From positions 1 to 64,000 of the forward strand of contig NZ_DAIEIF010000050.1 of the NCBI RefSeq assembly GCF_027352905.1: DNA of 64,000 nucleotides, read 5' to 3'. Position numbers and translations under genes: made by a program. This DNA comes from Acidocella sp. (GTDB lineage: Bacteria > Pseudomonadota > Alphaproteobacteria > Acetobacterales > Acetobacteraceae). The notes under the pieces were generated by a model. It did not search any database. It was not told where the DNA came from and worked only from the letters and a program-made list of their open reading frames with translations. Shown here piece by piece: positions 1 to 64,000 of this stretch; position 1 is the stretch's first letter, and each line of letters begins with the position of its first letter.

Positions 1-387
1 GGCTGCCTGGAGCTGTATCTGGCCGGCCCCTCGCTGGCGCGCGAATGCGACGGGCCGGGCTATCACGATGCCGGCTCGCTGCCCGAGCGCGCCGCCGCCG
101 GGGACGACAAGGCGCAGGCGGCGCTGGCCCGGCACGCGGACCGGATGGCCCGGGCGCTGGCGGTGATCACCAATCTGCTCGACCCGGATTGCATCGTGCT
201 GGGCGGCGGACTCTCCAATATGGCTCATCTTTATGAGACTCTGCCAGATCTGATGCGGCCTTATATTTTTTCGGATCAAGCAGCGCCGAATATCAAGAAG
301 GCGCGGCACGGCGATTCCTCGGGCGTGCGCGGCGCCGCCTGGCTCTGGCCTCAGGAGAGAGACGAGGGGGGCGGGCAGCCGAGATGA
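1..387 (+). CDS. ROK-family sugar kinase, C-terminal part (truncated by window edge)
   Basis: Frame 1 is open from the first base and codes for the last 128 residues of a ROK-family kinase, which phosphorylates a hexose such as glucose or fructose with ATP in the cytoplasm. The first residues 'GCLELYLAGPSL' fit the segment that follows the last cysteine of the ROK zinc motif (CxCGxxGC-E-x-Y-x-SG). The 'DPDCIVLGGGLSN' stretch matches the C-terminal glycine-rich ROK signature. The ATP-binding N-terminus and catalytic Asp lie outside the window, so the substrate cannot be assigned. Its 3' end overlaps the convergent downstream gene by 37 bases. Confidence 0.85.
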   Translation, partial: GCLELYLAGPSLARECDGPGYHDAGSLPERAAAGDDKAQAALARHADRMARALAVITNLLDPDCIVLGGGLSNMAHLYETLPDLMRPYIFSDQAAPNIKKARHGDSSGVRGAAWLWPQERDEGGGQPR

Positions 388-1481
388 GCGAAGATCGCCG
401 CTGCCGCCCGCCGCGCGGCGCCGAACAAGGGCAGATCATCGGTGCCGAAGGCCTTTCTCACCATCGCCTCCTGGGCAGGGCGGTAGAGCGCGTGACGCTC
501 GGCGGCGCGGGCCACGGCGGGCATGATGTCCTCTGACCGTTCCACCACCTCCCCCAAAGTCCAGTGGATGAAATGCGGGTCGTCCCGCCAGCGCAGACGC
601 CGCGGATTGAGGAAGACACAGGGGCGCGGGGAGATCAGATATTCATAAACCTGGCTGCTGATATCACCGATATAGAGCGAGGCCGTGGCGGTGTAGGTCA
701 TGTCCAGCATGGCGGGCGAGCCGGTATCCACCGCGACATTGCCGCCCTGCAGCCGCCGGAGCCGATACCGCCGCGCGCCGAAATCCCGGTGAAACAGCTT
801 GATATGCGGCGCGACGAGAAGGTCATAGGCGGTCTGTGCCTTAAAGCCCGCTACCAAGGGTTTAAGGCACGCCCAGTAGGAGGACAGGTCTCCCCGGCAA
901 TGGGGGTTATAGAGCGCGAAGGGTTTGGCCGCGGGGTGGGCCTTGCGCTTCACCGCCGAGAAGATATCGAATTTGGGGTAGCCGATGATCTTGCGGCAGC
1001 CGCCGAGCAGGTGGCGCTCCAGATAATAGCGCTCCATTTTAGGGCCAGGCAGCAGGACAAGGTCGAAATTGCGCATCAGCGCCTGGTCCTTGACGTAGCG
1101 GTCTCCGGCGCCATGCTTGAGCAGGATCAGGCGCGGGCGGGTCAACCCGGCCGCTTTCAGAATACCGGCGGTGTTCTCGGTGGCGAGAACCGCGTCGTAG
1201 CCGTTCAGCTCGCTCACGTTGTGTCGGAGGATCAGCGTCCGCTCCTGGTCGTGGAGCTTGACGCGGTGGAGAAGCCGCGCCGGCCAAGGTTTCGCCAAGG
1301 CGCGGATGGGAAGAGCGGGTTTGCCCATGGCCGATCTGATCCGGGCGAGATGGGCCGGGGTATCGGCGAAGGCGTAATATTCGACCACCTCGCAGCCGGG
1401 TTCTTCCGCCAGAGCGCTGGCGACGGTGGCGCCGTGATAGCATTGATAGGGCTCGGCGACGTAGATGACGGCAATTTTCAT
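351..1481 (-). CDS. CDP-glycerol glycerophosphotransferase-like glycosyltransferase
   Basis: 376 residues, beginning 'MKIAVIYVAEPYQCYHG', a Rossmann-type first strand. The C-terminal half has 'YIGDISSQVYEYLIS' followed by 'RPCVFLNP'. This resembles the GDxSS...E(Y/F)...P signature of TagF/TagB-like CDP-glycerol glycerophosphotransferases and related GT-B polymer transferases. 'LLKHGAGDRYVKD' matches the conserved H-G-x-(G/S) region of that family. It probably acts in the cytoplasm on a surface glycan. It lies 28 bases downstream of a flippase gene on the same strand and is probably co-transcribed with it. The donor and acceptor are unknown. The last 12 codons overlap the convergent ROK gene. 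Confidence 0.6.
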   Translation of the reverse strand: MKIAVIYVAEPYQCYHGATVASALAEEPGCEVVEYYAFADTPAHLARIRSAMGKPALPIRALAKPWPARLLHRVKLHDQERTLILRHNVSELNGYDAVLATENTAGILKAAGLTRPRLILLKHGAGDRYVKDQALMRNFDLVLLPGPKMERYYLERHLLGGCRKIIGYPKFDIFSAVKRKAHPAAKPFALYNPHCRGDLSSYWACLKPLVAGFKAQTAYDLLVAPHIKLFHRDFGARRYRLRRLQGGNVAVDTGSPAMLDMTYTATASLYIGDISSQVYEYLISPRPCVFLNPRRLRWRDDPHFIHWTLGEVVERSEDIMPAVARAAERHALYRPAQEAMVRKAFGTDDLPLFGAARRAAAAIFAHLGCPPPSSLS

Positions 1482-1509
1482 GAGGGGCGGTTTGCTCGCG
1501 GGCCGGAAA

Positions 1510-2856
1510 TCATCTCGATGTTAATTCTATCGACCCGGCAGGCTGATTCAGCAACCTTTCTTGCGGCCCGCGCAGATAGAGCCGCATGCCGATGAGGCAG
1601 GAGAGCAGAATGGCGCCATTGCAAAGGGCCGTGCTGAGGCAGGCGCCGCCAAGGCCGAAGAACCGTGTGGCGAAATAGAGCGCGGGAAAATAGGCCAGCA
1701 TGACCGCCGCGCGGTTGCGGGTGAGAAAGCCGATCCGGCCCATGACGGTGAGAAGCGGCTCCAGCGGCGTGATGAGAAGCAAAAAAACCGCGGCCAATAC
1801 CATGACGCAGACATAGGAGGTGACATGCGGAATTCGGGCATGCGCCATCAGCGCGAAGATGGCCTCGCCCCCCAGCCGGGCGATGACGAGCAGAACCACC
1901 GACAAGGCGAGCAGAGCGAGGAAAATCTGGCGGGTCACGAGTTTGAGCCCGGCCCAGTCCCGCCCGTCCCGCAGCTTGACCAGCTCGGGATAAAGCACCG
2001 GGGTGAGGAGTTGGGCGGGGGCGATGATGGCCTCAGCGAGCTGACGGCAGATTTGAAAGATGGCCGCCTCCGCGGCCCCCAGCCCGCCGCCGACGAGCAG
2101 GGTGGCCAGATGGCCCGAGACGTTATTGAGACTCTGGTTGAGGCTGACGGCGCGGGTAAAGGACCATAGCCCGGGGCGCGACCAGCCCCAGCCGCGAAAT
2201 GCCCTCCGCAAGGAAAAACCGTGCAGTTTTTTGACGATGGCGAGGGAGAAGAAGACGTAGAGCGCGTAATCCAGCACAATCGACGCGGCCCAGACCGCCA
2301 GGAAATAAGGCAGGCGGAGCTGGAGCAGAAACCCCGCTGCCACCCCGGCGGTGCGCAACAGGGCGGCGCAGGTGTCGTTGATGGTGACGTAATGGTAGCG
2401 ATTGGTCATGCGCAGCACGCCGGCGCACCAGCCGGTGTACATGAACGGCGCGACGCAGGCATAGAGTTCCGCCATGGCGATATCGGCCGGGTTCCAGTGG
2501 GAGAGCGCGCCATAAAGGCGCATCCCCACCAGGCTGAACAGCAATGAGGCCAAAGCGGCCATCGCGTCCAGCCGGATGCAGAAGGAAAGAATGTCGCGCC
2601 ACCCCGCCACATCACCGCTCTGATAGGCCTGGTTGCCGAAATGGATCAGCGTCCGCCAGCTTTGCAGCCGGGTCAGCATCGAGCCGGTCATGGCGATGGA
2701 GTTGATGAGGACGAGCTTGCCAAAATCATCGAGCCCGAGGGCGCGGATGGCGAGCGCCACATAGGCCAGGCTGCACAGCGCATTCACCACCCGCCCGCCG
2801 GCGAGAAACCCGGCATTCTTGAACATGGAGGCGAGGACAGCGCGGTGACGGGACAT
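1510..2856 (-). CDS. Polysaccharide/lipopolysaccharide flippase (Wzx/MATE-like)
   Basis: 448 residues, mostly hydrophobic with about 12 likely membrane helices and short polar loops, the organisation of oligosaccharide flippases of the MOP superfamily. The N-terminus 'FKNAGFLAGGRVVNALCSLAYVALAIRALG' is the typical first-helix pattern of Wzx/RfbX-like proteins (an amphipathic start, then 'ARxLG'). It would move lipid-linked oligosaccharide across the inner membrane. The next gene on the strand is a polymer transferase, so the two may form a small surface-glycan unit. The ATG start at 2856 is about 200 bases from ffh, transcribed divergently. Confidence 0.75.
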   Translation of the reverse strand: MSRHRAVLASMFKNAGFLAGGRVVNALCSLAYVALAIRALGLDDFGKLVLINSIAMTGSMLTRLQSWRTLIHFGNQAYQSGDVAGWRDILSFCIRLDAMAALASLLFSLVGMRLYGALSHWNPADIAMAELYACVAPFMYTGWCAGVLRMTNRYHYVTINDTCAALLRTAGVAAGFLLQLRLPYFLAVWAASIVLDYALYVFFSLAIVKKLHGFSLRRAFRGWGWSRPGLWSFTRAVSLNQSLNNVSGHLATLLVGGGLGAAEAAIFQICRQLAEAIIAPAQLLTPVLYPELVKLRDGRDWAGLKLVTRQIFLALLALSVVLLVIARLGGEAIFALMAHARIPHVTSYVCVMVLAAVFLLLITPLEPLLTVMGRIGFLTRNRAAVMLAYFPALYFATRFFGLGGACLSTALCNGAILLSCLIGMRLYLRGPQERLLNQPAGSIELTSR

Positions 2857-3054
2857 TCGGCCAGAGTTTCTGATGGGCGGAAAGCCGTGGTGTTAAGCCA
2901 TTTTCCCCAGGCGTCAAGAAACGGGCTGCCCCGCGCCCCGGCCCTTGACAGGCGGGCGCGGCGGGCGCATGGCCTGCCCCGGCATAACCGCCGTGCTGCG
3001 AGGGTTCGCACCACGGCGCGTTTGGCGTTGTTTGGATTTTGGAGACCTTGCCGC

Positions 3055-4425
3055 ATGTTCGACGCGCTGTCGGGCAAATTCTCGGATATTTTCGACAGGC
3101 TCCGCCGCCGCGGGGCGCTCTCGGAGGCTGATGTCACCGAGGCGCTGCGCGAGATCCGCCTGGCGCTGCTGGATGCCGACGTGGCGCTGCCGGTGGTGAA
3201 GGATTTTGTCGCCAAGGTGCGGGAGCAGGCGGTGGGGGCGGAGGTTCTGCGCTCCGTCACCCCCGGCCAGATGGTCGTGAAGATCGTCAATGACGCTCTC
3301 ATCGAGGCGCTGGGCGGCATATCCGTTCCGCTGAACCTCAACGCCCCCGCCCCCGTGCCCATCCTCATGGTCGGACTGCAGGGCTCGGGCAAGACCACGA
3401 CCTCCGGCAAGATCGCGCTGCGCCTGCGCACGCGCGAGCGCAAGAAGGTGCTGCTGGCGAGTTTGGATACGCAGCGCCCGGCGGCGCAGTTGCAGCTCGA
3501 GCAATTGGCGAGCCGCGCCGAAGTCACCAGCCTGCCAATCATCCCCGGCCAGACGCCCTTGCAGATCGCCCAGCGGGCAATGGAGACGGCGCGGCGGGAA
3601 GTTTATGACGTGGTGATCCTGGATACCGCCGGGCGGCTCTCCATCGATCTGGCGCTGATGGAAGAGGTGAAAGCCATCCGCGCCGCCGTGAACCCGGTGG
3701 AAACGCTGCTGGTGGTGGATGCGATGACCGGCCAGGATGCCGTGACCACCGCCACCGCCTTCAACCAGGCGGTGCAGGTCACCGGCATCGTTCTCACCAG
3801 GCTGGACGGTGACGCGCGCGGCGGCGCGGCCCTTTCCATGCGCGCGGTCACCGGCGCGCCGATCAAGCTGATCGGCCAGGGCGAAAAACTGGACGCGCTG
3901 GACGAGTTCAACCCCGAGCGTATCGCCGGGCGCATTCTCGGCATGGGCGATATCGTCGGGCTGGTGGAAAAGGCCGCTGCCCATATCGACCAGGCCGAGG
4001 CCGAGAAACTCGCCAAGAAGATGGCGAAGGGCAAGTTCGATTTGGAGGATTACGCCGCGCAGCTCAGGCAGATTTCCAAAATGGGCTCGCTCTCCGGCAT
4101 TCTTGGCCTCCTGCCCGGCATCGGCAAGATCAAGCAGCAGATCGCCGACGCAAATCTCGACCAGAGCGTTTTCAAGCGTCACATCGCCATCATCAGCTCG
4201 ATGACCCCGCGCGAGCGTCGGCAGCCGGATATCATGAAGGCCAGCCGCAAGAAGCGCGTGGCGGCCGGCTCCGGCACCTCCGTGCAGGAGGTGAACAAGC
4301 TGCTCAAGCAGTTCGATGACATGTCCACGATGATGAAACGGATGAATAAAATGGGCGGGCCGGAGGCGATGATGCGCCAGATGCAGGCCGCGATGGGCGC
4401 CAAGGGCGGCCGCAAACCCTTTTGA
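3055..4425 (+). CDS. ffh: Signal recognition particle protein Ffh
   Basis: GTPase of the signal recognition particle. It binds 4.5S RNA and signal sequences of nascent membrane proteins and delivers them to FtsY. The protein is 456 residues from the ATG at 3055 ('MFDALSGKFSDIFDRL'); the ORF track runs 138 codons further upstream, but that extension is not conserved family sequence. N domain about 1-95, then G domain with P-loop 'GLQGSGKTTT' near residue 106, 'DTQRPAA', 'DTAGR' and 'TRLDGDARGG'. A Met-rich M domain ends in 'MMKRMNKMGGPEAMMRQMQ'. Its RNA partner (ffs) lies at 63.2 kb. It is followed after 41 bases by rpsP. Confidence 0.97.
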   Translation: MFDALSGKFSDIFDRLRRRGALSEADVTEALREIRLALLDADVALPVVKDFVAKVREQAVGAEVLRSVTPGQMVVKIVNDALIEALGGISVPLNLNAPAPVPILMVGLQGSGKTTTSGKIALRLRTRERKKVLLASLDTQRPAAQLQLEQLASRAEVTSLPIIPGQTPLQIAQRAMETARREVYDVVILDTAGRLSIDLALMEEVKAIRAAVNPVETLLVVDAMTGQDAVTTATAFNQAVQVTGIVLTRLDGDARGGAALSMRAVTGAPIKLIGQGEKLDALDEFNPERIAGRILGMGDIVGLVEKAAAHIDQAEAEKLAKKMAKGKFDLEDYAAQLRQISKMGSLSGILGLLPGIGKIKQQIADANLDQSVFKRHIAIISSMTPRERRQPDIMKASRKKRVAAGSGTSVQEVNKLLKQFDDMSTMMKRMNKMGGPEAMMRQMQAAMGAKGGRKPF

Positions 4426-4466
4426 TTTTATGATTTAAACCCGACGATTTAAACCAAGGAGTTCCA

Positions 4467-4811
4467 ATGTCTGTCAAAATTCGTCTGTCCCGCGCCGGGG
4501 CCAAGAAACGCCCCTTCTATCACATCGTCGTGGCCGATGCGAACGCGCCGCGTGATGGCAAGTTTATCGAGCGGGTGGGCACCTACAACCCGATGCTGCC
4601 GCAGGACCATGCCGAGCGGGTGACGCTGCGGACCGAGCGCCTGCAATACTGGCTGGGCCAGGGCGCGCAGGCGACGGACCGCGTCGCCCGGTTTCTCGCC
4701 AAGGTGGAGCTGATCAAGGCGCCGGCACGGACGGAACAGCCCAAGCAATCCGCGCCGAAGAAGAAGGCGCAGGAGCGCGCCGCCGCCCGCGCCAAGGCCG
4801 AGGCGGCCTGA
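4467..4811 (+). CDS. rpsP: 30S ribosomal protein S16
   Basis: Small-subunit protein S16, needed for 30S assembly. 114 residues beginning '[26 protein letters not shown]', a textbook S16 N-terminus. The last 30 or so residues form a Lys/Ala/Arg-rich tail ('[18 protein letters not shown]'), longer than in enterobacterial S16 (about 82 residues) but usual in alphaproteobacteria. A strong 'AAGGAG' ribosome binding site stands before the ATG. It sits in the conserved ffh-rpsP-rimM-trmD-rplS order. Confidence 0.97.
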
Positions 4812-4827
4812 CCCGTTAGGGATAAGG

Positions 4828-5346
4828 GTGACGGAGAGGCTGATCCTGATGGGTGTCATCGGCAAGCCGCATGGCGTGCGCGGGCAGGTGCGCGTGCATT
4901 GCCACGGCGAGACGCCGGAGCGGCTCGCGCGGCACGTGCTGGCCGATGCCGGAGGCCGAAGCTTCGTCCTGGAATGGGCGGCGGATGGCGTCGCCTGGAT
5001 CAGCGAGATCGTGAATGGCGCGCCGCGCCGGATCACCGACCGTGACGCGGCGGCGCGGCTGACCAACACCCGGCTGTTTCTGCCTCGCTCCGCCCTGCCC
5101 GAGCTGGAAAATGACGAATTCTATCTCGCCGATCTCATCGGCCTCGCGGCCCGGGACGAGCAGGGCAAGACGCTCGGCAGCGTGGCGGCCGTGCTCGACC
5201 ATGGCGCCGGCGCCAGCCTGGAACTGACGGATGGGCGGCTCATCCCCTTCACCCGCGCCTGCGTGCCGGAAGTGCGTATCGGCCATGGCTATCTGGTGGT
5301 GAATCCGCCGGTGGAGGTGGATGCGCGGGAGGAGACGAAGGGATGA
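4828..5346 (+). CDS. rimM: Ribosome maturation factor RimM
   Basis: 172-residue 30S maturation factor that binds S19 and helps 16S rRNA 3' domain processing. '[17 protein letters not shown]' is the conserved N-terminal barrel motif, and a PRC-barrel-like domain follows from about residue 90 ('[16 protein letters not shown]'). I take the GTG at 4828, preceded by 'GATAAGG', as start. An internal ATG at 4849 is a weaker alternative because it would leave out the first beta-strand. The TGA stop overlaps the trmD start in an ATGA arrangement, suggesting translational coupling. Confidence 0.95.
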
Positions 5347-6053
5347 GCTGGCGCGCCGATATTCTCACCCTCTTTCCCGCCATGTTTCCCGGACCGCTCG
5401 GCCATTCCCTCGCCGGGCGGGCGCTGGCGCGGGGAATCTGGAGCCTTGCCGCCACCGATATGCGGAATTTCGGCCTGGGGCGCCACCGCGCGGTGGACGA
5501 CACGCCCTTTGGCGGCGGCGCCGGTATGGTGCTGCGCCCGGATGTGGTGGATGCCGCCATCGCCCATGTCATGCCGGCGGCGGATGAGCGGCCGCTGATT
5601 TTTCTCACCCCGCGCGGCGCGCCGCTGACCCAGAAACGGGTGCGGGCGCTGGCGGCGGGGCCAGGGGCGGTTCTGGTTTGCGGCCGCTTCGAGGGGATCG
5701 ACCAGCGCGTGATCGAGGCCCGGCGGGGCGAGGAGATCAGCATTGGCGATTATATCCTTTCCGGCGGCGAGCTGTCGGCGCTGGTGCTGCTGGACGCCGT
5801 GATCCGCCTGCTGCCAGGCGTGATGGGCGAGGAGGCCAGCGCGGTGGAGGAGAGCTTCTCCGGAGCGCTGCTGGAATACCCGCATTATACCCGCCCAGCC
5901 CTATGGGAGGGCCGGCCGGTGCCGGAGGTGCTGACCCAGGGCAACCATGCCGCCATCGCCGCCTGGCGGCGCGCCCAGGCCGCCGCCGTCACCCATGCCC
6001 GCCGCCCCGATCTCTACGCCTGCCACATTGCCAGCGGCGCCGCCGCGCCCTAA
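5343..6053 (+). CDS. trmD: tRNA (guanine-N1-)-methyltransferase TrmD
   Basis: Methylates G37 of tRNAs carrying G at position 36, using S-adenosylmethionine, which prevents +1 frameshifting. 236 residues, a usual family length. N-terminal '[24 protein letters not shown]', then '[17 protein letters not shown]', '[13 protein letters not shown]' and '[16 protein letters not shown]'; together these form the deep trefoil knot SAM site. It overlaps rimM by four bases and is followed after 27 bases by rplS, so the group is probably one transcript. Confidence 0.97.
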
Positions 6054-6080
6054 ACACCGCTTTCGAAAAGGACTGAACCC

Positions 6081-6464
6081 ATGAACATCATCCAGACCCT
6101 CGAAGCCGAGCAGATCGCGAAGCTGACCGAGACCAAGACCATCCCCGATTTCGCTCCCGGCGACACGCTGCGCGTGAACGTGACCGTGAAGGAAGGCGAG
6201 CGCTCCCGCATCCAGGCTTTCGAAGGGGTCTGCATCGCCCGCTCCAATCGCGGCCTCAACTCCTCCTTCACCGTGCGCAAAATTTCCTATGGCGAGGGGG
6301 TGGAGCGCGTATTCCCGCTCTATGCGCCGATCATCGCGGAGATCAACGTGGTCCGCCGGGGCGATGTGCGCCGCGCTAAGCTCTATTATCTGCGCGGCCG
6401 CCGCGGCAAATCCGCCCGCATCGCCGAGAAGGCGCGCGAGGTGAGCGAAGCCCCGGCCAAGTAA
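6081..6464 (+). CDS. rplS: 50S ribosomal protein L19
   Basis: Large-subunit protein L19 at the 30S-50S interface. 127 residues. '[26 protein letters not shown]' and '[19 protein letters not shown]' are the core conserved segments, ending '[18 protein letters not shown]'. The ATG at 6081 is preceded by 'AAAAGGACTG'. It is the last gene of the ffh-rplS ribosomal/tRNA group; a terminator-like hairpin overlaps its stop codon. Confidence 0.97.
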
Positions 6465-6495
6465 AACGGCCCCGCGCGGCGCGAGCCGGTTTTTT
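6464..6495 (+). terminator. Rho-independent terminator after rplS
   Basis: AAAACGGC pairs with GCCGGTTTT (one bulged base), closing a GC-rich loop, and the T-tract follows directly. It starts on the last base of the rplS stop codon and separates the ribosomal group from the leu genes. Confidence 0.7.
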
Positions 6496-6501
6496 GAGCG
6501 C

Positions 6502-6554
6502 GGCGGCCCGCAAAAGCCGCCCAGGGGCCAGGAGAACTGCCGTTCTTCTGGCCC
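6502..6554 (+). promoter_or_regulatory. Structured leader with two hairpins upstream of leuC
   Basis: Two consecutive inverted repeats fill the space before the leuC ribosome binding site. The first is GGCGGC/GCCGCC (6502-6521). The second is a 13-base-pair stem at 6525-6537 with 6542-6554, closed by the loop TGCC and containing a single G-T wobble. No T-run follows the second stem, so it is not a normal terminator. It could be an attenuator remnant, a protein-binding element or an mRNA-stabilising structure. The sequence shows the structure; any regulation by leucine is inference. Confidence 0.55.
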
Positions 6555-6577
6555 TTCGCAACTCTGGAGGAATGATC

Positions 6578-7981
6578 GTGGCCCAAACATTATTCGATAA
6601 AATCTGGGACGCCCATGTGGTGGACAAGACGGAGGACGGCACCTGCGTTCTCTATATCGACCGCCATCTGGTCCATGAGGTGACCAGCCCACAAGCCTTC
6701 GAGGGGCTGCGCATGGCGGGCCGCAAGGTGCGGCGGGTGGAAAACACCGTGGCGGTGGTGGACCATAACGTGCCCACCAGCCCGGAGCGGCTGACCGAGG
6801 TGAACGAGCCGGAGAGCGCGCTGCAGATCGCGACGCTGGAGCAGAACGTCAAGGAATTCGGGGTGACCTATTTCCCGATGTCCGATCCGCGCCAGGGCAT
6901 CGTGCATGTGGTGGGGCCGGAACAGGGCATCTCCCTGCCGGGCATGACCATCGTCTGCGGCGACAGCCATACCTCCACCCATGGCGCCTTGGGGGCGCTG
7001 GCCTTCGGCATCGGCACCTCCGAGGTGGAACACGTACTGGCTACCCAGACCCTGTTGCAGAAACCGGCCCGCAACATGCTTATCCGCGTCGAGGGCAAGC
7101 TGCCCGCAGGGTGCAGCGGCAAGGATATCATGCTCGCGGTCATCGGTAAGATCGGCACCGGAGGCGGAACCGGGCATGTCATCGAATTCGCGGGCGAGGC
7201 GATCCGCGCCCTGGACATGGCCGGGCGGCTGACCATGTGCAATATGAGCATCGAGGCGGGGGCGCGCGCCGGGCTGATCGCCCCGGATGAGACGACCTTC
7301 GCCTACATCAAAGACCGGCCCTTCGCGCCCAAGGGCGCCGATTTCGACCGGGCGGTGGAATATTGGCACACTCTGCGCAGCGATGCGGGCGCGCATTACG
7401 ACAAAATCGTGGAATTGCGGGCTGAGGATATCATCCCGCAAGTGACATGGGGCACCAGCCCGGAAACGGTGCTGCCTATCACCGGCACGGTGCCAGACCC
7501 CGCGGCAGAGCCGGATGAGGCGCGGCGCGGCCAGATGCAGCGGATGCTGGAATATATGGGGCTGGAAGCCGGGCAGCAGATCGCCGGCACGCCCGTGGAC
7601 GTGGTGTTCATCGGCTCCTGCACCAATTCCCGCATCGAGGATTTGCGCGCCGCCGCCACCGTGGCCAAGGGGCGGCGCGTCGCTCCCAGCGTGCGGGCGC
7701 TGGTGGTGCCGGGCTCCGGGCTGATCAAGCAGCAGGCGGAGCGCGAGGGATTGGCGGAAATTTTCACCGAGGCCGGGTTTGAATGGCGCGAGGCGGGCTG
7801 CTCCATGTGCCTGGGTATGAATCCCGACAAGCTGACGCCGGGCCAACGCTGCGCCTCCACCTCTAACCGCAATTTCGAGGGCCGCCAGGGGCCGGGCGGG
7901 CGCACCCACCTTCTCTCCCCCGCCATGGCCGCCGCCGCCGCTGTCACCGGGCGGATCACCGATGTCCGGGAGATGATCTGA
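6578..7981 (+). CDS. leuC: 3-isopropylmalate dehydratase large subunit
   Basis: Iron-sulfur subunit of isopropylmalate isomerase (leucine biosynthesis step 2), an aconitase-family enzyme that pairs with LeuD. 467 residues from a GTG at 6578 ('[15 protein letters not shown]'). The 'GGAGG' at 6566-6570 is 7 bases from this GTG but only 1 base from the in-frame ATG at 6572, which favours GTG; the track's start at 6494 lies in the leader. The 4Fe-4S ligands are visible in 'FIGSCTNSR' and 'GCSMCLGMN'. '[19 protein letters not shown]' is the aconitase signature. The stop overlaps the leuD start by one base. Confidence 0.96.
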
Positions 7982-8595
7982 TGGATAAATTCACCACCCT
8001 CACCGCCATCGCCGCGCCGCTGGATATCGACAATATCGACACGGACAAGATCATTCCCGCCCGGTTTCTCAAAACCATCAAGCGCACCGGGCTGGGACGC
8101 AACCTCTTCGCCGATATGCGCTATAATCCAGACGGGAGCGAGAAGGCGGATTTTATTCTCAACCGGGAACCCTACCGTCACGCCGAGATACTGGTGGCGG
8201 GCGATAATTTCGGCTGCGGCTCCTCGCGCGAGCACGCCCCCTGGGCCCTGAAGGATTTTGGCATACGCTGCGTCATCGCCACCAGCTTCGCCGACATCTT
8301 CTATAATAACAGCTTCAAAAATGGGGTGCTGCCCATCGCTCTGCCGGAGGAAGCCTGCGCCAAGCTGCGCGCGGACGCCGCCATGGGAGAAAACGCCAGG
8401 CTGACCGTGGACCTCGCCCGGCAGGTGGTCATCCGCCCAAATGGCGAGGAGATTCCCTTCGAGATCGACCCCTTCCGCAAACATTGCTTGCTGAACGGGC
8501 TTGATGATATCGGCCTAACGCTGGAGCATGCTTCGGCGATCGATGCTTACGAGGCGCGGATGCCCTCCTGGCTGCCGAAAATTCAGGGAGCGTGA
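7981..8595 (+). CDS. leuD: 3-isopropylmalate dehydratase small subunit
   Basis: 204-residue swivel-domain partner of LeuC; the pair converts 2-isopropylmalate to 3-isopropylmalate. '[17 protein letters not shown]' and '[17 protein letters not shown]' are the hallmark motifs, the second contributing to substrate binding. '[17 protein letters not shown]' follows as expected. Start ATG 7981 shares a base with the leuC stop (TGATG), so translation is probably coupled. leuB begins 4 bases after the stop. Confidence 0.97.
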
Positions 8596-8599
8596 CGAC

Positions 8600-9703
8600 A
8601 TGATCGCCAATAAGACGATGTTGCTGATGCCGGGTGACGGCATAGGCCCGGAGGTGATGGCCGAGGCGCGGCGGGTGCTGGACTGGCTGGAGGCGAGCCG
8701 CCGGGCGAGTTTCCGCATCGAGGAGGAACTGGTGGGGGGAATCTCCATCGACACCCATGGCGTGCCTCTCACCGATGCGGCGCTGGCCAAGGCCAAGGCG
8801 GCGGATGCGGTGCTGTTCGGCTCCGTCGGCGGGCCGAAATGGGACAAGGTGCCCTTTGAGATCCGGCCCGAAGGCGGGCTGCTCAAATTGAGGGCGGAAC
8901 TTAAGGTCTTCGCCAATCTCCGCCCGGCCAAGGTGTTCGACGCGCTGGTGGACTCCTCCTCGCTGAAACCTGATCTGGTGCGCGGGCTCGATATCATGAT
9001 CGTGCGCGAATGCATCGGCGGCGTCTATTTCGGCGAGCCGCGCGGCATCGAGACGCTGCCAGACGGCACGCAGAGAGGCGTGAACACCGAGGTTTACACG
9101 ACGCCGGAAATTCAACGCGTCGGGCGGGTAGCCTTTGAGCTGGCGCGCAAGCGTCAGGGCCGCGTCTGCAGTGTGGAAAAGGCGAACGTGATGGAATCCG
9201 GCCTGCTCTGGCGGCAGGTGATGACGCGGTTGCGGGAGGAGGAATTTCCGGATGTGACCCTCTCCCACATGTATGCGGATAATTGCGCGATGCAGCTGGC
9301 CAAAAACCCCCGCCAGTTCGACGTCATCGTCACCGGCAATCTGTTTGGCGATATTCTCTCCGATCTCGCCGCGATGCTGACCGGCTCGCTGGGGCTGCTG
9401 CCCTCGGCGACGCTGGGTGCCCGGGAGACCTCCGGACGGATGCCGGGCCTTTACGAGCCGATCCACGGCTCGGCTCCGGATATCGCGGGCAAGGGTCTGG
9501 CCAACCCGCTGGCGGAGATTTTGAGCCTCGCCATGCTGCTCCGCCTTTCCTTCGGCATGGAGGAGGAGGCCGACGCCATCGAGGCAGCGGCGGCGCGGGT
9601 ATTGGCGAAGGGCGTGCGGACGCCGGATATCGCCCTACCGGGCCGCTCTCCCGTTTCCACCCGCGAGATGGGGGACGCCTTGCTCACGGAGCTCGGAGCA
9701 TAA
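8600..9703 (+). CDS. leuB: 3-isopropylmalate dehydrogenase
   Basis: NAD-dependent oxidative decarboxylation of 3-isopropylmalate, leucine biosynthesis step 3. 367 residues from ATG 8600 ('MIANKTMLLMPGDGIGPEVM'), with 'GGGAG' 9 bases upstream; the track start at 8528 would run through the end of leuD and lacks homology. 'GSVGGPKWD', 'VRECIGGVYFGEPRG', 'NVMESGLLWRQV' and 'GNLFGDILSDLAAMLTGSLGLLPSA' are the dimeric decarboxylating dehydrogenase motifs. Last gene of leuCDB; tRNA-Arg follows after 55 bases. Confidence 0.97.
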   Translation: MIANKTMLLMPGDGIGPEVMAEARRVLDWLEASRRASFRIEEELVGGISIDTHGVPLTDAALAKAKAADAVLFGSVGGPKWDKVPFEIRPEGGLLKLRAELKVFANLRPAKVFDALVDSSSLKPDLVRGLDIMIVRECIGGVYFGEPRGIETLPDGTQRGVNTEVYTTPEIQRVGRVAFELARKRQGRVCSVEKANVMESGLLWRQVMTRLREEEFPDVTLSHMYADNCAMQLAKNPRQFDVIVTGNLFGDILSDLAAMLTGSLGLLPSATLGARETSGRMPGLYEPIHGSAPDIAGKGLANPLAEILSLAMLLRLSFGMEEEADAIEAAAARVLAKGVRTPDIALPGRSPVSTREMGDALLTELGA

Positions 9704-9758
9704 TCGGCGGGGCGGGGTTGCCTGAAAGCGGCGGTTCGGTTACACCCCGCGCCACGAC

Positions 9759-9835
9759 GCGCCCGTAGCTCAGCTGGATAGAGCATCAGACTACGAATCT
9801 GAGGGTCAGGAGTTCGAATCTCTTCGGGCGCGCCA
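9759..9835 (+). tRNA. tRNA-Arg (anticodon ACG)
   Basis: 77 nucleotides including the encoded CCA. The acceptor stem GCGCCCG/CGGGCGC is perfect. The D arm is GCTC...GAGC. The anticodon arm TCAGA-CTACGAA-TCTGA gives anticodon ACG, and the T loop is TTCGAAT. The A34 would be edited to inosine to read CGN codons. Its 3' side borders a gene-poor scar, as is common for tRNA genes used as integration sites. Confidence 0.97.
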
Positions 9836-10227
9836 CCTAATTCAATAGCTTATGGGTAACTCACTGGAACGGCCAAACGGGCCGGATACCAGGGGGGATA
9901 CCGTTCTACCCAGAAACAATCTTGTCTCCGTTTTCGTCTACCCCGAGAGCCAGCGCCAGCCCTCAGAATGGGCAGGAAACGCGCCGCCTGGGGGGCCGGG
10001 TCACATAGCGAATTTGCTGCGGTAGCGGCGCTCGCCGTGCGATTCCGCCTTACGGGAAAGCCCGGATCGGGTTATTTTTTTATCGTGGTTCGATGGGATA
10101 CTTATCGGGAATGGACGCCCTTTGGCTATTCGGCGCTCGCGAACGCTATTGCCCCATACAGGCTGAATAGTACTTAAACAGTCCTCTCAGCCGGCATGGT
10201 CTGGTGGGTTCTGGGGAGAGCCGTTTG
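9836..10227. other. Gene-poor region after tRNA-Arg, possible integration scar
   Basis: About 390 bases without a convincing gene. The only tracked ORF (9968-10177, 69 codons) has no recognisable motif or ribosome binding site. Near the tRNA the heptamer GGATACC is directly repeated (9884-9890 and 9896-9902), with a related GGATACT near 10095, as in arm-type sites of tyrosine integrases. No integrase gene remains, and I did not find a second copy of the tRNA 3' end. Confidence 0.4.
9884..9902. repeat. GGATACC direct repeat beside tRNA-Arg
   Basis: Two exact GGATACC heptamers separated by five bases, 48 bases beyond the tRNA-Arg 3' end. Such short repeats next to a tRNA often serve as integrase arm sites; here that role is inference. 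Confidence 0.35.
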
Positions 10228-10941
10228 ATGGATTTCATTTTCATGCTGACCCGCAACGATCAGACCATAACCGACTGTCTGGATCTTTGCGAATTGATCC
10301 GCCCGCTGGGACTCAAGCATATCGGATTCAAGGATGTCGGCGTCAGTGTCGAAACACTGCACAGACTCACTGCCAAAATCCGCTCCCTGGGTGCCAGCCC
10401 CTATATGGAAGTCGTGAGCACTATGCCGGAGGCCGCGCTCGACTCGGCGCGCACCGCCGTAGCGCTGGGGGTGGACCATCTGCTCGGCGGCACCGAAATC
10501 GATGCCACGCTGGCGATTATTCGTGGCACCGTCATCCGCTACTACCCTTTTCCTGGCACGCCGCTCGGCCACCCCACCAAGCTCGCCGGCACCGCCGCCC
10601 AAGTCGAGGCGCAATGCCGCGTCTTTATGGCCAAGGGCTGCGCGGGGGCTGATCTGCTCGCCTACCGTGCTACCGAGGATACGCCGCTCAATCTCGTCGA
10701 GGCTGCGCGCCGCGGGGTGGGCGCGGGACGGCTGATCGTCGCGGGCAGCATCGACTCCGCCGCCCGTATCGCCAGCATCGCCCAGCGCGGGGCGGATGCC
10801 TTCACCATCGGCTCGGCGGTCTTCAGTGGCGCTTATTCGCCCCGAAAGGGCTCTACCCTGTCACAACTTGCCGATATCATCAGCGATTGCCACGCATTCG
10901 CCGCGTGCGCCGTGCCCCCGCCGGGACAGGAGCCCCTATGA
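10228..10941 (+). CDS. TIM-barrel protein of unknown function, phosphate-binding type
   Basis: 237 residues from ATG 10228, chosen because 'GGGGAGAG' stands 7 bases upstream; the track's GTG at 10204 is less likely. It alternates beta strands and helices as in HisA/NanE-like barrels: 'MDFIFMLTRND', 'LKHIGFKDVGV', 'YMEVVSTM', 'VDHLLGGTEID', 'RLIVAGSID' and 'ADAFTIGSAVF'. The last two look like the two phosphate-gripping loops of the barrel C-terminus. An 'YYPFPGTPLGHPTKLAG' insertion is distinctive. I do not recognise the family. It stands alone between two gene-poor stretches after tRNA-Arg, so horizontal origin is possible. Confidence 0.6.
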   Translation: MDFIFMLTRNDQTITDCLDLCELIRPLGLKHIGFKDVGVSVETLHRLTAKIRSLGASPYMEVVSTMPEAALDSARTAVALGVDHLLGGTEIDATLAIIRGTVIRYYPFPGTPLGHPTKLAGTAAQVEAQCRVFMAKGCAGADLLAYRATEDTPLNLVEAARRGVGAGRLIVAGSIDSAARIASIAQRGADAFTIGSAVFSGAYSPRKGSTLSQLADIISDCHAFAACAVPPPGQEPL

Positions 10942-11314
10942 GCTGAAAACCGCCTTTCGTTCGCTTTATTACCAGCCTTCGCCGTCAGATCCGGCGGGGG
11001 AACGCGGCCTGCATGTGGACAGTTTGATATACCCACTGTTCTTTCGAGTGGACGCCTTATGACCTTTGCCCAAACATTGGCTGGACGGGCTTGAACAATA
11101 GCGCTGAGGGAAACGCCCAGCGCGGGTTTTATCAAGCCTTCATCTACCCCCAGACATTGGAGAATTTCGGTTAATACGTTAAAGTAATCATGTTGGATTT
11201 AATCGATCTGACCCCTACCTTCTAGGCGCCGGCAGATAACGTTGCGTGGATGACCGGAGCCCGTCGGCCCGACGACCGCGACCGACAACAATAACCCGCA
11301 ACTGAGGAGCCGTC
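10942..11314. other. Gene-poor stretch between TIM-barrel gene and permease
   Basis: About 370 bases with no convincing gene on either strand. Tracked ORFs here are short and without family motifs. It is locally richer in A and T than the flanks (11140-11210) and may be decayed mobile DNA, but no transposase or inverted terminal repeats could be made out. Confidence 0.35.
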
Positions 11315-12772
11315 ATGTCTGACACCGCTTCCCTCCCGCCGCCGCAGGCGCGCTTGAAACCCAATTCCGTCGGCCTGCCCGGCGCGGTCATCATGTCCGC
11401 CGCGATCATGGGCCCAGCGGTCTCCACCTTTTTCAACCCGCAATTCTCCACGCCATTTTCCGGTCCGGCGACGCCGTTTGTATATTTCGCCTGCCTGATT
11501 GCCATGCTCATCACCGCCAGCGGCATCATGGAGATGGCGGCGCAAATGCCGAGCGCGGGCTCATTTTACACCTATGTTACGCAGGGGCTGGGGCCGCATG
11601 CCGGATTCGTCACCGGGGGGCTGATGTTCCTCGCCTATGCGCTGCTGCCTCCGATCGAGGTGGCGCTGATCGGCGCTTATCTGCAACAGACGATCCAGCA
11701 GGAATTCGGCCTCAATATCCCCTGGGGGCTGATCTCGCTGCTACCCTGGGGTTTCATGACCTTCCTGGCGCTGGAGGGGATTCAGGCCTCGCTGCGCACG
11801 GCGATGCTCCTGTTCCTCATCGAGGTTGCCGTGGTGCTGACAATGGCGGTGATCGTGGTTGCCATGGGCGGCGCGCATGGGCTGTCGCTGCATCCACTCT
11901 CCCCCGCCTCTTCACCACACGGCACCCAGGGGTTGGTGATCGGCGCGGTGTTCGCGGCGCTCAGCTTCGTCGGCTTCGAGGGCGCGACCACGCTGGGTGA
12001 GGAGGTGCGCCGCCCCCGGCGCAACGTGCCGCTGGCGATCGCGCTTTCCACCCTCGTGGTCGGCGCCATCTACACCTTCTGCATCTGGGCCGAGGTGATC
12101 GGGCTGGGCGATGACAAGGTGAACGCGCTGACCGGTGCCTCGACCCCGTGGAACGACCTCGCGCACATGTACGCGCCGTGGATGACGCCGCTCATTATTC
12201 TCGCCTCGGTCTCCAGCATGTTCGCGGTGTCGGTGAACTCCAATTCCGGCATCGTGCGCATTCTCTACACCATGGGGCGCGAGGGGCTGCTGCCGCGCCC
12301 GCTCGCGCATATCAACCCCAAGCACAACACCCCCTCCAATGCTGTGCTGTTCCAGAGCGCGTTCACCTTCGCCGTCGTGCTGGTGGTCGGGGCGCTCTCC
12401 GGCGGGCTCGCCAACCCCGATGGCGGCAGCAATGTTTATGGCTATCTCGGCTTTCTGCTGACGCTGGCCATTCTCGTCGTTTACGTGCTCGCCAACATCG
12501 CCGCCATCGCCTATTTCATGCGCCAGCGCAGCGGCCGGCGGATCCGCCATCTCGTGCTGCCGGCAGTGGGCGGGCTACTGATGGTCGGGCTGTTCGCCGG
12601 GCAGATCGTCGAGAATAGCGATGCGCCCTATACCTGGATGCCCTGGATCACGCTGGCCTGGTTCGGCCTGTTCACTGCCGGGGCGATCTGGCTCGCCATC
12701 ACCCGGCCGGAGACGCTGCGCAAGGCCGGGGCGGTGCTGGGCGCGGATGAACCGGTAAAACTGGGCGGTTAA
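11315..12772 (+). CDS. APC-family amino acid permease
   Basis: 485 residues with about 12 predicted membrane helices, a proton-coupled uptake carrier of the amino acid-polyamine-organocation superfamily. Helix 1 has the unwound G-rich pattern 'GLPGAVIMSAAIMGPAVS'. 'SFVGFEGATTLGEEVRRPRRNVPLAIALS' in the middle is the conserved APC helix 6-loop signature (F-x-GFE...EExxxPxRxxPxAI). The N-terminal 20 residues are cytoplasmic and Pro-rich. 'GAGGAG' precedes the ATG. It is monocistronic, with tRNA-Ser convergent downstream. The substrate cannot be deduced. Confidence 0.85.
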   Translation: MSDTASLPPPQARLKPNSVGLPGAVIMSAAIMGPAVSTFFNPQFSTPFSGPATPFVYFACLIAMLITASGIMEMAAQMPSAGSFYTYVTQGLGPHAGFVTGGLMFLAYALLPPIEVALIGAYLQQTIQQEFGLNIPWGLISLLPWGFMTFLALEGIQASLRTAMLLFLIEVAVVLTMAVIVVAMGGAHGLSLHPLSPASSPHGTQGLVIGAVFAALSFVGFEGATTLGEEVRRPRRNVPLAIALSTLVVGAIYTFCIWAEVIGLGDDKVNALTGASTPWNDLAHMYAPWMTPLIILASVSSMFAVSVNSNSGIVRILYTMGREGLLPRPLAHINPKHNTPSNAVLFQSAFTFAVVLVVGALSGGLANPDGGSNVYGYLGFLLTLAILVVYVLANIAAIAYFMRQRSGRRIRHLVLPAVGGLLMVGLFAGQIVENSDAPYTWMPWITLAWFGLFTAGAIWLAITRPETLRKAGAVLGADEPVKLGG

Positions 12773-12862
12773 GACCCCACCCAGCCAAAACAGGGAGATT
12801 TAGCGCATGCGGCAACGGTTCCAGGACAAGGCGGCGGACGAGGCTCCGGCGGGGGCATTATT

Positions 12863-12955
12863 TGGCGGAGGGGATGGGATTCGAACCCACGATACGCCTT
12901 GACAGCGTATAACGGTTTAGCAAACCGCCGCCTTCAGCCTCTCGGCCACCCCTCC
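12863..12955 (-). tRNA. tRNA-Ser (anticodon GCT)
   Basis: Class II tRNA of 93 nucleotides read on the minus strand, with encoded CCA. Acceptor stem GGAGGGG/CCCCTCC, discriminator G, anticodon loop with GCT flanked by CGGTT/AACCG, a long variable arm, and T loop TTCGAAT. Confidence 0.96.
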
Positions 12956-13044
12956 GGCTGGGTTTTCCAACCGCCGCGTTTGCTCATAATTGGCCCCCGG
13001 TGAGAGGTAAAGCCCATCAAGGCGAAATAGCGAGAGAGAGTTTT

Positions 13045-13077
13045 TGCTGCAATGCAAAAATATCTTGCACCGCAGCA
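13045..13077. promoter_or_regulatory. 33-bp operator-like palindrome over the sRNA promoter
   Basis: Left arm TGCTGCAATGCAA (13045-13057) and right arm TTGCACCGCAGCA (13065-13077) are inverted repeats matching at 11 of 13 positions around a 7-base AT-rich centre. The right arm contains the -35 box, so a bound protein would block RNA polymerase. The TGC-rich half-sites recall sites described for PhaR/AniA-type storage regulators; the binding protein is inferred. Confidence 0.65.
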
Positions 13078-13093
13078 TAATGTCTCCTATATA
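13065..13093 (+). promoter_or_regulatory. Promoter of the MmgR-like sRNA
   Basis: -35 TTGCAC (13065-13070), 17-base spacer, -10 TATATA (13088-13093). Transcription should begin at about 13098-13101. Spacing and hexamers fit a housekeeping sigma-70 promoter. Confidence 0.7.
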
Positions 13094-13098
13094 GGTTG

Positions 13099-13174
13099 GG
13101 CAGGGTGAGTTTTCTCCCCTGTTTCTTGGACGTTTCCTCCCTAAACTTGGCGGCGCTTCGGCGCCGCCTTTTTT
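13099..13174 (+). ncRNA. mmgR: MmgR/alpha-r8-type trans-acting sRNA (Rfam 'suhB' family)
   Basis: A 76-nucleotide RNA predicted between a good promoter and a perfect terminator. Hairpin 1 is CAGGG(T)GAG-TTTT-CTCCCCTG (13101-13121). A single-stranded segment with TTTCCTCCCT (13133-13142) follows, then the GGCGGCGC-TTCG-GCGCCGCC terminator and T6. From memory, this order and the invariant UUUCCUCCCU core define the alphaproteobacterial alpha-r8 family, whose Sinorhizobium member MmgR limits polyhydroxybutyrate granules. The CCUCCC core would pair with ribosome binding sites of target mRNAs. It is convergent with the amidohydrolase gene and touches its stop codon. Confidence 0.85.
13149..13174 (+). 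terminator. Rho-independent terminator of the sRNA
   Basis: Perfect 8-bp stem GGCGGCGC/GCGCCGCC with a TTCG tetraloop and six T residues. It forms the 3' end of the sRNA. Confidence 0.95.
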
Positions 13175-14048
13175 ATTCGGCGGCGGCGCTGAAGCCGAAA
13201 TCCATCGCTCCGCCCAGGCGATTGGCGGCAATCATCCGCTCCATAAACCGAGTGAGCGTGGCGCGAAGGGTATCGAAACCAGGCCTATCGGTGAAATTTT
13301 GTTCATCCATGTAGAGACCGCGGGAAATTTCGATCTGGATCACCTCGACCTTCTCGCGTGGCCGGCCGTAATGGCGGGTGATGAACCCGCCAGCGTATGG
13401 GTCATTCCGGCGCACGGTAAACCCGAGTTCCTCAAAAAACAGCTGCGTCCGGCGCGACCACTCGGGGCGGCAGGCCGTGCCATGCCCATCTCCCAGCACA
13501 ATGTCGCAACGCGGCCCGAGCCGGGCGCGCGGCGTGGGCATGGAATGGCAATCCAGCACCAGGCAATGACCGAACAGATCGAGACTTTCCTCGATCAATC
13601 CGGCCAGCGTCTCATGAAACGGGCGCCAGCAATTTTCGATACGCTCCTTGGCTTCGGCAAAAGCCAGCTTGCGGGCGTAAATCGCCTCCCCGTTGCCCAC
13701 CACCCGCGCCAAGGTGCCGAGCCCAGCCGCCACGCGCGGGCTGGCCGTATTGACATGGGGAGGCAGGGCGTCGGCGAACATGGCGGGGTCGAGTTCCCAG
13801 GGTTCCCGGTTCACATCGCACCAGGCGCGAGGAAACTCGGCGGCGAGGAGCGGCAGGCCCAATTCCGGCCCATCGGCAAAGAGCCGGTCGATAAAACTAT
13901 CCTCCGAACCGCGAATCGCCCGCTCATCCAACCGCGAGGATTCGAGAAACGCCTTCGGATAGCGCCGGCCGGAATGGGGCGAGGTCAGAACGATTCCGGT
14001 CGACCACCGCGCCGGGCGGTGAAGGGTGATAGGCGGGGGCTGGCTCAT
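13173..14048 (-). CDS. N-formylglutamate amidohydrolase family protein
   Basis: 291 residues from ATG 14048; the track begins at an upstream TTG (14063) with no support. It belongs to the N-formylglutamate deformylase family (last step of a histidine-degradation route) and hydrolyses N-formyl- or N-acyl-amino acids. Zinc-site motifs are seen in 'TSPHSGRRYP' near the N-terminus and 'CLVLDCHSMP' in the middle, with 'VIQIEISRGLYM' near the C-terminus. No other hut genes lie nearby, so the exact substrate is open. Its stop codon sits in the T-tract of the convergent sRNA terminator. Confidence 0.85.
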   Translation of the reverse strand: MSQPPPITLHRPARWSTGIVLTSPHSGRRYPKAFLESSRLDERAIRGSEDSFIDRLFADGPELGLPLLAAEFPRAWCDVNREPWELDPAMFADALPPHVNTASPRVAAGLGTLARVVGNGEAIYARKLAFAEAKERIENCWRPFHETLAGLIEESLDLFGHCLVLDCHSMPTPRARLGPRCDIVLGDGHGTACRPEWSRRTQLFFEELGFTVRRNDPYAGGFITRHYGRPREKVEVIQIEISRGLYMDEQNFTDRPGFDTLRATLTRFMERMIAANRLGGAMDFGFSAAAE

Positions 14049-14105
14049 GGCGGCGTCATTCAATCAGCATGATTGCCGCCGGGCAAGGGAAACCAAATTT
14101 CCCTT

Positions 14106-15576
14106 TCAACTCAAAGCCGGCCGCAGGAAAAACGCCCGGCGCAATTGCCCCGCCATGCTCCCCACCCGCCGGGGCGCCAGGGCGATGACGATGACGGTGA
14201 ACATGCCCCCCGCGCTTCCCGCCAGGGCGGCGAGGGCGAATGCCGGGCTGAGAGAAGGCATTGCAGGTTCGAGCGCCCAGGCCGCCAGCCGCGCCCCCGC
14301 CAGACCCGCGCAGGGCACGCCAAGACGGCGGAATAAGGGCCAAGCCTCGCCACCCGCAGCCTGGCGCAGCGCCAGCAAAAGCAACCCCGCCGCCGCCACG
14401 CCCCGCCCCGCTAATCCCCAGGCCAGCGCTTCGAGGCCGAACGGCGCGGCCAGCCAGCACACGGCCAGGATGGTCAGCGCATTCCAGCCGGCGTAACGCA
14501 GCAGCCGCCTCGTCTCGCCCAGACTCGCCAAAAGCGGGTTGATGAGGCCGTAAAGCGCCAGAAACGGCGCGGTGAGGCTGAGTAGGGCGAAAACCGGCGC
14601 CGCCGCCATCCATTTCGCCCCGAACAAGAGGTGAACGAGCGGGCCCGGCGGCTGCTCCGCTCACCGCGCTGGTGAAAAATATCAGCATGGCGATCAGGTC
14701 GAGCATACGCCGCAGCACCTCGCGGCGACGCTGCTCATCCGCCCGCACCGCCGCCAGCACCGGCAGCAACAGCTTGCGCGCGGGGAGAAAGGAGAGTTCC
14801 TGCAACACTTCCAGCAGGCGCTGGGCGACACGGAACTGGGCGAGCGCCACCACCTCCAGCCGCAGCCCGGCCAGCATCACATAGCCCGTGAGGGCCAGGT
14901 AATCTACAAAAGCGGCTTGCATCATCGGCAAAGAGAAGCGGAACCCCGCCGCCAGCGCGGCCAGGCGGGGCGGAGGCGGGGGCATCCAGCGGGCAGCGCG
15001 GCAGGCGCAGAACGCGTAAAACGCCACCCCAGCCATGCGCTGGGTCGCCAGCGCCGCCAGGCCATGTCCGCCCAGCGCCAACGGCAAGGCGCAAGCCCCG
15101 CCCGCCGCGGTGCTGCCCAGGGAGATCAGCCCGATCGCCTTGAAGCGGAATTGCGAGGCCAGCCGCGCCGAGGGCACGATGAGAAAACAGGTCATCACCA
15201 CGTTGAGCGCCATCAACCGCAGCAAGGGGCTGAGCGCGGGCTGGCCGTAGAGATGGGCGATCCAGGGCGCCGCCGCGCTCAGCGCCAGCATGGCAGGCAA
15301 CGCCGTCAGCAATTGGCTCCAGAACGCCCCCGCCTCGATCTCGGCATTACCGGGGCTGGCCTGCACCTGCGCCCCCGCCCCGCTATTGGCGGCGATCCGC
15401 ACCAGCTCGGAAACCGACCCGGCGATGGCGATGATGCCGACATCAGGCGCCGGCACCACGCGCAGCAGCACGGCAAAAATGGCGAAGCCCACCGCCCGTT
15501 CGGCCAGGATGGTTGCGAAATTCCAGGCGGCGCCCCGCGCCGCGCCGCGCGCCAAGCTCATGCGCCATACAAGCAT
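14106..15576 (-). pseudogene. Oligosaccharide flippase (Wzx/MOP type), split by a frameshift
   Basis: The N-terminal two thirds ('MSLARGAARGAAWNFATILAERAVGF...MLIFFTSAVSG') and the C-terminal third ('FGAKWMAAAPVFALLSL...') are one flippase read in two frames. The break lies near 14637-14647. Removing one base from the coding-strand run GGGCCCGCTCGTTCAC gives a continuous 'GPLVHLLFGAKW', the usual loop-helix of this family. After the break the first frame becomes Arg/Gly-rich and lacks hydrophobic helices. Either the gene is inactivated, or there is a sequencing error in a GC-rich run. The start could be 15576 or 15561. It lies downstream of the ArsB-like gene on the same strand. Confidence 0.75.
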
Positions 15577-15590
15577 AGATTGTACCCGGC

Positions 15591-16811
15591 TTAAAGACTC
15601 AACCATAGCCCCGCGAGCGCCAGAAGCAGAGCAGGCGGCATCATCACCGCGCCCAGGGCTAAAAACCGCCAACCGCTCATCCCCACCCCCGCCCGGCGCA
15701 GCGCGGTGAGCCAGAGAATCGTCGCCAGCGAGCCGGTGATGGAGAGGTTGGGACCAAGATCCACCCCGATCAGCGCCGCCGCCTTCTGCCCCGTCCCGGC
15801 ATGCGCCAGCATATGCGCCGCCAAGAGGCCGACGGGGAGGTTATTGGCGAGATTGCTGAGCAGCGCCAGCCCGCCACCCAGGACCAGAGGGCCGCTCCGG
15901 GCCCAGCCGGAGAGGGCTTGGATAAGCCCGGCCCGGTCCAGCGCCCCGACCATGATGAACAACCCCGCCACCATGGCCAGCACGTTCCAGCTGACCCCGC
16001 GCATCACTGGCCAGGGCGATTGCCGCGCCAGCGCGCAGACCAGCCCGGTGCAGCCCACGCCCAGCAAAAAGGTAAGCAGGCCGAGCGGCCAACCCAGCCC
16101 GGCAGCGAGAATGAGGAGCATGGCCGCCCCGGCCAGCCCCGCCAGGGTCCAGCGCCCGCCTGGGGTCAGGCTTGGCGCCTCCGCCGGTATGTCCAGCCTT
16201 TGGTTGAGATGGCGTTTCTGCGTGAGCCAGAGCAGCGCGAAGGTCGCGGCGATGGCGAGGAGCGAGGCTAGGCCAAAAAGCCGCATCCAGCTGCCGAGGC
16301 GGGGCATCTGGCCACCGAAGAGGACCAGATTGGCGGGGTTGGAAACCGGCAGGACGAAGGAGGCGGCATTGGCGACGAACGCGCAAATCAGCAGGTAAGG
16401 CAAAGCGTTGCGCGCGCCAGCCTGGCGGGCCATGGCCGCCACCGCCGGGGTAAACACCACCGCCGTCGCGTCGTTGGAAAGAAACACGGTGATGAGGGTG
16501 GCGAGGCCGTAAACCATCCTGAACAGCCGCGCCGCATTGCCCGCCGCGCGCCGGGCCAGATGCGCGGCCGCCCAAGTGAACACGCCCTGAATCAATGCCA
16601 GTTCGGCCAGGAGCATCATCCCAGCCAGAAACAGGTAAAGATCCTCCCCCTGCCCCGCCGCGCGCCAGGCCGCGCCCGGCGGCAGCCCCCCCAGCCCCAC
16701 CAGCACCCCCGCCCCGGCCAGGCTGAACACCGCCTCCGGCAGGCGAAAGGGCCGCGCCATTATGCCAACTAAGCTGGCGAACACGATAAGAACGATAAGA
16801 GCGAGGCTCAT
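15591..16811 (-). CDS. ArsB-like ion transporter (SLC13/ArsB/NhaD superfamily)
   Basis: 406 residues with about 11-12 membrane helices. 'VFLSNDATAVVFTPAVAAM' and 'PVSNPANLVLFGG' in the first half and 'SNLANNLPVGLL' plus 'GVDLGPNLSITGSLATILWL' in the second half are the paired Asn/Pro re-entrant signatures of arsenite permeases. No ArsR, ArsC or ArsA gene is nearby, so arsenite export is not proven. Related proteins move sodium, silicon or organic anions. The start overlaps the MFS stop in an ATGA arrangement, so the two are probably co-transcribed. Confidence 0.75.
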   Translation of the reverse strand: MSLALIVLIVFASLVGIMARPFRLPEAVFSLAGAGVLVGLGGLPPGAAWRAAGQGEDLYLFLAGMMLLAELALIQGVFTWAAAHLARRAAGNAARLFRMVYGLATLITVFLSNDATAVVFTPAVAAMARQAGARNALPYLLICAFVANAASFVLPVSNPANLVLFGGQMPRLGSWMRLFGLASLLAIAATFALLWLTQKRHLNQRLDIPAEAPSLTPGGRWTLAGLAGAAMLLILAAGLGWPLGLLTFLLGVGCTGLVCALARQSPWPVMRGVSWNVLAMVAGLFIMVGALDRAGLIQALSGWARSGPLVLGGGLALLSNLANNLPVGLLAAHMLAHAGTGQKAAALIGVDLGPNLSITGSLATILWLTALRRAGVGMSGWRFLALGAVMMPPALLLALAGLWLSL

Positions 16812-17983
16812 TTCCGCCCGGCCGCGGCGAAATAGGAAAGCCCGAGCAGAGGCATCAGCGCCCCCGCCGCGCAGACCCCGCCCCAGCCGGCATGGATGAG
16901 CAGCGGTCCGGTGAAGGCGGAGCCCGCCGCGCCGCCCAGAAAGAAACTCGCCATGAACACGCCGTTCATGCGCGATCGCAGCTCTGGGGTCAGCACGTAG
17001 ATCGAGCGCTGGCCGAGAACGAGGCTGGTCTGTACCCCGCCATCGAGGATAATGCCCGCCAGCGCCAACAGCACCACCGAGTGGCGCCAGCCACCGAGCG
17101 CGGCGATGCCGAACGCCGCCAGCACCGCCATAAGAGCCCAGAAACTCGCCACCCTGGTATGGCCACGATCCGCGAGATGCCCAGCCACGGGCGCCAGGCA
17201 GGCGCCTAACGCCCCCGCCAGCGCGAATACGGCGATGCCGCGCTGGGTGAAGCCGAAGCGATGCATGAGAAAGAGCGGCGCCCCCGTCCAGAACAGCGAG
17301 AAGCCGGCAAAGCAGGCGGCTTGATAGACGATCCGCTCCCGTAAGACCGGAAAGCGCAGCGGCAGGGCGAACAGGCTGGCGAGCAGCGCGCCGTAATGCT
17401 CCTTGGCCTCGGGCTCACGGCGGGGCAGCGCCCGGCTGAGCAGCAGGGCCAGCCCGGCCATCACCGCCGCGGAAAGAAAGAACACCAGCCGCCAGGAGGC
17501 ATAGGCGGTGATGACCGAGGCCACCGGGCGGGACAGCAATATGCCAAAAAGCAGGCCGCCCGTCACCGTGCCCACCACCCGGCCGCGCCGCGCTTCCGGA
17601 GTGAGATGCGCTGTCAGGGGAATCAGCATCTGCACCGCGACCGAGCTAAGGCCGATCAGCGCCGAGACCGTCAGCATCATGCCCGGAGTCCAGGCCAGCC
17701 CGGCGAGGATCAAGGCGGGAATCGTGGCGGAGACCGTCGCCACCACCAGGGCCCGATTTTCCATGAGGTCCCCCAGCGGCACCAGGAAGATCATCCCCGC
17801 CGCATAGCCAAGCTGGGTCAGGCTGACGATCAGCCCCTCCGCCCGTCCGCTCATATGCAGCTGGGGGCCGATCAGCCCGACCAGCGGCTGGGAATAATAG
17901 ATATTGGCGACGATGAGGCCGCAGGAGGCCGCCATCAGCCCGACCAGAAGGCGGGACGGCCCGCGCGAGAGAGAATTCGACAT
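16808..17983 (-). CDS. MFS transporter, drug/metabolite exporter type
   Basis: 391 residues, about 12 helices. 'LIVANIYYSQPLVGLIGPQL' in helix 1 and 'QLGYAAGMIFLVPLGDLMENRALVV' (motif A in the loop between helices 2 and 3) place it in the major facilitator superfamily, near the YnfM/NepI-like exporters. It probably pumps a small organic compound out of the cell with proton antiport. It is first in a cluster with the ArsB-like gene and is divergent from uppP across 79 bases that contain two overlapping TGCAATGC octamers. Confidence 0.8.
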   Translation of the reverse strand: MSNSLSRGPSRLLVGLMAASCGLIVANIYYSQPLVGLIGPQLHMSGRAEGLIVSLTQLGYAAGMIFLVPLGDLMENRALVVATVSATIPALILAGLAWTPGMMLTVSALIGLSSVAVQMLIPLTAHLTPEARRGRVVGTVTGGLLFGILLSRPVASVITAYASWRLVFFLSAAVMAGLALLLSRALPRREPEAKEHYGALLASLFALPLRFPVLRERIVYQAACFAGFSLFWTGAPLFLMHRFGFTQRGIAVFALAGALGACLAPVAGHLADRGHTRVASFWALMAVLAAFGIAALGGWRHSVVLLALAGIILDGGVQTSLVLGQRSIYVLTPELRSRMNGVFMASFFLGGAAGSAFTGPLLIHAGWGGVCAAGALMPLLGLSYFAAAGRK

Positions 17984-18012
17984 GCCGCTGACTTAACGGC
18001 GGCGGCAAATTC

Positions 18013-18025
18013 TGCAATGCAATGC
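18013..18025. promoter_or_regulatory. Two overlapping TGCAATGC octamers between MFS gene and uppP
   Basis: TGCAATGC at 18013-18020 and again at 18018-18025, sharing three bases. It is placed centrally in the divergent intergenic region, where one regulator could act on both genes. The same octamer occurs at the sRNA, glgE and gshB intergenic regions. Confidence 0.4.
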
Positions 18026-18062
18026 GGGGGCGATTCCGCCCCGCCGCCGGAGACGCTTCACA

Positions 18063-18899
18063 ATGGATCTCATCCACGCCGCCCTCTTCGCCATTCTTCA
18101 GGGGGCGACCGAGCTGTTCCCTGTCAGCTCCCTCGGCCACGCCGTCATCGTTCCCGCCTTGCTGCATTGGGGCATCGACCAGAGCGCGCCCGGCTTCCTG
18201 CCCTTTCTCGTCATGCTGCATGTCGGCACCGCGATCGGGCTGATCGCCTATTTTTACGTGGAGTGGATCAGCATGGCGCGCGGAGTGTTGGGGCTCGGCC
18301 ATGCCTCGGAAAACGTCTCCGCCCGGGCCCTGCTCGCCAAGCTGATCGTGGCGACGCTGCCGGCCGTCATCATCGGCGCGGTTTTGAAAAAACCCATTGC
18401 CCATCTTTTCGGCAGCCCGCTGATGGCCTGCGTCTTTCTCGTTTTCAATGCCGGGCTCCTCTGGCTGGGGGAGAGGCTGCGCGCGCGGGGCCAGCGGCGC
18501 GAAACCGGGCTTTCCTACCAAGACGCGCTGATCATCGGCTTCTTCCAATGCCTCGCCTTCCTGCCCGGCATTTCCCGTTCCGGTGCTGCCATCGTCGGCG
18601 GGCTGACACGCGGCGTCTCCCATGCCGGGGCAGCGAAATTCTCCTTCCTCATGGGCACGCCGGTCATCCTCGCCGCCGCGGTGGCGGAATTGCCCAAGCT
18701 CATCCGCCAGCATGAGCTGCACGCGCTGCTCGGCGTCTCGCTGCTGGCGGCCATTCTCTCCGGCCTGGTCGCCTATGCCAGCACGGCCTTTCTGATGCGC
18801 TATTTCAAGGACCATGATGAATGGGCGCTCAACCCTTTCGCCCTTTATTGCGCGGTGGCGGGCGTGCTCGCCTTCGCGCTGCTCGCGGCGGGGCTGTGA
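18063..18899 (+). CDS. uppP: Undecaprenyl-diphosphatase
   Basis: Integral membrane phosphatase that recycles undecaprenyl pyrophosphate to the monophosphate carrier used for peptidoglycan and surface polysaccharides. 278 residues, about eight helices. 'FAILQGATELFPVSSLGHAVIV' holds the (E/Q)GxTEFLPVSS-like active-site motif, here with 'ELFPVSS'. 'LPGISRSGAAIVGGL' is the PGxSRSGxT motif. The variant also has 'DQSAPGFLPFLVMLHVGTA'. The 3' end overlaps the SGNH hydrolase start (GTGA), so the two genes are translationally coupled. Confidence 0.93.
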   Translation: MDLIHAALFAILQGATELFPVSSLGHAVIVPALLHWGIDQSAPGFLPFLVMLHVGTAIGLIAYFYVEWISMARGVLGLGHASENVSARALLAKLIVATLPAVIIGAVLKKPIAHLFGSPLMACVFLVFNAGLLWLGERLRARGQRRETGLSYQDALIIGFFQCLAFLPGISRSGAAIVGGLTRGVSHAGAAKFSFLMGTPVILAAAVAELPKLIRQHELHALLGVSLLAAILSGLVAYASTAFLMRYFKDHDEWALNPFALYCAVAGVLAFALLAAGL

Positions 18900-19645
18900 T
18901 TCGCGCCCTGTTATTCGCGGCGCTGCTGCTCCTGCCCGCCGCCGCGTCCGCCAGCGCCAACATCGCCGAGGCGCCCATCAGCCGCGCCGACCTGCCCTGG
19001 TGGAGCACGCTGTGGCACCGGATGCTGGTGGAAAAGGCGGAGACCCCCAACGCGAAAATCGTCTGGCTGGGTGATTCGATCACCTTTTTCTGGCAACGCC
19101 AGGGGGGGCACGGCTATGACGATATCAAGCCGGTCTGGGATAAATATTACGCCCCCTATGGCGCGCTGGATTTCGGCTTTACCGGCGACACCACCGCCAA
19201 TCTCATCTGGCGGCTGGATCATGGCCAGGTGGCCGGGCTGCATCCCCAGCTCGCCATCATTCTCATCGGCGCGAATAATTTCGGCCGGGTCCATTGGGAC
19301 ACGGCGATGACCGTTCCCGCCATCGAGGCCGTGGTCTCCAACACGCGCCACCAACTGCCCGGCGCGCATATCCTGCTGCTGGGTGTGCTTCCCTCCATCC
19401 GCAGCGCCTGGGTGGATGAGCAGACCCTCGCCACCAACGCCGCGCTGGCCCGCGCCTATCAGGGCAACCCGGCGGTGACCTTCATCGATCTGCGGAATTT
19501 GTTCATCCGCGACGGCAAGGTGGATGCCGGCCTGTTCGTGGACCCGCTCCTTACCCCGCCCCGGCCCGCCTTGCACCCGAACCGGGCGGGGATGACGAAA
19601 ATCGCCGAGGCCCTGGCCCCTTATGTAAGAAAATATGTGCGCTGA
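18896..19645 (+). CDS. Secreted SGNH/GDSL-family hydrolase
   Basis: 249 residues from a GTG at 18896 overlapping the uppP stop; the track start at 18821 lies inside uppP. An N-terminal signal peptide 'RALLFAALLLLPAAASA' predicts export. The SGNH blocks are present: block I 'VWLGDSIT' (nucleophile Ser), block II Gly in 'FGFTGDTT', block III 'LIGANNFG' (Asn) and block V 'LHPNRAGM' (His). It resembles the GDSL lipase/acylhydrolase and PAF-acetylhydrolase beta/gamma-like group. It probably removes acyl or acetyl groups from a periplasmic glycan or lipid; the substrate is unknown. Confidence 0.85.
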   Translation: MIRALLFAALLLLPAAASASANIAEAPISRADLPWWSTLWHRMLVEKAETPNAKIVWLGDSITFFWQRQGGHGYDDIKPVWDKYYAPYGALDFGFTGDTTANLIWRLDHGQVAGLHPQLAIILIGANNFGRVHWDTAMTVPAIEAVVSNTRHQLPGAHILLLGVLPSIRSAWVDEQTLATNAALARAYQGNPAVTFIDLRNLFIRDGKVDAGLFVDPLLTPPRPALHPNRAGMTKIAEALAPYVRKYVR

Positions 19646-19666
19646 AGGCCAAGCGCCGCCGCAGCG

Positions 19667-21943
19667 TCACTTCGCCTTCATCCCCGCCGCCTCCATGGCG
19701 GCCACGGCGGAGAGGTTGATGATGCCGCGGGCGGTGGTGCTCGGCACGGCGATGTGGAGCGGCTTGTCCAACCCCATCAACAACGGCCCCACGGTCACCG
19801 CCTCTCCCGTCGCCTTCACCAGGTTGAAGGCGATGTTCGCGGCGTCGATGGTAGGAAAGATCAGCAAATTGGCGGTGCCCGTGAGGGTGGATTCCGGCAG
19901 GGCATGATGGCGGATCTGCTCGGCGAGGGCGGCGTCGGCGTGCATCTCGCCATCCACTTCCAGCTCCGGCTCGGCGGCGTGGATGAGACCCAGCGCCTTG
20001 CGCATCTTTTTAGCGGAAGGCGAGTTGGAAGCGCCAAAATTGGAATGCGACAGCAGGGCCACCTTGGGCGCCATGCCGAAATGGCGCACCGTATCCGCCG
20101 CCATCAGCGTCATCTCGGCGATTTCCTCGGCGCTGGGGTCGAGATTCACATGGGTATCGCAGAAGAATAGCGGCCCGGCCTGGAGAATGAGTGCGGTGAT
20201 GGCGTAGACCCGGCTGCATCCTGCGCGGCGGGGGATGATGGGCAGCGCGTATTGAAATTGCCGCCACCAATCGCCGGTGCCGCCGCAGATCGCCGCATCC
20301 GCCTCGCCCAGGCGCAACAGCATCGCGGCGGTGACGGTGGGGCGCTTGCGGACATGGCGGGCGGCGGCATCCGGCGGCGTGCCGCGCCGGCCCACGCATT
20401 TGGCGTAATCGGCGTAAACGCGCTGGAACAATTCCGGCTCTTGCTCCAGATCGATATGCCGGACATCCTCGCCCAGTTTCAGCCGCAGCCCGAGCGACTG
20501 AATTTTCGCGGTCAGCGCCTCCGCATTGCCGAGCAGGATAGGCTCGGCCATCTTGTCGTCCACCACGCTCTGCACCGCGCGAAGCGTCCGCTCATCCTCG
20601 CCCTCGGCATAGACGATCCGCGGCCTGGCCTTGCGGGCGATCTCGATGACCGGGCGCAGAAGCTGGCCGGAGCGGTATACGGAGCGCTCAAGCTCGTGCC
20701 TGTAGGCCTCGAAATCGGTCACCGGCTTGCGGGCCACCTCCTCATCCATCGCCGCCTTGGCCACGGCGGGCGCCACATGCAGGATCAGCCGGGGATCGAA
20801 CGGCTTGGGAATGATGTATTCCGGCCCGAAAACCGGCGCCTGGCCGCCATAAGCGGCGGCGACGACATCCGAGGCCTCGACCTGGGCGAGCTCGGCGATG
20901 GCGCGCACCGCCGCCAGCTTCATCCCCTCCGTGATCGCGGTGGCGCGCACATCCAGCGCGCCCCGGAAAATATAGGGAAAGCAAAGGACGTTATTTACCT
21001 GATTGGGGAAATCGGAACGGCCAGTCGCCACGATCGCGTCCGGGCGGGCCCGCCGGGCGATATCCGGCATGATCTCCGGCTCCGGATTCGCCAGGGCGAG
21101 AATGAGGGGGTTGGGCGCGAACCATTCCAGCCACTCCTCCTTCAGCACCCGCGGCACCGAGAGGCCGAGAAATATATCCGCGCCGGGCAGAATATCGGCC
21201 AGGGTGCGCGCCTCTGTTTTCCGCGCCACCCCGGTGAGGCTGGGATCCAGATGGGGCCGCCCTTCATACACCACGCCATCCTTATCGGTCATAGTGATGT
21301 TTTCCGCCCTGGCTCCCAGCGCCTTGAGGATATTGACGCAGGAGAGTGCCGCCGCGCCCGCCCCGGAGGTGACGATCTTCACCTCCTCAATCCGCTTCTT
21401 CTGGATAATCATCGCGTTCAGAACCGCGGCGCCGACGATGATCGCCGTGCCGTGCTGATCGTCGTGAAATACCGGAATATGCATCCGCTCACGCAGGGTC
21501 TGCTCGATTTTGAAACATTCCGGCGCCTTGATATCCTCGAGATTGATGCCGCCAAAGCTCGGCTCCAGCCGCGCCACCGTCTCGATGAATTTATCGGGGT
21601 CCGTCTCGTTAATTTCTATATCGAAAGAATCTATGCCGCCGAATTTCTTGAAAAGGACGGCCTTGCCCTCCATCACCGGCTTGCCGGCGAGCGCGCCGAT
21701 ATTGCCCAGCCCCAGCACCGCCGTGCCATTGGTGATGACGGCGACGAGATTGGCGCGGGAGGTGAGATCGAACGAGGCGTCGGGGTCGTCCTGGATCGCC
21801 TCGCAGGCCGCCGCCACGCCCGGCGAATAGGCCAGGGAAAGGTCGCGCGAGGTTTCCATGCGCTTGGTCGCAACAATGGCGAGCTTTCCCGGCCGGGGGT
21901 GGCGGTGATATTCCAGCGCGGCCTTGCGTAAACCCTCATCCAT
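19667..21943 (-). CDS. maeB: NADP-dependent malic enzyme with C-terminal phosphotransacetylase-like domain
   Basis: Hybrid MaeB-type malic enzyme, malate to pyruvate plus CO2 with NADP reduction. 758 residues, the usual hybrid length. Malic domain about 18-160 ('[12 protein letters not shown]', '[27 protein letters not shown]'). NAD(P)-binding domain about 160-410 ('[18 protein letters not shown]', '[15 protein letters not shown]'). Phosphotransacetylase-like domain from about 430 ('[19 protein letters not shown]'); in characterised relatives this part is regulatory, binding acetyl-CoA. It supplies NADPH and connects C4 acids with pyruvate. It converges on the SGNH gene, with 21 bases between them. 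Confidence 0.95.
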
Positions 21944-22046
21944 GGCGTTCCCCTCCCAGTTTCAGCGGCTTTACCGTTCATGGCCCGGCGCGGCGGGCAT
22001 GGCAACCCGCACCTTTAGCACACGCTTTCAAGCTATTCGGAAATTT

Positions 22047-22132
22047 TGGTGCGGTCGAGAAGACTCGAACTTCCACGAGGTTTCCCCCACAAGCACCTCA
22101 AGCTTGCGCGTCTACCATTCCGCCACGACCGC
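22047..22132 (-). tRNA. tRNA-Leu (anticodon GAG)
   Basis: 86-nucleotide class II tRNA on the minus strand with encoded CCA. Acceptor stem GCGGTCG/CGACCGC, discriminator A, anticodon arm CAAGC-TTGAGGT-GCTTG with anticodon GAG, and a long variable arm. Confidence 0.96.
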
Positions 22133-22189
22133 ATCGGGGCGCGGAGCCTATAGACTATGATCCGAAACCCTGCAACAGGGTAGCCAGCC

Positions 22190-22837
22190 ATGGAAAATCA
22201 GCCCTGCTGGGAGGTTTCCCCCGGCCTGACAGAGTATGAGCCCGCCTTGGAGCGGATGCGCGAGCGCGCCGCCGCCATCCGCGCCGGCACGGCGGAGGAA
22301 CTGGTTTGGCTGGTGGAACACCCCCCGCTCTATACCGAGGGAAGTTCGGCAAAAGCGGAGGATTTGCGCGATCCCGCCCGTTTCCCCGTTTTCAAGGCCG
22401 GGCGCGGCGGCCAATGGACCTATCACGGCCCCGGCCAGCGAATTGCCTATGTCATGCTCGATCTTGCCCGCCCGCATGGCGGCGTTCCCGCCCGGGATGT
22501 GCGCGGCTACGTGGCCGGGCTGGAGCGCTGGGTGGCCGAGACGCTCAAGGAATTCGGGGTGAAGGGGGAAATCCGGGCGGGGCGGGTCGGCATCTGGGTC
22601 GTGCGGCCGGACGGGCGGGAGGAGAAGATTGCCGCCATTGGCGTGCGGGTCTCGCGCTGGGTCAGCTGGCACGGCCTGGCGTTGAACATTGCGCCCGATC
22701 TCGGCCATTTCAGCGGCATCGTGCCCTGCGGCATCAGCGCCCATGGCGTGACCAGCCTGGCCGCGCTGGGGGTGCGCGCCAATATGGCGGAGGTGGACGC
22801 CGCCTTGCGGCGCCATTGGCATAAGGTTTTTGGATAA
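22190..22837 (+). CDS. lipB: Octanoyltransferase LipB
   Basis: Moves octanoyl from acyl carrier protein to lipoyl domains, the first step of lipoate synthesis. 215 residues. '[22 protein letters not shown]' is the conserved R-G-G-x-x-T-x-H-G-P-G-Q motif. '[26 protein letters not shown]' carries the catalytic Lys region, and 'FSGIVPCGI' the acyl-accepting Cys. It is downstream of tRNA-Leu (divergent) and 10 bases from the LLM gene, with which it may be co-transcribed. Confidence 0.95.
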
Positions 22838-22847
22838 GGATTGTCCA

Positions 22848-23879
22848 ATGGACAAGCTTCAACTTTCCGTGCTCGACCAGTCGCCCATCCGCGTCAACGT
22901 CTCGCCGGATGAGTCCATCAGGGAAAGTCTCGCCCTGGCGCGCGCCTGCGAGGCTTTCGGCTATCACCGCTATTGGCTTTCGGAGCATCACAGCTCCGGC
23001 TCGGTCGCCGGCTCAGCCCCGGAAATTCTCGCGGCGGCCATCGCCGCCACCACCAGCCGCATCCGTGTCGGCGCGGGTGGGGTCATGCTACCACATTATT
23101 CCGCGCTGAAGGTGGCGGAGCAATTCAGGGTGCTGGAGGCCATTGCTCCCGGGCGGATCGACCTGGGCCTCGGCCGCGCCCCGGGCTCCGACAGCCTCAC
23201 CGCCCTGGCGCTCAACCCCGCCAATGCGCGCAACCCCGCCGATATGTTTCCCGCCCAGGTGCGGGATGTGATGGCCTGGGTCTCTGGCGCGCCGCTGCCG
23301 CCCGAGCATCCTTTCCGCAGCATCGTCGCCGAACCGCGCGGCCCTTATGTGCCAGAGATATGGATTCTCGGCAGCTCCAATTATGGCGCCCAGCTCGCGG
23401 CCTGGTTCGGCCTGCCTTATGCCTTCGCCTATTTCTTCTCGGATGGCGCGGGAGCCGCCGAAGCGCTGCATCTCTACCATTCCCAATTCCGCGATACCGG
23501 GGCGGGGCCGAAACGCGCCTCGGTGACGGTCTTCGCCCTGGTGGCGGAAACGGAGGAGGAGGCATGGTATTGGGCGAAATCCCGGGCGGCCTTCTGGGGC
23601 ATGCGCAATCGTGGGCAATATATCCCCCTGCCCTCGCCGGAGGACGCGGATAAATTCGCTTTCTCCCCGGCGGAAAAAGAGCGCATCGAGGCATCGATGC
23701 AGCGCAACTTCATCGGCACCGCGCCGCAGGTGGCGGCACGCCTGCGCGCGCTGGTGAGCGAGCTTCAACTCGACGAAATATCCATCAATACCGCCGCCTA
23801 TGATCCTGCGGCCCGGGTACGATCCTATGAGCTGCTGGCCAAGGAATTCGGATTGGCTCATAGCGTCGGTTCATTGTAG
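22848..23879 (+). CDS. LLM-class (luciferase-like) flavin-dependent oxidoreductase
   Basis: 343 residues from ATG 22848, preceded by 'AAGGA'; the track start (TTG 22830) lies in the lipB end. A TIM-barrel flavoprotein of the bacterial luciferase-like group. 'LSVLDQSPI' begins it; 'GYHRYWLSEHHSSGSVAGSAPEIL' and 'IRVGAGGVMLPHYSALKVAEQF' are highly conserved in the MsnO8-like/YhbW-type subfamily. These enzymes use reduced FMN on unknown small substrates. No flavin reductase is adjacent; one is encoded at 57.9 kb. Confidence 0.88.
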   Translation: MDKLQLSVLDQSPIRVNVSPDESIRESLALARACEAFGYHRYWLSEHHSSGSVAGSAPEILAAAIAATTSRIRVGAGGVMLPHYSALKVAEQFRVLEAIAPGRIDLGLGRAPGSDSLTALALNPANARNPADMFPAQVRDVMAWVSGAPLPPEHPFRSIVAEPRGPYVPEIWILGSSNYGAQLAAWFGLPYAFAYFFSDGAGAAEALHLYHSQFRDTGAGPKRASVTVFALVAETEEEAWYWAKSRAAFWGMRNRGQYIPLPSPEDADKFAFSPAEKERIEASMQRNFIGTAPQVAARLRALVSELQLDEISINTAAYDPAARVRSYELLAKEFGLAHSVGSL

Positions 23880-23954
23880 AAACATTTAAATCCTGAAAGC
23901 TTCGCTCTTCTTTGTTGAATTTTCCTTAGGGCTCGCGATCTCTTGGTGATGAAG

Positions 23955-23971
23955 AGCCCCATGGTGGGGCT
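23955..23971 (+). promoter_or_regulatory. Hairpin in the entericidin leader
   Basis: AGCCCC-ATGGT-GGGGCT, a 6-bp perfect stem 22 bases before the entericidin start codon and followed by an A-rich stretch. It could stabilise the mRNA or modulate translation. It lacks a T-run, so it is not a terminator on the plus strand. Confidence 0.4.
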
Positions 23972-23992
23972 TGAAAAATAAAAGGATTTGCG

Positions 23993-24160
23993 ATGCGCGC
24001 CAAATTGCGGTTGGCGTTTGGAATGATCGCGGCGCTGGGCCTGAGCATGGGGCTGGCGGCCTGTCATACGACCGCCGGGGTCGGACAAGATCTCTCCCAA
24101 GGCGGTCACGCTTTGACCGACAGCGCCAATAACAACGCGCCGAAATCACCCAGCCCTTAA
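23993..24160 (+). CDS. Entericidin-family (EcnA/B) small lipoprotein
   Basis: A 55-residue protein too short for the ORF track. 'MRAKLRLAFGMIAALGLSMGLAAC' is a lipoprotein signal peptide with lipobox LAAC (Cys24). The mature part 'CHTTAGVGQDLSQGGHALTDSA' matches the entericidin pattern (C-N-T-x-x-G-x-G-x-D-x-x-x-x-G-x-A). It would be anchored in the envelope; entericidins are linked to stationary-phase stress or cell lysis. 'AAAGGA' lies 9 bases upstream. A CsbD stress gene starts 38 bases downstream, suggesting a shared stress-induced transcript. Confidence 0.85.
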   Translation: MRAKLRLAFGMIAALGLSMGLAACHTTAGVGQDLSQGGHALTDSANNNAPKSPSP

Positions 24161-24198
24161 GGGTGGGGGCAGTCCCGACAACATCGAAAGGATGAAGC

Positions 24199-24378
24199 AT
24201 GGATAAGGATCGTATCGAAGGCGCCTTCAAGCAGGCCAAGGGCGCGGTGAAGGATTCGGTGGGCAAACTCACTGGCGACACCAAGATGCAGGCCGAAGGC
24301 AAGGCGGACAAGGTCGAGGGCAAGGTTCAGAACACCGTTGGCGGCATCAAAGACGCCGCCAAGGGCAACCAGCCCTAA
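24199..24378 (+). CDS. CsbD-family stress protein
   Basis: 59 residues, missed by the track because of length. 'MDKDRIEGAFKQAKGAVKDSVGKLTGD' and 'QAEGKADKVEGKVQN' are the CsbD signature: a small hydrophilic four-helix-like protein induced by general stress (sigma-B in Bacillus, and similar in proteobacteria). The biochemical role is unknown. 'AAAGGATGA' precedes the ATG. A strong terminator follows 17 bases after the stop and closes the entericidin-CsbD pair. Confidence 0.9.
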   Translation: MDKDRIEGAFKQAKGAVKDSVGKLTGDTKMQAEGKADKVEGKVQNTVGGIKDAAKGNQP

Positions 24379-24395
24379 CGGAGCATGGTTTAAGC

Positions 24396-24426
24396 GGCGG
24401 CGGGGCATGGCTCCGCCGCCTTTTTT
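24396..24426 (+). terminator. Rho-independent terminator after CsbD gene
   Basis: 11-bp stem GGCGGCGGGGC/GCTCCGCCGCC with one G-T pair, loop ATG, then T6. It also touches the 3' end of the convergent ruvX. Confidence 0.92.
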
Positions 24427-24886
24427 ATGCGCGCAGCCGGTCGAGCGCCCGTTGCAAAATCTCCGCCGCCGCCAGCCGGTCCACAAGTGCGGCCCGGCGG
24501 GCGCGGCTCAGGCCAGCGGCAATGAGTCTCTCATGGGTCTCGGCGGTGGAGAGGCTTTCATCCATCATCATCGCCGGCAGCCGCGCCGCCGCGCTGAGAG
24601 CGTGCGCCCAATCCCGCGCCGCCTGGGCGCGCGGCCCCCAGTTCTGCCCCATATCGAGCGGCAGGCCGATGACCAGGCCGCCAGCGCCCTCGCGCGCGGC
24701 GATGTCCGCCACGGCCGCCGCGTTCTGCCCCAGCCTGGCGCGCGGTAGCGTGGCGTAGGGGCTGGCGATCTGGCGGTTGACGTCCGAAAGGGCCACGCCG
24801 ATGAGCCGCGCGCCCGGATCCAGCCCGATGAGCCGCGCGCCAGGGGGCAGCAAGGCGGCGAAGTTCGGCAGGTTGTAGAGCGCCAT
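24425..24886 (-). CDS. ruvX: Putative pre-16S rRNA nuclease / Holliday junction resolvase-like protein
   Basis: YqgF/RuvX, an RNase H-fold nuclease that matures the 16S rRNA 5' end in E. coli. I start it at ATG 24886 ('MALYNLPNFAALLPPG', 153 residues). The track's TTG at 24922 lacks a ribosome binding site and would leave only 11 bases to the divergent gatC. Catalytic motifs: 'LIGLDPGARLIGVALSD', 'GLVIGLPLDMGQNWG' and 'DESLSTAETHERL'. The segment 'PGARLIGLDPGARLIG' is an internal duplication, backed by a 17-bp direct DNA repeat. Confidence 0.9.
   Translation of the reverse strand: MALYNLPNFAALLPPGARLIGLDPGARLIGVALSDVNRQIASPYATLPRARLGQNAAAVADIAAREGAGGLVIGLPLDMGQNWGPRAQAARDWAHALSAAARLPAMMMDESLSTAETHERLIAAGLSRARRAALVDRLAAAEILQRALDRLRA
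24798..24841. repeat. 17-bp direct repeat inside ruvX
   Basis: CCGATGAGCCGCGCGCC occurs at 24798-24814 and 24825-24841, a period of 27 bases (nine codons), and codes for the duplicated 'GARLIG' around the catalytic Asp. Confidence 0.8.
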
Positions 24887-24933
24887 GCCCGCCTGTATGG
24901 TCCGCCCGGATTTTTTAGCCAAGGGATTTAACT

Positions 24934-25221
24934 ATGTCGCTGGACGCCGCAACGGTCCGACGGATCGCCAAGCTGGCCCGCATCAGGGTGAGGGATGAGG
25001 AGGTCGCCACCCTCCAGGGCGAATTGAACGCGATCCTCGGCTATGTCGAGCAGCTCGCGGAGGTCAATGTGGAAGGGGTGGAGCCTCTTTCCGGCGGTAT
25101 GCGGATGGCGCTGCGCAGCCGCGCGGACGAACTGACCGATGGCGGCATGGCCGAGAAAATCCTGGCCAACGCTCCCGACCGGATCGGTAATTTCTTCGCC
25201 GTGCCGAAAGTGGTGGAATGA
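24934..25221 (+). CDS. gatC: Asp-tRNA(Asn)/Glu-tRNA(Gln) amidotransferase subunit C
   Basis: 95-residue small subunit that wraps around GatA and stabilises the GatCAB amidotransferase. '[23 protein letters not shown]' and '[22 protein letters not shown]' are the conserved GatC helix and belt. Start ATG is preceded by 'AAGGGA'. The stop overlaps gatA (ATGA). Presence of gatCAB implies indirect synthesis of Gln-tRNA and/or Asn-tRNA. Confidence 0.95.
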
Positions 25222-26693
25222 GCGTCTTCGACCTGACCATCGCGGGCGCCGCGCGGGCGCTGCGGGCGCGCGAGATCTCGGCGGTGGAACTCGCCGCCGC
25301 CTATAATGCGGCGGTCGAGGCGCTCAACCCGCGCCTTAACGCCTATATCACGCCCACGCCGGAACTGGCGCTGGAGCAAGCAAGGGCGGCTGACCGGCGG
25401 CTTGCCGGGGGCGGCGCGACGCCACTCACCGGCATTCCCATCGCGATGAAGGATCTGTTCTGCACCGAGGGCGTGCGCACCACGGCGGCGAGCAAGATCC
25501 TCGGCAATTTCGTCCCGCCTTACGAAAGCACGGTCTCGGCCCGGTTGAAGGCGGCAGGCGCGGTGATGCTGGGCAAGGCCAATCTCGACGAATTCGCGAT
25601 GGGTTCTTCCAACCTGACCTCGGCCTTCGGCCCGGTCGAAAGCCCGTGGAAGCGCCATGGCGCGGAGGCCAGGCTGGCGCCGGGCGGCTCCTCAGGCGGT
25701 TCCGCCGCCGCGGTGGCGGCGCGCATCGCCCTGGCCGCCACCGGCACCGATACAGGCGGCTCCATCCGCCAGCCCGCCGCCTTCACCGGCATTGCCGGCA
25801 TCAAGCCCACCTATGGCCGCTGCTCGCGCTTCGGCGTGGTGGCATTCGCCTCGTCGCTTGACCAGCCCGGCCCGATGGCCCGCAATGTCGAGGATAATGC
25901 CCTGATGCTGAGCGTCATGTCGGGGTTCGATGAGAAGGATTCCACCAGCGCCGACCGAGCGGTGCCGGATTTCACCCAGGCGTTACACCGCAGCGTGAAG
26001 GGGCTGAAGATCGGCGTCCCGGCCGAATACCGGCTGGAGGGCACGAATCCGGAAATTCTGGCGCTGTGGGAACAGGGCATCGCCTGGCTGCGGGCAGAGG
26101 GCGCGGAAATCCGCGACATCTCTCTTCCCCATACAAAGTACGGCCTGCCCGCCTATTACATCATCGCTCCCGCCGAGGCCTCCTCCAACCTCGCCCGCTA
26201 TGACGGGGTGCGCTACGGGCTGCGGGTGGAGGGCGAGGATCTCATCGATTTGTACGAGCGTACCCGCGCCGAGGGGTTCGGCGCCGAGGTCAAGCGCCGC
26301 ATTCTCATCGGCACCTATGTGCTGAGCCATGGCTATTACGATGCCTATTACCTGAAAGCGCAGAAAATCCGCAGCCTGATCCTGCGCGATTTCACCGACG
26401 CCTTTATGGAGGTGGATGCGATTCTCACCCCCACCGCGCCCTCCGCCGCCTTCGGCCTGGATGAGACGATGACCGACCCCTTGACCATGTATCTCAACGA
26501 CGTGTTCACCGTGCCCGCCTCGCTGGCGGGCGTGCCAGCCATGAGCGTGCCCGCCGGTCTCTCGGCGGCAGGGCTGCCGCTCGGCCTGCAGGTGATCGGC
26601 CGGCATTTCGACGAGGAGACGGTGTTCACCGTGGCCGCCGCCCTGGAGCGGGCAGCCCAATTCTCCGCCCTGCCGCAAGTGAGGGCGGAATAA
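25218..26693 (+). CDS. gatA: Asp-tRNA(Asn)/Glu-tRNA(Gln) amidotransferase subunit A
   Basis: Glutaminase subunit that releases ammonia from glutamine and channels it to GatB. 491 residues, amidase-signature family. The Ser-cisSer-Lys triad lies in '[10 protein letters not shown]' (Lys), '[15 protein letters not shown]' and '[16 protein letters not shown]' (nucleophile Ser). It overlaps gatC by four bases, and its TAA shares a base with the gatB ATG, so the three subunits are made from one mRNA. Confidence 0.97.
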
Positions 26694-28144
26694 TGGCCTA
26701 TACGCTGGCAGGGCGCAGCGGCGCCTGGGAGGTCGTCGTCGGGCTGGAGGTCCATGCCCAGGTCATCTCCGTCTCCAAGCTGTTCTCTGGCGCCTCCGCG
26801 GCCTATGGCGGCGAGCCCAACGCGCATGTCTCTTTCGTGGATGCCGGGTTTCCCGGCATGCTGCCGGTCATCAACCAAGAATGCGTGGCCCAGGCCGTGC
26901 GCACCGGGCTGGGGCTGAAGGCGCAGATCAACCTGTTCTCGCGCTTCGACCGCAAGAATTATTTTTACGCTGATCTGCCCAATGGCTATCAGATCAGCCA
27001 GTTCGCCCATCCCATCGTCGGCAAGGGCATTGTCGAGATCGAATTGGCGGATGGCACGCTCAAGCCCATTGGCATCACCCGCCTGCATTTGGAGCAGGAT
27101 GCGGGCAAATCGATGCACGACCAGCATCCCACCAAGTCAATCATCGACCTCAACCGGGCCGGGGTGGCGCTGATGGAGATCGTTTCCGAGCCGGATATCC
27201 GCTCGCCGGAGGAGGCCGGGGCGTATTTGCGCAAGCTGCGCCAGATCCTGCGTTATCTCGGCACTTGCGATGGCAATATGGAAGAGGGCTCGCTGCGCGC
27301 GGATGTGAATGTCTCGGTGCGCAAGCCGGGCGAGGCCTTCCGCACCCGCTGCGAGATCAAGAACGTCAATTCCATCCGCTTCGTCATGCACGCGGTGGAA
27401 GCCGAGGCGCTGCGCCAGATCGAGATCTGGGAAGACGGCGGCGAGGTGGAGCAGGAAACCCGGCTCTATGACCCCGCCCGGGGCGAAACCCGCTCCATGC
27501 GCTCCAAGGAGGACGCGCATGATTACCGCTATTTCCCCGACCCCGACCTGCTGCCGCTGGTGCTGGAGGAGGATTGGGTGGCGGCGCTGAAACGCGGCCT
27601 GCCCGAACTGCCGGATGAGAAGCGCGCCCGTTTCTGCGCCGAATACGGCATACCCTTCTACGATGCCGGTGTACTGGTGGCGGAGCAGGAGGTGGCCGAT
27701 TTCTACGAGGAGGTGGCGCGGGGACGGGACGGCAAGCTCGCCGCCAATTGGGTGACGGGCGATTTCTTCGCCGCCATGAACCGGACCGGCAAGAGCATCG
27801 CCGACCCGCCGGTGAGCGCGGCCGCGCTGGGCGCGCTGCTCGATCTCATCACGGATAAAACCATCAATGGCCGCATCGCCAAGGATGTGTTCGAGGAGAT
27901 GGTGGAAACCGGCAAGCCGCCCGCCGAAATCGTCGTGGAAAAGGGCCTCCGCCAGGTGACGGACACTGGCGCGATCGACGCCGCCGTCACCCGCGTGCTG
28001 GCCGCAAATGCCGATAAGGTAGCGGAATACAAGGCCGGCAAGGACAAGCTATTCGGCTTCTTCGTCGGGCAGGTGATGAAGGCGATGCAGGGCAAGGGCA
28101 ATCCCGCCCTGGTAAACGAGGCCGTGAAAAAACAGCTCGGCTGA
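26693..28144 (+). CDS. gatB: Asp-tRNA(Asn)/Glu-tRNA(Gln) amidotransferase subunit B
   Basis: Kinase/transamidase subunit: activates the side chain of mischarged tRNA with ATP and amidates it with ammonia from GatA. 483 residues, starting with a 10-residue lead before '[13 protein letters not shown]'. '[18 protein letters not shown]' and '[29 protein letters not shown]' are the conserved cradle-domain motifs. The C-terminal YqeY-like tail domain ends '[22 protein letters not shown]'. Last gene of the gatCAB operon. Confidence 0.97.
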
Positions 28145-28207
28145 GAATGGCCGCCCCGGCCAGCGCATCCATTCGAAATCGAGGAGGCGCTGACCGGATG
28201 GCTTGGC

Positions 28208-29386
28208 TCAGACCCGTTCCAGCACCATGGCGATGCCCTGGCCGCCGCCGATGCACATCGTCACCAGCGCGTAACGCCCGCCCACGCGGTGAAGCTCGTA
28301 AATCGCCTTGACGGTGATGATGGCGCCGGAGGCGCCGACCGGATGGCCGAGGGCGACGGCGCCGCCATTCGGGTTGACCTTGGCCGGATCGAATTCGAGA
28401 TCCTTGGCCACCGCGCAGGCCTGGGCGGCGAAAGCCTCGTTGGATTCGATCACGTCCATATCCGTGACGCTGAGCCCGGCCCGGCGCAGGGCGTGACGGG
28501 AGGCGGGAACCGGCCCCAGGCCCATCACCTCCGGCGCCACCCCGGCATGGCCATAGGCGACGATGCGCGCCAATGGCTTGAGGGCCCGGCGTTTGACCTC
28601 CGCGCCGCTGGCCAGCACCAGCGCGGCCGCGCCGTCATTCAGGCTCGAGGCGTTACCGGCGGTCACGGTGCCGTCTTTCTTGAAGGCGGGTTTCAACCCG
28701 GCCAGGCTCTCGGCCGATGTGTCGGAGCGGGGATGCTCATCCGTGTCGAAGATCACGGTGCCCTTGCGGGACGGCAGTTCCACCGGGGCGATCTGCTCCT
28801 TGAAATATCCCGCCGCGATGGCGGCGGCGGCGCGGCGATGCGATTCCGCCGCGAATTTGTCCTGATCCCCGCGCGAGAGGCCATATTGCGCGGCGACATT
28901 TTCCGCCGTGACGCCCATATGGCCGTGACCGAACGGATCGTGGAGCGCGCCCACCACCATGTCCACCACCTGGGAATCGCCCAGCCGCGCGCCCCAGCGC
29001 TCATTGGGGAGCAGATAGCCGCCCCGGCTCATGGATTCCGCCCCGCCCGCTACGGCGATATCGGCGTCGCCCAGCATGATGGACTGGGCGGCGGAGACCA
29101 CCGCCTGCATGCCGGAGCCGCAAAGCCGGTTGAGCGTCAGCGCCGGCGTTTCCACCGGGATGCCCGCGCCCACGGCGGCGACGCGGGAAAGATAGGCGTC
29201 GCGCGGCTCGGTATGGATGACATTGCCCATCATCACATGCTGAACATCCGCCGCGGTGACACCGGATTTGCCGAGCGCGGCGCGGATGACGATCTCGCCC
29301 AGCTTGGTTGGCGGCACATCCTTGAGGCTCTTGCCGTAATCACCGATGGCGGTGCGCTGGCCCGAGAGTATGAAAACATCCGTCAT
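28208..29386 (-). CDS. Acetyl-CoA C-acetyltransferase (thiolase II)
   Basis: Condenses two acetyl-CoA to acetoacetyl-CoA or runs in reverse. It could feed polyhydroxybutyrate synthesis (PhaA role) or acetoacetate use (AtoB role). 392 residues. The nucleophile Cys is in 'LNRLCGSGMQAVVSAAQSI'. 'NPNGGAVALGHPVGASGA' holds the catalytic His, and 'YALVTMCIGGGQGIAMVLER' the second Cys. 'ESNEAFAAQ' is present. No phaB or phaC is adjacent, so the pathway is not fixed by context. It is separated from the upstream Gfo/Idh gene by 70 bases, same strand. Confidence 0.93.
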   Translation of the reverse strand: MTDVFILSGQRTAIGDYGKSLKDVPPTKLGEIVIRAALGKSGVTAADVQHVMMGNVIHTEPRDAYLSRVAAVGAGIPVETPALTLNRLCGSGMQAVVSAAQSIMLGDADIAVAGGAESMSRGGYLLPNERWGARLGDSQVVDMVVGALHDPFGHGHMGVTAENVAAQYGLSRGDQDKFAAESHRRAAAAIAAGYFKEQIAPVELPSRKGTVIFDTDEHPRSDTSAESLAGLKPAFKKDGTVTAGNASSLNDGAAALVLASGAEVKRRALKPLARIVAYGHAGVAPEVMGLGPVPASRHALRRAGLSVTDMDVIESNEAFAAQACAVAKDLEFDPAKVNPNGGAVALGHPVGASGAIITVKAIYELHRVGGRYALVTMCIGGGQGIAMVLERV

Positions 29387-29456
29387 GACTTGGCTTTCTT
29401 CGTTGAGGTCGGAAAGGATGGCCCCATGGGGAGGGATGCAAGGGGAGAAGTCAAGA

Positions 29457-30434
29457 CTATGGCCTTGGCACCAACCCGCTGGCCTCGGCCTGCGCCCGGC
29501 TTTCCGCGATGGAGCGGCTGACCATCAGCGCCGCCGCCAGGGCCCGCTTGCCGGCGGCGCCGTCCACCAGCACGGGTCCGCCTTCCAGGCAGGCGGCAAT
29601 GAACGCCTCATGCTCCGCCGCTAGCGCGTCGTGGTCCTGCCAGCCCGCCTGCTCGATGCCGAATTCCGGAAAGCCTGGCAGTTTCATACCGATGCCCCGT
29701 CCCACCAGGGTCAGCTTGCGGGCTGAGAAATCCACCGTCAAATACCCGCTCGCTGAAAAAATCCGCATCTTGCGCTCGGTCTTGAGGGAGATGCGGCTCG
29801 CGGTGATGGTGGCGACCGCGCCGGAGGCGAAACGGATGCGGGCATTGGCGATGTCATCGAATCGGCTGGCGACCGGTGCGCCCACCGCGTCCACGCTCAC
29901 CACCTCGGACTCTGCCAGAGTGAGAACGAGGTCGAGATCGTGGATCATCAAATCGAGAATGACCGAGACATCCGTGCCGCGCGGCTTGAACGGGGCGATA
30001 CGCACCGCCTCTATATAAAGAGGGCGGCCCATGCGCTGCGCCACCGCCCCATGCGCGGCGGAAAATCGCTCGAGATGCCCCACTTGCAGCACCCGCCCCG
30101 CCCGCGCCGCGCGGGCGATGAGATCATCCGCCTGGGCCAGCGTCGCCGCGACCGGTTTTTCCACCAGCACATGCAGCCCGGCGGCAAGCGCCCTGGCCGC
30201 AAGATCGTAATGGAACTCCGCCGGCGCGGCGATGACGATGGCCTCGGCCTCGGCCAGCAACTCCTCCACGGCGCGAACGGGGCAGCCAGCCTCCCAGGCC
30301 ACTTCCCTGGCGCGGGCCGCGTTGGGGTCAGCGAGGCCGACGAGCCGGGCGCGCGGCGCCGCCGCCAGTTTCAGCGCGTGGTAGCGGCCGAAATGCCCCG
30401 CCCCGATCAGCCCGACCCGCAAAGGTTCTTCCAT
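29457..30434 (-). CDS. Gfo/Idh/MocA-family oxidoreductase
   Basis: 325 residues from ATG 30434; the track's upstream start (30479) adds a non-conserved Arg-rich stretch. N-terminal Rossmann fold 'VGLIGAGHFGRYHALKLAA', the family 'EKPVA' motif near residue 95, and 'ILDLMIHDLDLVLTLAES' holding the second catalytic Asp/His. 'DLMIHDLDLVL' is shared with UDP-GlcNAc 3-dehydrogenases (GnnA-type, which prepare amide-linked lipid A), so a sugar-nucleotide or lipid A role is one possibility. No gnnB or lpx gene is nearby, and the substrate is unproven. Divergent from secD. Confidence 0.85.
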   Translation of the reverse strand: MEEPLRVGLIGAGHFGRYHALKLAAAPRARLVGLADPNAARAREVAWEAGCPVRAVEELLAEAEAIVIAAPAEFHYDLAARALAAGLHVLVEKPVAATLAQADDLIARAARAGRVLQVGHLERFSAAHGAVAQRMGRPLYIEAVRIAPFKPRGTDVSVILDLMIHDLDLVLTLAESEVVSVDAVGAPVASRFDDIANARIRFASGAVATITASRISLKTERKMRIFSASGYLTVDFSARKLTLVGRGIGMKLPGFPEFGIEQAGWQDHDALAAEHEAFIAACLEGGPVLVDGAAGKRALAAALMVSRSIAESRAQAEASGLVPRP

Positions 30435-30522
30435 CTCCCCTTGGCCTCTATTCCGCCCCGGGGTTGCGCGCAACGTCACGGCCCGCCATAGGGCGAACGG
30501 TCTGGCATTTTTGGAGCCCGTC

Positions 30523-32103
30523 TTGCTTTATTTCAGCCGCGCGAAGACATTCGCAATCCTGCTCGTCTGCGGGCTGGGGGTGCTGCTCAGCCTGCCCAAT
30601 CTCGGCCCCCGGCCCGGCTGGTGGCCTGGCTTTCTGCCCTGGAATCAGCTCCATCTCGGACTCGATCTCAAGGGCGGCTCCTACCTTCTTCTCCAGCTCG
30701 ACACAAAGGCGATCGAGGCTCAGGATTTGAATTCGCTGGTCGGCCAGGCGCGGCAGACGCTCCTCAAGGCCGGGCTGGGATATAAGGACCTTCACGCCGA
30801 CCCGGCGGCCGGCCGGGTCACGCTGACGCCCCTTGACGGCCAGGCCCAGCAGGCCCTCCAGGCGCTCCAAGGCCTTATTACCTATCAGCCTGGCTCGCCC
30901 ACACCCAGCCTGAACGTCTCGCTACTGCCCGATGGGGCCATCGCCCTCTCCATTCCCGCCCAGGCGCGCGTTCAACGCAACGAGCAGGCGGTGCAGCAGG
31001 CGATGACCATCATCCAGCGCCGCATCGACGGTTCCGGCGTGCTCAACGCGCTCGTCCAGCGTCAGGGACAGAATCAGATCGTCGTGCAGTTGCCCGGCAT
31101 CTCAGACCCGGAGCGGGTGAAGACGCTGATCGGCACCACGGCGCACATGACCTTCCAGCTGGTCGATACCAGCGCTGTGCCGGGCCAGCCCCCGCCGCCG
31201 GGTGATGAATGGCTGCCCATGGCCGACAACCCCAATCAGAAGCTGGCGGTACAGAGCAGCGTGGCGGTGGATGGGGCGGATTTACAGACCGCCCAGGCCA
31301 GCACCGACCCGCAAACCGGCCAGTGGGTGGTGAATTTCACCCTCAACGCCTTGGGCGCGCGTGAATTCGCCCAGGTGACCAGCGCCAATGTCGGCAAGCT
31401 CTTTGCCATAGTGCTCGATGGCAAGATCATCGAGGCGCCGGTGATCCGGGAACCCATCACCGGCGGCTCAGGCCAGATTTCCGGCAATTTCACCCCTCAA
31501 TCCGCCACGGATCTGGCGTTGCTGCTGCGCGCGGGCGCGCTGCCCGCGCCGCTCAGCATCGTGGAGGAGCAGAGCGTGGGGCCGGAGCTGGGAGCCGACG
31601 CCATCCGCGCGGGCGCGCTTTCCCTCATCGTCGGCTTCCTGCTCGTGCTGTTCTTCATGGCGCTGTTTTACGGCCTGTTCGGCTGGTTCGCGAATATCGC
31701 CCTCATCCTCAACCTCATCCTCATGCTCGCCATCCTCTCGGTCATGGGCGCCACTTTAACCCTGCCCGGCATGGCGGGCATTCTCCTCACCCTGGGCATG
31801 GCGGTGGACGCCAATATTCTCATCAATGAGCGCGTGCGCGAGGAAGCCCGCCAGAACGGACGCAAGCCGCTCGCCGCGCTGGAGGCCGGATATAAGCGCG
31901 CTTACGGCACCATCATCGATTCCAACGTGACCACGCTGCTCGCCCATATCACCTTGTTCATCTTCGGCTCGCCCCCCGTGCGCGGTTTCGCCGTGACGAT
32001 CTGCGCCGGCATTCTCACCACCATGTTCACCGCCACCGTGGTCGTGCGCCTCATCACCTCGCGCTGGTATGCCACGCGCCGCCCCGCCGCCCTGCCCGTT
32101 TAG
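30523..32103 (+). CDS. secD: Protein translocase subunit SecD
   Basis: Membrane subunit of the SecDF complex, which uses proton motive force to pull secreted proteins through SecYEG. 526 residues from a TTG at 30523 ('MLYFSRAKTFAILLVCG'). 'GGAG' stands 6 bases upstream, and this N-terminus fits the family better than the track's TTG at 30511. One N-terminal helix, then 'HLGLDLKGGSYLLLQ'. The large periplasmic P1 domain runs from about 40 to 360. Five C-terminal helices carry 'GMAVDANILINERVREE'. yajC is not upstream in this genome arrangement. secF follows 10 bases after the stop. Confidence 0.95.
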   Translation: MLYFSRAKTFAILLVCGLGVLLSLPNLGPRPGWWPGFLPWNQLHLGLDLKGGSYLLLQLDTKAIEAQDLNSLVGQARQTLLKAGLGYKDLHADPAAGRVTLTPLDGQAQQALQALQGLITYQPGSPTPSLNVSLLPDGAIALSIPAQARVQRNEQAVQQAMTIIQRRIDGSGVLNALVQRQGQNQIVVQLPGISDPERVKTLIGTTAHMTFQLVDTSAVPGQPPPPGDEWLPMADNPNQKLAVQSSVAVDGADLQTAQASTDPQTGQWVVNFTLNALGAREFAQVTSANVGKLFAIVLDGKIIEAPVIREPITGGSGQISGNFTPQSATDLALLLRAGALPAPLSIVEEQSVGPELGADAIRAGALSLIVGFLLVLFFMALFYGLFGWFANIALILNLILMLAILSVMGATLTLPGMAGILLTLGMAVDANILINERVREEARQNGRKPLAALEAGYKRAYGTIIDSNVTTLLAHITLFIFGSPPVRGFAVTICAGILTTMFTATVVVRLITSRWYATRRPAALPV

Positions 32104-32113
32104 GACCCGCCCC

Positions 32114-33061
32114 ATGTTCTACAGACCGGCCTTCCGCTTCGTTCCGGACGGAACCAAGATCCGCTTCATGAGGGGCCGCTTCGCCGGGCTCATCGTCTCG
32201 GCGGTTCTCTCTCTAGCCTCGGTGGTCCTTTTCTTCCACCCCGGCCTCAACATGGGGCTGGATTTCAAGGGTGGCGTGGTGTTGCAGGTGCAAACCCCGC
32301 AACGTGCCGATTTTCCGGCCCTGCGCACCGCCCTGGCCCAGGCCGGGCTGGAGGATGCGGCGCTGCAAGCGGTGGGGCGCCAGGGCGACCAGGTGTTGAT
32401 CAGCCTGGAAAGCCGGAATACCGCTGCCGCCACCCAGACCGCCATCGGCAAAGCGCAGGACGCCCTGGCCAAGGCCGCGCCGGGGGCGAAAATCCTCTCC
32501 ACCCAGGCGGTGGGCGCCTCGGTTTCCCGCCAGCTTTTCCTGCAAGGGATCGAGGCGCTGGGCCTCTCCTTCGTGATGATCCTCGCCTATATCTGGTTCC
32601 GTTTCGAATGGCAGTTCGCCGTCGGTGCTGTCGCCACGCTGATCCTCGACACCACCAAGACCATCGGCTTCATGGTGATCACCCGCATCCCCTTCGATCT
32701 CGTCACCATCGCCGCGATTCTCACCATCATCGGCTATTCCACCAACGACAAGGTGGTCGTCTATGACCGGGTGCGGGAGAATCTGCGCAAATATAAAACG
32801 ATGCGCCTGCGCGACCTGATCGATCTTTCGATCAATGAGACCCTGAACCGCACCCTCGGCACCTCGGGCACAGTTTTTCTGGCGGCTCTGCCGCTCGCGC
32901 TGTTCGGTGGCGCGGCTCTCTCCGGCTTCGCCTGGATCATGCTGTTCGGCATCGTGGTGGGCACATCCTCTTCCATTTTCATCGCCGCGCCGATCCTACT
33001 TTTTCTAGGGGAACACAGGCTGCGCCGGACGGCCGCGGCGGCGAAGCCAACCCCGCGATGA
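32114..33061 (+). CDS. secF: Protein translocase subunit SecF
   Basis: Partner of SecD. 315 residues from ATG 32114 ('MFYRPAFRFVPDGTKIRFM'); the track start at 32069 lies inside secD. First helix about 20-40, then 'GLDFKGGVVLQV', a smaller periplasmic domain, and five helices with 'IIGYSTNDKVVVYDRVREN', the conserved transmembrane proton-path motif. The C-terminal ~20 residues are basic. Probably co-transcribed with secD. Confidence 0.95.
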   Translation: MFYRPAFRFVPDGTKIRFMRGRFAGLIVSAVLSLASVVLFFHPGLNMGLDFKGGVVLQVQTPQRADFPALRTALAQAGLEDAALQAVGRQGDQVLISLESRNTAAATQTAIGKAQDALAKAAPGAKILSTQAVGASVSRQLFLQGIEALGLSFVMILAYIWFRFEWQFAVGAVATLILDTTKTIGFMVITRIPFDLVTIAAILTIIGYSTNDKVVVYDRVRENLRKYKTMRLRDLIDLSINETLNRTLGTSGTVFLAALPLALFGGAALSGFAWIMLFGIVVGTSSSIFIAAPILLFLGEHRLRRTAAAAKPTPR

Positions 33062-33098
33062 CCCCACTCCCGGCCGCGCGGCGGGACGAATAGCCCGG

Positions 33099-33106
33099 GC
33101 ATTGCA
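33099..33106 (-). promoter_or_regulatory. TGCAATGC octamer upstream of the glgE operon
   Basis: TGCAATGC reads on the minus strand (GCATTGCA on plus), 39-46 bases before the glgE ATG. This is the same octamer that makes up the sRNA promoter palindrome. Its position suits an operator near the operon promoter; function is inferred. Confidence 0.4.
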
Positions 33107-33144
33107 AATCAGTAAATTTCATTGAACCCAACGGCACGCGGGCC

Positions 33145-36057
33145 ATGTGCTTCAGCATGGGCTTGATAAGCGATGACCGGGCGGATGCAGGAATTTCCAG
33201 GACAAGGCCGCGCCAAGGCAAGCCTCCCGCGAGCATGGCCCTGTTTAGCGACGGTGGGGCGGAGGAGTTCGCGGCGGCGGCGGCGATGGGCTTCTCCCAT
33301 GCCCTGTTTTCCCCTTCCGAGTCCCTGGCCGGAGCGATGGACGCGGCGCGCTCCGCGGGGATGGCGCCGGTCGTCGCGCTCGACCCCACCCAATTCGCCC
33401 TGGCCGAGCGGCTGCCGACCGAGGGGGCGGGCGGATTCTACTTCCGGCGCGCGCATGAACTGCCCGAGTTCTTTCGGGCCGGTTTTATAAGCGGGTTGAA
33501 AGAGCGCGATGCCGATATGGTGGCGATCGCCGAGATTTTTGGTGCGCCGGCGCCAAGCTTGCAGATTTTAAGCGATGCCGGATTCGATTTCGCCACCAGC
33601 TCCCTCTGCTATTGGAACTTCCGTGATGATTGGTTGAACGCCGATACCGCCCGGGTGGAGCGGCTGGGGCGGGCTTTCTGTTTCGCCACCCCACCCGGCG
33701 CGGCTCTCAATAACGAGGTGCAGATCATCCGGGCCTTGCGAGCCTCCGCCATGTTTTCCCCCGGCTGGGGGGTGAGCAAGACGCTGTTTCTCGGCAGTGC
33801 CACGCTGGAAGGTGAGATCAGCCAGCTCCTGGCCAAACGGCGCGCGGATTGCCGTTTCGCCGGATCCAAGGCCGCCAGGGTGGTCTCCCCCACCGCCGCG
33901 CCACTGGCCGTATTGTTACGCCAGGGGTTGGTTGCCGTCGCCAATGCGTCTTTGCACGAGAGCGTCAGCGCGAGAACGTCCGCCTATTTACCTGATATCG
34001 AGGCGGGGAGCCTCCGCAGCGAGGGGGGAGAGACGCTGGGTCCTCTCGACAGGATCCAATTCGGCGCCGGTGAGGCGCGGTATTATGAAATCCTGCCTCT
34101 CCCCCCTGTCAGCCGCCCTGCTCCCAAACTCAATCCCAAGGCGCCACGGATCACGGTTGACGCCATCACCCCTTCCGTCGATGCGGGGCGTTATCCGGCC
34201 CGGCGGATTCTCGGCGAGGCGGTTACGATCGAGGCCGACCTCATCTGTGATGGGCACGAGCATCTCGCCGGCGAAATTTTGTACCGCTGCCAGGATGAGC
34301 GGAGTTGGCGGGCCGCGCCAATGAGCTTGATTGAGAATGACCGCTGGCGCGGCGAGATCCCCGCGCCTCGCATGGGACGATGCGAATTCATCGTCTCCGC
34401 CTGGATTGACCGTTACCGGAATTTTACCTCGGGGTTGGAGAAAAAAATAAAAGCCGGGCAGGCCGTCTCCCTTGAGATCCAGGAAGGCATGCTGCTGGTC
34501 GAGGAGGCCATGCAAGCGAGCCCGGTGGTGCGGGAGATGTGCCAGACCTGGCGAGGGGCGACAGAGGCGGAGTTGGAGGAAAAGCTGCTCTCGCCGGCCT
34601 ACGCCAAGCTGATCAGCGCCGCGTTGCCCCGCCAGTTTCTTACGAAATCCCAACCCTACCCGCTGGATGCCGAGCCGCTCCGCGCGAGATACGCTAGTTG
34701 GTACGAGATTTTCCCGCGCAGCCAGTCCGGGGATGGCCAACGGCACGGAACCTTCAGGGATGTGGTGCGGCAGCTTCCCCGTATCGCGGCGATGGGGTTC
34801 GATGTGCTGTATTTCCCACCCATCCATCCCATCGGCCACACCAACCGCAAGGGCCGAAACAATAGCTTGCGGGCGGAGCCAGGAGATCCCGGCAGCCCTT
34901 ATGCCATCGGCAGCGAGGCGGGAGGGCACGATGCCATCCACCCGGAACTCGGCACGCTGGATGATTTTCGGGACCTGATCCGTGCCGCCAAGCAATACGA
35001 TATAGACATCGCCCTGGATTTCGCCATCCAATGCTCGCCTGACCATCCCTGGCTGCGCGAGCATCCGGAGTGGTTCGCCTGGCGTCCGGACGGCTCGTTG
35101 CGGCATGCCGAAAACCCGCCAAAGAAATATGAAGACATCGTCAACGTGGAGTTTTACGCCGAGAAGGCCCAGCCCGCGTTGTGGCATGCATTGCGCGACG
35201 TCGTACAATTTTGGGTGGATCACGGCATACGGTATTTCCGCGTGGATAATCCGCATACGAAGCCTCTGCCTTTTTGGGAATGGATGATCGGCGATATCCG
35301 CTCCCGCCATCCCGACGCGATTTTTCTGGCCGAAGCGTTCACCCGGCCCAAATTGATGTATCAGTTGGCAAAGATCGGATTCTCTCAATCCTATACCTAT
35401 TTCACTTGGCGCCATACCAAGCGCGAATTGACAGAATATCTGGAGGAATTGAATGAGCCGCCGGTCCGTGAGTTTTTCCGGCCGCATTTCTTCGTGAACA
35501 CACCAGATATCAACCCTGTTTTTTTGCAAAATTCCGGGCGGCCGGGTTTTCTCATTCGTGCCGCTCTCGCCGCCACCTTATCAGGGCTTTTTGGGATCTA
35601 TAACGGGTTCGAGCTTTGTGAGGCCACGCCTGTGCCAGGTAAGGAGGAATATCTCGATTCCGAAAAATACCAGTTGCGGGCGTGGAATTACGATACTCCC
35701 CAGAATATTGTAGGGGAGATTACCCGCCTGAACCATATCCGGCGCACCAACACAGCTTTGCAAACCCATCTTAACGTGGAATTTCTTCCCTGTGACAATG
35801 AACAGGTTCTCTATTTCAGAAAAACGGCAGCAGATGGAAACACATTGCTGGTCGCGATCAGTCTCGATCCGTTCAACCCTCAACAGGCAACGCTGGAATT
35901 GCCGCTCTGGCGGTTTGGCCTGCCTGATGATGGCGCCCTCGCCGCGATGGACCTCGTCCGTGACGTGCGGTTCGTATGGCACGGCAAATATCAGCCTGTA
36001 TACCTCAATCCCGCAGAAATACCTTACTGCATCTGGCATGTCAGCCCGCGGACCTAG
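33145..36057 (+). CDS. glgE: Alpha-1,4-glucan:maltose-1-phosphate maltosyltransferase with degenerate N-terminal domain
   Basis: GlgE adds maltose from maltose-1-phosphate to a growing alpha-1,4-glucan. 970 residues against about 650-700 for actinobacterial GlgE. The first ~300 residues look like a shortened, degenerate GH13-type domain ('AGFDFATSSLCYWNFRDDWL'), as in long alphaproteobacterial forms. The canonical region follows from about 340: 'WYEIFPRSQSG', 'LYFPPIHPIGHTNRKGRNN', nucleophile Asp in 'YFRVDNPHTKPLPFWEW', acid/base Glu in 'IFLAEAFTRPK', and 'FFVNTPDINP'. Start is uncertain: ATG 33145, 33157 or 33235. First gene of a seven-gene operon; six bases before treS. Confidence 0.93.
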   Translation: MCFSMGLISDDRADAGISRTRPRQGKPPASMALFSDGGAEEFAAAAAMGFSHALFSPSESLAGAMDAARSAGMAPVVALDPTQFALAERLPTEGAGGFYFRRAHELPEFFRAGFISGLKERDADMVAIAEIFGAPAPSLQILSDAGFDFATSSLCYWNFRDDWLNADTARVERLGRAFCFATPPGAALNNEVQIIRALRASAMFSPGWGVSKTLFLGSATLEGEISQLLAKRRADCRFAGSKAARVVSPTAAPLAVLLRQGLVAVANASLHESVSARTSAYLPDIEAGSLRSEGGETLGPLDRIQFGAGEARYYEILPLPPVSRPAPKLNPKAPRITVDAITPSVDAGRYPARRILGEAVTIEADLICDGHEHLAGEILYRCQDERSWRAAPMSLIENDRWRGEIPAPRMGRCEFIVSAWIDRYRNFTSGLEKKIKAGQAVSLEIQEGMLLVEEAMQASPVVREMCQTWRGATEAELEEKLLSPAYAKLISAALPRQFLTKSQPYPLDAEPLRARYASWYEIFPRSQSGDGQRHGTFRDVVRQLPRIAAMGFDVLYFPPIHPIGHTNRKGRNNSLRAEPGDPGSPYAIGSEAGGHDAIHPELGTLDDFRDLIRAAKQYDIDIALDFAIQCSPDHPWLREHPEWFAWRPDGSLRHAENPPKKYEDIVNVEFYAEKAQPALWHALRDVVQFWVDHGIRYFRVDNPHTKPLPFWEWMIGDIRSRHPDAIFLAEAFTRPKLMYQLAKIGFSQSYTYFTWRHTKRELTEYLEELNEPPVREFFRPHFFVNTPDINPVFLQNSGRPGFLIRAALAATLSGLFGIYNGFELCEATPVPGKEEYLDSEKYQLRAWNYDTPQNIVGEITRLNHIRRTNTALQTHLNVEFLPCDNEQVLYFRKTAADGNTLLVAISLDPFNPQQATLELPLWRFGLPDDGALAAMDLVRDVRFVWHGKYQPVYLNPAEIPYCIWHVSPRT

Positions 36058-36062
36058 TAACC

Positions 36063-39000
36063 ATGAAAAAACCCCTGCCTCCCACCGGTGATGATCCGCA
36101 ATGGTATAAGGACGCGATCATCTATCAATTGCATATCAAATCCTTTTTCGATTCGAACGATGATGGCATCGGCGATTTTCCTGGCTTGATCTCAAAGCTC
36201 GATTATATTGCAGGGCTGGGCGCGACGGCGATCTGGCTGTTACCCTTTTATCCCTCGCCGGGGCGCGACGATGGTTACGATATTTCCGATTACCGGAACG
36301 TGCATCCGAATTATGGAACCATGGCCGATGTAAGAGCCTTCATCCGCGCGGCGCATGAGCGCAAGATCCGGGTGATCACGGAGCTGGTGATCAACCATAC
36401 CTCTGATCAGCATCCCTGGTTTCAGCGCGCGCGTAAGGCAAAGCCAGGCTCCGTCTATCGAGATTTCTATGTATGGTCCGAGACGGATAAAAAATATGAC
36501 CAAACGCGCATCATTTTTTTGGATACCGAAAAGAGCAACTGGACCTGGGACGAGGAAGCCGGGGCGTTTTACTGGCACCGCTTCTACTCGCATCAGCCGG
36601 ATTTGAACTTCGACAACCCGCGTGTGCGGCACGAAGTTTTGAAAATCATGCGGTTCTGGCTTGATCTTGGTGTCGATGGCCTCCGTCTTGATGCCGTTCC
36701 CTATCTCATCGAGCGCGAAGGAACGAATAATGAGAACCTGCCTGAAACCCATGCGGTTTTGAAGGAGATCCGGGCGGCGCTCGACGCCCACGCACCTGGA
36801 CGCATGCTGCTTGCCGAGGCCAATCAATGGCCGGAGGACGCTCAGCAATATTTCGGAAACGGCGATGAATGTCATATGGCATTTCATTTTCCCCTCATGC
36901 CGCGGATGTATATGGCGATCGCGCAGGAGGATCGCTATCCGATTACCGATATCATGCGACAGACGCCCGAGATCCCTCCCAACTGCCAATGGGCGGTCTT
37001 TCTACGGAACCATGACGAACTCACGCTGGAAATGGTGACGGATTCCGAGCGCGATTATTTATGGAATACCTATGCCATGGACCCTCGCGCCCGGCTCAAT
37101 CTGGGCATAAGGCGCCGTCTGGCGCCGCTGATGGATCGCGACCGGCGACGAATCGAACTCATGACCAGCCTGCTTCTCTCCATGCCCGGCACGCCCGTGC
37201 TTTATTATGGCGATGAAATCGGCATGGGCGATAATATCCATTTGGGGGATCGCGACGGCGTACGCACGCCGATGCAATGGTCAGCCGACCGCAACGGAGG
37301 TTTTTCCCGCGCCAATCCCGCCCAGCTGGTTCTGCCGCCCATCATGGATGCGCTTTATGGCTACCAGGCCGTGAATGTCGAAATGCAAATGGCTGACCAA
37401 TATTCCCTTCTCAATTGGAACCGGAGGATGCTGGCCGTGCGCAAGCGCCACCGCGCATTCGGCAGGGGAACGCAGAAATTTCTTTATCCCGGTAACCGTA
37501 AAATCCTTGCCTATTTGCGCCGGTTTAAAAATGAGGATGGGCAGGAAGAAATCATACTTTGCGTTTCCAATCTTTCCAGAAACGCTCAAGCGGTGGAGCT
37601 CGATCTTTCCGAGTTCGAGGGCCGTGTGCCGGTTGATCTCATCGGTACGTCCGGCTTCCCCGCCATTGGCCAGCTGACCTATCTGTTGACCCTACCTCCC
37701 TTCGCATTCTATTGGTTCATTTTAGCGAATGAAGAGGCCCTGCCGCCCTGGCACGTCAAGCCATCCGTCCCGCTTCCAGAGCTTCTTACTTTGGTAATCC
37801 GTAAGGGCATTCAGGATGTAGCGCAGCCCCCAGACAGGGCATTGCTCGAAACCGATATTCTGCCATCTTATCTGGCGCGCCGGCGGTGGTTTGGCGCTAA
37901 GGATCGATCCATCGACAGCGTGACTCTAACCCGCACCCAACCGGTTGCCGAACTGCCAGGTTTTCTTGTAACTGGTCTTGAGGTACGTTTCGGTGATGAC
38001 GTTGAATATTATAATTTGCCCTTGGGAATTTGCTGGGATGGCGAGACGAACGCACCGCTGCCGGCTCAGCTTGCTCTCGGGCGGGTACGGCAAGGGCGGC
38101 GCACCGGATATCTCACCGACGCCTTTGCGATGGACGCTTTCGCTTTCGGAATCGTTCGGGGCTTACAGAACAATGCGATAGCAAAACTGCCGGAAGGCGA
38201 GCTTCGCTTTATTGCTGAAGCGCCATTGTCGGAAATCAAGCTTTCAGATAATCCAGAAATCCGCAGGCTTTCAGCCGAACAATCCAACAGCTCGCTCATC
38301 GTCGATCGCAAGGTGATTTTAAAGCTCATCCGCCATTATTATGCCGGGGTGAACCCCGAGATCGAGATGACGCGATACCTGACCCAAAACGGCTATAAAA
38401 ATACACCCGCCCTATTGGGTGAAGTGGCGGAATGGAAGAATGACGAGACCTCCTGCTCCCTTATGGTAGCTCAACAATTCCGAGAAAACCAAGGAGATGC
38501 CTGGCAGGTTACATTGAATTATCTGAGCCGCCTCATTGATATGGGCGGTATGGAAGGACGCGACGAGGCTGAGGACGCCCACCAGCTTAGTAACTACCGG
38601 AGCTTCGCCCGCGCCGTTGGCACAAGGCTCGCGGAACTGCATGTTGTGTTGGCGAAACCAACCGATAACCCCGATTTTGCTCCCGACAAAGTCTCTGCGG
38701 AAGATGCACGGAATTGGGGTGACATGTCGGTAAGCCAGTTCCGGAAAGCCGTGGATATTCTGCAAAACACCAAGGAGTTCAGTGACCGTGAAACCGGCGA
38801 CAGGGCTCAACGCCTGCTGAGCGCCGCTGAGAGGATACAAGCTCTCCTGCCCAAACTTGCCGCCGCCGCTCAAGGCACTCTGGCGACGCGTATTCACGGC
38901 GATTTTCATCTTGGCCAAGTTCTCGTGTCAAGCGACGATGTATTTATCATCGATTTTGAGGGCGAACCCGCGAAACCCCTTCCGGAGCGCAGGCGCAAAA

Positions 39001-39359
39001 GCTCACCCTTGCGGGACGTCGCCGGTTTGCTGCGCTCTTTTGACTACGCCGCGGCGGCAGCGCAGCATGGCCCCGTCACGCCGGAAAAAGAGCAATCCAC
39101 CAGCGTGGTGAGCCGCTTTGTCGATAATATGCATGATGAATTTCTTCGCTCCTATATGGAGGTCATTAAAGCCCATTATGCCGTTGCGCTTGAACCGAAG
39201 GCGATGGAAGATCTCCTGACCTTGTTCCTCATTGAAAAAGCCGCTTACGAAATCTGTTATGAAGCGGCGAACCGGCCAAGCTGGCTTGGTATTCCTCTCA
39301 AGGGCATAGAAGCGCTCATCACCCAAACGATGAACCGGGAGTTGCAAAATGCTCGATGA
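36063..39359 (+). CDS. treS: Trehalose synthase fused to maltokinase (TreS-Mak)
   Basis: Two-domain protein of 1098 residues. The N-terminal GH13 domain (about 1-545) interconverts trehalose and maltose: '[19 protein letters not shown]', '[18 protein letters not shown]' (nucleophile), '[17 protein letters not shown]' (acid/base) and '[13 protein letters not shown]'. The C-terminal ~510 residues are a maltokinase of aminoglycoside-phosphotransferase-like fold: '[14 protein letters not shown]', '[11 protein letters not shown]'-type loop seen as '[13 protein letters not shown]' (catalytic Asp) and '[13 protein letters not shown]' (Mg-binding Asp). Together they make maltose-1-phosphate for GlgE. 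Start ATG 36063; the track begins inside glgE. It overlaps glgB by 11 bases. Its base composition is noticeably less GC-rich than neighbours further downstream. Confidence 0.96.
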
Positions 39360-41466
39360 CGCCCTCATCGCCTTGGAGCAAGGCCGCCACGGTGATCCAT
39401 TCTCGCTTCTTGGGCCGCATGGAGACATCGTGCGCGTGTTATTACCCGGCGCCCAGGCGGTAACGCTAAAAGGCCGCACCAGTGGCAACGTCATAGATCA
39501 CGCAAGAAAAATAAGTGATGCTCTTTTTGAGGCGACTAATAAAAATCAGGAACCTTATGTTCTACAAATCGATTGGGGCGGCGCGATACAGGAGACCGAG
39601 GACCCGTATAGCTTCGGATTGTTGCTATCAGATTTCGATCTCTACCTCCTGGCGGAGGGTAAGCATCACAATCTGGCGGATTGCCTGGGCGCGCTTCCCA
39701 TGCGTGTGGAAGATGTTCCCGGGGTTCGCTTCGCGGTATGGGCGCCTAACGCCCAACGCGTCTCCGTGGTCGGTAACTTCAACAGCTGGGACGGGCGGCG
39801 CCACCCTATGCGCCGGAGAAATTCCGGAATCTGGGAATTGTTCATTCCCCGTCTAGGTCCCGGTGAATATTATAAATATGAAATTATTGGCCCGCACGGC
39901 CTGCTTCCCTTGAAAGCTGACCCCATCGCCCGTCAGGCGGAACTGCCGCCGGGCACCGCCTCCATTGTCGCCCCGGTATGGACCCCGCCGCCCCGGCCCA
40001 GCTATGCGCCGCTTAACGCGCCTCTGATGATCTACGAAGTCCATGCGACATCCTGGATGAAGCATCATGATGGCCGGTCTTATGATTGGGATGAGCTGGC
40101 GGAACGGCTGATCCCCTACGTCGTGGATCTCGGTTATTCCCACATAGAATTACTGCCGGTCATGGCGCATCCTTTCGGCGGCTCCTGGGGATATCAGCCA
40201 CTCAGCCAGTTTGCGCCAATGCCGGAGATGGGTTCACCGGAGCGGTTCGCCCGTTTCGTCGAAGCCTGTCATCAGGCCGGCATCGGCGTGATACTGGATT
40301 GGGTGCCCGCTCATTTTCCCTCCGACGCGCATGGTCTTGCCTTGTTCGACGGCACCCATCTTTACGAGCACCAAGATCCCAGGGAGGGTTTCCACCGGGA
40401 CTGGAACACGTTGATTTATAATTTAGGACGATTGGAGGTGCGAGAATTCCTGATCGCCAGCGCCTTATACTGGCTCCGCCAATATGGCGTGGACGGGTTG
40501 CGCGTGGATGCGGTGGCCTCGATGCTGTACCGTGATTACTCCCGCCAACCCGGTGAATGGGTTCCCAATATTTACGGGGGGCGCGAGAATCTCGAAGCCG
40601 TTCAATTCTTGCAGGAACTTTCCCAGATCGTGCAGGAGAGCTGTCCGGGCGCGTTTCTCATTGCGGAAGAATCCACCGCCTGGCCTGGCGTCACCGCGCC
40701 ACCGCAAGGAAACGGTCTGGGCTTTACCCATAAATGGAACATGGGCTGGATGCATGACACGCTGTCTTACATGCAGGAAAACCCGGTCTACCGAAGCTAT
40801 CATCATAATTTAATGACCTTTGGTCTGGTTTACGCTTTTTCAGAAAAATTTATTCTGCCCATTTCACATGATGAGGTGGTGCACGGCAAACGTTCCTTGC
40901 TCGGCCGGATGCCAGGAGATGACTGGCAGCGCTTCGCCAATTTGCGCGCCTATCTCGCTTTCATGTGGGCGCATCCCGGCAAGAAGCTTTTGTTCATGGG
41001 CTGTGAATTCGGTCAGCCGACCGAGTGGAATCATGAATCCGAACTGCCCTGGTGGCTTCTGCAGTACGACCATCATCGCGGCGTCCAGTCCCTCGTCCGT
41101 GAGCTCAACCAGGCCGTGCGCAACACGCCCGCCTTGTATGAGCGGGATTTCGACAGCGCGGGCTTCTCCTGGGTAGTGGGGGATGATTATCAGCAAAGCG
41201 TGTTTGCGTTTTTACGCTATGGAAATGATGGAACCACTGTCCTGGTGATTTGCAATTTCACGCCCGTGCCGCGCCATGAGTACCGGGTCGGCGCGCCCGC
41301 CGGGCAATGGCGGGAGTTTTTGAATACCGACATCCAGGGCTTTGGCGGCTCTGGCGTTGGTAATGGCGGCACGCTTACCGCGGAACCCATACCGGCGCAT
41401 GGGCAACCGGCATCTCTCAACCTTACCTTGCCGCCCCTTGGCGTTATTTATCTGCGTATGGCCTAA
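39349..41466 (+). CDS. glgB: 1,4-alpha-glucan branching enzyme
   Basis: GH13 branching enzyme that makes alpha-1,6 branches in the glucan produced by GlgE. 705 residues: N1 domain about 1-100, CBM48 about 105-210 ('[27 protein letters not shown]'), catalytic barrel ('[21 protein letters not shown]', nucleophile in '[17 protein letters not shown]', acid in '[13 protein letters not shown]', '[19 protein letters not shown]'), and a C-terminal beta domain. It starts inside the end of treS, so translation is coupled. glgX starts five bases after the stop. Confidence 0.97.
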
Positions 41467-41471
41467 ACGGA

Positions 41472-43577
41472 ATGCCCTGGACTAAGCAACCGCTGGGACG
41501 CGGCTCCCATTACCCGCTTGGCGCCCATTGGGATGGGCTGGGGGTCAATTTCGCCGTGTTCTCGGCCCATGCCCAACGGATCGAACTCTGCCTATTCGAT
41601 GCGTCGGGCCGGCGGGAATTGCGCCGCGAGACCCTGCCGGAATGCACGGAGCAGGTTTTTCACGGCTATCTCCCCCAGGCGCGGCCCGGCTTGTTATATG
41701 GGTTTCGTGCCCACGGACCTTACATTCCCGAGGCGGGGCATCGCTTCAACCCGCACAAGCTTTTGCTCGACCCCTATGCGCGCAAACTGGCTGGGCGGCT
41801 GCGCTGGTCGGATGCGCTATTTGGCTATCATATCGGCTCCCCGCGCGAGGATCTTTCTTATGACCGGCGAGATTCAGCCGGCTTCATGCCCAAAGCCATG
41901 GTGGTGCATGAGAAATTTGAATGGGGACCGGGCGCGCCGCCCCGCCGGGGCTGGGACGAGACCGTGATTTACGAGGCCCATTTGCGAGGCCTGACCATCA
42001 AACATCCTGAAATCGAGGAAAGCGAGCGTGGCCGTTTTGCCGCGCTCGGAAACCCATGGATGATCGAATATCTTCACAGCCTCGGCGTCACCGCCATCGA
42101 GTTGCTGCCGGTTCATGCCTTCCTGCAGGAAAATTTTTTGCTCAAACGGGGGGTCAGTAATTATTGGGGATATTCCACCCTTGCCTACTTCGCTCCGGAG
42201 CCCTCTTATCTCGGCGGCCCAGACGGCACTCTCGATGAAATTCGCGAGACCGTGCGTAAACTTCATGTTGCGGGCATCGAGGTGATTCTCGACGTCGTCT
42301 ATAACCACACGTGCGAGGGCAGCGAAAAAGGCCCCACCCTTTCCTGGCGCGGGCTGGACAGTCTTTCCTATTACCGCGGCGTGGATGGCGCGCCGCGCTA
42401 TCTGGTGGATGACACGGGGTGTGGAAACACCTTGAACATATCCCACCCCCGGGTCCTGCAGATGGTCATGGATTCCCTGCGCTATTGGGTGGAATCGTAC
42501 CATATCGATGGGTTCCGCTTCGATCTCGGCGTCACATTGGGACGCGAACCTTATGGATTCGATCCATTTTCAGGTTTCTTCGACGCCATTCGCCAGGACC
42601 CCGTCCTCGCCGGCGTCAAGTTAATCTCCGAACCCTGGGATATCGGCCCGGGCGGCTACCAGCTCGGCAATCATCCGCCCGGTTTCAGCGAATGGAACGA
42701 TTGTTACCGGGATACCGTGCGCCGCTTCTGGCGGGGCGACCTTGGCCAGCGCGCCGAGCTCGCCAAGCGCCTGATGGGATCGAGCGAGATTTTCGACAAA
42801 TTTCATCGCGGCCCCCGCGCAAGCATTAATTACCTTTGCTCGCATGACGGTTTCACCCTCCAGGATTTGGTTTCTTATTCCGAACGGCACAACGAGGCCA
42901 ATGGCGAGGATAATCAGGATGGCCATCCCGAGAATTTTTCTCTCAATCACGGGGTAGAAGGCGCCAGCGAGGATGAGGCTATCACCCTCGCGCGCGAAAC
43001 CACCAAGCGGGCCTTGCTTGCCACTTTGTTTTTTTCCCATGGCACCCCCATGTTCCTGGCGGGGGACGAGATGGGACGCACTCAGCAAGGCAATAACAAC
43101 GCATACTGCCAGGATAATGAAATTTCCTGGTTGGACTGGTCGGGCCTGCTCGGTGAGTCTCGCTCGTCCGCTCAGTCTCTTTTCGGTTTCACCGTCCGGC
43201 TCATTGCCCTGCGCGCCGCGCATCCCAGCCTGCGGCCCCGCCATTTTCTCCACGGCACGGCGGAAATATTGCCTGGCATCGTCGATGTGGCCTGGTTCGA
43301 TGAAACCGGACGCCTTCTGGACGCCGCCGCCTGGCTGGACCCCGCGGCGCAAATGTTCTCCCTGCGCCGGGCGACACGGGATAATGACACGCTCGACATA
43401 ACCTTGACCATTTTTAACGGTTCGAATGCCTCGCGCGAATTCATCCTTCCCAATCCTGAACTGGGCTGGATTCTATTGATTGATAGCGCGGCGCCGGAAA
43501 GATCGGAAATCCTCCCGCAAGAAGTGATTCACGTCGACCCCCGCAGTGTTCTCCTCCTAACCGCGAGTCCCATATGA
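41472..43577 (+). CDS. glgX: Glycogen debranching enzyme GlgX
   Basis: Isoamylase-type GH13 enzyme that hydrolyses alpha-1,6 branches of trimmed glycogen. 701 residues. N-terminal CBM48 ('PLGAHWDGLGVNFAVFSAHAQRIELCLFD'), 'VIYEAHLRGLTIKHPEI', nucleophile in 'IDGFRFDLGVTLGRE', acid in 'KLISEPWDIGPGGYQLGNHPPGFSEWND', and 'SHDGFTLQDLVSYSERHNEANGEDN'. It releases linear maltodextrins, the substrates for MalQ and TreY encoded downstream. The stop overlaps treZ (ATGA). Confidence 0.96.
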   Translation: MPWTKQPLGRGSHYPLGAHWDGLGVNFAVFSAHAQRIELCLFDASGRRELRRETLPECTEQVFHGYLPQARPGLLYGFRAHGPYIPEAGHRFNPHKLLLDPYARKLAGRLRWSDALFGYHIGSPREDLSYDRRDSAGFMPKAMVVHEKFEWGPGAPPRRGWDETVIYEAHLRGLTIKHPEIEESERGRFAALGNPWMIEYLHSLGVTAIELLPVHAFLQENFLLKRGVSNYWGYSTLAYFAPEPSYLGGPDGTLDEIRETVRKLHVAGIEVILDVVYNHTCEGSEKGPTLSWRGLDSLSYYRGVDGAPRYLVDDTGCGNTLNISHPRVLQMVMDSLRYWVESYHIDGFRFDLGVTLGREPYGFDPFSGFFDAIRQDPVLAGVKLISEPWDIGPGGYQLGNHPPGFSEWNDCYRDTVRRFWRGDLGQRAELAKRLMGSSEIFDKFHRGPRASINYLCSHDGFTLQDLVSYSERHNEANGEDNQDGHPENFSLNHGVEGASEDEAITLARETTKRALLATLFFSHGTPMFLAGDEMGRTQQGNNNAYCQDNEISWLDWSGLLGESRSSAQSLFGFTVRLIALRAAHPSLRPRHFLHGTAEILPGIVDVAWFDETGRLLDAAAWLDPAAQMFSLRRATRDNDTLDITLTIFNGSNASREFILPNPELGWILLIDSAAPERSEILPQEVIHVDPRSVLLLTASPI

Positions 43578-45304
43578 CAGCCAAACCCGTCCGCCCCCAT
43601 TTCGGCGCCGTTCCCACCACGGCTGAGCAGACCCTCTTCAGGCTTTGGGCTCCCCAAGCCAATGCGGTGGAAGTCATTCTGGCTAATGGCGCGGTTCTCA
43701 AAGCCGCGCCGGATGGGCAAGGCGTGTGGCAAGCCAGCGGACGCGCCCCGGCGGGCACGGCTTACCAATACCGGATCAACAACGAAACATTAGTGCCCGA
43801 TCCTGCCTCCCGCGCCCAGCTCGACGACGTTCATGGCCCAAGCCTGGTTACCGATCTTTCCTATTCCTGGCAGCACGCCTCCTGGCGGGGCAGGCCCCTG
43901 GCCGAGACGGTGGTGTATGAGCTGCATCCCGGGCTGTGCGGCGGCTTCGCGGGCATCGCCGCCCAATTGCCGCGCCTCGCGGCGCTGGGCGTCACCGCTG
44001 TTCAGCTCATGCCCATCGCGGATTTTCCTGGCCGCCGCAATTGGGGATATGACGGCGTGCTGCCCTACGCGCCGGACCGGGCCTACGGCACGCCTGCCGA
44101 ATTGCAGGCCTTGGTGGACGCCGCGCACGGATATGGGCTGCAGATTTTCCTGGATGTGGTGTATAATCATTTCGGACCCGACGGCAACTATCTGCCCCTT
44201 TACGCCAAGGATTTCTTCCGGCCGGACATCACCACCCCCTGGGGCGAGGCCATTGATTTCAGCCGGCGCCCGGTGCGGGATTTCTTCATCGACAATGCCC
44301 TCCAATGGGTCTGTGACTACCGGTTCGACGGTCTGCGCTTCGACGCCGTGCACGCCATCGCCGATAAGTCATTTTTGCACGAACTTGCTCACGCCATCCG
44401 CAGGGCGGCAACAGGCAGGCACGTTCATCTCATCCTGGAGAATGAGGAAAATGACGCCTCTCTCCTCGGCGGCGGGAATGATCGTTTCGATTCCCAATGG
44501 AATGACGATTTCCACCATTGCGTGCACGTGCTGCTTACCGGCGAGAAAGATGCCTATTACGAGGATTTTCAGGACGCCTCCCGGCTGCTGGCCCGCTGCC
44601 TGGCGGAGGGCTTCGCCTATCAGGGCGAGCCATCGCCGCATGCCGGAGGCAAGAAGCGTGGCACGCCCAGCGCCCATCTACCCACCACCGCCTTCGTCAA
44701 TTGCCTGCAAAATCACGACCAAATCGGCAATCGCGCCTTTGGTGAGCGTCTGACGCGGCTGGCCGGTCCGGAGGCGCTGCGGGCTGCCGCGGCGCTGCTT
44801 TTATTCACGCCCCAAATCCCCATGCTGTTTTTTGGTGAGGAATACGGGGAGACGAGGCCCTTTTTGTTCTTCACCGACCATCACGATGAATTGCGGAAAT
44901 TGGTCACGGAGGGCCGGCGCAAGGAATTCGCTAAATTCCCCGCTTTCGCGGATCCGGCCCAGCGGGAAAAAATTCCCGACCCCAACAGCGAATCCACCTA
45001 CGAGGCGAGCCGCCCTCAATTCGTGGAGAATGAATGGACGCGGTTTTACCGGGATTGTCTGTCTTTGCGCGCCCGGGAGATCGCCCCCCGCCTGGCCGGG
45101 TGCATGAGCACGGGGGCGCACCCCCTCTCCACCCACGCCGTGCGGGCCACGTGGCGGATGGGCGACGGCGCGGAACTGACCCTGGCCTGTAATCTCGGCG
45201 CTACCCCTGTGGCGGTGGAGGCTGGTCCTGGCCGCCTGATCTTTGGGCCACAGGCGGGGCCTAGCCTGCCGGCTTTCACCACCTGCCTCTGGCTCGCCCT
45301 GTGA
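43574..45304 (+). CDS. treZ: Malto-oligosyltrehalose trehalohydrolase
   Basis: Releases free trehalose from maltooligosyl-trehalose made by TreY. 576 residues. 'LFRLWAPQANAVEVIL' N-terminal domain, 'VVYELHPGLCGGFAGIAAQLPRLAALGVTAVQLMPIADFPGRRNWGYDG' barrel start, 'YRFDGLRFDAVHAI' (nucleophile), 'HLILENEENDASLL' (acid/base) and 'CLQNHDQIGNRAFGERL'. It overlaps glgX and malQ by four bases each. From this gene on, codons become clearly GC-richer than in treS. Confidence 0.95.
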   Translation: MTAKPVRPHFGAVPTTAEQTLFRLWAPQANAVEVILANGAVLKAAPDGQGVWQASGRAPAGTAYQYRINNETLVPDPASRAQLDDVHGPSLVTDLSYSWQHASWRGRPLAETVVYELHPGLCGGFAGIAAQLPRLAALGVTAVQLMPIADFPGRRNWGYDGVLPYAPDRAYGTPAELQALVDAAHGYGLQIFLDVVYNHFGPDGNYLPLYAKDFFRPDITTPWGEAIDFSRRPVRDFFIDNALQWVCDYRFDGLRFDAVHAIADKSFLHELAHAIRRAATGRHVHLILENEENDASLLGGGNDRFDSQWNDDFHHCVHVLLTGEKDAYYEDFQDASRLLARCLAEGFAYQGEPSPHAGGKKRGTPSAHLPTTAFVNCLQNHDQIGNRAFGERLTRLAGPEALRAAAALLLFTPQIPMLFFGEEYGETRPFLFFTDHHDELRKLVTEGRRKEFAKFPAFADPAQREKIPDPNSESTYEASRPQFVENEWTRFYRDCLSLRAREIAPRLAGCMSTGAHPLSTHAVRATWRMGDGAELTLACNLGATPVAVEAGPGRLIFGPQAGPSLPAFTTCLWLAL

Positions 45305-47220
45305 GCAACCTTCACCGCACCGCCGCCCGGGCGGGGTTGCGCCGGCGATGGAAGGATGCCGGCGGGAGGATGCAAACCGTGAGCGATGCCAGCCTGCGGG
45401 CGATTTTGGAAGCGCTGGGCGAGGATGGCGAAGCGCGCTCTCCGCCCCCGCTGGTGACCTCCTGGCTGGACGAGCCGGTTTTGCTTCCCTGCCGCCCCGG
45501 CGCGGCCCGGCTACGGCTGGAAGACGGCGCCACGATGGATATGACGCTGGAGGAACAGGGGCGTCAGGCGCTCCTGCCCGCCATCGGGACGCCCGGTTAT
45601 CACCGGCTGGAGACGAGAACCCACGCCTTCACCGTGGCGGTGGCCCCCCGGCGGGGCTTCAGCCTGGAAGATGCGGGCCAAGGCGCCAAGCTGTGGGGCC
45701 TCACCGTGCAGCTCTACGCTTTGCGCCGGGCGCGGGATGGTGGCATCGGCGATTTCGAGGCTCTCAAAAGCTTTGCCCAGGCGGCGGCGAAACAGGGCGC
45801 CTCCGCTCTGTTGCTGAGCCCGGTCCATGCCATGTTCACCTCGGACGTGACGCGTTACGCGCCTTACTCGCCCTCCAGCCGGGTGGCGCTCAACGTGCTG
45901 CACATCGCCCGCGAGGGGCGGGATGAGGCAGGCGACCTTATAGACTGGCCAGCCGCCTCCCGGCGCAAGCTTGCCCTGCTTCGCCGGGATTTCGAGGTGG
46001 TCACGGATTGGCGGGGCTTGGAGGCGTTTCGCGCCCAAGGCGGCGTCGGGTTGGAGCGTCACGCCATTTTCGAGGCGCTGGCCGAGCATTTTGGCGCGCT
46101 GGGCGGCACCTCCTGCGATTGGCGCACCTGGCCGGAGGCCTATCGCGACCCCGACTCTTCCGCCGTGCGGGACTTCATGGCGGCCCATGCGCAAACCGTC
46201 GCGTTCCATGCCTGGCTGCAATGGCGCGCCGCCCAGGGCCTGGCGGGCGCGCAAAACGCCATGCGCGGGGCGGGTGCCCGCATCGGGCTCATTGCGGATC
46301 TCGCCGTCGGCACCGACCCCTCGGGCAGCCATTGCTGGAGCCGGCAGGATGAGGTTCTGGGCGGGCTGGAACTGGGCGCGCCGCCAGATCTGTTCAATCG
46401 CGAGGGGCAGGGCTGGGGCATAACCGCCTTCTCGCCGGCGGGGCTGCGGCGCAGCGGTTTTGCCGGTTTCCTGGAAATGGTCCGGCACGCCTTGCATCAC
46501 GCGGGAGGGCTGCGCGTGGATCACGCGCTGGGCCTCATGCGCCTTTGGGTGATCCCGCCCGGGCGGGGGCCGGCGGAGGGCGCTTATCTCGCCATGCCCT
46601 TCCCGGATCTGTTACGGCTGCTGGTACTGGAATCCCACCGGCACCGCGCCGTTCTGGTCGGGGAGGATCTTGGTACCGTGCCCGCGGGCTTCCAGCCCCA
46701 GCTCGCCGCAGCCGGCATTGGCGGCATGCGGGTGATGTGGTTCGAGCGGACGCGAAGCGGCTTCCGCGCCCCCGCGCGCTGGACCCCCGAGGCCGCGGCG
46801 ATGACCACCACCCATGATCTGCCCACCGTGGCGGGATGGTGGACGGGGCGGGATCTGGAATGGCGGGCGCGGCTTGGCCTGGCCGCTGAAAGCAAGCCGG
46901 AACGGGCCGCCGCGCGCCGGGCTCTGTGGACGGCGTTCCGTAAATCAGGGGCCACCTCCGCCCCGCAGCCCGCCGAGGATGACCCATTGCCGGTCACCGC
47001 CGCCGCGTCCCAGCATATCGGCAAAACCGCCTGTCATATCGCTTTGTTGCCGGTCGAGGACGCGCTTTCCTCCCGCGAGGCGCCCAACCTGCCGGGCAGC
47101 ACCACCGAGCACCCCAATTGGCGCCGCCGCTTGCCCGGCACCGCCCAGGAACTCTTCAGCCGGCCGGATTTGCGCGCGCGTCTGGCAGCTCTCCATACCG
47201 CCCGTCAACAGGTGTCATGA
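45301..47220 (+). CDS. malQ: 4-alpha-glucanotransferase (amylomaltase)
   Basis: GH77 disproportionating enzyme that transfers maltodextrin segments between chains. 639 residues from GTG 45301 (GTGA overlap with treZ). The first ~120 residues are a poorly conserved N-terminal extension. The barrel starts at 'LWGLTVQLYALRRARDGGIGDFEAL'. The catalytic Asp is in 'HAGGLRVDHALGLMRLWVIP', the acid/base Glu in 'AVLVGEDLGTVP', and 'TTHDLPTVAGWWTGRDL' follows. In this operon it would rebuild short chains from GlgX into TreY substrates. It overlaps treY by four bases. Confidence 0.94.
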   Translation: MSNLHRTAARAGLRRRWKDAGGRMQTVSDASLRAILEALGEDGEARSPPPLVTSWLDEPVLLPCRPGAARLRLEDGATMDMTLEEQGRQALLPAIGTPGYHRLETRTHAFTVAVAPRRGFSLEDAGQGAKLWGLTVQLYALRRARDGGIGDFEALKSFAQAAAKQGASALLLSPVHAMFTSDVTRYAPYSPSSRVALNVLHIAREGRDEAGDLIDWPAASRRKLALLRRDFEVVTDWRGLEAFRAQGGVGLERHAIFEALAEHFGALGGTSCDWRTWPEAYRDPDSSAVRDFMAAHAQTVAFHAWLQWRAAQGLAGAQNAMRGAGARIGLIADLAVGTDPSGSHCWSRQDEVLGGLELGAPPDLFNREGQGWGITAFSPAGLRRSGFAGFLEMVRHALHHAGGLRVDHALGLMRLWVIPPGRGPAEGAYLAMPFPDLLRLLVLESHRHRAVLVGEDLGTVPAGFQPQLAAAGIGGMRVMWFERTRSGFRAPARWTPEAAAMTTTHDLPTVAGWWTGRDLEWRARLGLAAESKPERAAARRALWTAFRKSGATSAPQPAEDDPLPVTAAASQHIGKTACHIALLPVEDALSSREAPNLPGSTTEHPNWRRRLPGTAQELFSRPDLRARLAALHTARQQVS

Positions 47221-49940
47221 TGCTTACCACGATCCCCCGCGCCACGCTTCGCCTGCAATTCAATAAGGAATTCACGCTGGAGCACACGCTCCCGCTCATC
47301 CCCTATTTCGCCAAGCTCGGCGTCTCGCATCTCTATGCCTCGCCTTTGCTCACCGCCCGGCCCGGCTCAATGCATGGTTATGATGTCATGGACCCCGGTT
47401 CCATCAATCCGGAACTCGGCGGCCTTCCTGCCCTGCGCCGCCTCGTCGCGGCCCTGCGCGCGGAACATATGGGCCTGTTGCTAGATATCGTGCCCAACCA
47501 TATGGGTGTCGGCACGGGCAATGCCTGGTGGCAGGACGTGCTGGAATTTGGAGAAAAGAGCCGTTACGCGGCGTTTTTCGATATCGACTGGCAAACCGCC
47601 GCCCCCTCCCTGCGCGGCAAAATTCTCGCCCCGTTTCTCGAGGCTCCCTATGGGGAGGTTCTCTCGGCCAGAACGATCAAGCTTCGGCTTGACCAGGAAA
47701 AAGGCGGGTTTCACTTTTCCTATTACGAGAATGAATTTCCGCTTTCACCCGCCAGCACCTCGGTGGTGCTGGGAGAAATTCCCGGCGGCGGGGAGTTGGC
47801 GGAGGCTTTCGCCCGGGCGGCGGCCCAGGCCGACCCCGCCGCCGCGGTCCTTTCCGCCAAACAGGAGATGCGCCGGTTCGCCGCTCAAGCGGTTGCGATC
47901 CAGCCCGTGCTCGACGCTCTCTCCGCCCCGGAGCGCCTGGGCGAATTGCTGGATCAGCAGCATTACCGCCTCGCCTGGTGGCGCACCGCCGGGGATGAGA
48001 TCAACTGGCGCCGCTTCTTCGACATCAACACCCTGGCGGGGCTGCGGGCGGAGCGGCCAGAGGTGTTCGAGGCCAGCCATCGCTTCATTCTCGAGCTTTA
48101 CGCCGAGGGGCTGATCGACGGCGTGCGCATCGACCATGTGGACGGGCTGGCAAACCCCGGCGCCTATACACGCAAGCTGCGGCGGGCCATGGCGGCTATG
48201 ACCAGCCGGCGCCCGGCTGAGGCGGCTCAGGGCGAGCCTTATATCGTGGTCGAGAAAATCCTGGGCGCGGACGAAACCCTCGAGCCGAAATGGCGTACCG
48301 ACGGCACCACCGGTTATGATTTCATGAACGAGGTGGGCGCGCTCCTCCATGATCCGGAAGGCGCGGGACCGCTCACCGCCGCCTGGGCGCGCCAGACCGG
48401 GCGGCCGGGAATTTTCGCGGTGGAGGAGGAACGCGCCCGCCGCCAGATCCTGCGGGAGAATCTGGCCGCCGAGCTGAATAGCCTGGCTGGGCGCCTGCAC
48501 GGCATCGCGCAGGGCGACCCCGATACACGGGATTACACGCAGGAGGCTCTGCGCCGGGGGCTGGAGGAATTGCTCGCGCATTTCCCCGTATATCGCATTT
48601 ACGCCAGCGCTGCGGGGGGCGGCCCGGCCGATATCCAGCAATTCGACCGCGCCTTGCAAGAGGCTGAGCGCGCCTGCCGCCACTCGGCGCGGCCTGTTCT
48701 GGCCTTGCTGCGCCGCTGGCTGCTGGCGGAGGCGCCGCGCGCCCTGCCCCCCGGCCCGGCGCGGCAAGAACGCCTGCGGGCGATGCGGGCCTTCCAGCAG
48801 CTTTCCGCTCCCACGGCGGCGAAATCCGTGGAGGATACCGCCTTCTACCGCTTCGGCCGCCTGCTTTCGCGCAATGAGGTGGGGGCCAATCCGGAACAAT
48901 TCTCCTTAAGCCCCGAGGCGTTTCACGCCGCCATGGCCCGGCGCGCCGAGACTCTGCCCGGAGCCCTGCTCGCCACCGCCACCCACGACCACAAGCGCGG
49001 GGAGGACACGCGCGCCCGCCTCGCCGTCTTGTCGGAAATTCCCGAGGAATGGGAGCGGGAAACCACGCGCTGGATGAAGCTCAACGCCGGTCTCCGGTCC
49101 GGTGCCGCCCCCTGCCCTGCGGATGAGCTGATGTTGTACCAGATGATCGTCGCGGGGTGGCCGCTTTCCCTCGCCATCGATGACGGGGCCGGGTTGAAGG
49201 CGTATGCGGAGCGCGTCGCCGCCTGGCAGGAGAAATCGCTGCGCGAGGCCAAGCTCCATACGGATTGGGCCGCGCCGGACGAAGCCTATGAGGCCGCCGC
49301 CACCACCTTGTTGCACGCCTGTTTCGATCCCGATCGCCCGGCGCTCAAGGAGATGGCTACCTTCGCCGCGCGCATCGCCCCGGCGGGCGCCGTCAACGGT
49401 CTCGCCCAGACGGTGCTGCGCCTCACCGTGCCGGGCGTGCCGGACCTGTATCAAGGGACCGAGTTCTGGGACCAGAGCTTTGTCGACCCGGATAACCGCC
49501 GCGCGGTGGATTTCGCGGCCCGCGCCGCCGCCCTTGCCTGTCCGGAAACCGGCGTGACGGGCTGGCGGACCGGGGCGGTGAAGCAGACGGTGATCGCCCG
49601 GTTGCTGGCGGCGCGGCGGGCACTTCCCGCTCTCTTCGCGGCGGGCGGCTACACGCCATTGCGGGCGCAAGGCCCCCAGGCCGCGCATGTTCTCGCCTTC
49701 CGCCGGGATCATGAAGGCCAGTCGCTGGTCGCCGCCGTCACCCGGCTGGCCGGGCGGCAAGGGCTGCGGGAGCCTTTGCTTCCCGCCTCGTTCTGGCGCG
49801 GCACGGCGCTGGAGATCGGCGCGGGCCCATGGCGGGATCGCCTCACCGGGCAGGATGTCCAAAAGAATGGTGTCATTCCGCTGGAGACATTGTTCTCCAC
49901 CCTGCCGGTGGCGGTGCTCGCCCGGCCCGAGAGCGGCTGA
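47217..49940 (+). CDS. treY: Maltooligosyl trehalose synthase
   Basis: Converts the reducing-end glucose linkage of maltodextrin to alpha-1,1, giving maltooligosyl-trehalose. 907 residues from ATG 47217 (ATGA overlap with malQ; ATG 47220 is equally possible). The track start lies in malQ. 'TLRLQFNKEFTLEHTLPLIPYFAKLGVSHLYASPLL' is the family N-terminus. 'IDGVRIDHVDGLANPGAYTRKL' holds the nucleophile, 'YIVVEKILGADETL' the acid/base, and 'ATHDHKRGEDTRARL' the third Asp. Last gene of the operon. The flagellin gene starts 82 bases later on the same strand. Confidence 0.96.
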   Translation: MMLTTIPRATLRLQFNKEFTLEHTLPLIPYFAKLGVSHLYASPLLTARPGSMHGYDVMDPGSINPELGGLPALRRLVAALRAEHMGLLLDIVPNHMGVGTGNAWWQDVLEFGEKSRYAAFFDIDWQTAAPSLRGKILAPFLEAPYGEVLSARTIKLRLDQEKGGFHFSYYENEFPLSPASTSVVLGEIPGGGELAEAFARAAAQADPAAAVLSAKQEMRRFAAQAVAIQPVLDALSAPERLGELLDQQHYRLAWWRTAGDEINWRRFFDINTLAGLRAERPEVFEASHRFILELYAEGLIDGVRIDHVDGLANPGAYTRKLRRAMAAMTSRRPAEAAQGEPYIVVEKILGADETLEPKWRTDGTTGYDFMNEVGALLHDPEGAGPLTAAWARQTGRPGIFAVEEERARRQILRENLAAELNSLAGRLHGIAQGDPDTRDYTQEALRRGLEELLAHFPVYRIYASAAGGGPADIQQFDRALQEAERACRHSARPVLALLRRWLLAEAPRALPPGPARQERLRAMRAFQQLSAPTAAKSVEDTAFYRFGRLLSRNEVGANPEQFSLSPEAFHAAMARRAETLPGALLATATHDHKRGEDTRARLAVLSEIPEEWERETTRWMKLNAGLRSGAAPCPADELMLYQMIVAGWPLSLAIDDGAGLKAYAERVAAWQEKSLREAKLHTDWAAPDEAYEAAATTLLHACFDPDRPALKEMATFAARIAPAGAVNGLAQTVLRLTVPGVPDLYQGTEFWDQSFVDPDNRRAVDFAARAAALACPETGVTGWRTGAVKQTVIARLLAARRALPALFAAGGYTPLRAQGPQAAHVLAFRRDHEGQSLVAAVTRLAGRQGLREPLLPASFWRGTALEIGAGPWRDRLTGQDVQKNGVIPLETLFSTLPVAVLARPESG

Positions 49941-49990
49941 TACAATTTTTCAGGCGGTCACGAAAACTTTTCAACCGGAGGGCGAATGTA

Positions 49991-50006
49991 GGGGTACGGC
50001 AACCCC
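49991..50006 (+). promoter_or_regulatory. Hairpin in flagellin mRNA leader
   Basis: GGGGT-ACGGCA-ACCCC stem-loop ending just before the 'AAGGAG' ribosome binding site of fliC. Flagellin leaders in Caulobacter are controlled after transcription by FlbT; a similar role here is inference. Confidence 0.35.
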
Positions 50007-50022
50007 AACCAAGGAGATTTTC

Positions 50023-51525
50023 ATGTCCGCCGTCGGCTCCATCATGACCAATACCGGGGCGCTGCAAGCGCTCAACGCCATCGCCCAGACCTCCAACATC
50101 ACCAGCAGCCTGCAGAACCAGCTGGCCAGCGGCCTGTCCATCAACTCCCCCGCCGATAACCCGGCCGGGTATATCACCGCCCAGGGCTTCACTTCGCAGT
50201 TGAACGGGTTGAGCCAGGCCACCTCCAACGCCAATCAAGCCGTCTCGCTGCTGCAGACCGCGCAGGGCGCCATCGGCCAGCAGATCGGCATCGCCCAGCA
50301 GCTCAACTCCATCGCCGTACAGGCGGCCAACGGCACGCAGACCCCGGCCGAGGCGCAGTCCCTGCAGACCCTGGCGGGGCAGCTGACCAGCCAGATCAGC
50401 ACCATCTCCAAGCAGACCCAATTCAATAACATCAATCTGCTCGACGGCACCTTCAACGGGGTGCAGTTTCAGGTTGGCGCCAATGAAGGGCAGACGACGA
50501 CCCTGACCATCGGCAGCACCGATGCCAGTAAGATCGGCATGTGGCACTCCTCCGCACTTGCTACAACTTATAAAGGAACGAATGGCAGTGCCAAAGATGG
50601 GGCCTTCGGCAGCGGCGCGGTAACGGTAGCGACCACAGGCGCGGCGTTCGCCGCCGGCTCCGCCACCATCACCGGCGCCAATGGCGGTACCCAGAAAGTG
50701 GCATCCACAGCCGGAGAATCCGCCGCCTCGCTCGCCTCCGCCATCAACACTCTGTCCAACCAAGGTGGTGTCCAGGCCCAGGCCTACACCAAGGCAACCT
50801 TCAAACTTACCGCCGGCTCTTCCAATCAGCAATATTCCTTTAGCATCCAGGCGGCAAAGGGGAGCGCCGCCGGCAGCGCGATCGGCACGAAACAGACGAT
50901 CGTCGCTTCCTCCGCGGCGGGGGTGGTCTCAGAAATCAACAGCCAAACCTCGACCAGCGGCATCACCGCCGCCCTCGACAAAAATGGCAATCTCGTGCTG
51001 ACCCAGGCGGCCGGTCAGAACATCAACATCACGGGCGTCAGCTCGGGTAGTTTGACGCAAGTGAAAGCGGACGGCACCGCCGTTGCTGGCGTTACGCTGA
51101 GCTCCACTAATGCCGCTGGCGTCATTCAAGGGCAAGTGCAGCTGCAATCTTCCGGGGCCTTCTCGGTCAGCAATGGCTCCGCCATCGGCGTTAAAGGAAA
51201 TTCGGGCCTGGCCGATCTCGCCGACATCAATGTCTCCAACACCGACGGCGCCAACGCGGCGATCAACGTGGTTAAATACGCCCTCGCCGCGCTTAATAAC
51301 GCGGGGGGCAATCTGGGCGCGGTCCAGCAGGGACTCACGGCCAACATCAACAACATGAACACCTCCAGCCAGAACATCACCACCGCGCTCGGCGTCGTGC
51401 AGGATGCCAATATCCCGCAGGTGAGCACGCAGCTGACCCAGCAGGAGATCAAGGCGCAGTCCGGCGTGGCGGCGCTCAAATCCTCCACCCAGTTGCAGCA
51501 GGCCTATCTTTCCCTCCTGCCGTAA
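50023..51525 (+). CDS. fliC: Flagellin
   Basis: Filament subunit, exported by the flagellar type III system and polymerised outside the cell. 500 residues from ATG 50023 ('MSAVGSIMTNTGALQALNAIAQ') with 'AAGGAG' upstream; the track start (49687) lies in treY. Conserved N-terminal coiled region about 1-150 ('QLASGLSINSPADNPAGYITAQGFTSQL', 'NGTQTPAEAQSLQTLAGQLTSQIS', 'TQFNNINLLDG'). The variable middle is Ala/Thr/Gly/Ser-rich with a flagellin hook-IN-like repeat ('SAAGVVSEINSQTSTSGITAALD'). C-terminal D0 ends 'ALKSSTQLQQAYLSLLP'. The C-terminal helix lacks the common FRVN-like ending. First gene of the filament operon. Confidence 0.95.
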   Translation: MSAVGSIMTNTGALQALNAIAQTSNITSSLQNQLASGLSINSPADNPAGYITAQGFTSQLNGLSQATSNANQAVSLLQTAQGAIGQQIGIAQQLNSIAVQAANGTQTPAEAQSLQTLAGQLTSQISTISKQTQFNNINLLDGTFNGVQFQVGANEGQTTTLTIGSTDASKIGMWHSSALATTYKGTNGSAKDGAFGSGAVTVATTGAAFAAGSATITGANGGTQKVASTAGESAASLASAINTLSNQGGVQAQAYTKATFKLTAGSSNQQYSFSIQAAKGSAAGSAIGTKQTIVASSAAGVVSEINSQTSTSGITAALDKNGNLVLTQAAGQNINITGVSSGSLTQVKADGTAVAGVTLSSTNAAGVIQGQVQLQSSGAFSVSNGSAIGVKGNSGLADLADINVSNTDGANAAINVVKYALAALNNAGGNLGAVQQGLTANINNMNTSSQNITTALGVVQDANIPQVSTQLTQQEIKAQSGVAALKSSTQLQQAYLSLLP

Positions 51526-51538
51526 GGGTTTGGTAACC

Positions 51539-51565
51539 GGACCGGGGCTTAAATGGCCCCGGTCC
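51539..51565 (+). terminator. Intercistronic hairpin between fliC and fliD
   Basis: GGACCGGGGC-TTAAATG-GCCCCGGTCC, a perfect 10-bp stem 14 bases after the flagellin stop. There is no T-run, so it more likely marks partial termination or an mRNA-processing and stability point. That would keep flagellin mRNA above fliD. Confidence 0.6.
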
Positions 51566-51594
51566 ATCGCTTCATCCTTGTCTCCAGGTGCGTC

Positions 51595-52980
51595 ATGACG
51601 TCCTCCGTATCCGCCCTCTCCTCCTCCGCGATCACCGCGCAGCTTACCACGGTGGCGCAGCGGCTTCAGGCGCCCATCACCAACCTGCAAAACGAGGTCA
51701 CTTCGGATAAGGCGCTGATCTCCGCCTGGGGCAGCATCGCCGGGGCGATGTCCAGCCTGTCGGACAGTCTCGGCAATCTCAAGGATATCAGCACGATCAA
51801 CAGCCGGGCCGTTATCTCCAGCAACACCGCCACCGCCACCGCCACCGTGGACAACACCGCCGCCACTGGCAATTACAACCTCACCAATATCGCCCTCGCC
51901 AAAGGGCAGGAGATTTATTCCGGCCTGCTCGGCTCGGCCAACGCCACCCTTTCCGGCGGGGCGGGCCAACTCGCCATCACCCTGGCCGGCGGCGGGAGCG
52001 AAACCATCTCCCTCGGCTCGGGCAGCCTGACGCTAAACAATGTGGCGGCGGCGATCAATCATCAAGCGGGCGGGGTGAAAGCCTCGGTCATCAGCAGCAC
52101 CGGCGGCGCGCGCCTGGTTTTGCAAAGCAGCGGCACCGGCAGCGGCGCCGCCTTCTCCGTCTCCGGCACCGGCGCGCTGGCCCAGTTTTCCTATAGCAGC
52201 GCCACACCCGGCAGCGAAATTCTGGCGCGAACGGCGAGCAACGCCACGCTTAGTCTCAACGGCGTGCCAGTGACCAGCGCCACCAACACGCTGGACTCCG
52301 CCGTCGCCGGCGTCACCATCACCCTCGCCGGCTCCGGCAATGCCGATATCTCCATAAATTCCTCCCCCGCCGGCTTGTCGGGCGACGTGTCCCAGGTCGC
52401 CACCAGCCTCAACGCGGCGCTGGCCGCCATCTCGGCGCAGACCAAATACATTCCCGCCAAAACCGGCGCTTCGGCCTCTTCCGCCCAGGCCGGGCTATTG
52501 CTGGGCAATTTCTCCGCCACCAATCTCCGCAACAAGCTGATGAGCAGTGTCAGCACCCTCCAGGCCAGCGGCCTCAGCGCCAACGCCATCGGCCTTTCCA
52601 TCACCAGCTCTGGCGCGGTCAAATTCAACAGCAGCTCTTTTTCCACCGCCTATGCGCAGAATCCCGACGGTGTCGGCAAGCTCATTTCCAAACTCTACAC
52701 CAGCCTCCACGCCATCGCGGCGAGCGCCACGGGCGCCTCCAGCGCCGATTCGATCACCGGCACCAGCGTCACCGGCTTCATCACCGCGCAAACCAATTCC
52801 CTGAACGCTTCAATCAATTCCATCGAGCAGCAAATCACGCTGCTGACCAAGCAAAGCTCCGCGACGTTGCGGGCGTTATCCGCCCAGTACACCTCGGCGG
52901 TCAGCAAGCAGAGCTCGGCGAGCGTCACCAAGGCCTATCTCAGCATTTTCCTCGGTTCTTCCTCCAAAGGTTCGGGTTAA
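51595..52980 (+). CDS. fliD: Flagellar filament cap protein FliD
   Basis: Filament cap that directs flagellin insertion. 461 residues from ATG 51595 ('MTSSVSALSSSAITAQLTTVAQRLQAPITNLQNEV'), leaving out the 14-codon track extension that falls in the hairpin. N-terminal FliD_N helix, then a Ser/Ala/Gly-rich middle with 'ANATLSLNGVPVTSATNTLDSAVAGVTITL', which matches the FliD 'NAxxxxNGxxxxxxxNxxxDxxxGxT' pattern. The C-terminal coiled coil is 'LNASINSIEQQITLLTKQSSATLRALSAQYTSA', with a terminal 'TKAYLSIFLG'. fliS follows after 3 bases. Confidence 0.92.
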   Translation: MTSSVSALSSSAITAQLTTVAQRLQAPITNLQNEVTSDKALISAWGSIAGAMSSLSDSLGNLKDISTINSRAVISSNTATATATVDNTAATGNYNLTNIALAKGQEIYSGLLGSANATLSGGAGQLAITLAGGGSETISLGSGSLTLNNVAAAINHQAGGVKASVISSTGGARLVLQSSGTGSGAAFSVSGTGALAQFSYSSATPGSEILARTASNATLSLNGVPVTSATNTLDSAVAGVTITLAGSGNADISINSSPAGLSGDVSQVATSLNAALAAISAQTKYIPAKTGASASSAQAGLLLGNFSATNLRNKLMSSVSTLQASGLSANAIGLSITSSGAVKFNSSSFSTAYAQNPDGVGKLISKLYTSLHAIAASATGASSADSITGTSVTGFITAQTNSLNASINSIEQQITLLTKQSSATLRALSAQYTSAVSKQSSASVTKAYLSIFLGSSSKGSG

Positions 52981-52983
52981 ACC

Positions 52984-53385
52984 ATGAGCGGCATGGACGA
53001 TATCACCCTCACCTATCGCGCCGCCATGTTCGACGGCGAGCCCGGCCTGCATTGGCTGCGCCCTGGCTGGCGGGCGCTGCGCCAATATGGGCAGCGCGCC
53101 CGCTTGGCGATCGAGGCGAATGATCCCGCCACCAAGGCGCTGATGATCTCCCGCGCCGATGAGCTGCTCACTCTGCTTTCTGGCATCATCGCCGATGATA
53201 AAGGCGCCGCCCTGGGTTCGGCCCTGGGTACGGTCTATGCCGCTCTGCGCTTTACCCTACTGCGCGCCAACGCGGAAAACAGCGTGGAGGCCCTGCGGGA
53301 TTACGACGCCGCGCTGACGCTGCTCTGCCGGGAAACCGGCGCCTCCCCTGAACATGAAATTTCTGCCAAAATGGTGGCCGCATGA
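52984..53385 (+). CDS. fliS: Flagellar export chaperone FliS
   Basis: Binds the C-terminus of flagellin in the cytoplasm to prevent early polymerisation. 133 residues, usual length. 'YRAAMFDGEPGLHWLRPGWRALRQYGQRARLAIEANDPATKALMISRADELLTLLSGII' fits the FliS helical bundle (helix 2 with 'I..A...I...L...L') but is divergent at the start, where Y-x-x-x-Q-V-x-T-A-S is not obvious. Position after fliD supports the call. ATGA overlap with flgM. Confidence 0.8.
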   Translation: MSGMDDITLTYRAAMFDGEPGLHWLRPGWRALRQYGQRARLAIEANDPATKALMISRADELLTLLSGIIADDKGAALGSALGTVYAALRFTLLRANAENSVEALRDYDAALTLLCRETGASPEHEISAKMVAA

Positions 53386-53690
53386 GTAATACGATACAAA
53401 AATTCACCTCCGGTGCGGCGGCGGAAGGTCCCGGCGCCGCGGCCAAACCGCAGGCGGCGCAGGATATGAGCAAGACCACCCCGGCGGTGCCACCCCAAAC
53501 CGATAGCGTTACGCTCAGCAACGCCGCCCAGGCCAGCACCGCCCTGCTCGCGGCGGCGCGCGACGCATCCGGCATAGACCAGCCGAATGTGGCGGCCATC
53601 AAATCCGCTTTGGCCAATGGCAGCTATAACGTGTCGCCCGAGACACTGGCTCAGGCGATCTCCACGGTTCTGCGCGAGACCCAGGCGTGA
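53382..53690 (+). CDS. flgM: Anti-sigma-28 factor FlgM
   Basis: 102 residues. The N-terminus is disordered and Ala/Pro/Thr-rich. 'TDSVTLSNAAQ' recalls the FlgM 'D.V.LS..A' motif, and the C-terminal 'IDQPNVAAIKSALANGSYNVSPETLAQAISTVL' is the conserved sigma-binding helix. FlgM holds FliA inactive until hook completion and is then exported. Placing it inside the late filament operon would create a negative feedback on late genes, if a sigma-28 drives them. GTGA overlap with the next gene. Confidence 0.8.
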   Translation: MSNTIQKFTSGAAAEGPGAAAKPQAAQDMSKTTPAVPPQTDSVTLSNAAQASTALLAAARDASGIDQPNVAAIKSALANGSYNVSPETLAQAISTVLRETQA

Positions 53691-54157
53691 CCGTTTCAGG
53701 CAGCTTCCGGCCGGTGCCGCTCCCAAAAATTGAGGACTCACCGCCGGTCGGCGAGTTGCTGCGCCATGGACTCGAGCTCGTCGAGGATCTGACGTGCAAG
53801 CTGCAATCCTTGGATTCGCTGCTACTAACCGGCAAGCCCAACGAAATATCAGAGGCGTCGGCCCATGTGGAGGCCGCCCTCAATGCCGCCGCCCCATCCT
53901 TCGCCCAGATCGCGGAGGCGCTGGGCCTGCTTGGCGTCTCCAACCTCGCCGCGGCGGCGGCGCAGCTCCGCCATATCGAGCAGACGGACGCCGCCGCCCT
54001 GGCCGAGGCCCTGCGCGGCGCCCTCTCTCGCTTCGCCAAGCGCTCCGTCACCGCCAATCGGCGCGCCCAGCAACTCAACCGGGGTCTCAGCGCCGCTTTG
54101 CGCGGTCTTCAGGCTTTAGGGGTGCAAGAAGCCGGCCGGCTCATCGCGGAAGCCTGA
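53687..54157 (+). CDS. flgN: FlgN-like flagellar chaperone
   Basis: 156 residues from a GTG overlapping the flgM stop. Almost entirely helical, with 'LLRHGLELVEDLTCKLQSLDSLLLTGKP' at the start and 'SVTANRRAQQLNRGLSAALRGLQAL' near the end, in the style of FlgN, the export chaperone for hook-filament junction proteins FlgK and FlgL. Sequence similarity of this family is always low; the flgM-flgN order and the size are the main support. It could also be another type III chaperone. Confidence 0.6.
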   Translation: MTVSGSFRPVPLPKIEDSPPVGELLRHGLELVEDLTCKLQSLDSLLLTGKPNEISEASAHVEAALNAAAPSFAQIAEALGLLGVSNLAAAAAQLRHIEQTDAAALAEALRGALSRFAKRSVTANRRAQQLNRGLSAALRGLQALGVQEAGRLIAEA

Positions 54158-54165
54158 ATAAGGCA

Positions 54166-54195
54166 AAGCGCCAACGGCAAGGCCAATGGGCGCTT
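54166..54195. terminator. Hairpin between convergent flgN and rpmE
   Basis: AAGCGCC (54166-54172) pairs with GGCGCTT (54189-54195) around a 16-base loop that can itself pair partly. T-rich flanks are weak on both sides. It may end both transcripts. Confidence 0.45.
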
Positions 54196-54218
54196 CAGGG
54201 GGAGAACCCAGGGGCGAA

Positions 54219-54446
54219 TCAGCCCTTGCGCAGACCAATCCCGGCGAATTTCTTGTTGAATTTGGCGACCTGGCCGCCCGTATCGACGATGCGCTGCTGG
54301 CCGGTCCAGGCGGGGTGGGATTTCGGATCGATGTCCAGCCGCAACGTGTCACCCGGCTTGCCCATGCAGGAGCGGGTTTTGAATTCCGTGCCATCCGTCA
54401 TGATGACGGTGATCTCGTGGTAATCCGGATGAATATTGGCCTTCAC
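54219..54446 (-). CDS. rpmE: 50S ribosomal protein L31
   Basis: 75 residues from a GTG at 54446 ('[26 protein letters not shown]') with 'GGAGA' 8 bases upstream. The track's 160-residue frame is a run-on into non-coding DNA. '[30 protein letters not shown]' is the conserved L31 C-terminal half. Only one Cys is present, so this is the zinc-free alphaproteobacterial form. The GTG start on a ribosomal protein is worth noting for automated annotation. Confidence 0.93.
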
Positions 54447-54595
54447 CGCGCGTCTCCATGCAAAACAGCCGCCGATCCCGACCGGCGGCGCGAAAGATGG
54501 CTGACTTAAGCCGGAGCGGGGATAAAAGCAAGGCTCGGCTTGGATAAACCCCCATATGGCTGGCTTAAAGCTGAATTCCCGTTTAAGTTGTGGGC

Positions 54596-55645
54596 ATGCA
54601 ACGCATGCGGAGCTTGGATGGGGTGAGGGGGCTGCTGGCTGTCTACGTCCTGCTCGGCCACGCCATGCCTTTGACCATGGCGCCGCCCTGGCTCGGCGCA
54701 CTCTGCGCCCACGGGCAGGCGGCGGTGGATCTCTTCTTTTGTCTCAGCGGCTTCGTCATCGCCGGCTCGCTGGAGCGCCATAACGGCCGCTTTTTCCCTT
54801 TCATGGCGGCGCGGGCGCGGCGGCTGCTGCCGGTTTATATCCTCGCCCTCGGTTTCGCCCTGCTGGCCGCCTGCCAGGGCGACCCTCTGCCCCGCCTGCC
54901 CTGGCGGCAGGAATCGGCGTGGGAAATCTTTGCCCCCACCTTGCCCGCCCCCCTTTGGCCGCATCTGCTGGCGCATCTCACTTTGCTGCACGGCGCATTA
55001 CCACAAAGCTGGCTCCCTTATGGCTGGATGACGATCCTCGGCCCTGCCTGGTCCCTTTCCACCGAATGGCAATTCTACCTGGTCATCGCGCTTATCTCGC
55101 CGCGCCGGTTGGAGAGCTTCTCTTTGGCCCTGCTGGGCGCGGCCTTTCTGTATCAGGCCCTTCCCCATGGCGGGTTTTCACGCGCCTTCTTGCCGGACGC
55201 GGCGGGCTGGTTCGCGCTCGGCATCGCCAGCCGCGCCTGGGTGCTGGCGGGCCGTCCCGGCCCGTTTCTGCTGGCACTGGCGGCACTATGCGTTCTCGCT
55301 TCACTCACCGCCCCAGCCAAGAGCCTTACGGCATTGGCCTGGGCCGGGTTGATGCTCGGCCAGCGCCAGGGCTGGACCAAGACCCTGGCCGCACGCCCCT
55401 TGCTGTATCTCGGGGCGATCTCTTATCCGCTTTATCTAATGAACGAGCCGGTCGAGCGTTTGGCCGCGCTCTGGCTCGCGCCGCGCATGGCGGGGAATGC
55501 GCTAGGGTTCAGCCTCATTTTCCTGCCTTTGACGCTTTTGGTCTCTCTGGCATTGGCGGCCCTGCTGCATCACGCCATCGAGCGCCCTTTGCTGCGGCGC
55601 AAGACGGCCCCCCGCCTCCCCGCCCCGGCCCTGAGCGGTCTTTGA
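54596..55645 (+). CDS. Membrane acyltransferase (OafA/acyltransferase-3 family)
   Basis: 349 residues, about ten helices. '[21 protein letters not shown]' is the acyltransferase-3 opening, with the catalytic His in 'GHAM'. '[25 protein letters not shown]' and '[15 protein letters not shown]' follow as in OafA/ExoZ-like enzymes. It transfers acetyl or other acyl groups to sugars of surface glycans in the inner membrane. ATG 54596 is chosen over the GTG at 54590. Lone gene between rpmE (divergent) and the SDR gene (51 bases). Confidence 0.88.
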
Positions 55646-55696
55646 CGGGGCCGTCGCTCCGCGCGAGAGTATAGAGCCATTCCTGAAAGGCCTCTC

Positions 55697-56479
55697 ATGC
55701 GTCTCGCGGGCAAGCGGATCTTCCTCACCGGAGCAGGCGGCGGCATTGGCCGCGCTGCCGCCCTCAAATGCGCCGCCGAGGGCGCGCGGCTCATCTGCGC
55801 CGATATCAACCCGGCGGCGGCGGCGGCGGTCGTAGCCGCTGTCGAGAGCCAGGGGGGCGAGGCCGTCGCGGTCATCGGCGATCTCGCCGATGAAACCGCC
55901 GCCGCCGCCATGTTCGCTGAGGGAGCCGCCGCCCTCGGGGGGCTGGATGTTCTGTTCAACAATGCGGGGCTATGCCTAGGGAATGATGCGGGGCCGGTGG
56001 AAACGTCTCTCGCTGTTTGGCATCAGACTCTGGCGGCGAACCTCACCTCCGTGTTTCTTGGCTGTAAATACGGCCTCCCCCACCTGCTGCAATCCGGGCG
56101 CGGCGTCATCATCAACACCGCCTCGATCGTCGCATTGGTCGGCTCCGCCTTTCCCCAGATCGCCTATACCGCCGCCAAGGGAGGCGTGCTGGCGATGACG
56201 CGGGAAATCGCGATCATGTATGCCAGGCGTGGCCTGCGCGCCGTCGCCATCTGCCCCGGCCCCACCGCCACGCCCCTGGTCAAGGCTTTCCTGGCCGATG
56301 AGGCGGCCTGGAAGTTGCGCCGTCGTTATATTCCCGCGGGCCGGCTTGCAGAGCCGGAAGAAATCGCCAATCTTGTCGCCTTTCTTGCCTCGGATGAAGC
56401 GAGCTTCATCACCGGCTCGGCCTATACGATCGATGGCGGCATCACCGCCGCCTATGTCATCGACGATGAGGCCGGGTAG
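55697..56479 (+). CDS. Short-chain dehydrogenase/reductase (SDR)
   Basis: Classical SDR of 260 residues. Cofactor loop 'TGAGGGIGRAAALKCA' (TGxxxGxG), 'NNAG' seen in 'LFNNAGLCLG', catalytic Ser in 'INTASIVALVG', and YxxxK in 'AYTAAKGGVLAM'. 'CPGPTATPLV' and C-terminal 'GSAYTIDGGITAAYV' are typical. An Asp at the end of strand 2 ('LICADIN') suggests NAD rather than NADP. Substrate unknown. dinB starts 2 bases after the stop, an unusual pairing. Confidence 0.92.
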   Translation: MRLAGKRIFLTGAGGGIGRAAALKCAAEGARLICADINPAAAAAVVAAVESQGGEAVAVIGDLADETAAAAMFAEGAAALGGLDVLFNNAGLCLGNDAGPVETSLAVWHQTLAANLTSVFLGCKYGLPHLLQSGRGVIINTASIVALVGSAFPQIAYTAAKGGVLAMTREIAIMYARRGLRAVAICPGPTATPLVKAFLADEAAWKLRRRYIPAGRLAEPEEIANLVAFLASDEASFITGSAYTIDGGITAAYVIDDEAG

Positions 56480-56481
56480 CC

Positions 56482-57735
56482 ATGCCGGGCCTCTGCCGCG
56501 ATTGTGACGCCCGCGCGGATACCGCGCCCTGCCCGCGTTGCGGCGGCGTGCGGGTGGTGCGCCATGCGGAGCTGTTTCACTTGGCCACCGCCCATATCGA
56601 TTGCGACGCCTTCTACGCCGCCGTGGAAAAGCGCGACCATCCGGAGTGGCGCGACAAGCCCCTCATCGTTGGCGGCGGCGCTCGCGGCGTGGTGGCGACC
56701 TGCTGCTATATCGCCCGGCTTTCCGGGGTGCGCTCGGCCATGCCTATGTTCAAGGCGCGGGCCCTCTGCCCGGAAGCGATTATCGTGCCGCCGGATATCG
56801 CCCGCTACGCCGCGGTTTCCCGCCAGCTTCGCGCGATGCTGGAACGCCTCACCCCTCAGGTGCAGCCGCTTTCCATCGACGAGGCGGTGCTCGACCTCTC
56901 CGGCACCGAGGCGCTGCACGGCGCCCCGCCCGCCATCGTTCTCTCCGCCCTGGCCCGGCGTGCCGAAAAGGAGCTGGGCCTCACCATCTCCATCGGCCTC
57001 GCCCGCAACCGCATGCTGGCCAAGCTGGCAGCGGAGCGGGGCAAGCCGCGCGGCTTTACCGTTCTGGGGCAGGAAGCGGCAGCCCTGCTGGCGCAGGAAT
57101 CCGTGGGGGTGCTGCCCGGCATCGGCCCGGCCCAGGCGCGGCGGCTCGCATCCCTGGGCGTTACCACCGTAGAGCAGTTGGCGGCGCTCGACGCCGGCAT
57201 GGCGGCCCGGCTGGGCCAGGAGGGCGCGGCGCTGGTGGCCCGCGCCCGCTTGCAGGATCACCGCCCCGTACAGCCTGAGCGGGAGAGTAAATCCATCAGC
57301 GCCGAGACCACCTTCTCCACTGACATCGCGGACCGGGCCGGGTTGGAGGCAGAGCTTTGGCCGTTATGCGAAAAGCTGGGCCGGCGCCTGCACCGTGAGC
57401 ACCAGGCCGCCGCCGGCCTGGTGCTGAAGCTAAAAACCGCCGGATTCGAGCAACGCACCCGCAGCCTGCGGCTGAGCGCGCCCACCCAACTGCCGGAGAC
57501 GATTTTTGAATCCGTCTTGCCTTTACTCGCACGGGAGGCGGAGGGCACGCGCTTCCGCCTCATCGGCATTGGCGCGGCCCCCCTGGCCGCCGCCGCGCTG
57601 GCGGATCTCGGCGACCTTGCCGATACCGCCTCCCCGCGCCGCCGCGCCCGCCAGGAGGCGATCGACCGGCTGCGCGCCCGTTTTGGCGATCACTCCGTCC
57701 AACGCGGCCGCGCCCTGCGAAGCCTAGGAGGCTAG
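56482..57735 (+). CDS. dinB: DNA polymerase IV with N-terminal Cys-rich ribbon
   Basis: Y-family error-prone translesion polymerase. 417 residues. The first ~30 residues have two CxxC pairs ('CRDCDARADTAPCPRCGG'), a likely zinc ribbon seen in alphaproteobacterial DinB but absent from E. coli. Catalytic motif 'HIDCDAFYAAVEKRDHPEW' supplies the first Asp, and 'PLSIDEAVLDLSG' the Asp-Glu pair. Helix-hairpin-helix 'GVLPGIGPAQARRLASLG'. Little-finger domain to the end ('FRLIGIGAAPL'). It lacks an obvious C-terminal beta-clamp peptide of the QLxLF type. Confidence 0.95.
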   Translation: MPGLCRDCDARADTAPCPRCGGVRVVRHAELFHLATAHIDCDAFYAAVEKRDHPEWRDKPLIVGGGARGVVATCCYIARLSGVRSAMPMFKARALCPEAIIVPPDIARYAAVSRQLRAMLERLTPQVQPLSIDEAVLDLSGTEALHGAPPAIVLSALARRAEKELGLTISIGLARNRMLAKLAAERGKPRGFTVLGQEAAALLAQESVGVLPGIGPAQARRLASLGVTTVEQLAALDAGMAARLGQEGAALVARARLQDHRPVQPERESKSISAETTFSTDIADRAGLEAELWPLCEKLGRRLHREHQAAAGLVLKLKTAGFEQRTRSLRLSAPTQLPETIFESVLPLLAREAEGTRFRLIGIGAAPLAAAALADLGDLADTASPRRRARQEAIDRLRARFGDHSVQRGRALRSLGG

Positions 57736-57744
57736 CCCCATCTG

Positions 57745-57809
57745 CTCCGAAATTATTGACTTCAAAGCAGACGACTGAATGCTCGTTAAAACAAGGTCGG
57801 AGTTTTTTT
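57745..57809 (+). terminator. Long-loop stem with T7 after dinB
   Basis: CTCCGA (57745-57750) and TCGGAG (57797-57802) are inverted repeats directly followed by T7. The 46-base loop is AT-rich. It may end the SDR-dinB transcript, or it may be the 3' end of an unrecognised small RNA. Confidence 0.4.
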
Positions 57810-57905
57810 ATGTGACGCTTCGTTCGCTCTGGCTGCCCGTGAAGCCGCCCAGCCAGATCGAGACATTGCTCTAGGATCAGGAAAGCCCTAGTTTCCCGGG
57901 AATGG

Positions 57906-58418
57906 ATGGCCATGCCTGCCGCTGATATCGATCCCGCCCTGTTCCGCGAGGCCATGGCCCGGCTGGGCGCGGCCGTGACCATTCTCACCACGCGCGGACC
58001 GGAGGGAGATGTCGGCATGACCGCCTCCGCCGTCTGCTCGGTCACCGACACTCCCCCCACCGTGCTGGTCTGCATCAACCGTGCCGGCAGCCAGTACGAG
58101 ACCTTCAAATCAACCGGATTCATCTGCATCAATGTGCTGGCCCATGAGCATGAGGAACTGTCCCCCATTTTCGCGGGGGTTGGCGATCTGCCGATGGAAC
58201 AACGCTTCGCCAGAGGGGAATGGATCCGCCTCGTCACCGGCGCGCCAGCCTTGCGAACCGCCGCGGCCAGTCTCGATTGCAAGGTGACCCAGAGCGTGGA
58301 TGTGGGGACCCATACCGTGTTTTTCTGCGAGGTTCAGGCGATTCATCTCGGCCCGGCGGGCTCCGGCCTCGTCTATCACGGCCGGGCCTATCATCAGATC
58401 CTGCACCGCTTCGGCTAG
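57906..58418 (+). CDS. Flavin reductase domain protein
   Basis: 170 residues, NAD(P)H:FMN/FAD reductase family (HpaC/RutF-like), supplying reduced flavin to a partner oxygenase. '[19 protein letters not shown]' opens the domain. '[23 protein letters not shown]' is the conserved flavin-binding segment, '[15 protein letters not shown]' follows, and the end '[12 protein letters not shown]' is typical. ATG 57906 or 57912 could start it. No oxygenase is adjacent; the LLM enzyme at 22.8 kb is one candidate partner, by inference only. Convergent with gshB, overlapping by four bases. Confidence 0.88.
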
Positions 58419-59365
58419 GCGGCCCCGCGAATCGCCTCGATTTTTTCCCAGATCGCGGCGGCCAGGTTGAGGTTTTCAAACCGTGCCACCTGCTGCAATC
58501 CGGTCGGGGAGGTCACGTTGATCTCAGTGAGATACTCACCGATCACGTCAATGCCGGTAAAGAGCAGGCCCTGCCGCTTGAGGGTCGGGCCGATGGCGGC
58601 ACAAATCTCCAGGTCGCGCGCCGTGAGCTTCACCGGCTCGGCCCGCCCGCCCACATGCATATTGGAACGGGAATCCCCTTCGGCCGGCACACGGTTGATG
58701 GCCCCCAGCGGCTCGCCATCGATGAGGATGATCCGTTTATCCCCCTTGCGCACGGCGGGCTCGTAACGCTGGACCATCAGCGGCTCGCGCGAGGCGGTAA
58801 AAAACATATCGAGCAGGGAGCCGAGATTTTCGTCATCCGGCTTGATGCGGAACACGCCAATGCCGCCATTGCCAAAAAGCGGCTTCACGACGATGTCTTT
58901 GTGCCGCGCCCGGAACTCGCGGATGGCGTCGCGGTCCCAGGCGATGAGCGTCGGTGGCATCAGCTCCGGGAAATGCGTGACCAGGAGCTTCTCCGGCGCG
59001 TTGCGCACGGCGGCGGGGTTGTTGACCACCAATGTCTTGGGATGAATATGCTCTAGAAGATGGGTGGCGGTGATATAGGCCATGTCGAAAGGCGGGTCCT
59101 GGCGCATGAGCACCACATCCATGCCGCCGAGAGCGATCACCTCCTCCGGCCCAAATTGATAATGGGCACCCGCCACGTTGCGGACCGTCACCGGCTTGAC
59201 GCGCGCCCGCAATACAGCGCCATCCAGCCACATATGGGGAACCTCATAATACCAGAGCCGGTGGCCGCGTGACTGTCCCTCCAGCATCAGCGCGAAAGTC
59301 GAATCGCCGGTGATATCGATGCGATGCAGCGGGTCCATCTGCACCGCGGTATTCAAAGACGCCAT
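58415..59365 (-). CDS. gshB: Glutathione synthase
   Basis: Joins gamma-glutamylcysteine and glycine with ATP. 316 residues, usual length. '[26 protein letters not shown]' is the GshB N-terminus. '[19 protein letters not shown]' follows. The ATP-grasp motifs are '[18 protein letters not shown]', '[29 protein letters not shown]' and '[20 protein letters not shown]'. Its upstream 298-base intergenic region holds two TGCAATGC octamers. Confidence 0.96.
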
Positions 59366-59663
59366 GTCATCCTCTGCCTAGGGCTTGCGGCACGCTATCA
59401 GGAGACGGGGTGTTGCTCCAGGGCCGCGGCAATAGCGCGCGTTTGCAATGCCTTTTCGAGGCACAAGATAGGCCAGCGTCATGTCGCAAACCCCAGGATG
59501 GGGCGATGACAATAAATGAAGAGTTATCAACAATTTTTTTTGCTGCAATGCGGCGTATAATTTGCCACATAAGCTTCAGAAGGCTGCCCCATTCGAGCCT
59601 TTATTATCGATTATCGATCAACCAATGGACATATCGTCCTGCAAGACCGAAAGGTGATGAGTG
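59366..59663. other. Intergenic region with two TGCAATGC sites, gshB to small ORF
   Basis: A 298-base divergent spacer. It holds TGCAATGC at 59444-59451 and at 59544-59551; the second lies inside TTTTTGCTGCAATGC, which is identical to 15 bases at the sRNA promoter (13041-13055). A perfect TATAAT (59556-59561) follows directly on the plus strand without a good -35 box, suggesting an activated or repressed promoter for the small ORF. The second half is AT-rich. Confidence 0.5.
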
Positions 59664-59822
59664 ATGTCCGCGAATATGCTAAAAACCGAGGCTGAACTCC
59701 GCAATGCCGTCATCGACCGGTTGATCGCGGCCTCTTTGAGCGATGGCAAGCCGGCTCGCGAAGCGACGTTGGAACGTTGGCGGGCTTTGAGCCACATTAA
59801 AGCAGAAAAAACCAGCAAATAA
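59664..59822 (+). CDS. Small hypothetical protein
   Basis: A possible 52-residue protein, too short for the track: 'MSANMLKTEAELRNAVIDRL' then 'LERWRALSHIKAEKTSK'. It is hydrophilic, charged and probably helical, with no Cys and no signal peptide. 'AAAGGTGATGAG' upstream gives a plausible ribosome binding site, and a TATAAT box lies about 100 bases before it. I do not recognise the family. It could be a small regulatory or storage-granule-associated protein, but nothing in the sequence proves that. Confidence 0.4.
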   Translation: MSANMLKTEAELRNAVIDRLIAASLSDGKPAREATLERWRALSHIKAEKTSK

Positions 59823-59986
59823 CCAGCTGAGGGCACTTCAGCGTGTCCTCGTCTAGTTTATGCTCATTCATACATTCACCGGGCTGACCCTTGGGGTTTG
59901 GCCCGGTTAATATATAGATCGGCCCTCGCTTGGTCACCTCGTCGGCGGCGCCTATATCAGGCGGCAGAGCGATGAGGAGAGCCGCG

Positions 59987-60424
59987 ATGACAACCATAGA
60001 GACGCAATTTCCGTTTACGTTGAGCGACGAGGAATGGCGGCGGCGGCTGACCCCCGCGCAATATGCCGTTTTACGCGGTCACGCCACAGAACGTCCAGGA
60101 AGCTGCGCGTTGAATTACGAGAAACGCCCTGGCAGCTTCGCTTGCGCGGGCTGCGGCCAAACCCTTTTTATCTCCAATAGCAAATTCGAAAGCGGCACAG
60201 GTTGGCCGAGCTTCAATGATCCGGTCGAGGGCGCGATCGGGACCAGCATCGACCGCAGCCATGGCATGATCCGCGTGGAAGCGCATTGCAGCAATTGCGG
60301 TGGCCATCTCGGCCATATTTTTGAGGATGGTCCGCCCCCTACGGGGCTGCGTTATTGCATGAATGGCGAAGCGCTGGTGTTTCGTCCGGCGGAACAAGCA
60401 GATGCCGCTTCTAGCCTAATCTAG
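59987..60424 (+). CDS. msrB: Peptide-methionine (R)-S-oxide reductase MsrB
   Basis: Repairs methionine-R-sulfoxide in proteins. 145 residues from ATG 59987, where 'GAGGAG' is 7 bases upstream; the track start at 59930 is too early. Zinc-binding CxxC pairs 'CAGCGQTLF' and 'HCSNCGGHLGHIF', 'SKFESGTGWPSF', and the catalytic Cys in 'GLRYCMNGEALVF'. No N-terminal signal peptide, so cytoplasmic. Followed by a strong terminator shared with the next convergent gene. Confidence 0.95.
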   Translation: MTTIETQFPFTLSDEEWRRRLTPAQYAVLRGHATERPGSCALNYEKRPGSFACAGCGQTLFISNSKFESGTGWPSFNDPVEGAIGTSIDRSHGMIRVEAHCSNCGGHLGHIFEDGPPPTGLRYCMNGEALVFRPAEQADAASSLI

Positions 60425-60483
60425 AACTTAACTGACGATAAATCTCTGCCTTAAAGATTTTTTGGCTGAGCCTGCCCTGAAAC

Positions 60484-60518
60484 AAAAAAAGCCTGCCCCG
60501 GATGGGGCAGGCTTTTTT
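60484..60518. terminator. Bidirectional Rho-independent terminator
   Basis: A7-GCCTGCCCC-GGAT-GGGGCAGGC-T6: a perfect 9-bp stem with T-runs on both strands. It ends msrB (plus) and the RTX-like gene (minus). Confidence 0.95.
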
Positions 60519-60543
60519 GCAGGCTTTTTGTATGCCTTAAAAT

Positions 60544-61926
60544 TTACTGGCGATAGATCTCATGACCATTGTTAGCCACGGCGATCTGCGAGGTGGAAAC
60601 GCCCTTCAGTGTGATCGTGGTCCCATCGGAGAGCAGAATCTGCGATCCGCCTCCGCCCAAAGCAGAACCCACCGTCTCCACGGTCGGGGCGCCTGAATCG
60701 AAGGTGCCGGAGCCATTGATCAGCCAAATCGCGTCATGCGCGCCGAAATCGGTGATGGTGAAATCGCCACCGGTGATGCTGACCTCTTGCCCGCCCAGGG
60801 TCGTATAGGTGCCTAACACGTTATAAATATTCGAGGCGCCTGAAACGGTCGAACCTGTGAGCGTGGTGGAGGATGCCTGGCCGATCAAGAAGTTCTGAGA
60901 TCCGGAACCGCCGGCGGAAACGAGGTCTCCCACCGCCTTCACTGTTCCTATCCCGTAATTTTCAAAGCCCACAAAGAAATCGTTGGACCCGCCGCCGCCG
61001 ATCAGAGATTCCTCGCCCTGGCCCGTATAGAGCAGGTTATTCGCGCCCGACGCGCTCAAGAGATCCTGGGCGCCGCCACCCACCAGCGTCACGTTACCCG
61101 CTCCGCCGACCAGTGAGTTGAAGCCCGCCCGGCCTCCGACAAAGAACCCGCCGGCATTGCCGCCCCAAGCCGTCACCGCGTTATTTGCGTAAACGACGTT
61201 CCCATTAATGATGTAAGTGCCGCCATAAACGGTCTGGGCCTGGGTCGAATTATTGATGAAATCCAGATTGCCGCCCGCCCCCGGCAGAAACGCCACGGAT
61301 GCCACGGCACTATCCGAGGCGGTAACGGTGGCATTATCCGAATTGGCTACAAACACGCTCGTGGTGGCGTTGCCGACCGCATTCACATTGCCCGTGCTGC
61401 CCGTGGGACCGCTCAGGAAAACGGTATCACTGCCGCCCGTGGTGATATACTCGCCAGAAAGCGAACCGCCCCCAACCGAGATCACATCCTTTCCGCCCGC
61501 CGCGTAAATCGAGCTGAACCCGCCGGTGACATTATATGTCACATCGCTATTCGCGCCGAACAGTGCCAGATTGGTGAAGGCCGAGCCGTCAACCGTGACC
61601 ACCCCAGGAAATTCTACCCAAAGGCTGGTGGCCGAGGCGGGGACGGAAACGGAATTCGTCATGGCCGGCCCGTTCGTAATGCCCCCCACACTGTTGAAAT
61701 TGGAAATTTCAAACACAGCAGGAAACGCCGGCCCGCCACTATTAACCGTATCGCCCAAGGCAGGATTGTAATCAGCATAACCGACCATCCCCCCATAAAT
61801 GGAGGAAGCCATCCCGCCAGCATACTGGTTTAAGAATGCATTAATGGAATCAGGCAGTGCGGACGGAATCGTTAAAATTCCGGACTGGCCGTTGAAAGCA
61901 CCGTTAATCGTAATCTGCCCAACCAT
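60544..61926 (-). CDS. RTX-like repeat protein, probable type I-secreted surface protein
   Basis: 460 residues with no N-terminal signal peptide. Rich in Gly, Asn, Ser, Thr and Ala, with almost no Cys or Lys. The middle and C-terminal parts have degenerate Gly-rich beta-roll repeats such as 'GGAGNVTLVGGGAQDLL' and 'GQGEESLIGGGGSNDFFVG', related to hemolysin-type calcium-binding repeats. The end 'LLSDGTTITLKGVSTSQI' looks like a C-terminal type I secretion signal region. 'AAGGGG' precedes the ATG. Likely secreted or an adhesin; ligand unknown. No secretion transporter genes are next to it. The region upstream is AT-rich, unlike the rest of the window. Confidence 0.65.
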   Translation of the reverse strand: MVGQITINGAFNGQSGILTIPSALPDSINAFLNQYAGGMASSIYGGMVGYADYNPALGDTVNSGGPAFPAVFEISNFNSVGGITNGPAMTNSVSVPASATSLWVEFPGVVTVDGSAFTNLALFGANSDVTYNVTGGFSSIYAAGGKDVISVGGGSLSGEYITTGGSDTVFLSGPTGSTGNVNAVGNATTSVFVANSDNATVTASDSAVASVAFLPGAGGNLDFINNSTQAQTVYGGTYIINGNVVYANNAVTAWGGNAGGFFVGGRAGFNSLVGGAGNVTLVGGGAQDLLSASGANNLLYTGQGEESLIGGGGSNDFFVGFENYGIGTVKAVGDLVSAGGSGSQNFLIGQASSTTLTGSTVSGASNIYNVLGTYTTLGGQEVSITGGDFTITDFGAHDAIWLINGSGTFDSGAPTVETVGSALGGGGSQILLSDGTTITLKGVSTSQIAVANNGHEIYRQ

Positions 61927-62237
61927 CGGAATCCCCTTCTCAAACCCACCTTATGCGGGGTGTTTAACGCTGCGTTGCGGAAAATGCAAACAAAAATCCA
62001 CAGGCAGGGTTGTATTTTTTTCATATAAAAGACTCAAAATCAGATAATAGTCTTATTATTAATTTATATCCCTCAACCTTGAGGCAGCGCATTTTAATTA
62101 AAGCGGGGGAAATCCCCGGCTTTTGCCTTGGCGGGCATCTCATAGCTGAAGACGCTGACTACTATTTGAGAGGAAGCGGCAGCCGATCCGCAGAAGGTTC
62201 AGATTACAAATTTGAAACCAAATACAAGCAAGGCGCA
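61927..62237. other. AT-rich upstream region of RTX-like gene
   Basis: About 310 bases. It probably carries the promoter of the RTX-like gene (minus strand); TATA-like elements occur around 62025-62065 and an AAGACT/AGTCTT inverted repeat spans about 62028-62053. A GC hairpin with flanking AAA/TTT near 62099-62123 may terminate nudC. The tracked ORF 62010-62423 runs into antisense nudC and is not believed. Confidence 0.4.
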
Positions 62238-63137
62238 CTATCCCTGCCGCAGCCAAGCCTCGATCAGGCGGCGGGCGATCGACTCCTCGGGCGGAATCGA
62301 AAATCCCAGCGCCTCGCGGTTGCGCACATCCTCACGGGAGAACCAACGAGCATCGAGAATCTCGTTATCCTCCAGCACGATCTCCTCGCTGAGCCCCTCG
62401 CCATGAAATCCCAGCATCAATGAGGCGGGAAAAGGCCAGGGCTGGCTCGCATGGTAGGTCACGGCGCCTACCCGCACACCAGTCTCCTCCATCACTTCCC
62501 GGCGGACGGCATCCTCTAAATTCTCCCCCGGCTCAACGAAGCCCGCGAGAGTGGAGTACATGTTCTGCCTGGCCGGAAAATTTGCGGATTGGCCGAGCAG
62601 CGCCTTTTCCCCCCGCGTGATCAGCATGATCACCGCCGCATCGGTGCGGGGAAAATGCTCTTTTCCGCATTGCTCGCATTGGGCCATCCACCCGGCCTTC
62701 CGCGGCGTCAAAGCCCCCGCGCAGAGCGGGCAGAATTTATGCGTCGCCCGCCAGTTGAACATGCCGAGCGCGGTCAGCAGCAAAGCCGTGTGCGTCGCGG
62801 GCAGGCGGGTCATCAAACTTCGCAACCCGCGGTAATCGCCACCCTCCAGCGCCGCGGGCAGGTCCCGCCCGGTGAAATCCACGGCAAAAACCGGCCGGCC
62901 TTCCACCCGTCCCAGAAACAGGTCGGGCGCCTCGCCAAACGGCGGCAGCAGCGCGGCCCGCAGCCCCGCTGGCGTTTCCTCCACCAGCGCCCTGCCTTCG
63001 TGCAGCACAACGTAGAGGCTCCTGCCATCCTCCGCCGCGCGCGCCTGCCAGGCGGGGTCATCCCGCAGATATGCAGCCCGGTCCAGCGCCATTCCCACCG
63101 GTTCCGGGACGTTTTCGCTTTCATAAAGGGAGGTCAT
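62238..63137 (-). CDS. nudC: NAD(+) diphosphatase / NADH pyrophosphatase NudC
   Basis: Nudix hydrolase that cleaves NAD(H) and removes NAD caps from RNA. 299 residues. N-terminal NUDIX-like domain about 1-130. Zinc ribbon 'CPLCAGALTPRKAGWMAQCEQC' about 138-160. Nudix box 'GFVEPGENLEDAVRREVMEETGV', followed by 'SQPWPFPASLMLGF', the SQPWPFPxS signature specific to NudC. A divergent spacer with the SRP RNA gene lies upstream. Confidence 0.96.
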   Translation of the reverse strand: MTSLYESENVPEPVGMALDRAAYLRDDPAWQARAAEDGRSLYVVLHEGRALVEETPAGLRAALLPPFGEAPDLFLGRVEGRPVFAVDFTGRDLPAALEGGDYRGLRSLMTRLPATHTALLLTALGMFNWRATHKFCPLCAGALTPRKAGWMAQCEQCGKEHFPRTDAAVIMLITRGEKALLGQSANFPARQNMYSTLAGFVEPGENLEDAVRREVMEETGVRVGAVTYHASQPWPFPASLMLGFHGEGLSEEIVLEDNEILDARWFSREDVRNREALGFSIPPEESIARRLIEAWLRQG

Positions 63138-63205
63138 GCCTCACATGTGGCATGGCGGGTTTTTTCTGCCAAGCTTGCGCTTCCCCTCCGCAAAAGCGAT
63201 AATCG

Positions 63206-63308
<103 letters not shown>

Positions 63309-63336
63309 CGGTTTTCTTGCAAGGTCCGCACCGCTC

Positions 63337-64000
63337 ATGGGTTTGTTCGACGACGATGCGCCAGACGCCCCGCCGCCGGGCCCGGGCCTCTTTGGCGATG
63401 AGCCGGATGCCGGGGCGCCCGCGGCGGCGGCCTATCGCGTTCTCGCCCGCAAATACCGCCCCCTCAGCTTTAATGATCTCATCGGCCAGGAGGCGCTGGT
63501 CCGCACCCTGCGCAACGCCTTCGCCATGCGCCGTATCGCCCATGCCTTCATGCTCACCGGCGTGCGCGGCGTGGGCAAAACCACCACGGCCCGGATTCTT
63601 GCCCGCGCGCTCAACTGCACCGGGCCGGACGGCCAGGGCGGCCCCACCCCCGACCCGTGCGGCGTCTGTGAGAATTGCCGGGCGATTCTCGCGGACCGCC
63701 ACCCGGACGTGGTGGAGATGGACGCCGCCTCCAATACCGGCGTGGACGACGTGCGCGAGATCATCGAGGCCACCCGCTTCAAGCCGCTCGCGGCCCGGGT
63801 GAAGGTCTTCATCATCGACGAGGTGCATATGCTCTCCAAGGCGGCGTTCAACGCGCTGCTCAAAACGCTGGAGGAGCCGCCCCCGCATATCAAATTCGTC
63901 CTCGCCACCACGGAGATCCGCAAGGTCCCCGTCACCGTTCTCTCCCGCTGCCAGCGCTTCGATCTCCGGCGCGTGCCGGCGGACACCCTCGCCGCCCATT
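63337..64000 (+). CDS. dnaX: DNA polymerase III gamma/tau subunit, N-terminal part
   Basis: Clamp-loader ATPase, cut by the window end after 221 codons. A 30-residue acidic/Pro-rich lead, then 'YRVLARKYRPLSFNDLIGQEALVRTL', Walker A 'GVRGVGKTTTARILARALNC', the zinc module 'CGVCENCRAI', 'EMDAASNTGVDDVREI', Walker B 'VFIIDEVHMLSKAAFNALLKTLEEPP' and the arginine finger region 'RCQRFDLRRV'. ATG 63337. The tau-specific C-terminus and any frameshift site lie outside. Confidence 0.96.
   Translation, partial: MGLFDDDAPDAPPPGPGLFGDEPDAGAPAAAAYRVLARKYRPLSFNDLIGQEALVRTLRNAFAMRRIAHAFMLTGVRGVGKTTTARILARALNCTGPDGQGGPTPDPCGVCENCRAILADRHPDVVEMDAASNTGVDDVREIIEATRFKPLAARVKVFIIDEVHMLSKAAFNALLKTLEEPPPHIKFVLATTEIRKVPVTVLSRCQRFDLRRVPADTLAAH

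Follow-up and report, generated by a model that had tools for sequence, protein, structure and literature searches.

The 64,000-nucleotide stretch of Acidocella sp. DNA analyzed here (the window) contains eight copies of the octamer TGCAATGC, counting both strands. An earlier note had listed seven of them, all of which we found in place, and had recognized only one as coding, overlooking a second coding copy in msrB. The copies, with the glgE-type gene, are as follows.

13048, forward strand: TGCAATGC copy in the promoter of the small RNA mmgR
14258–14265, reverse strand: coding copy inside a called gene (14056–15561)
18013–18020 and 18018–18025, forward strand: overlapping pair in the gap between an MFS gene and uppP
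33099–33106, reverse strand: copy ahead of glgE, a probable chance match and non-operator
33145–36057, forward strand: glgE-type gene, first in an alpha-glucan operon (ORF and alpha-amylase-family matches)
59444–59451, forward strand: copy that is likewise a probable chance match and non-operator
59544, forward strand: copy before a small ORF
60283–60290, reverse strand: coding copy in msrB (called gene 59987–60424; MsrB named from the translation)

Results

The bare octamer and the PhaR operator

The number of octamers in the window is not remarkable and lies within reach of chance, i.e., eight copies were found where dinucleotide shuffles gave 4.5, and 6 of 100 shuffles reached eight. Six of the eight are intergenic, with intergenic DNA making up about 9% of the window. 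We scanned the whole genome (2.29 Mb, 59 contigs, GC 65.5%), separating coding from intergenic DNA with a simple home-made Markov gene caller. On these home-made gene calls, 10 of 46 octamers were intergenic (p 0.006). This enrichment stems from the same window in which the octamer was first noticed; outside it, only 4 of 38 copies were intergenic (p 0.43). The bare octamer, for which the earlier note had looked to genome-wide intergenic enrichment, hence has no genome-wide intergenic signal.

For S. meliloti the published operator of PhaR is YGCRNYGCR flanked by AT-rich arms (PMC12542648), and for B. diazoefficiens it is the 12-mer TGCRNYGCASMA (PMC6201568); the octamer matches the first eight letters of both. 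When the intergenic count was repeated with this wider motif, enrichment was found: the 12-mer has 35 genome copies, 12 of them intergenic versus 3.3 expected (p 5e-5). The reversed 12-mer pattern, used as a control, gave five copies with one intergenic. Genome-wide, the generic cores TGCRNYGC and YGCRNYGCR were without intergenic excess, and the Rhodobacter form CTGCNNNGCAG occurred 28 times, once in intergenic DNA.

We then scored all positions with a palindromic matrix made from 16 S. meliloti sites of promoters efficiently bound by EMSA, from which the S. meliloti mmgR site was held out. The matrix stems from Sinorhizobium, a member of another order, and may also score a similar palindrome of another regulator. 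The held-out site reached 21.0 bits, and proven PhaR sites range from 18 to 30 bits. The top position in the 2.29-Mb genome was 13042–13062 in the window (29.9 bits). Next among intergenic positions came the phasin promoter (C8:53853, 25.0 bits), C15:13465 (21.7 bits), window 13060–13080 (20.9 bits), C13:66325 (20.5 bits), window 59538–59558 (19.5 bits) and C46:118869 (19.2 bits); with coding positions included, 13060 ranked fifth and 59538 seventh. Ten intergenic matches had at least 16 bits, where permuted matrices averaged 2.2 and never gave more than 7. Only 1 of 36 coding octamer copies reached at least 12 bits.

By the same score the intergenic octamers of the window fell into two groups, i.e., those with PhaR-like surroundings (29.9, 19.5 and 12.3 bits) and those without (1.2 bits at 33099 and −0.5 bits at 59444). 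The core YGCRNYGCR is present at 13042–13062, 13060–13080, 18007–18027 and 59538–59558. AT-rich arms flank both mmgR sites, are partly formed at 59538 and exist on one side only at 18007.

Further PhaR-like sites lie elsewhere in the genome. A site of 18.9 bits (C14:27939–27959) has a glycosyltransferase-like gene on one side and a small divergent gene on the other, and a link to exopolysaccharide as in S. meliloti is possible. The site at C13:66325–66345 has an outer-membrane-protein-like gene nearby, and the one at C15:13465–13485 precedes a short stretch lacking annotation.

PhaR, phasin and polyhydroxybutyrate genes

The genome encodes phaR (TIGR01848, 145.6 bits, cut-off 109; DNA-binding domain PF07879, 1.3e-31); a PDB search with the protein gave no relative. 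The earlier note had suggested looking upstream of phasin and phaR, and predicted PhaR sites are indeed found before both, with 25.0 bits at phasin and 16.3 bits at phaR itself. Comparison by coordinates located exact 12-mer sites ahead of phasin, phaR and two mmgR copies in both genomes G034 and G007, and in G034 also ahead of uppP; G024 and G009 likewise have sites for phasin, phaR and mmgR. The PhaC N-terminal domain (PF07167) was not found in the genome; a class III-like PhaC gene adjoins phaR (142 bits, below the cut-off of 365), and an intracellular depolymerase gene is present. From this gene content, the bacterium likely produces polyhydroxybutyrate (PHB).

The mmgR promoter

The small RNA downstream of the genome-best site belongs to the alpha-r8 family, and its promoter region contains two predicted operators.

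13042–13062, no strand assigned: predicted distal PhaR operator TTTTGCTGCAATGCAAAAATA, genome-best
13060–13080, no strand assigned: predicted proximal PhaR operator ATATCTTGCACCGCAGCATAA, overlapping the predicted mmgR −35
13065–13070, forward strand: mmgR −35 TTGCAC predicted from sequence, with a 17-bp spacer to the −10 TATATA (13088–13093)
13109–13184, forward strand: mmgR small RNA, alpha-r8 family (Rfam RF00519, 44.3 bits, gathering 41)

The centres of the two operators are 18 bp apart, and the proximal one shares TGCACCGCAGCAT with CAATTGTGCACCGCAGCATTA, the mmgR site of S. meliloti proven by EMSA. A strong site about 56–58 bp upstream was kept in all 10 orthologous mmgR loci, two of which (L167 and L224) are possibly from the same organism. 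The pair, located near −57 and −39, is kept in L162, L166, L167, L173 and L177, and at least the distal one in A. facilis, A. aminolytica, A. aquatica and two more loci. Over all 30 mmgR-upstream stretches, in which several mmgR copies are mixed, 10 had at least 16 bits, versus 0 of 501 control chunks.

The genome contains two more members of the family, one at C46:118743–118818 (47.2 bits to RF00519) with the 19.2-bit site just upstream and one at C12:26736–26814 (37.3 bits, under gathering) with an upstream site of 11.2 bits. One regulator may therefore be common to all three siblings, as judged from these upstream sites. When the three MmgR copies were paired with 2020 start regions by sRNA–mRNA duplex energies, accessibility being left out, phasin, glgE and uppP were unremarkable, except for uppP at rank 51 with one copy.

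The palindrome upstream of uppP

The overlapping octamer pair lies within a PhaR-like palindrome between two divergent genes.

16808–17983, reverse strand: gene for an MFS transporter, transcribed divergently to uppP (from the ORF list; matched by NCBIfam MFS models)
17992–17997, forward strand: possible uppP −35 (conserved CTTAAC/CTTAGC), 17 bp before the core CAATGC at 18015–18020
18007–18027, no strand assigned: PhaR-like operator holding the overlapping octamers
18063–18899, forward strand: uppP, undecaprenyl-diphosphate phosphatase (NF001397, 361.7 bits, just under the cut-off of 363; TIGR00753)

At 12.3 bits the window site, which is degenerate, scores lowest in its set and ranks 31st among intergenic sites, and permuted matrices produced about 16 intergenic matches at 12 bits. 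Yet each of the 14 Acidocella-group relatives examined (L220–L233) has a clear palindrome in the corresponding position, with 15–24 bits, e.g., ATTTTCTGCAATGCAGCAGGT. With the threshold set at 12 bits all 14 qualify, which none of 2000 permuted matrices equalled. None of 63 distant uppP promoters reached 15 bits, and the conserved palindrome was absent from two less related loci (L234 and L235). In L225, L227 and L229–L232 no MFS homolog was detected upstream of uppP and the palindrome was still there; we hence conclude that the site follows uppP. A CTTAAC-like hexamer precedes the core by 17 bp in most aligned relatives, which suggests that the operator overlaps the uppP −10. This site is the most conserved of the new ones and had not been stressed in the earlier note.

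The small ORF and the glgE operon

Near the end of the window, a further PhaR-like operator precedes a short reading frame.

59538–59558, no strand assigned: PhaR-like operator, seventh in the genome and sixth among intergenic sites, touching TATAAT (59556–59561) from upstream
59664–59822, forward strand: 52-aa small ORF, genus-restricted in this sample

The small ORF occurred in 33 of 61 genomes searched (its own included), all within the genus, and its protein had no match in NCBIfam. At the same position, a site of at least 16 bits was found in 3 of 29 relatives, i.e., in L185, L191 and L197 only; permuted matrices gave a mean of 0.1 there, and 1 of 500 reached three. The operator seems genuine in some species and subject to turnover. 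The octamer at 59444 lies in the context TGCAATGCC, where one half-site is broken and the core YGCRNYGCR is not formed.

The earlier note had drawn the glgE operon into the same regulon, which the sequence does not bear out. Around 33099, the context GGCATTGCA has a broken YGCR half-site and lacks the core, and nowhere in the 900 bp upstream of glgE did the PhaR matrix score above 5.4 bits. In three genus loci matched from the protein start (L214–L216), the octamer was absent upstream of glgE. In two distant glgE-type loci (L218 and L219) it lies upstream of the matched segment; there the match begins inside the protein, and the stretch is partly coding. Of the 37 genus genomes, only 6 were found to have glgE with an N-terminal query, and glgE-type genes outside the own genome share 34–44% identity with it; the name GlgE comes from the earlier reader and the operon context, not from a GlgE-specific model. 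This patchy occurrence suggests gain by transfer or repeated loss. Both the 33099 and the 59444 copies are best described as chance matches to the octamer.

Discussion

We consider it highly probable that the octamer represents part of the PhaR operator, that the PhaR regulon of this bacterium includes mmgR, phasin, phaR and uppP, and that the copies at glgE and 59444 are coincidental. A carbon-storage regulator had been proposed earlier. PhaR, which the earlier note had named as the protein for ChIP-seq or DAP-seq, would be the best candidate, given the predicted sites at mmgR, phasin and phaR here and in relatives, and it is the extension to glgE that falls away. Of the four intergenic regions originally grouped together, those of mmgR, uppP and the small ORF contain PhaR-like sites and that of glgE does not. 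The expected persistence in the same promoters of relatives held fully for mmgR (10/10) and uppP (14/14) and partly for the small ORF (3/29), and the glgE octamer was not kept.

A single regulator acting on the octamer itself, and controlling glgE, gshB/small ORF, uppP and the small RNA together, was suggested by six of the eight window copies being intergenic. We regard this as very improbable because there is no such excess outside the window (4/38), the copies split cleanly into PhaR-like and other ones, and the glgE copy is not kept next to a gene that is itself patchy in the genus. Still less credible is that every copy arose by chance from an octamer common in the genome. The count alone would allow it, since 6% of the shuffles reach the eight copies found versus 4.5 expected, but nothing in 2.29 Mb matches the PhaR matrix better than position 13042, and all 14 relatives have retained the uppP site. 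Chance is therefore refuted for mmgR and uppP and stands as the explanation for 33099 and 59444.

A more serious objection, although we think it unlikely, is that mmgR is the sole real PhaR target in the window and that another regulator with a similar palindrome acts at uppP and the small ORF. Of these promoters, PhaR binding has been published for mmgR alone, in S. meliloti, and the uppP sites of L229–L232 read CGCAATGCGGCAAA, somewhat off the phasin type. However, uppP sites of relatives score up to 23.6 bits, within the range of proven sites, and no permuted matrix matches them as well.

The preferred reading, a PhaR regulon with uppP as a member, is known in kind; uppP is a new predicted envelope target. 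As in the S. meliloti PhaR (AniA) regulon (PMC12542648), we find the operator core, AT-rich arms and sites at the mmgR and phasin promoters. The proximal mmgR site here has 13 letters in common with the one of S. meliloti mmgR, and the two mmgR sites are spaced by the same 18 bp as the two phaP1 sites of S. meliloti (PMC12542648). In contrast, S. meliloti has one mmgR, for which one site is listed, where we find three copies and paired sites, and its published PhaR targets do not include uppP (PMC12542648). The B. diazoefficiens motif TGCRNYGCASMA likewise matches the sites at mmgR, phasin, phaR and uppP; that species has another phasin gene set, and uppP is not among its listed targets (PMC6201568). 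RF00519 MmgR/alpha-r8 and Caulobacter SisA–D (PMC12559287) also have several siblings per genome, a conserved CGUUUCCUCCCU and a terminator. The Caulobacter siblings, however, are without a common promoter motif (PMC12559287), whereas PhaR-like sites precede all three copies here, the third being weak.

In other alpha-proteobacteria PhaR binds operators, is titrated by PHB and represses mmgR, the latter in S. meliloti (PMC12542648). By analogy, the PhaR of this bacterium would bind the predicted sites. When PHB is lacking, PhaR would sit on the paired operators over the mmgR promoter, and also over the phasin promoter, its own promoter and the uppP-region palindrome, and repress them; uppP would thus presumably be repressed rather than activated. 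As PHB granules form, they would attract PhaR, the promoters would open, and MmgR would then tune phasin and other mRNAs. Through the uppP site, storage would be tied to the recycling of undecaprenyl phosphate, the carrier that serves both cell wall and exopolysaccharide, which may be the physiological purpose of the link.

We found no paper connecting PhaR with undecaprenyl metabolism, PMC12542648 included, nor an earlier description of a storage-to-envelope switch. We would give even chances to such a switch in Acidocella and close relatives, where PhaR would directly control uppP, PHB storage would set the undecaprenyl-phosphate supply for wall and exopolysaccharide, and the three PhaR-controlled mmgR siblings would complete the system. 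With the glucan/trehalose operon lacking a PhaR-like site, a direct PHB–glucan balance via the octamer becomes a low priority. As predicted from sequence, the PhaR–mmgR control loop would extend from rhizobia to acidophilic Acetobacteraceae, and the uppP site would connect carbon storage with UppP, the lipid-carrier enzyme, in a way that is conserved and can be tested.
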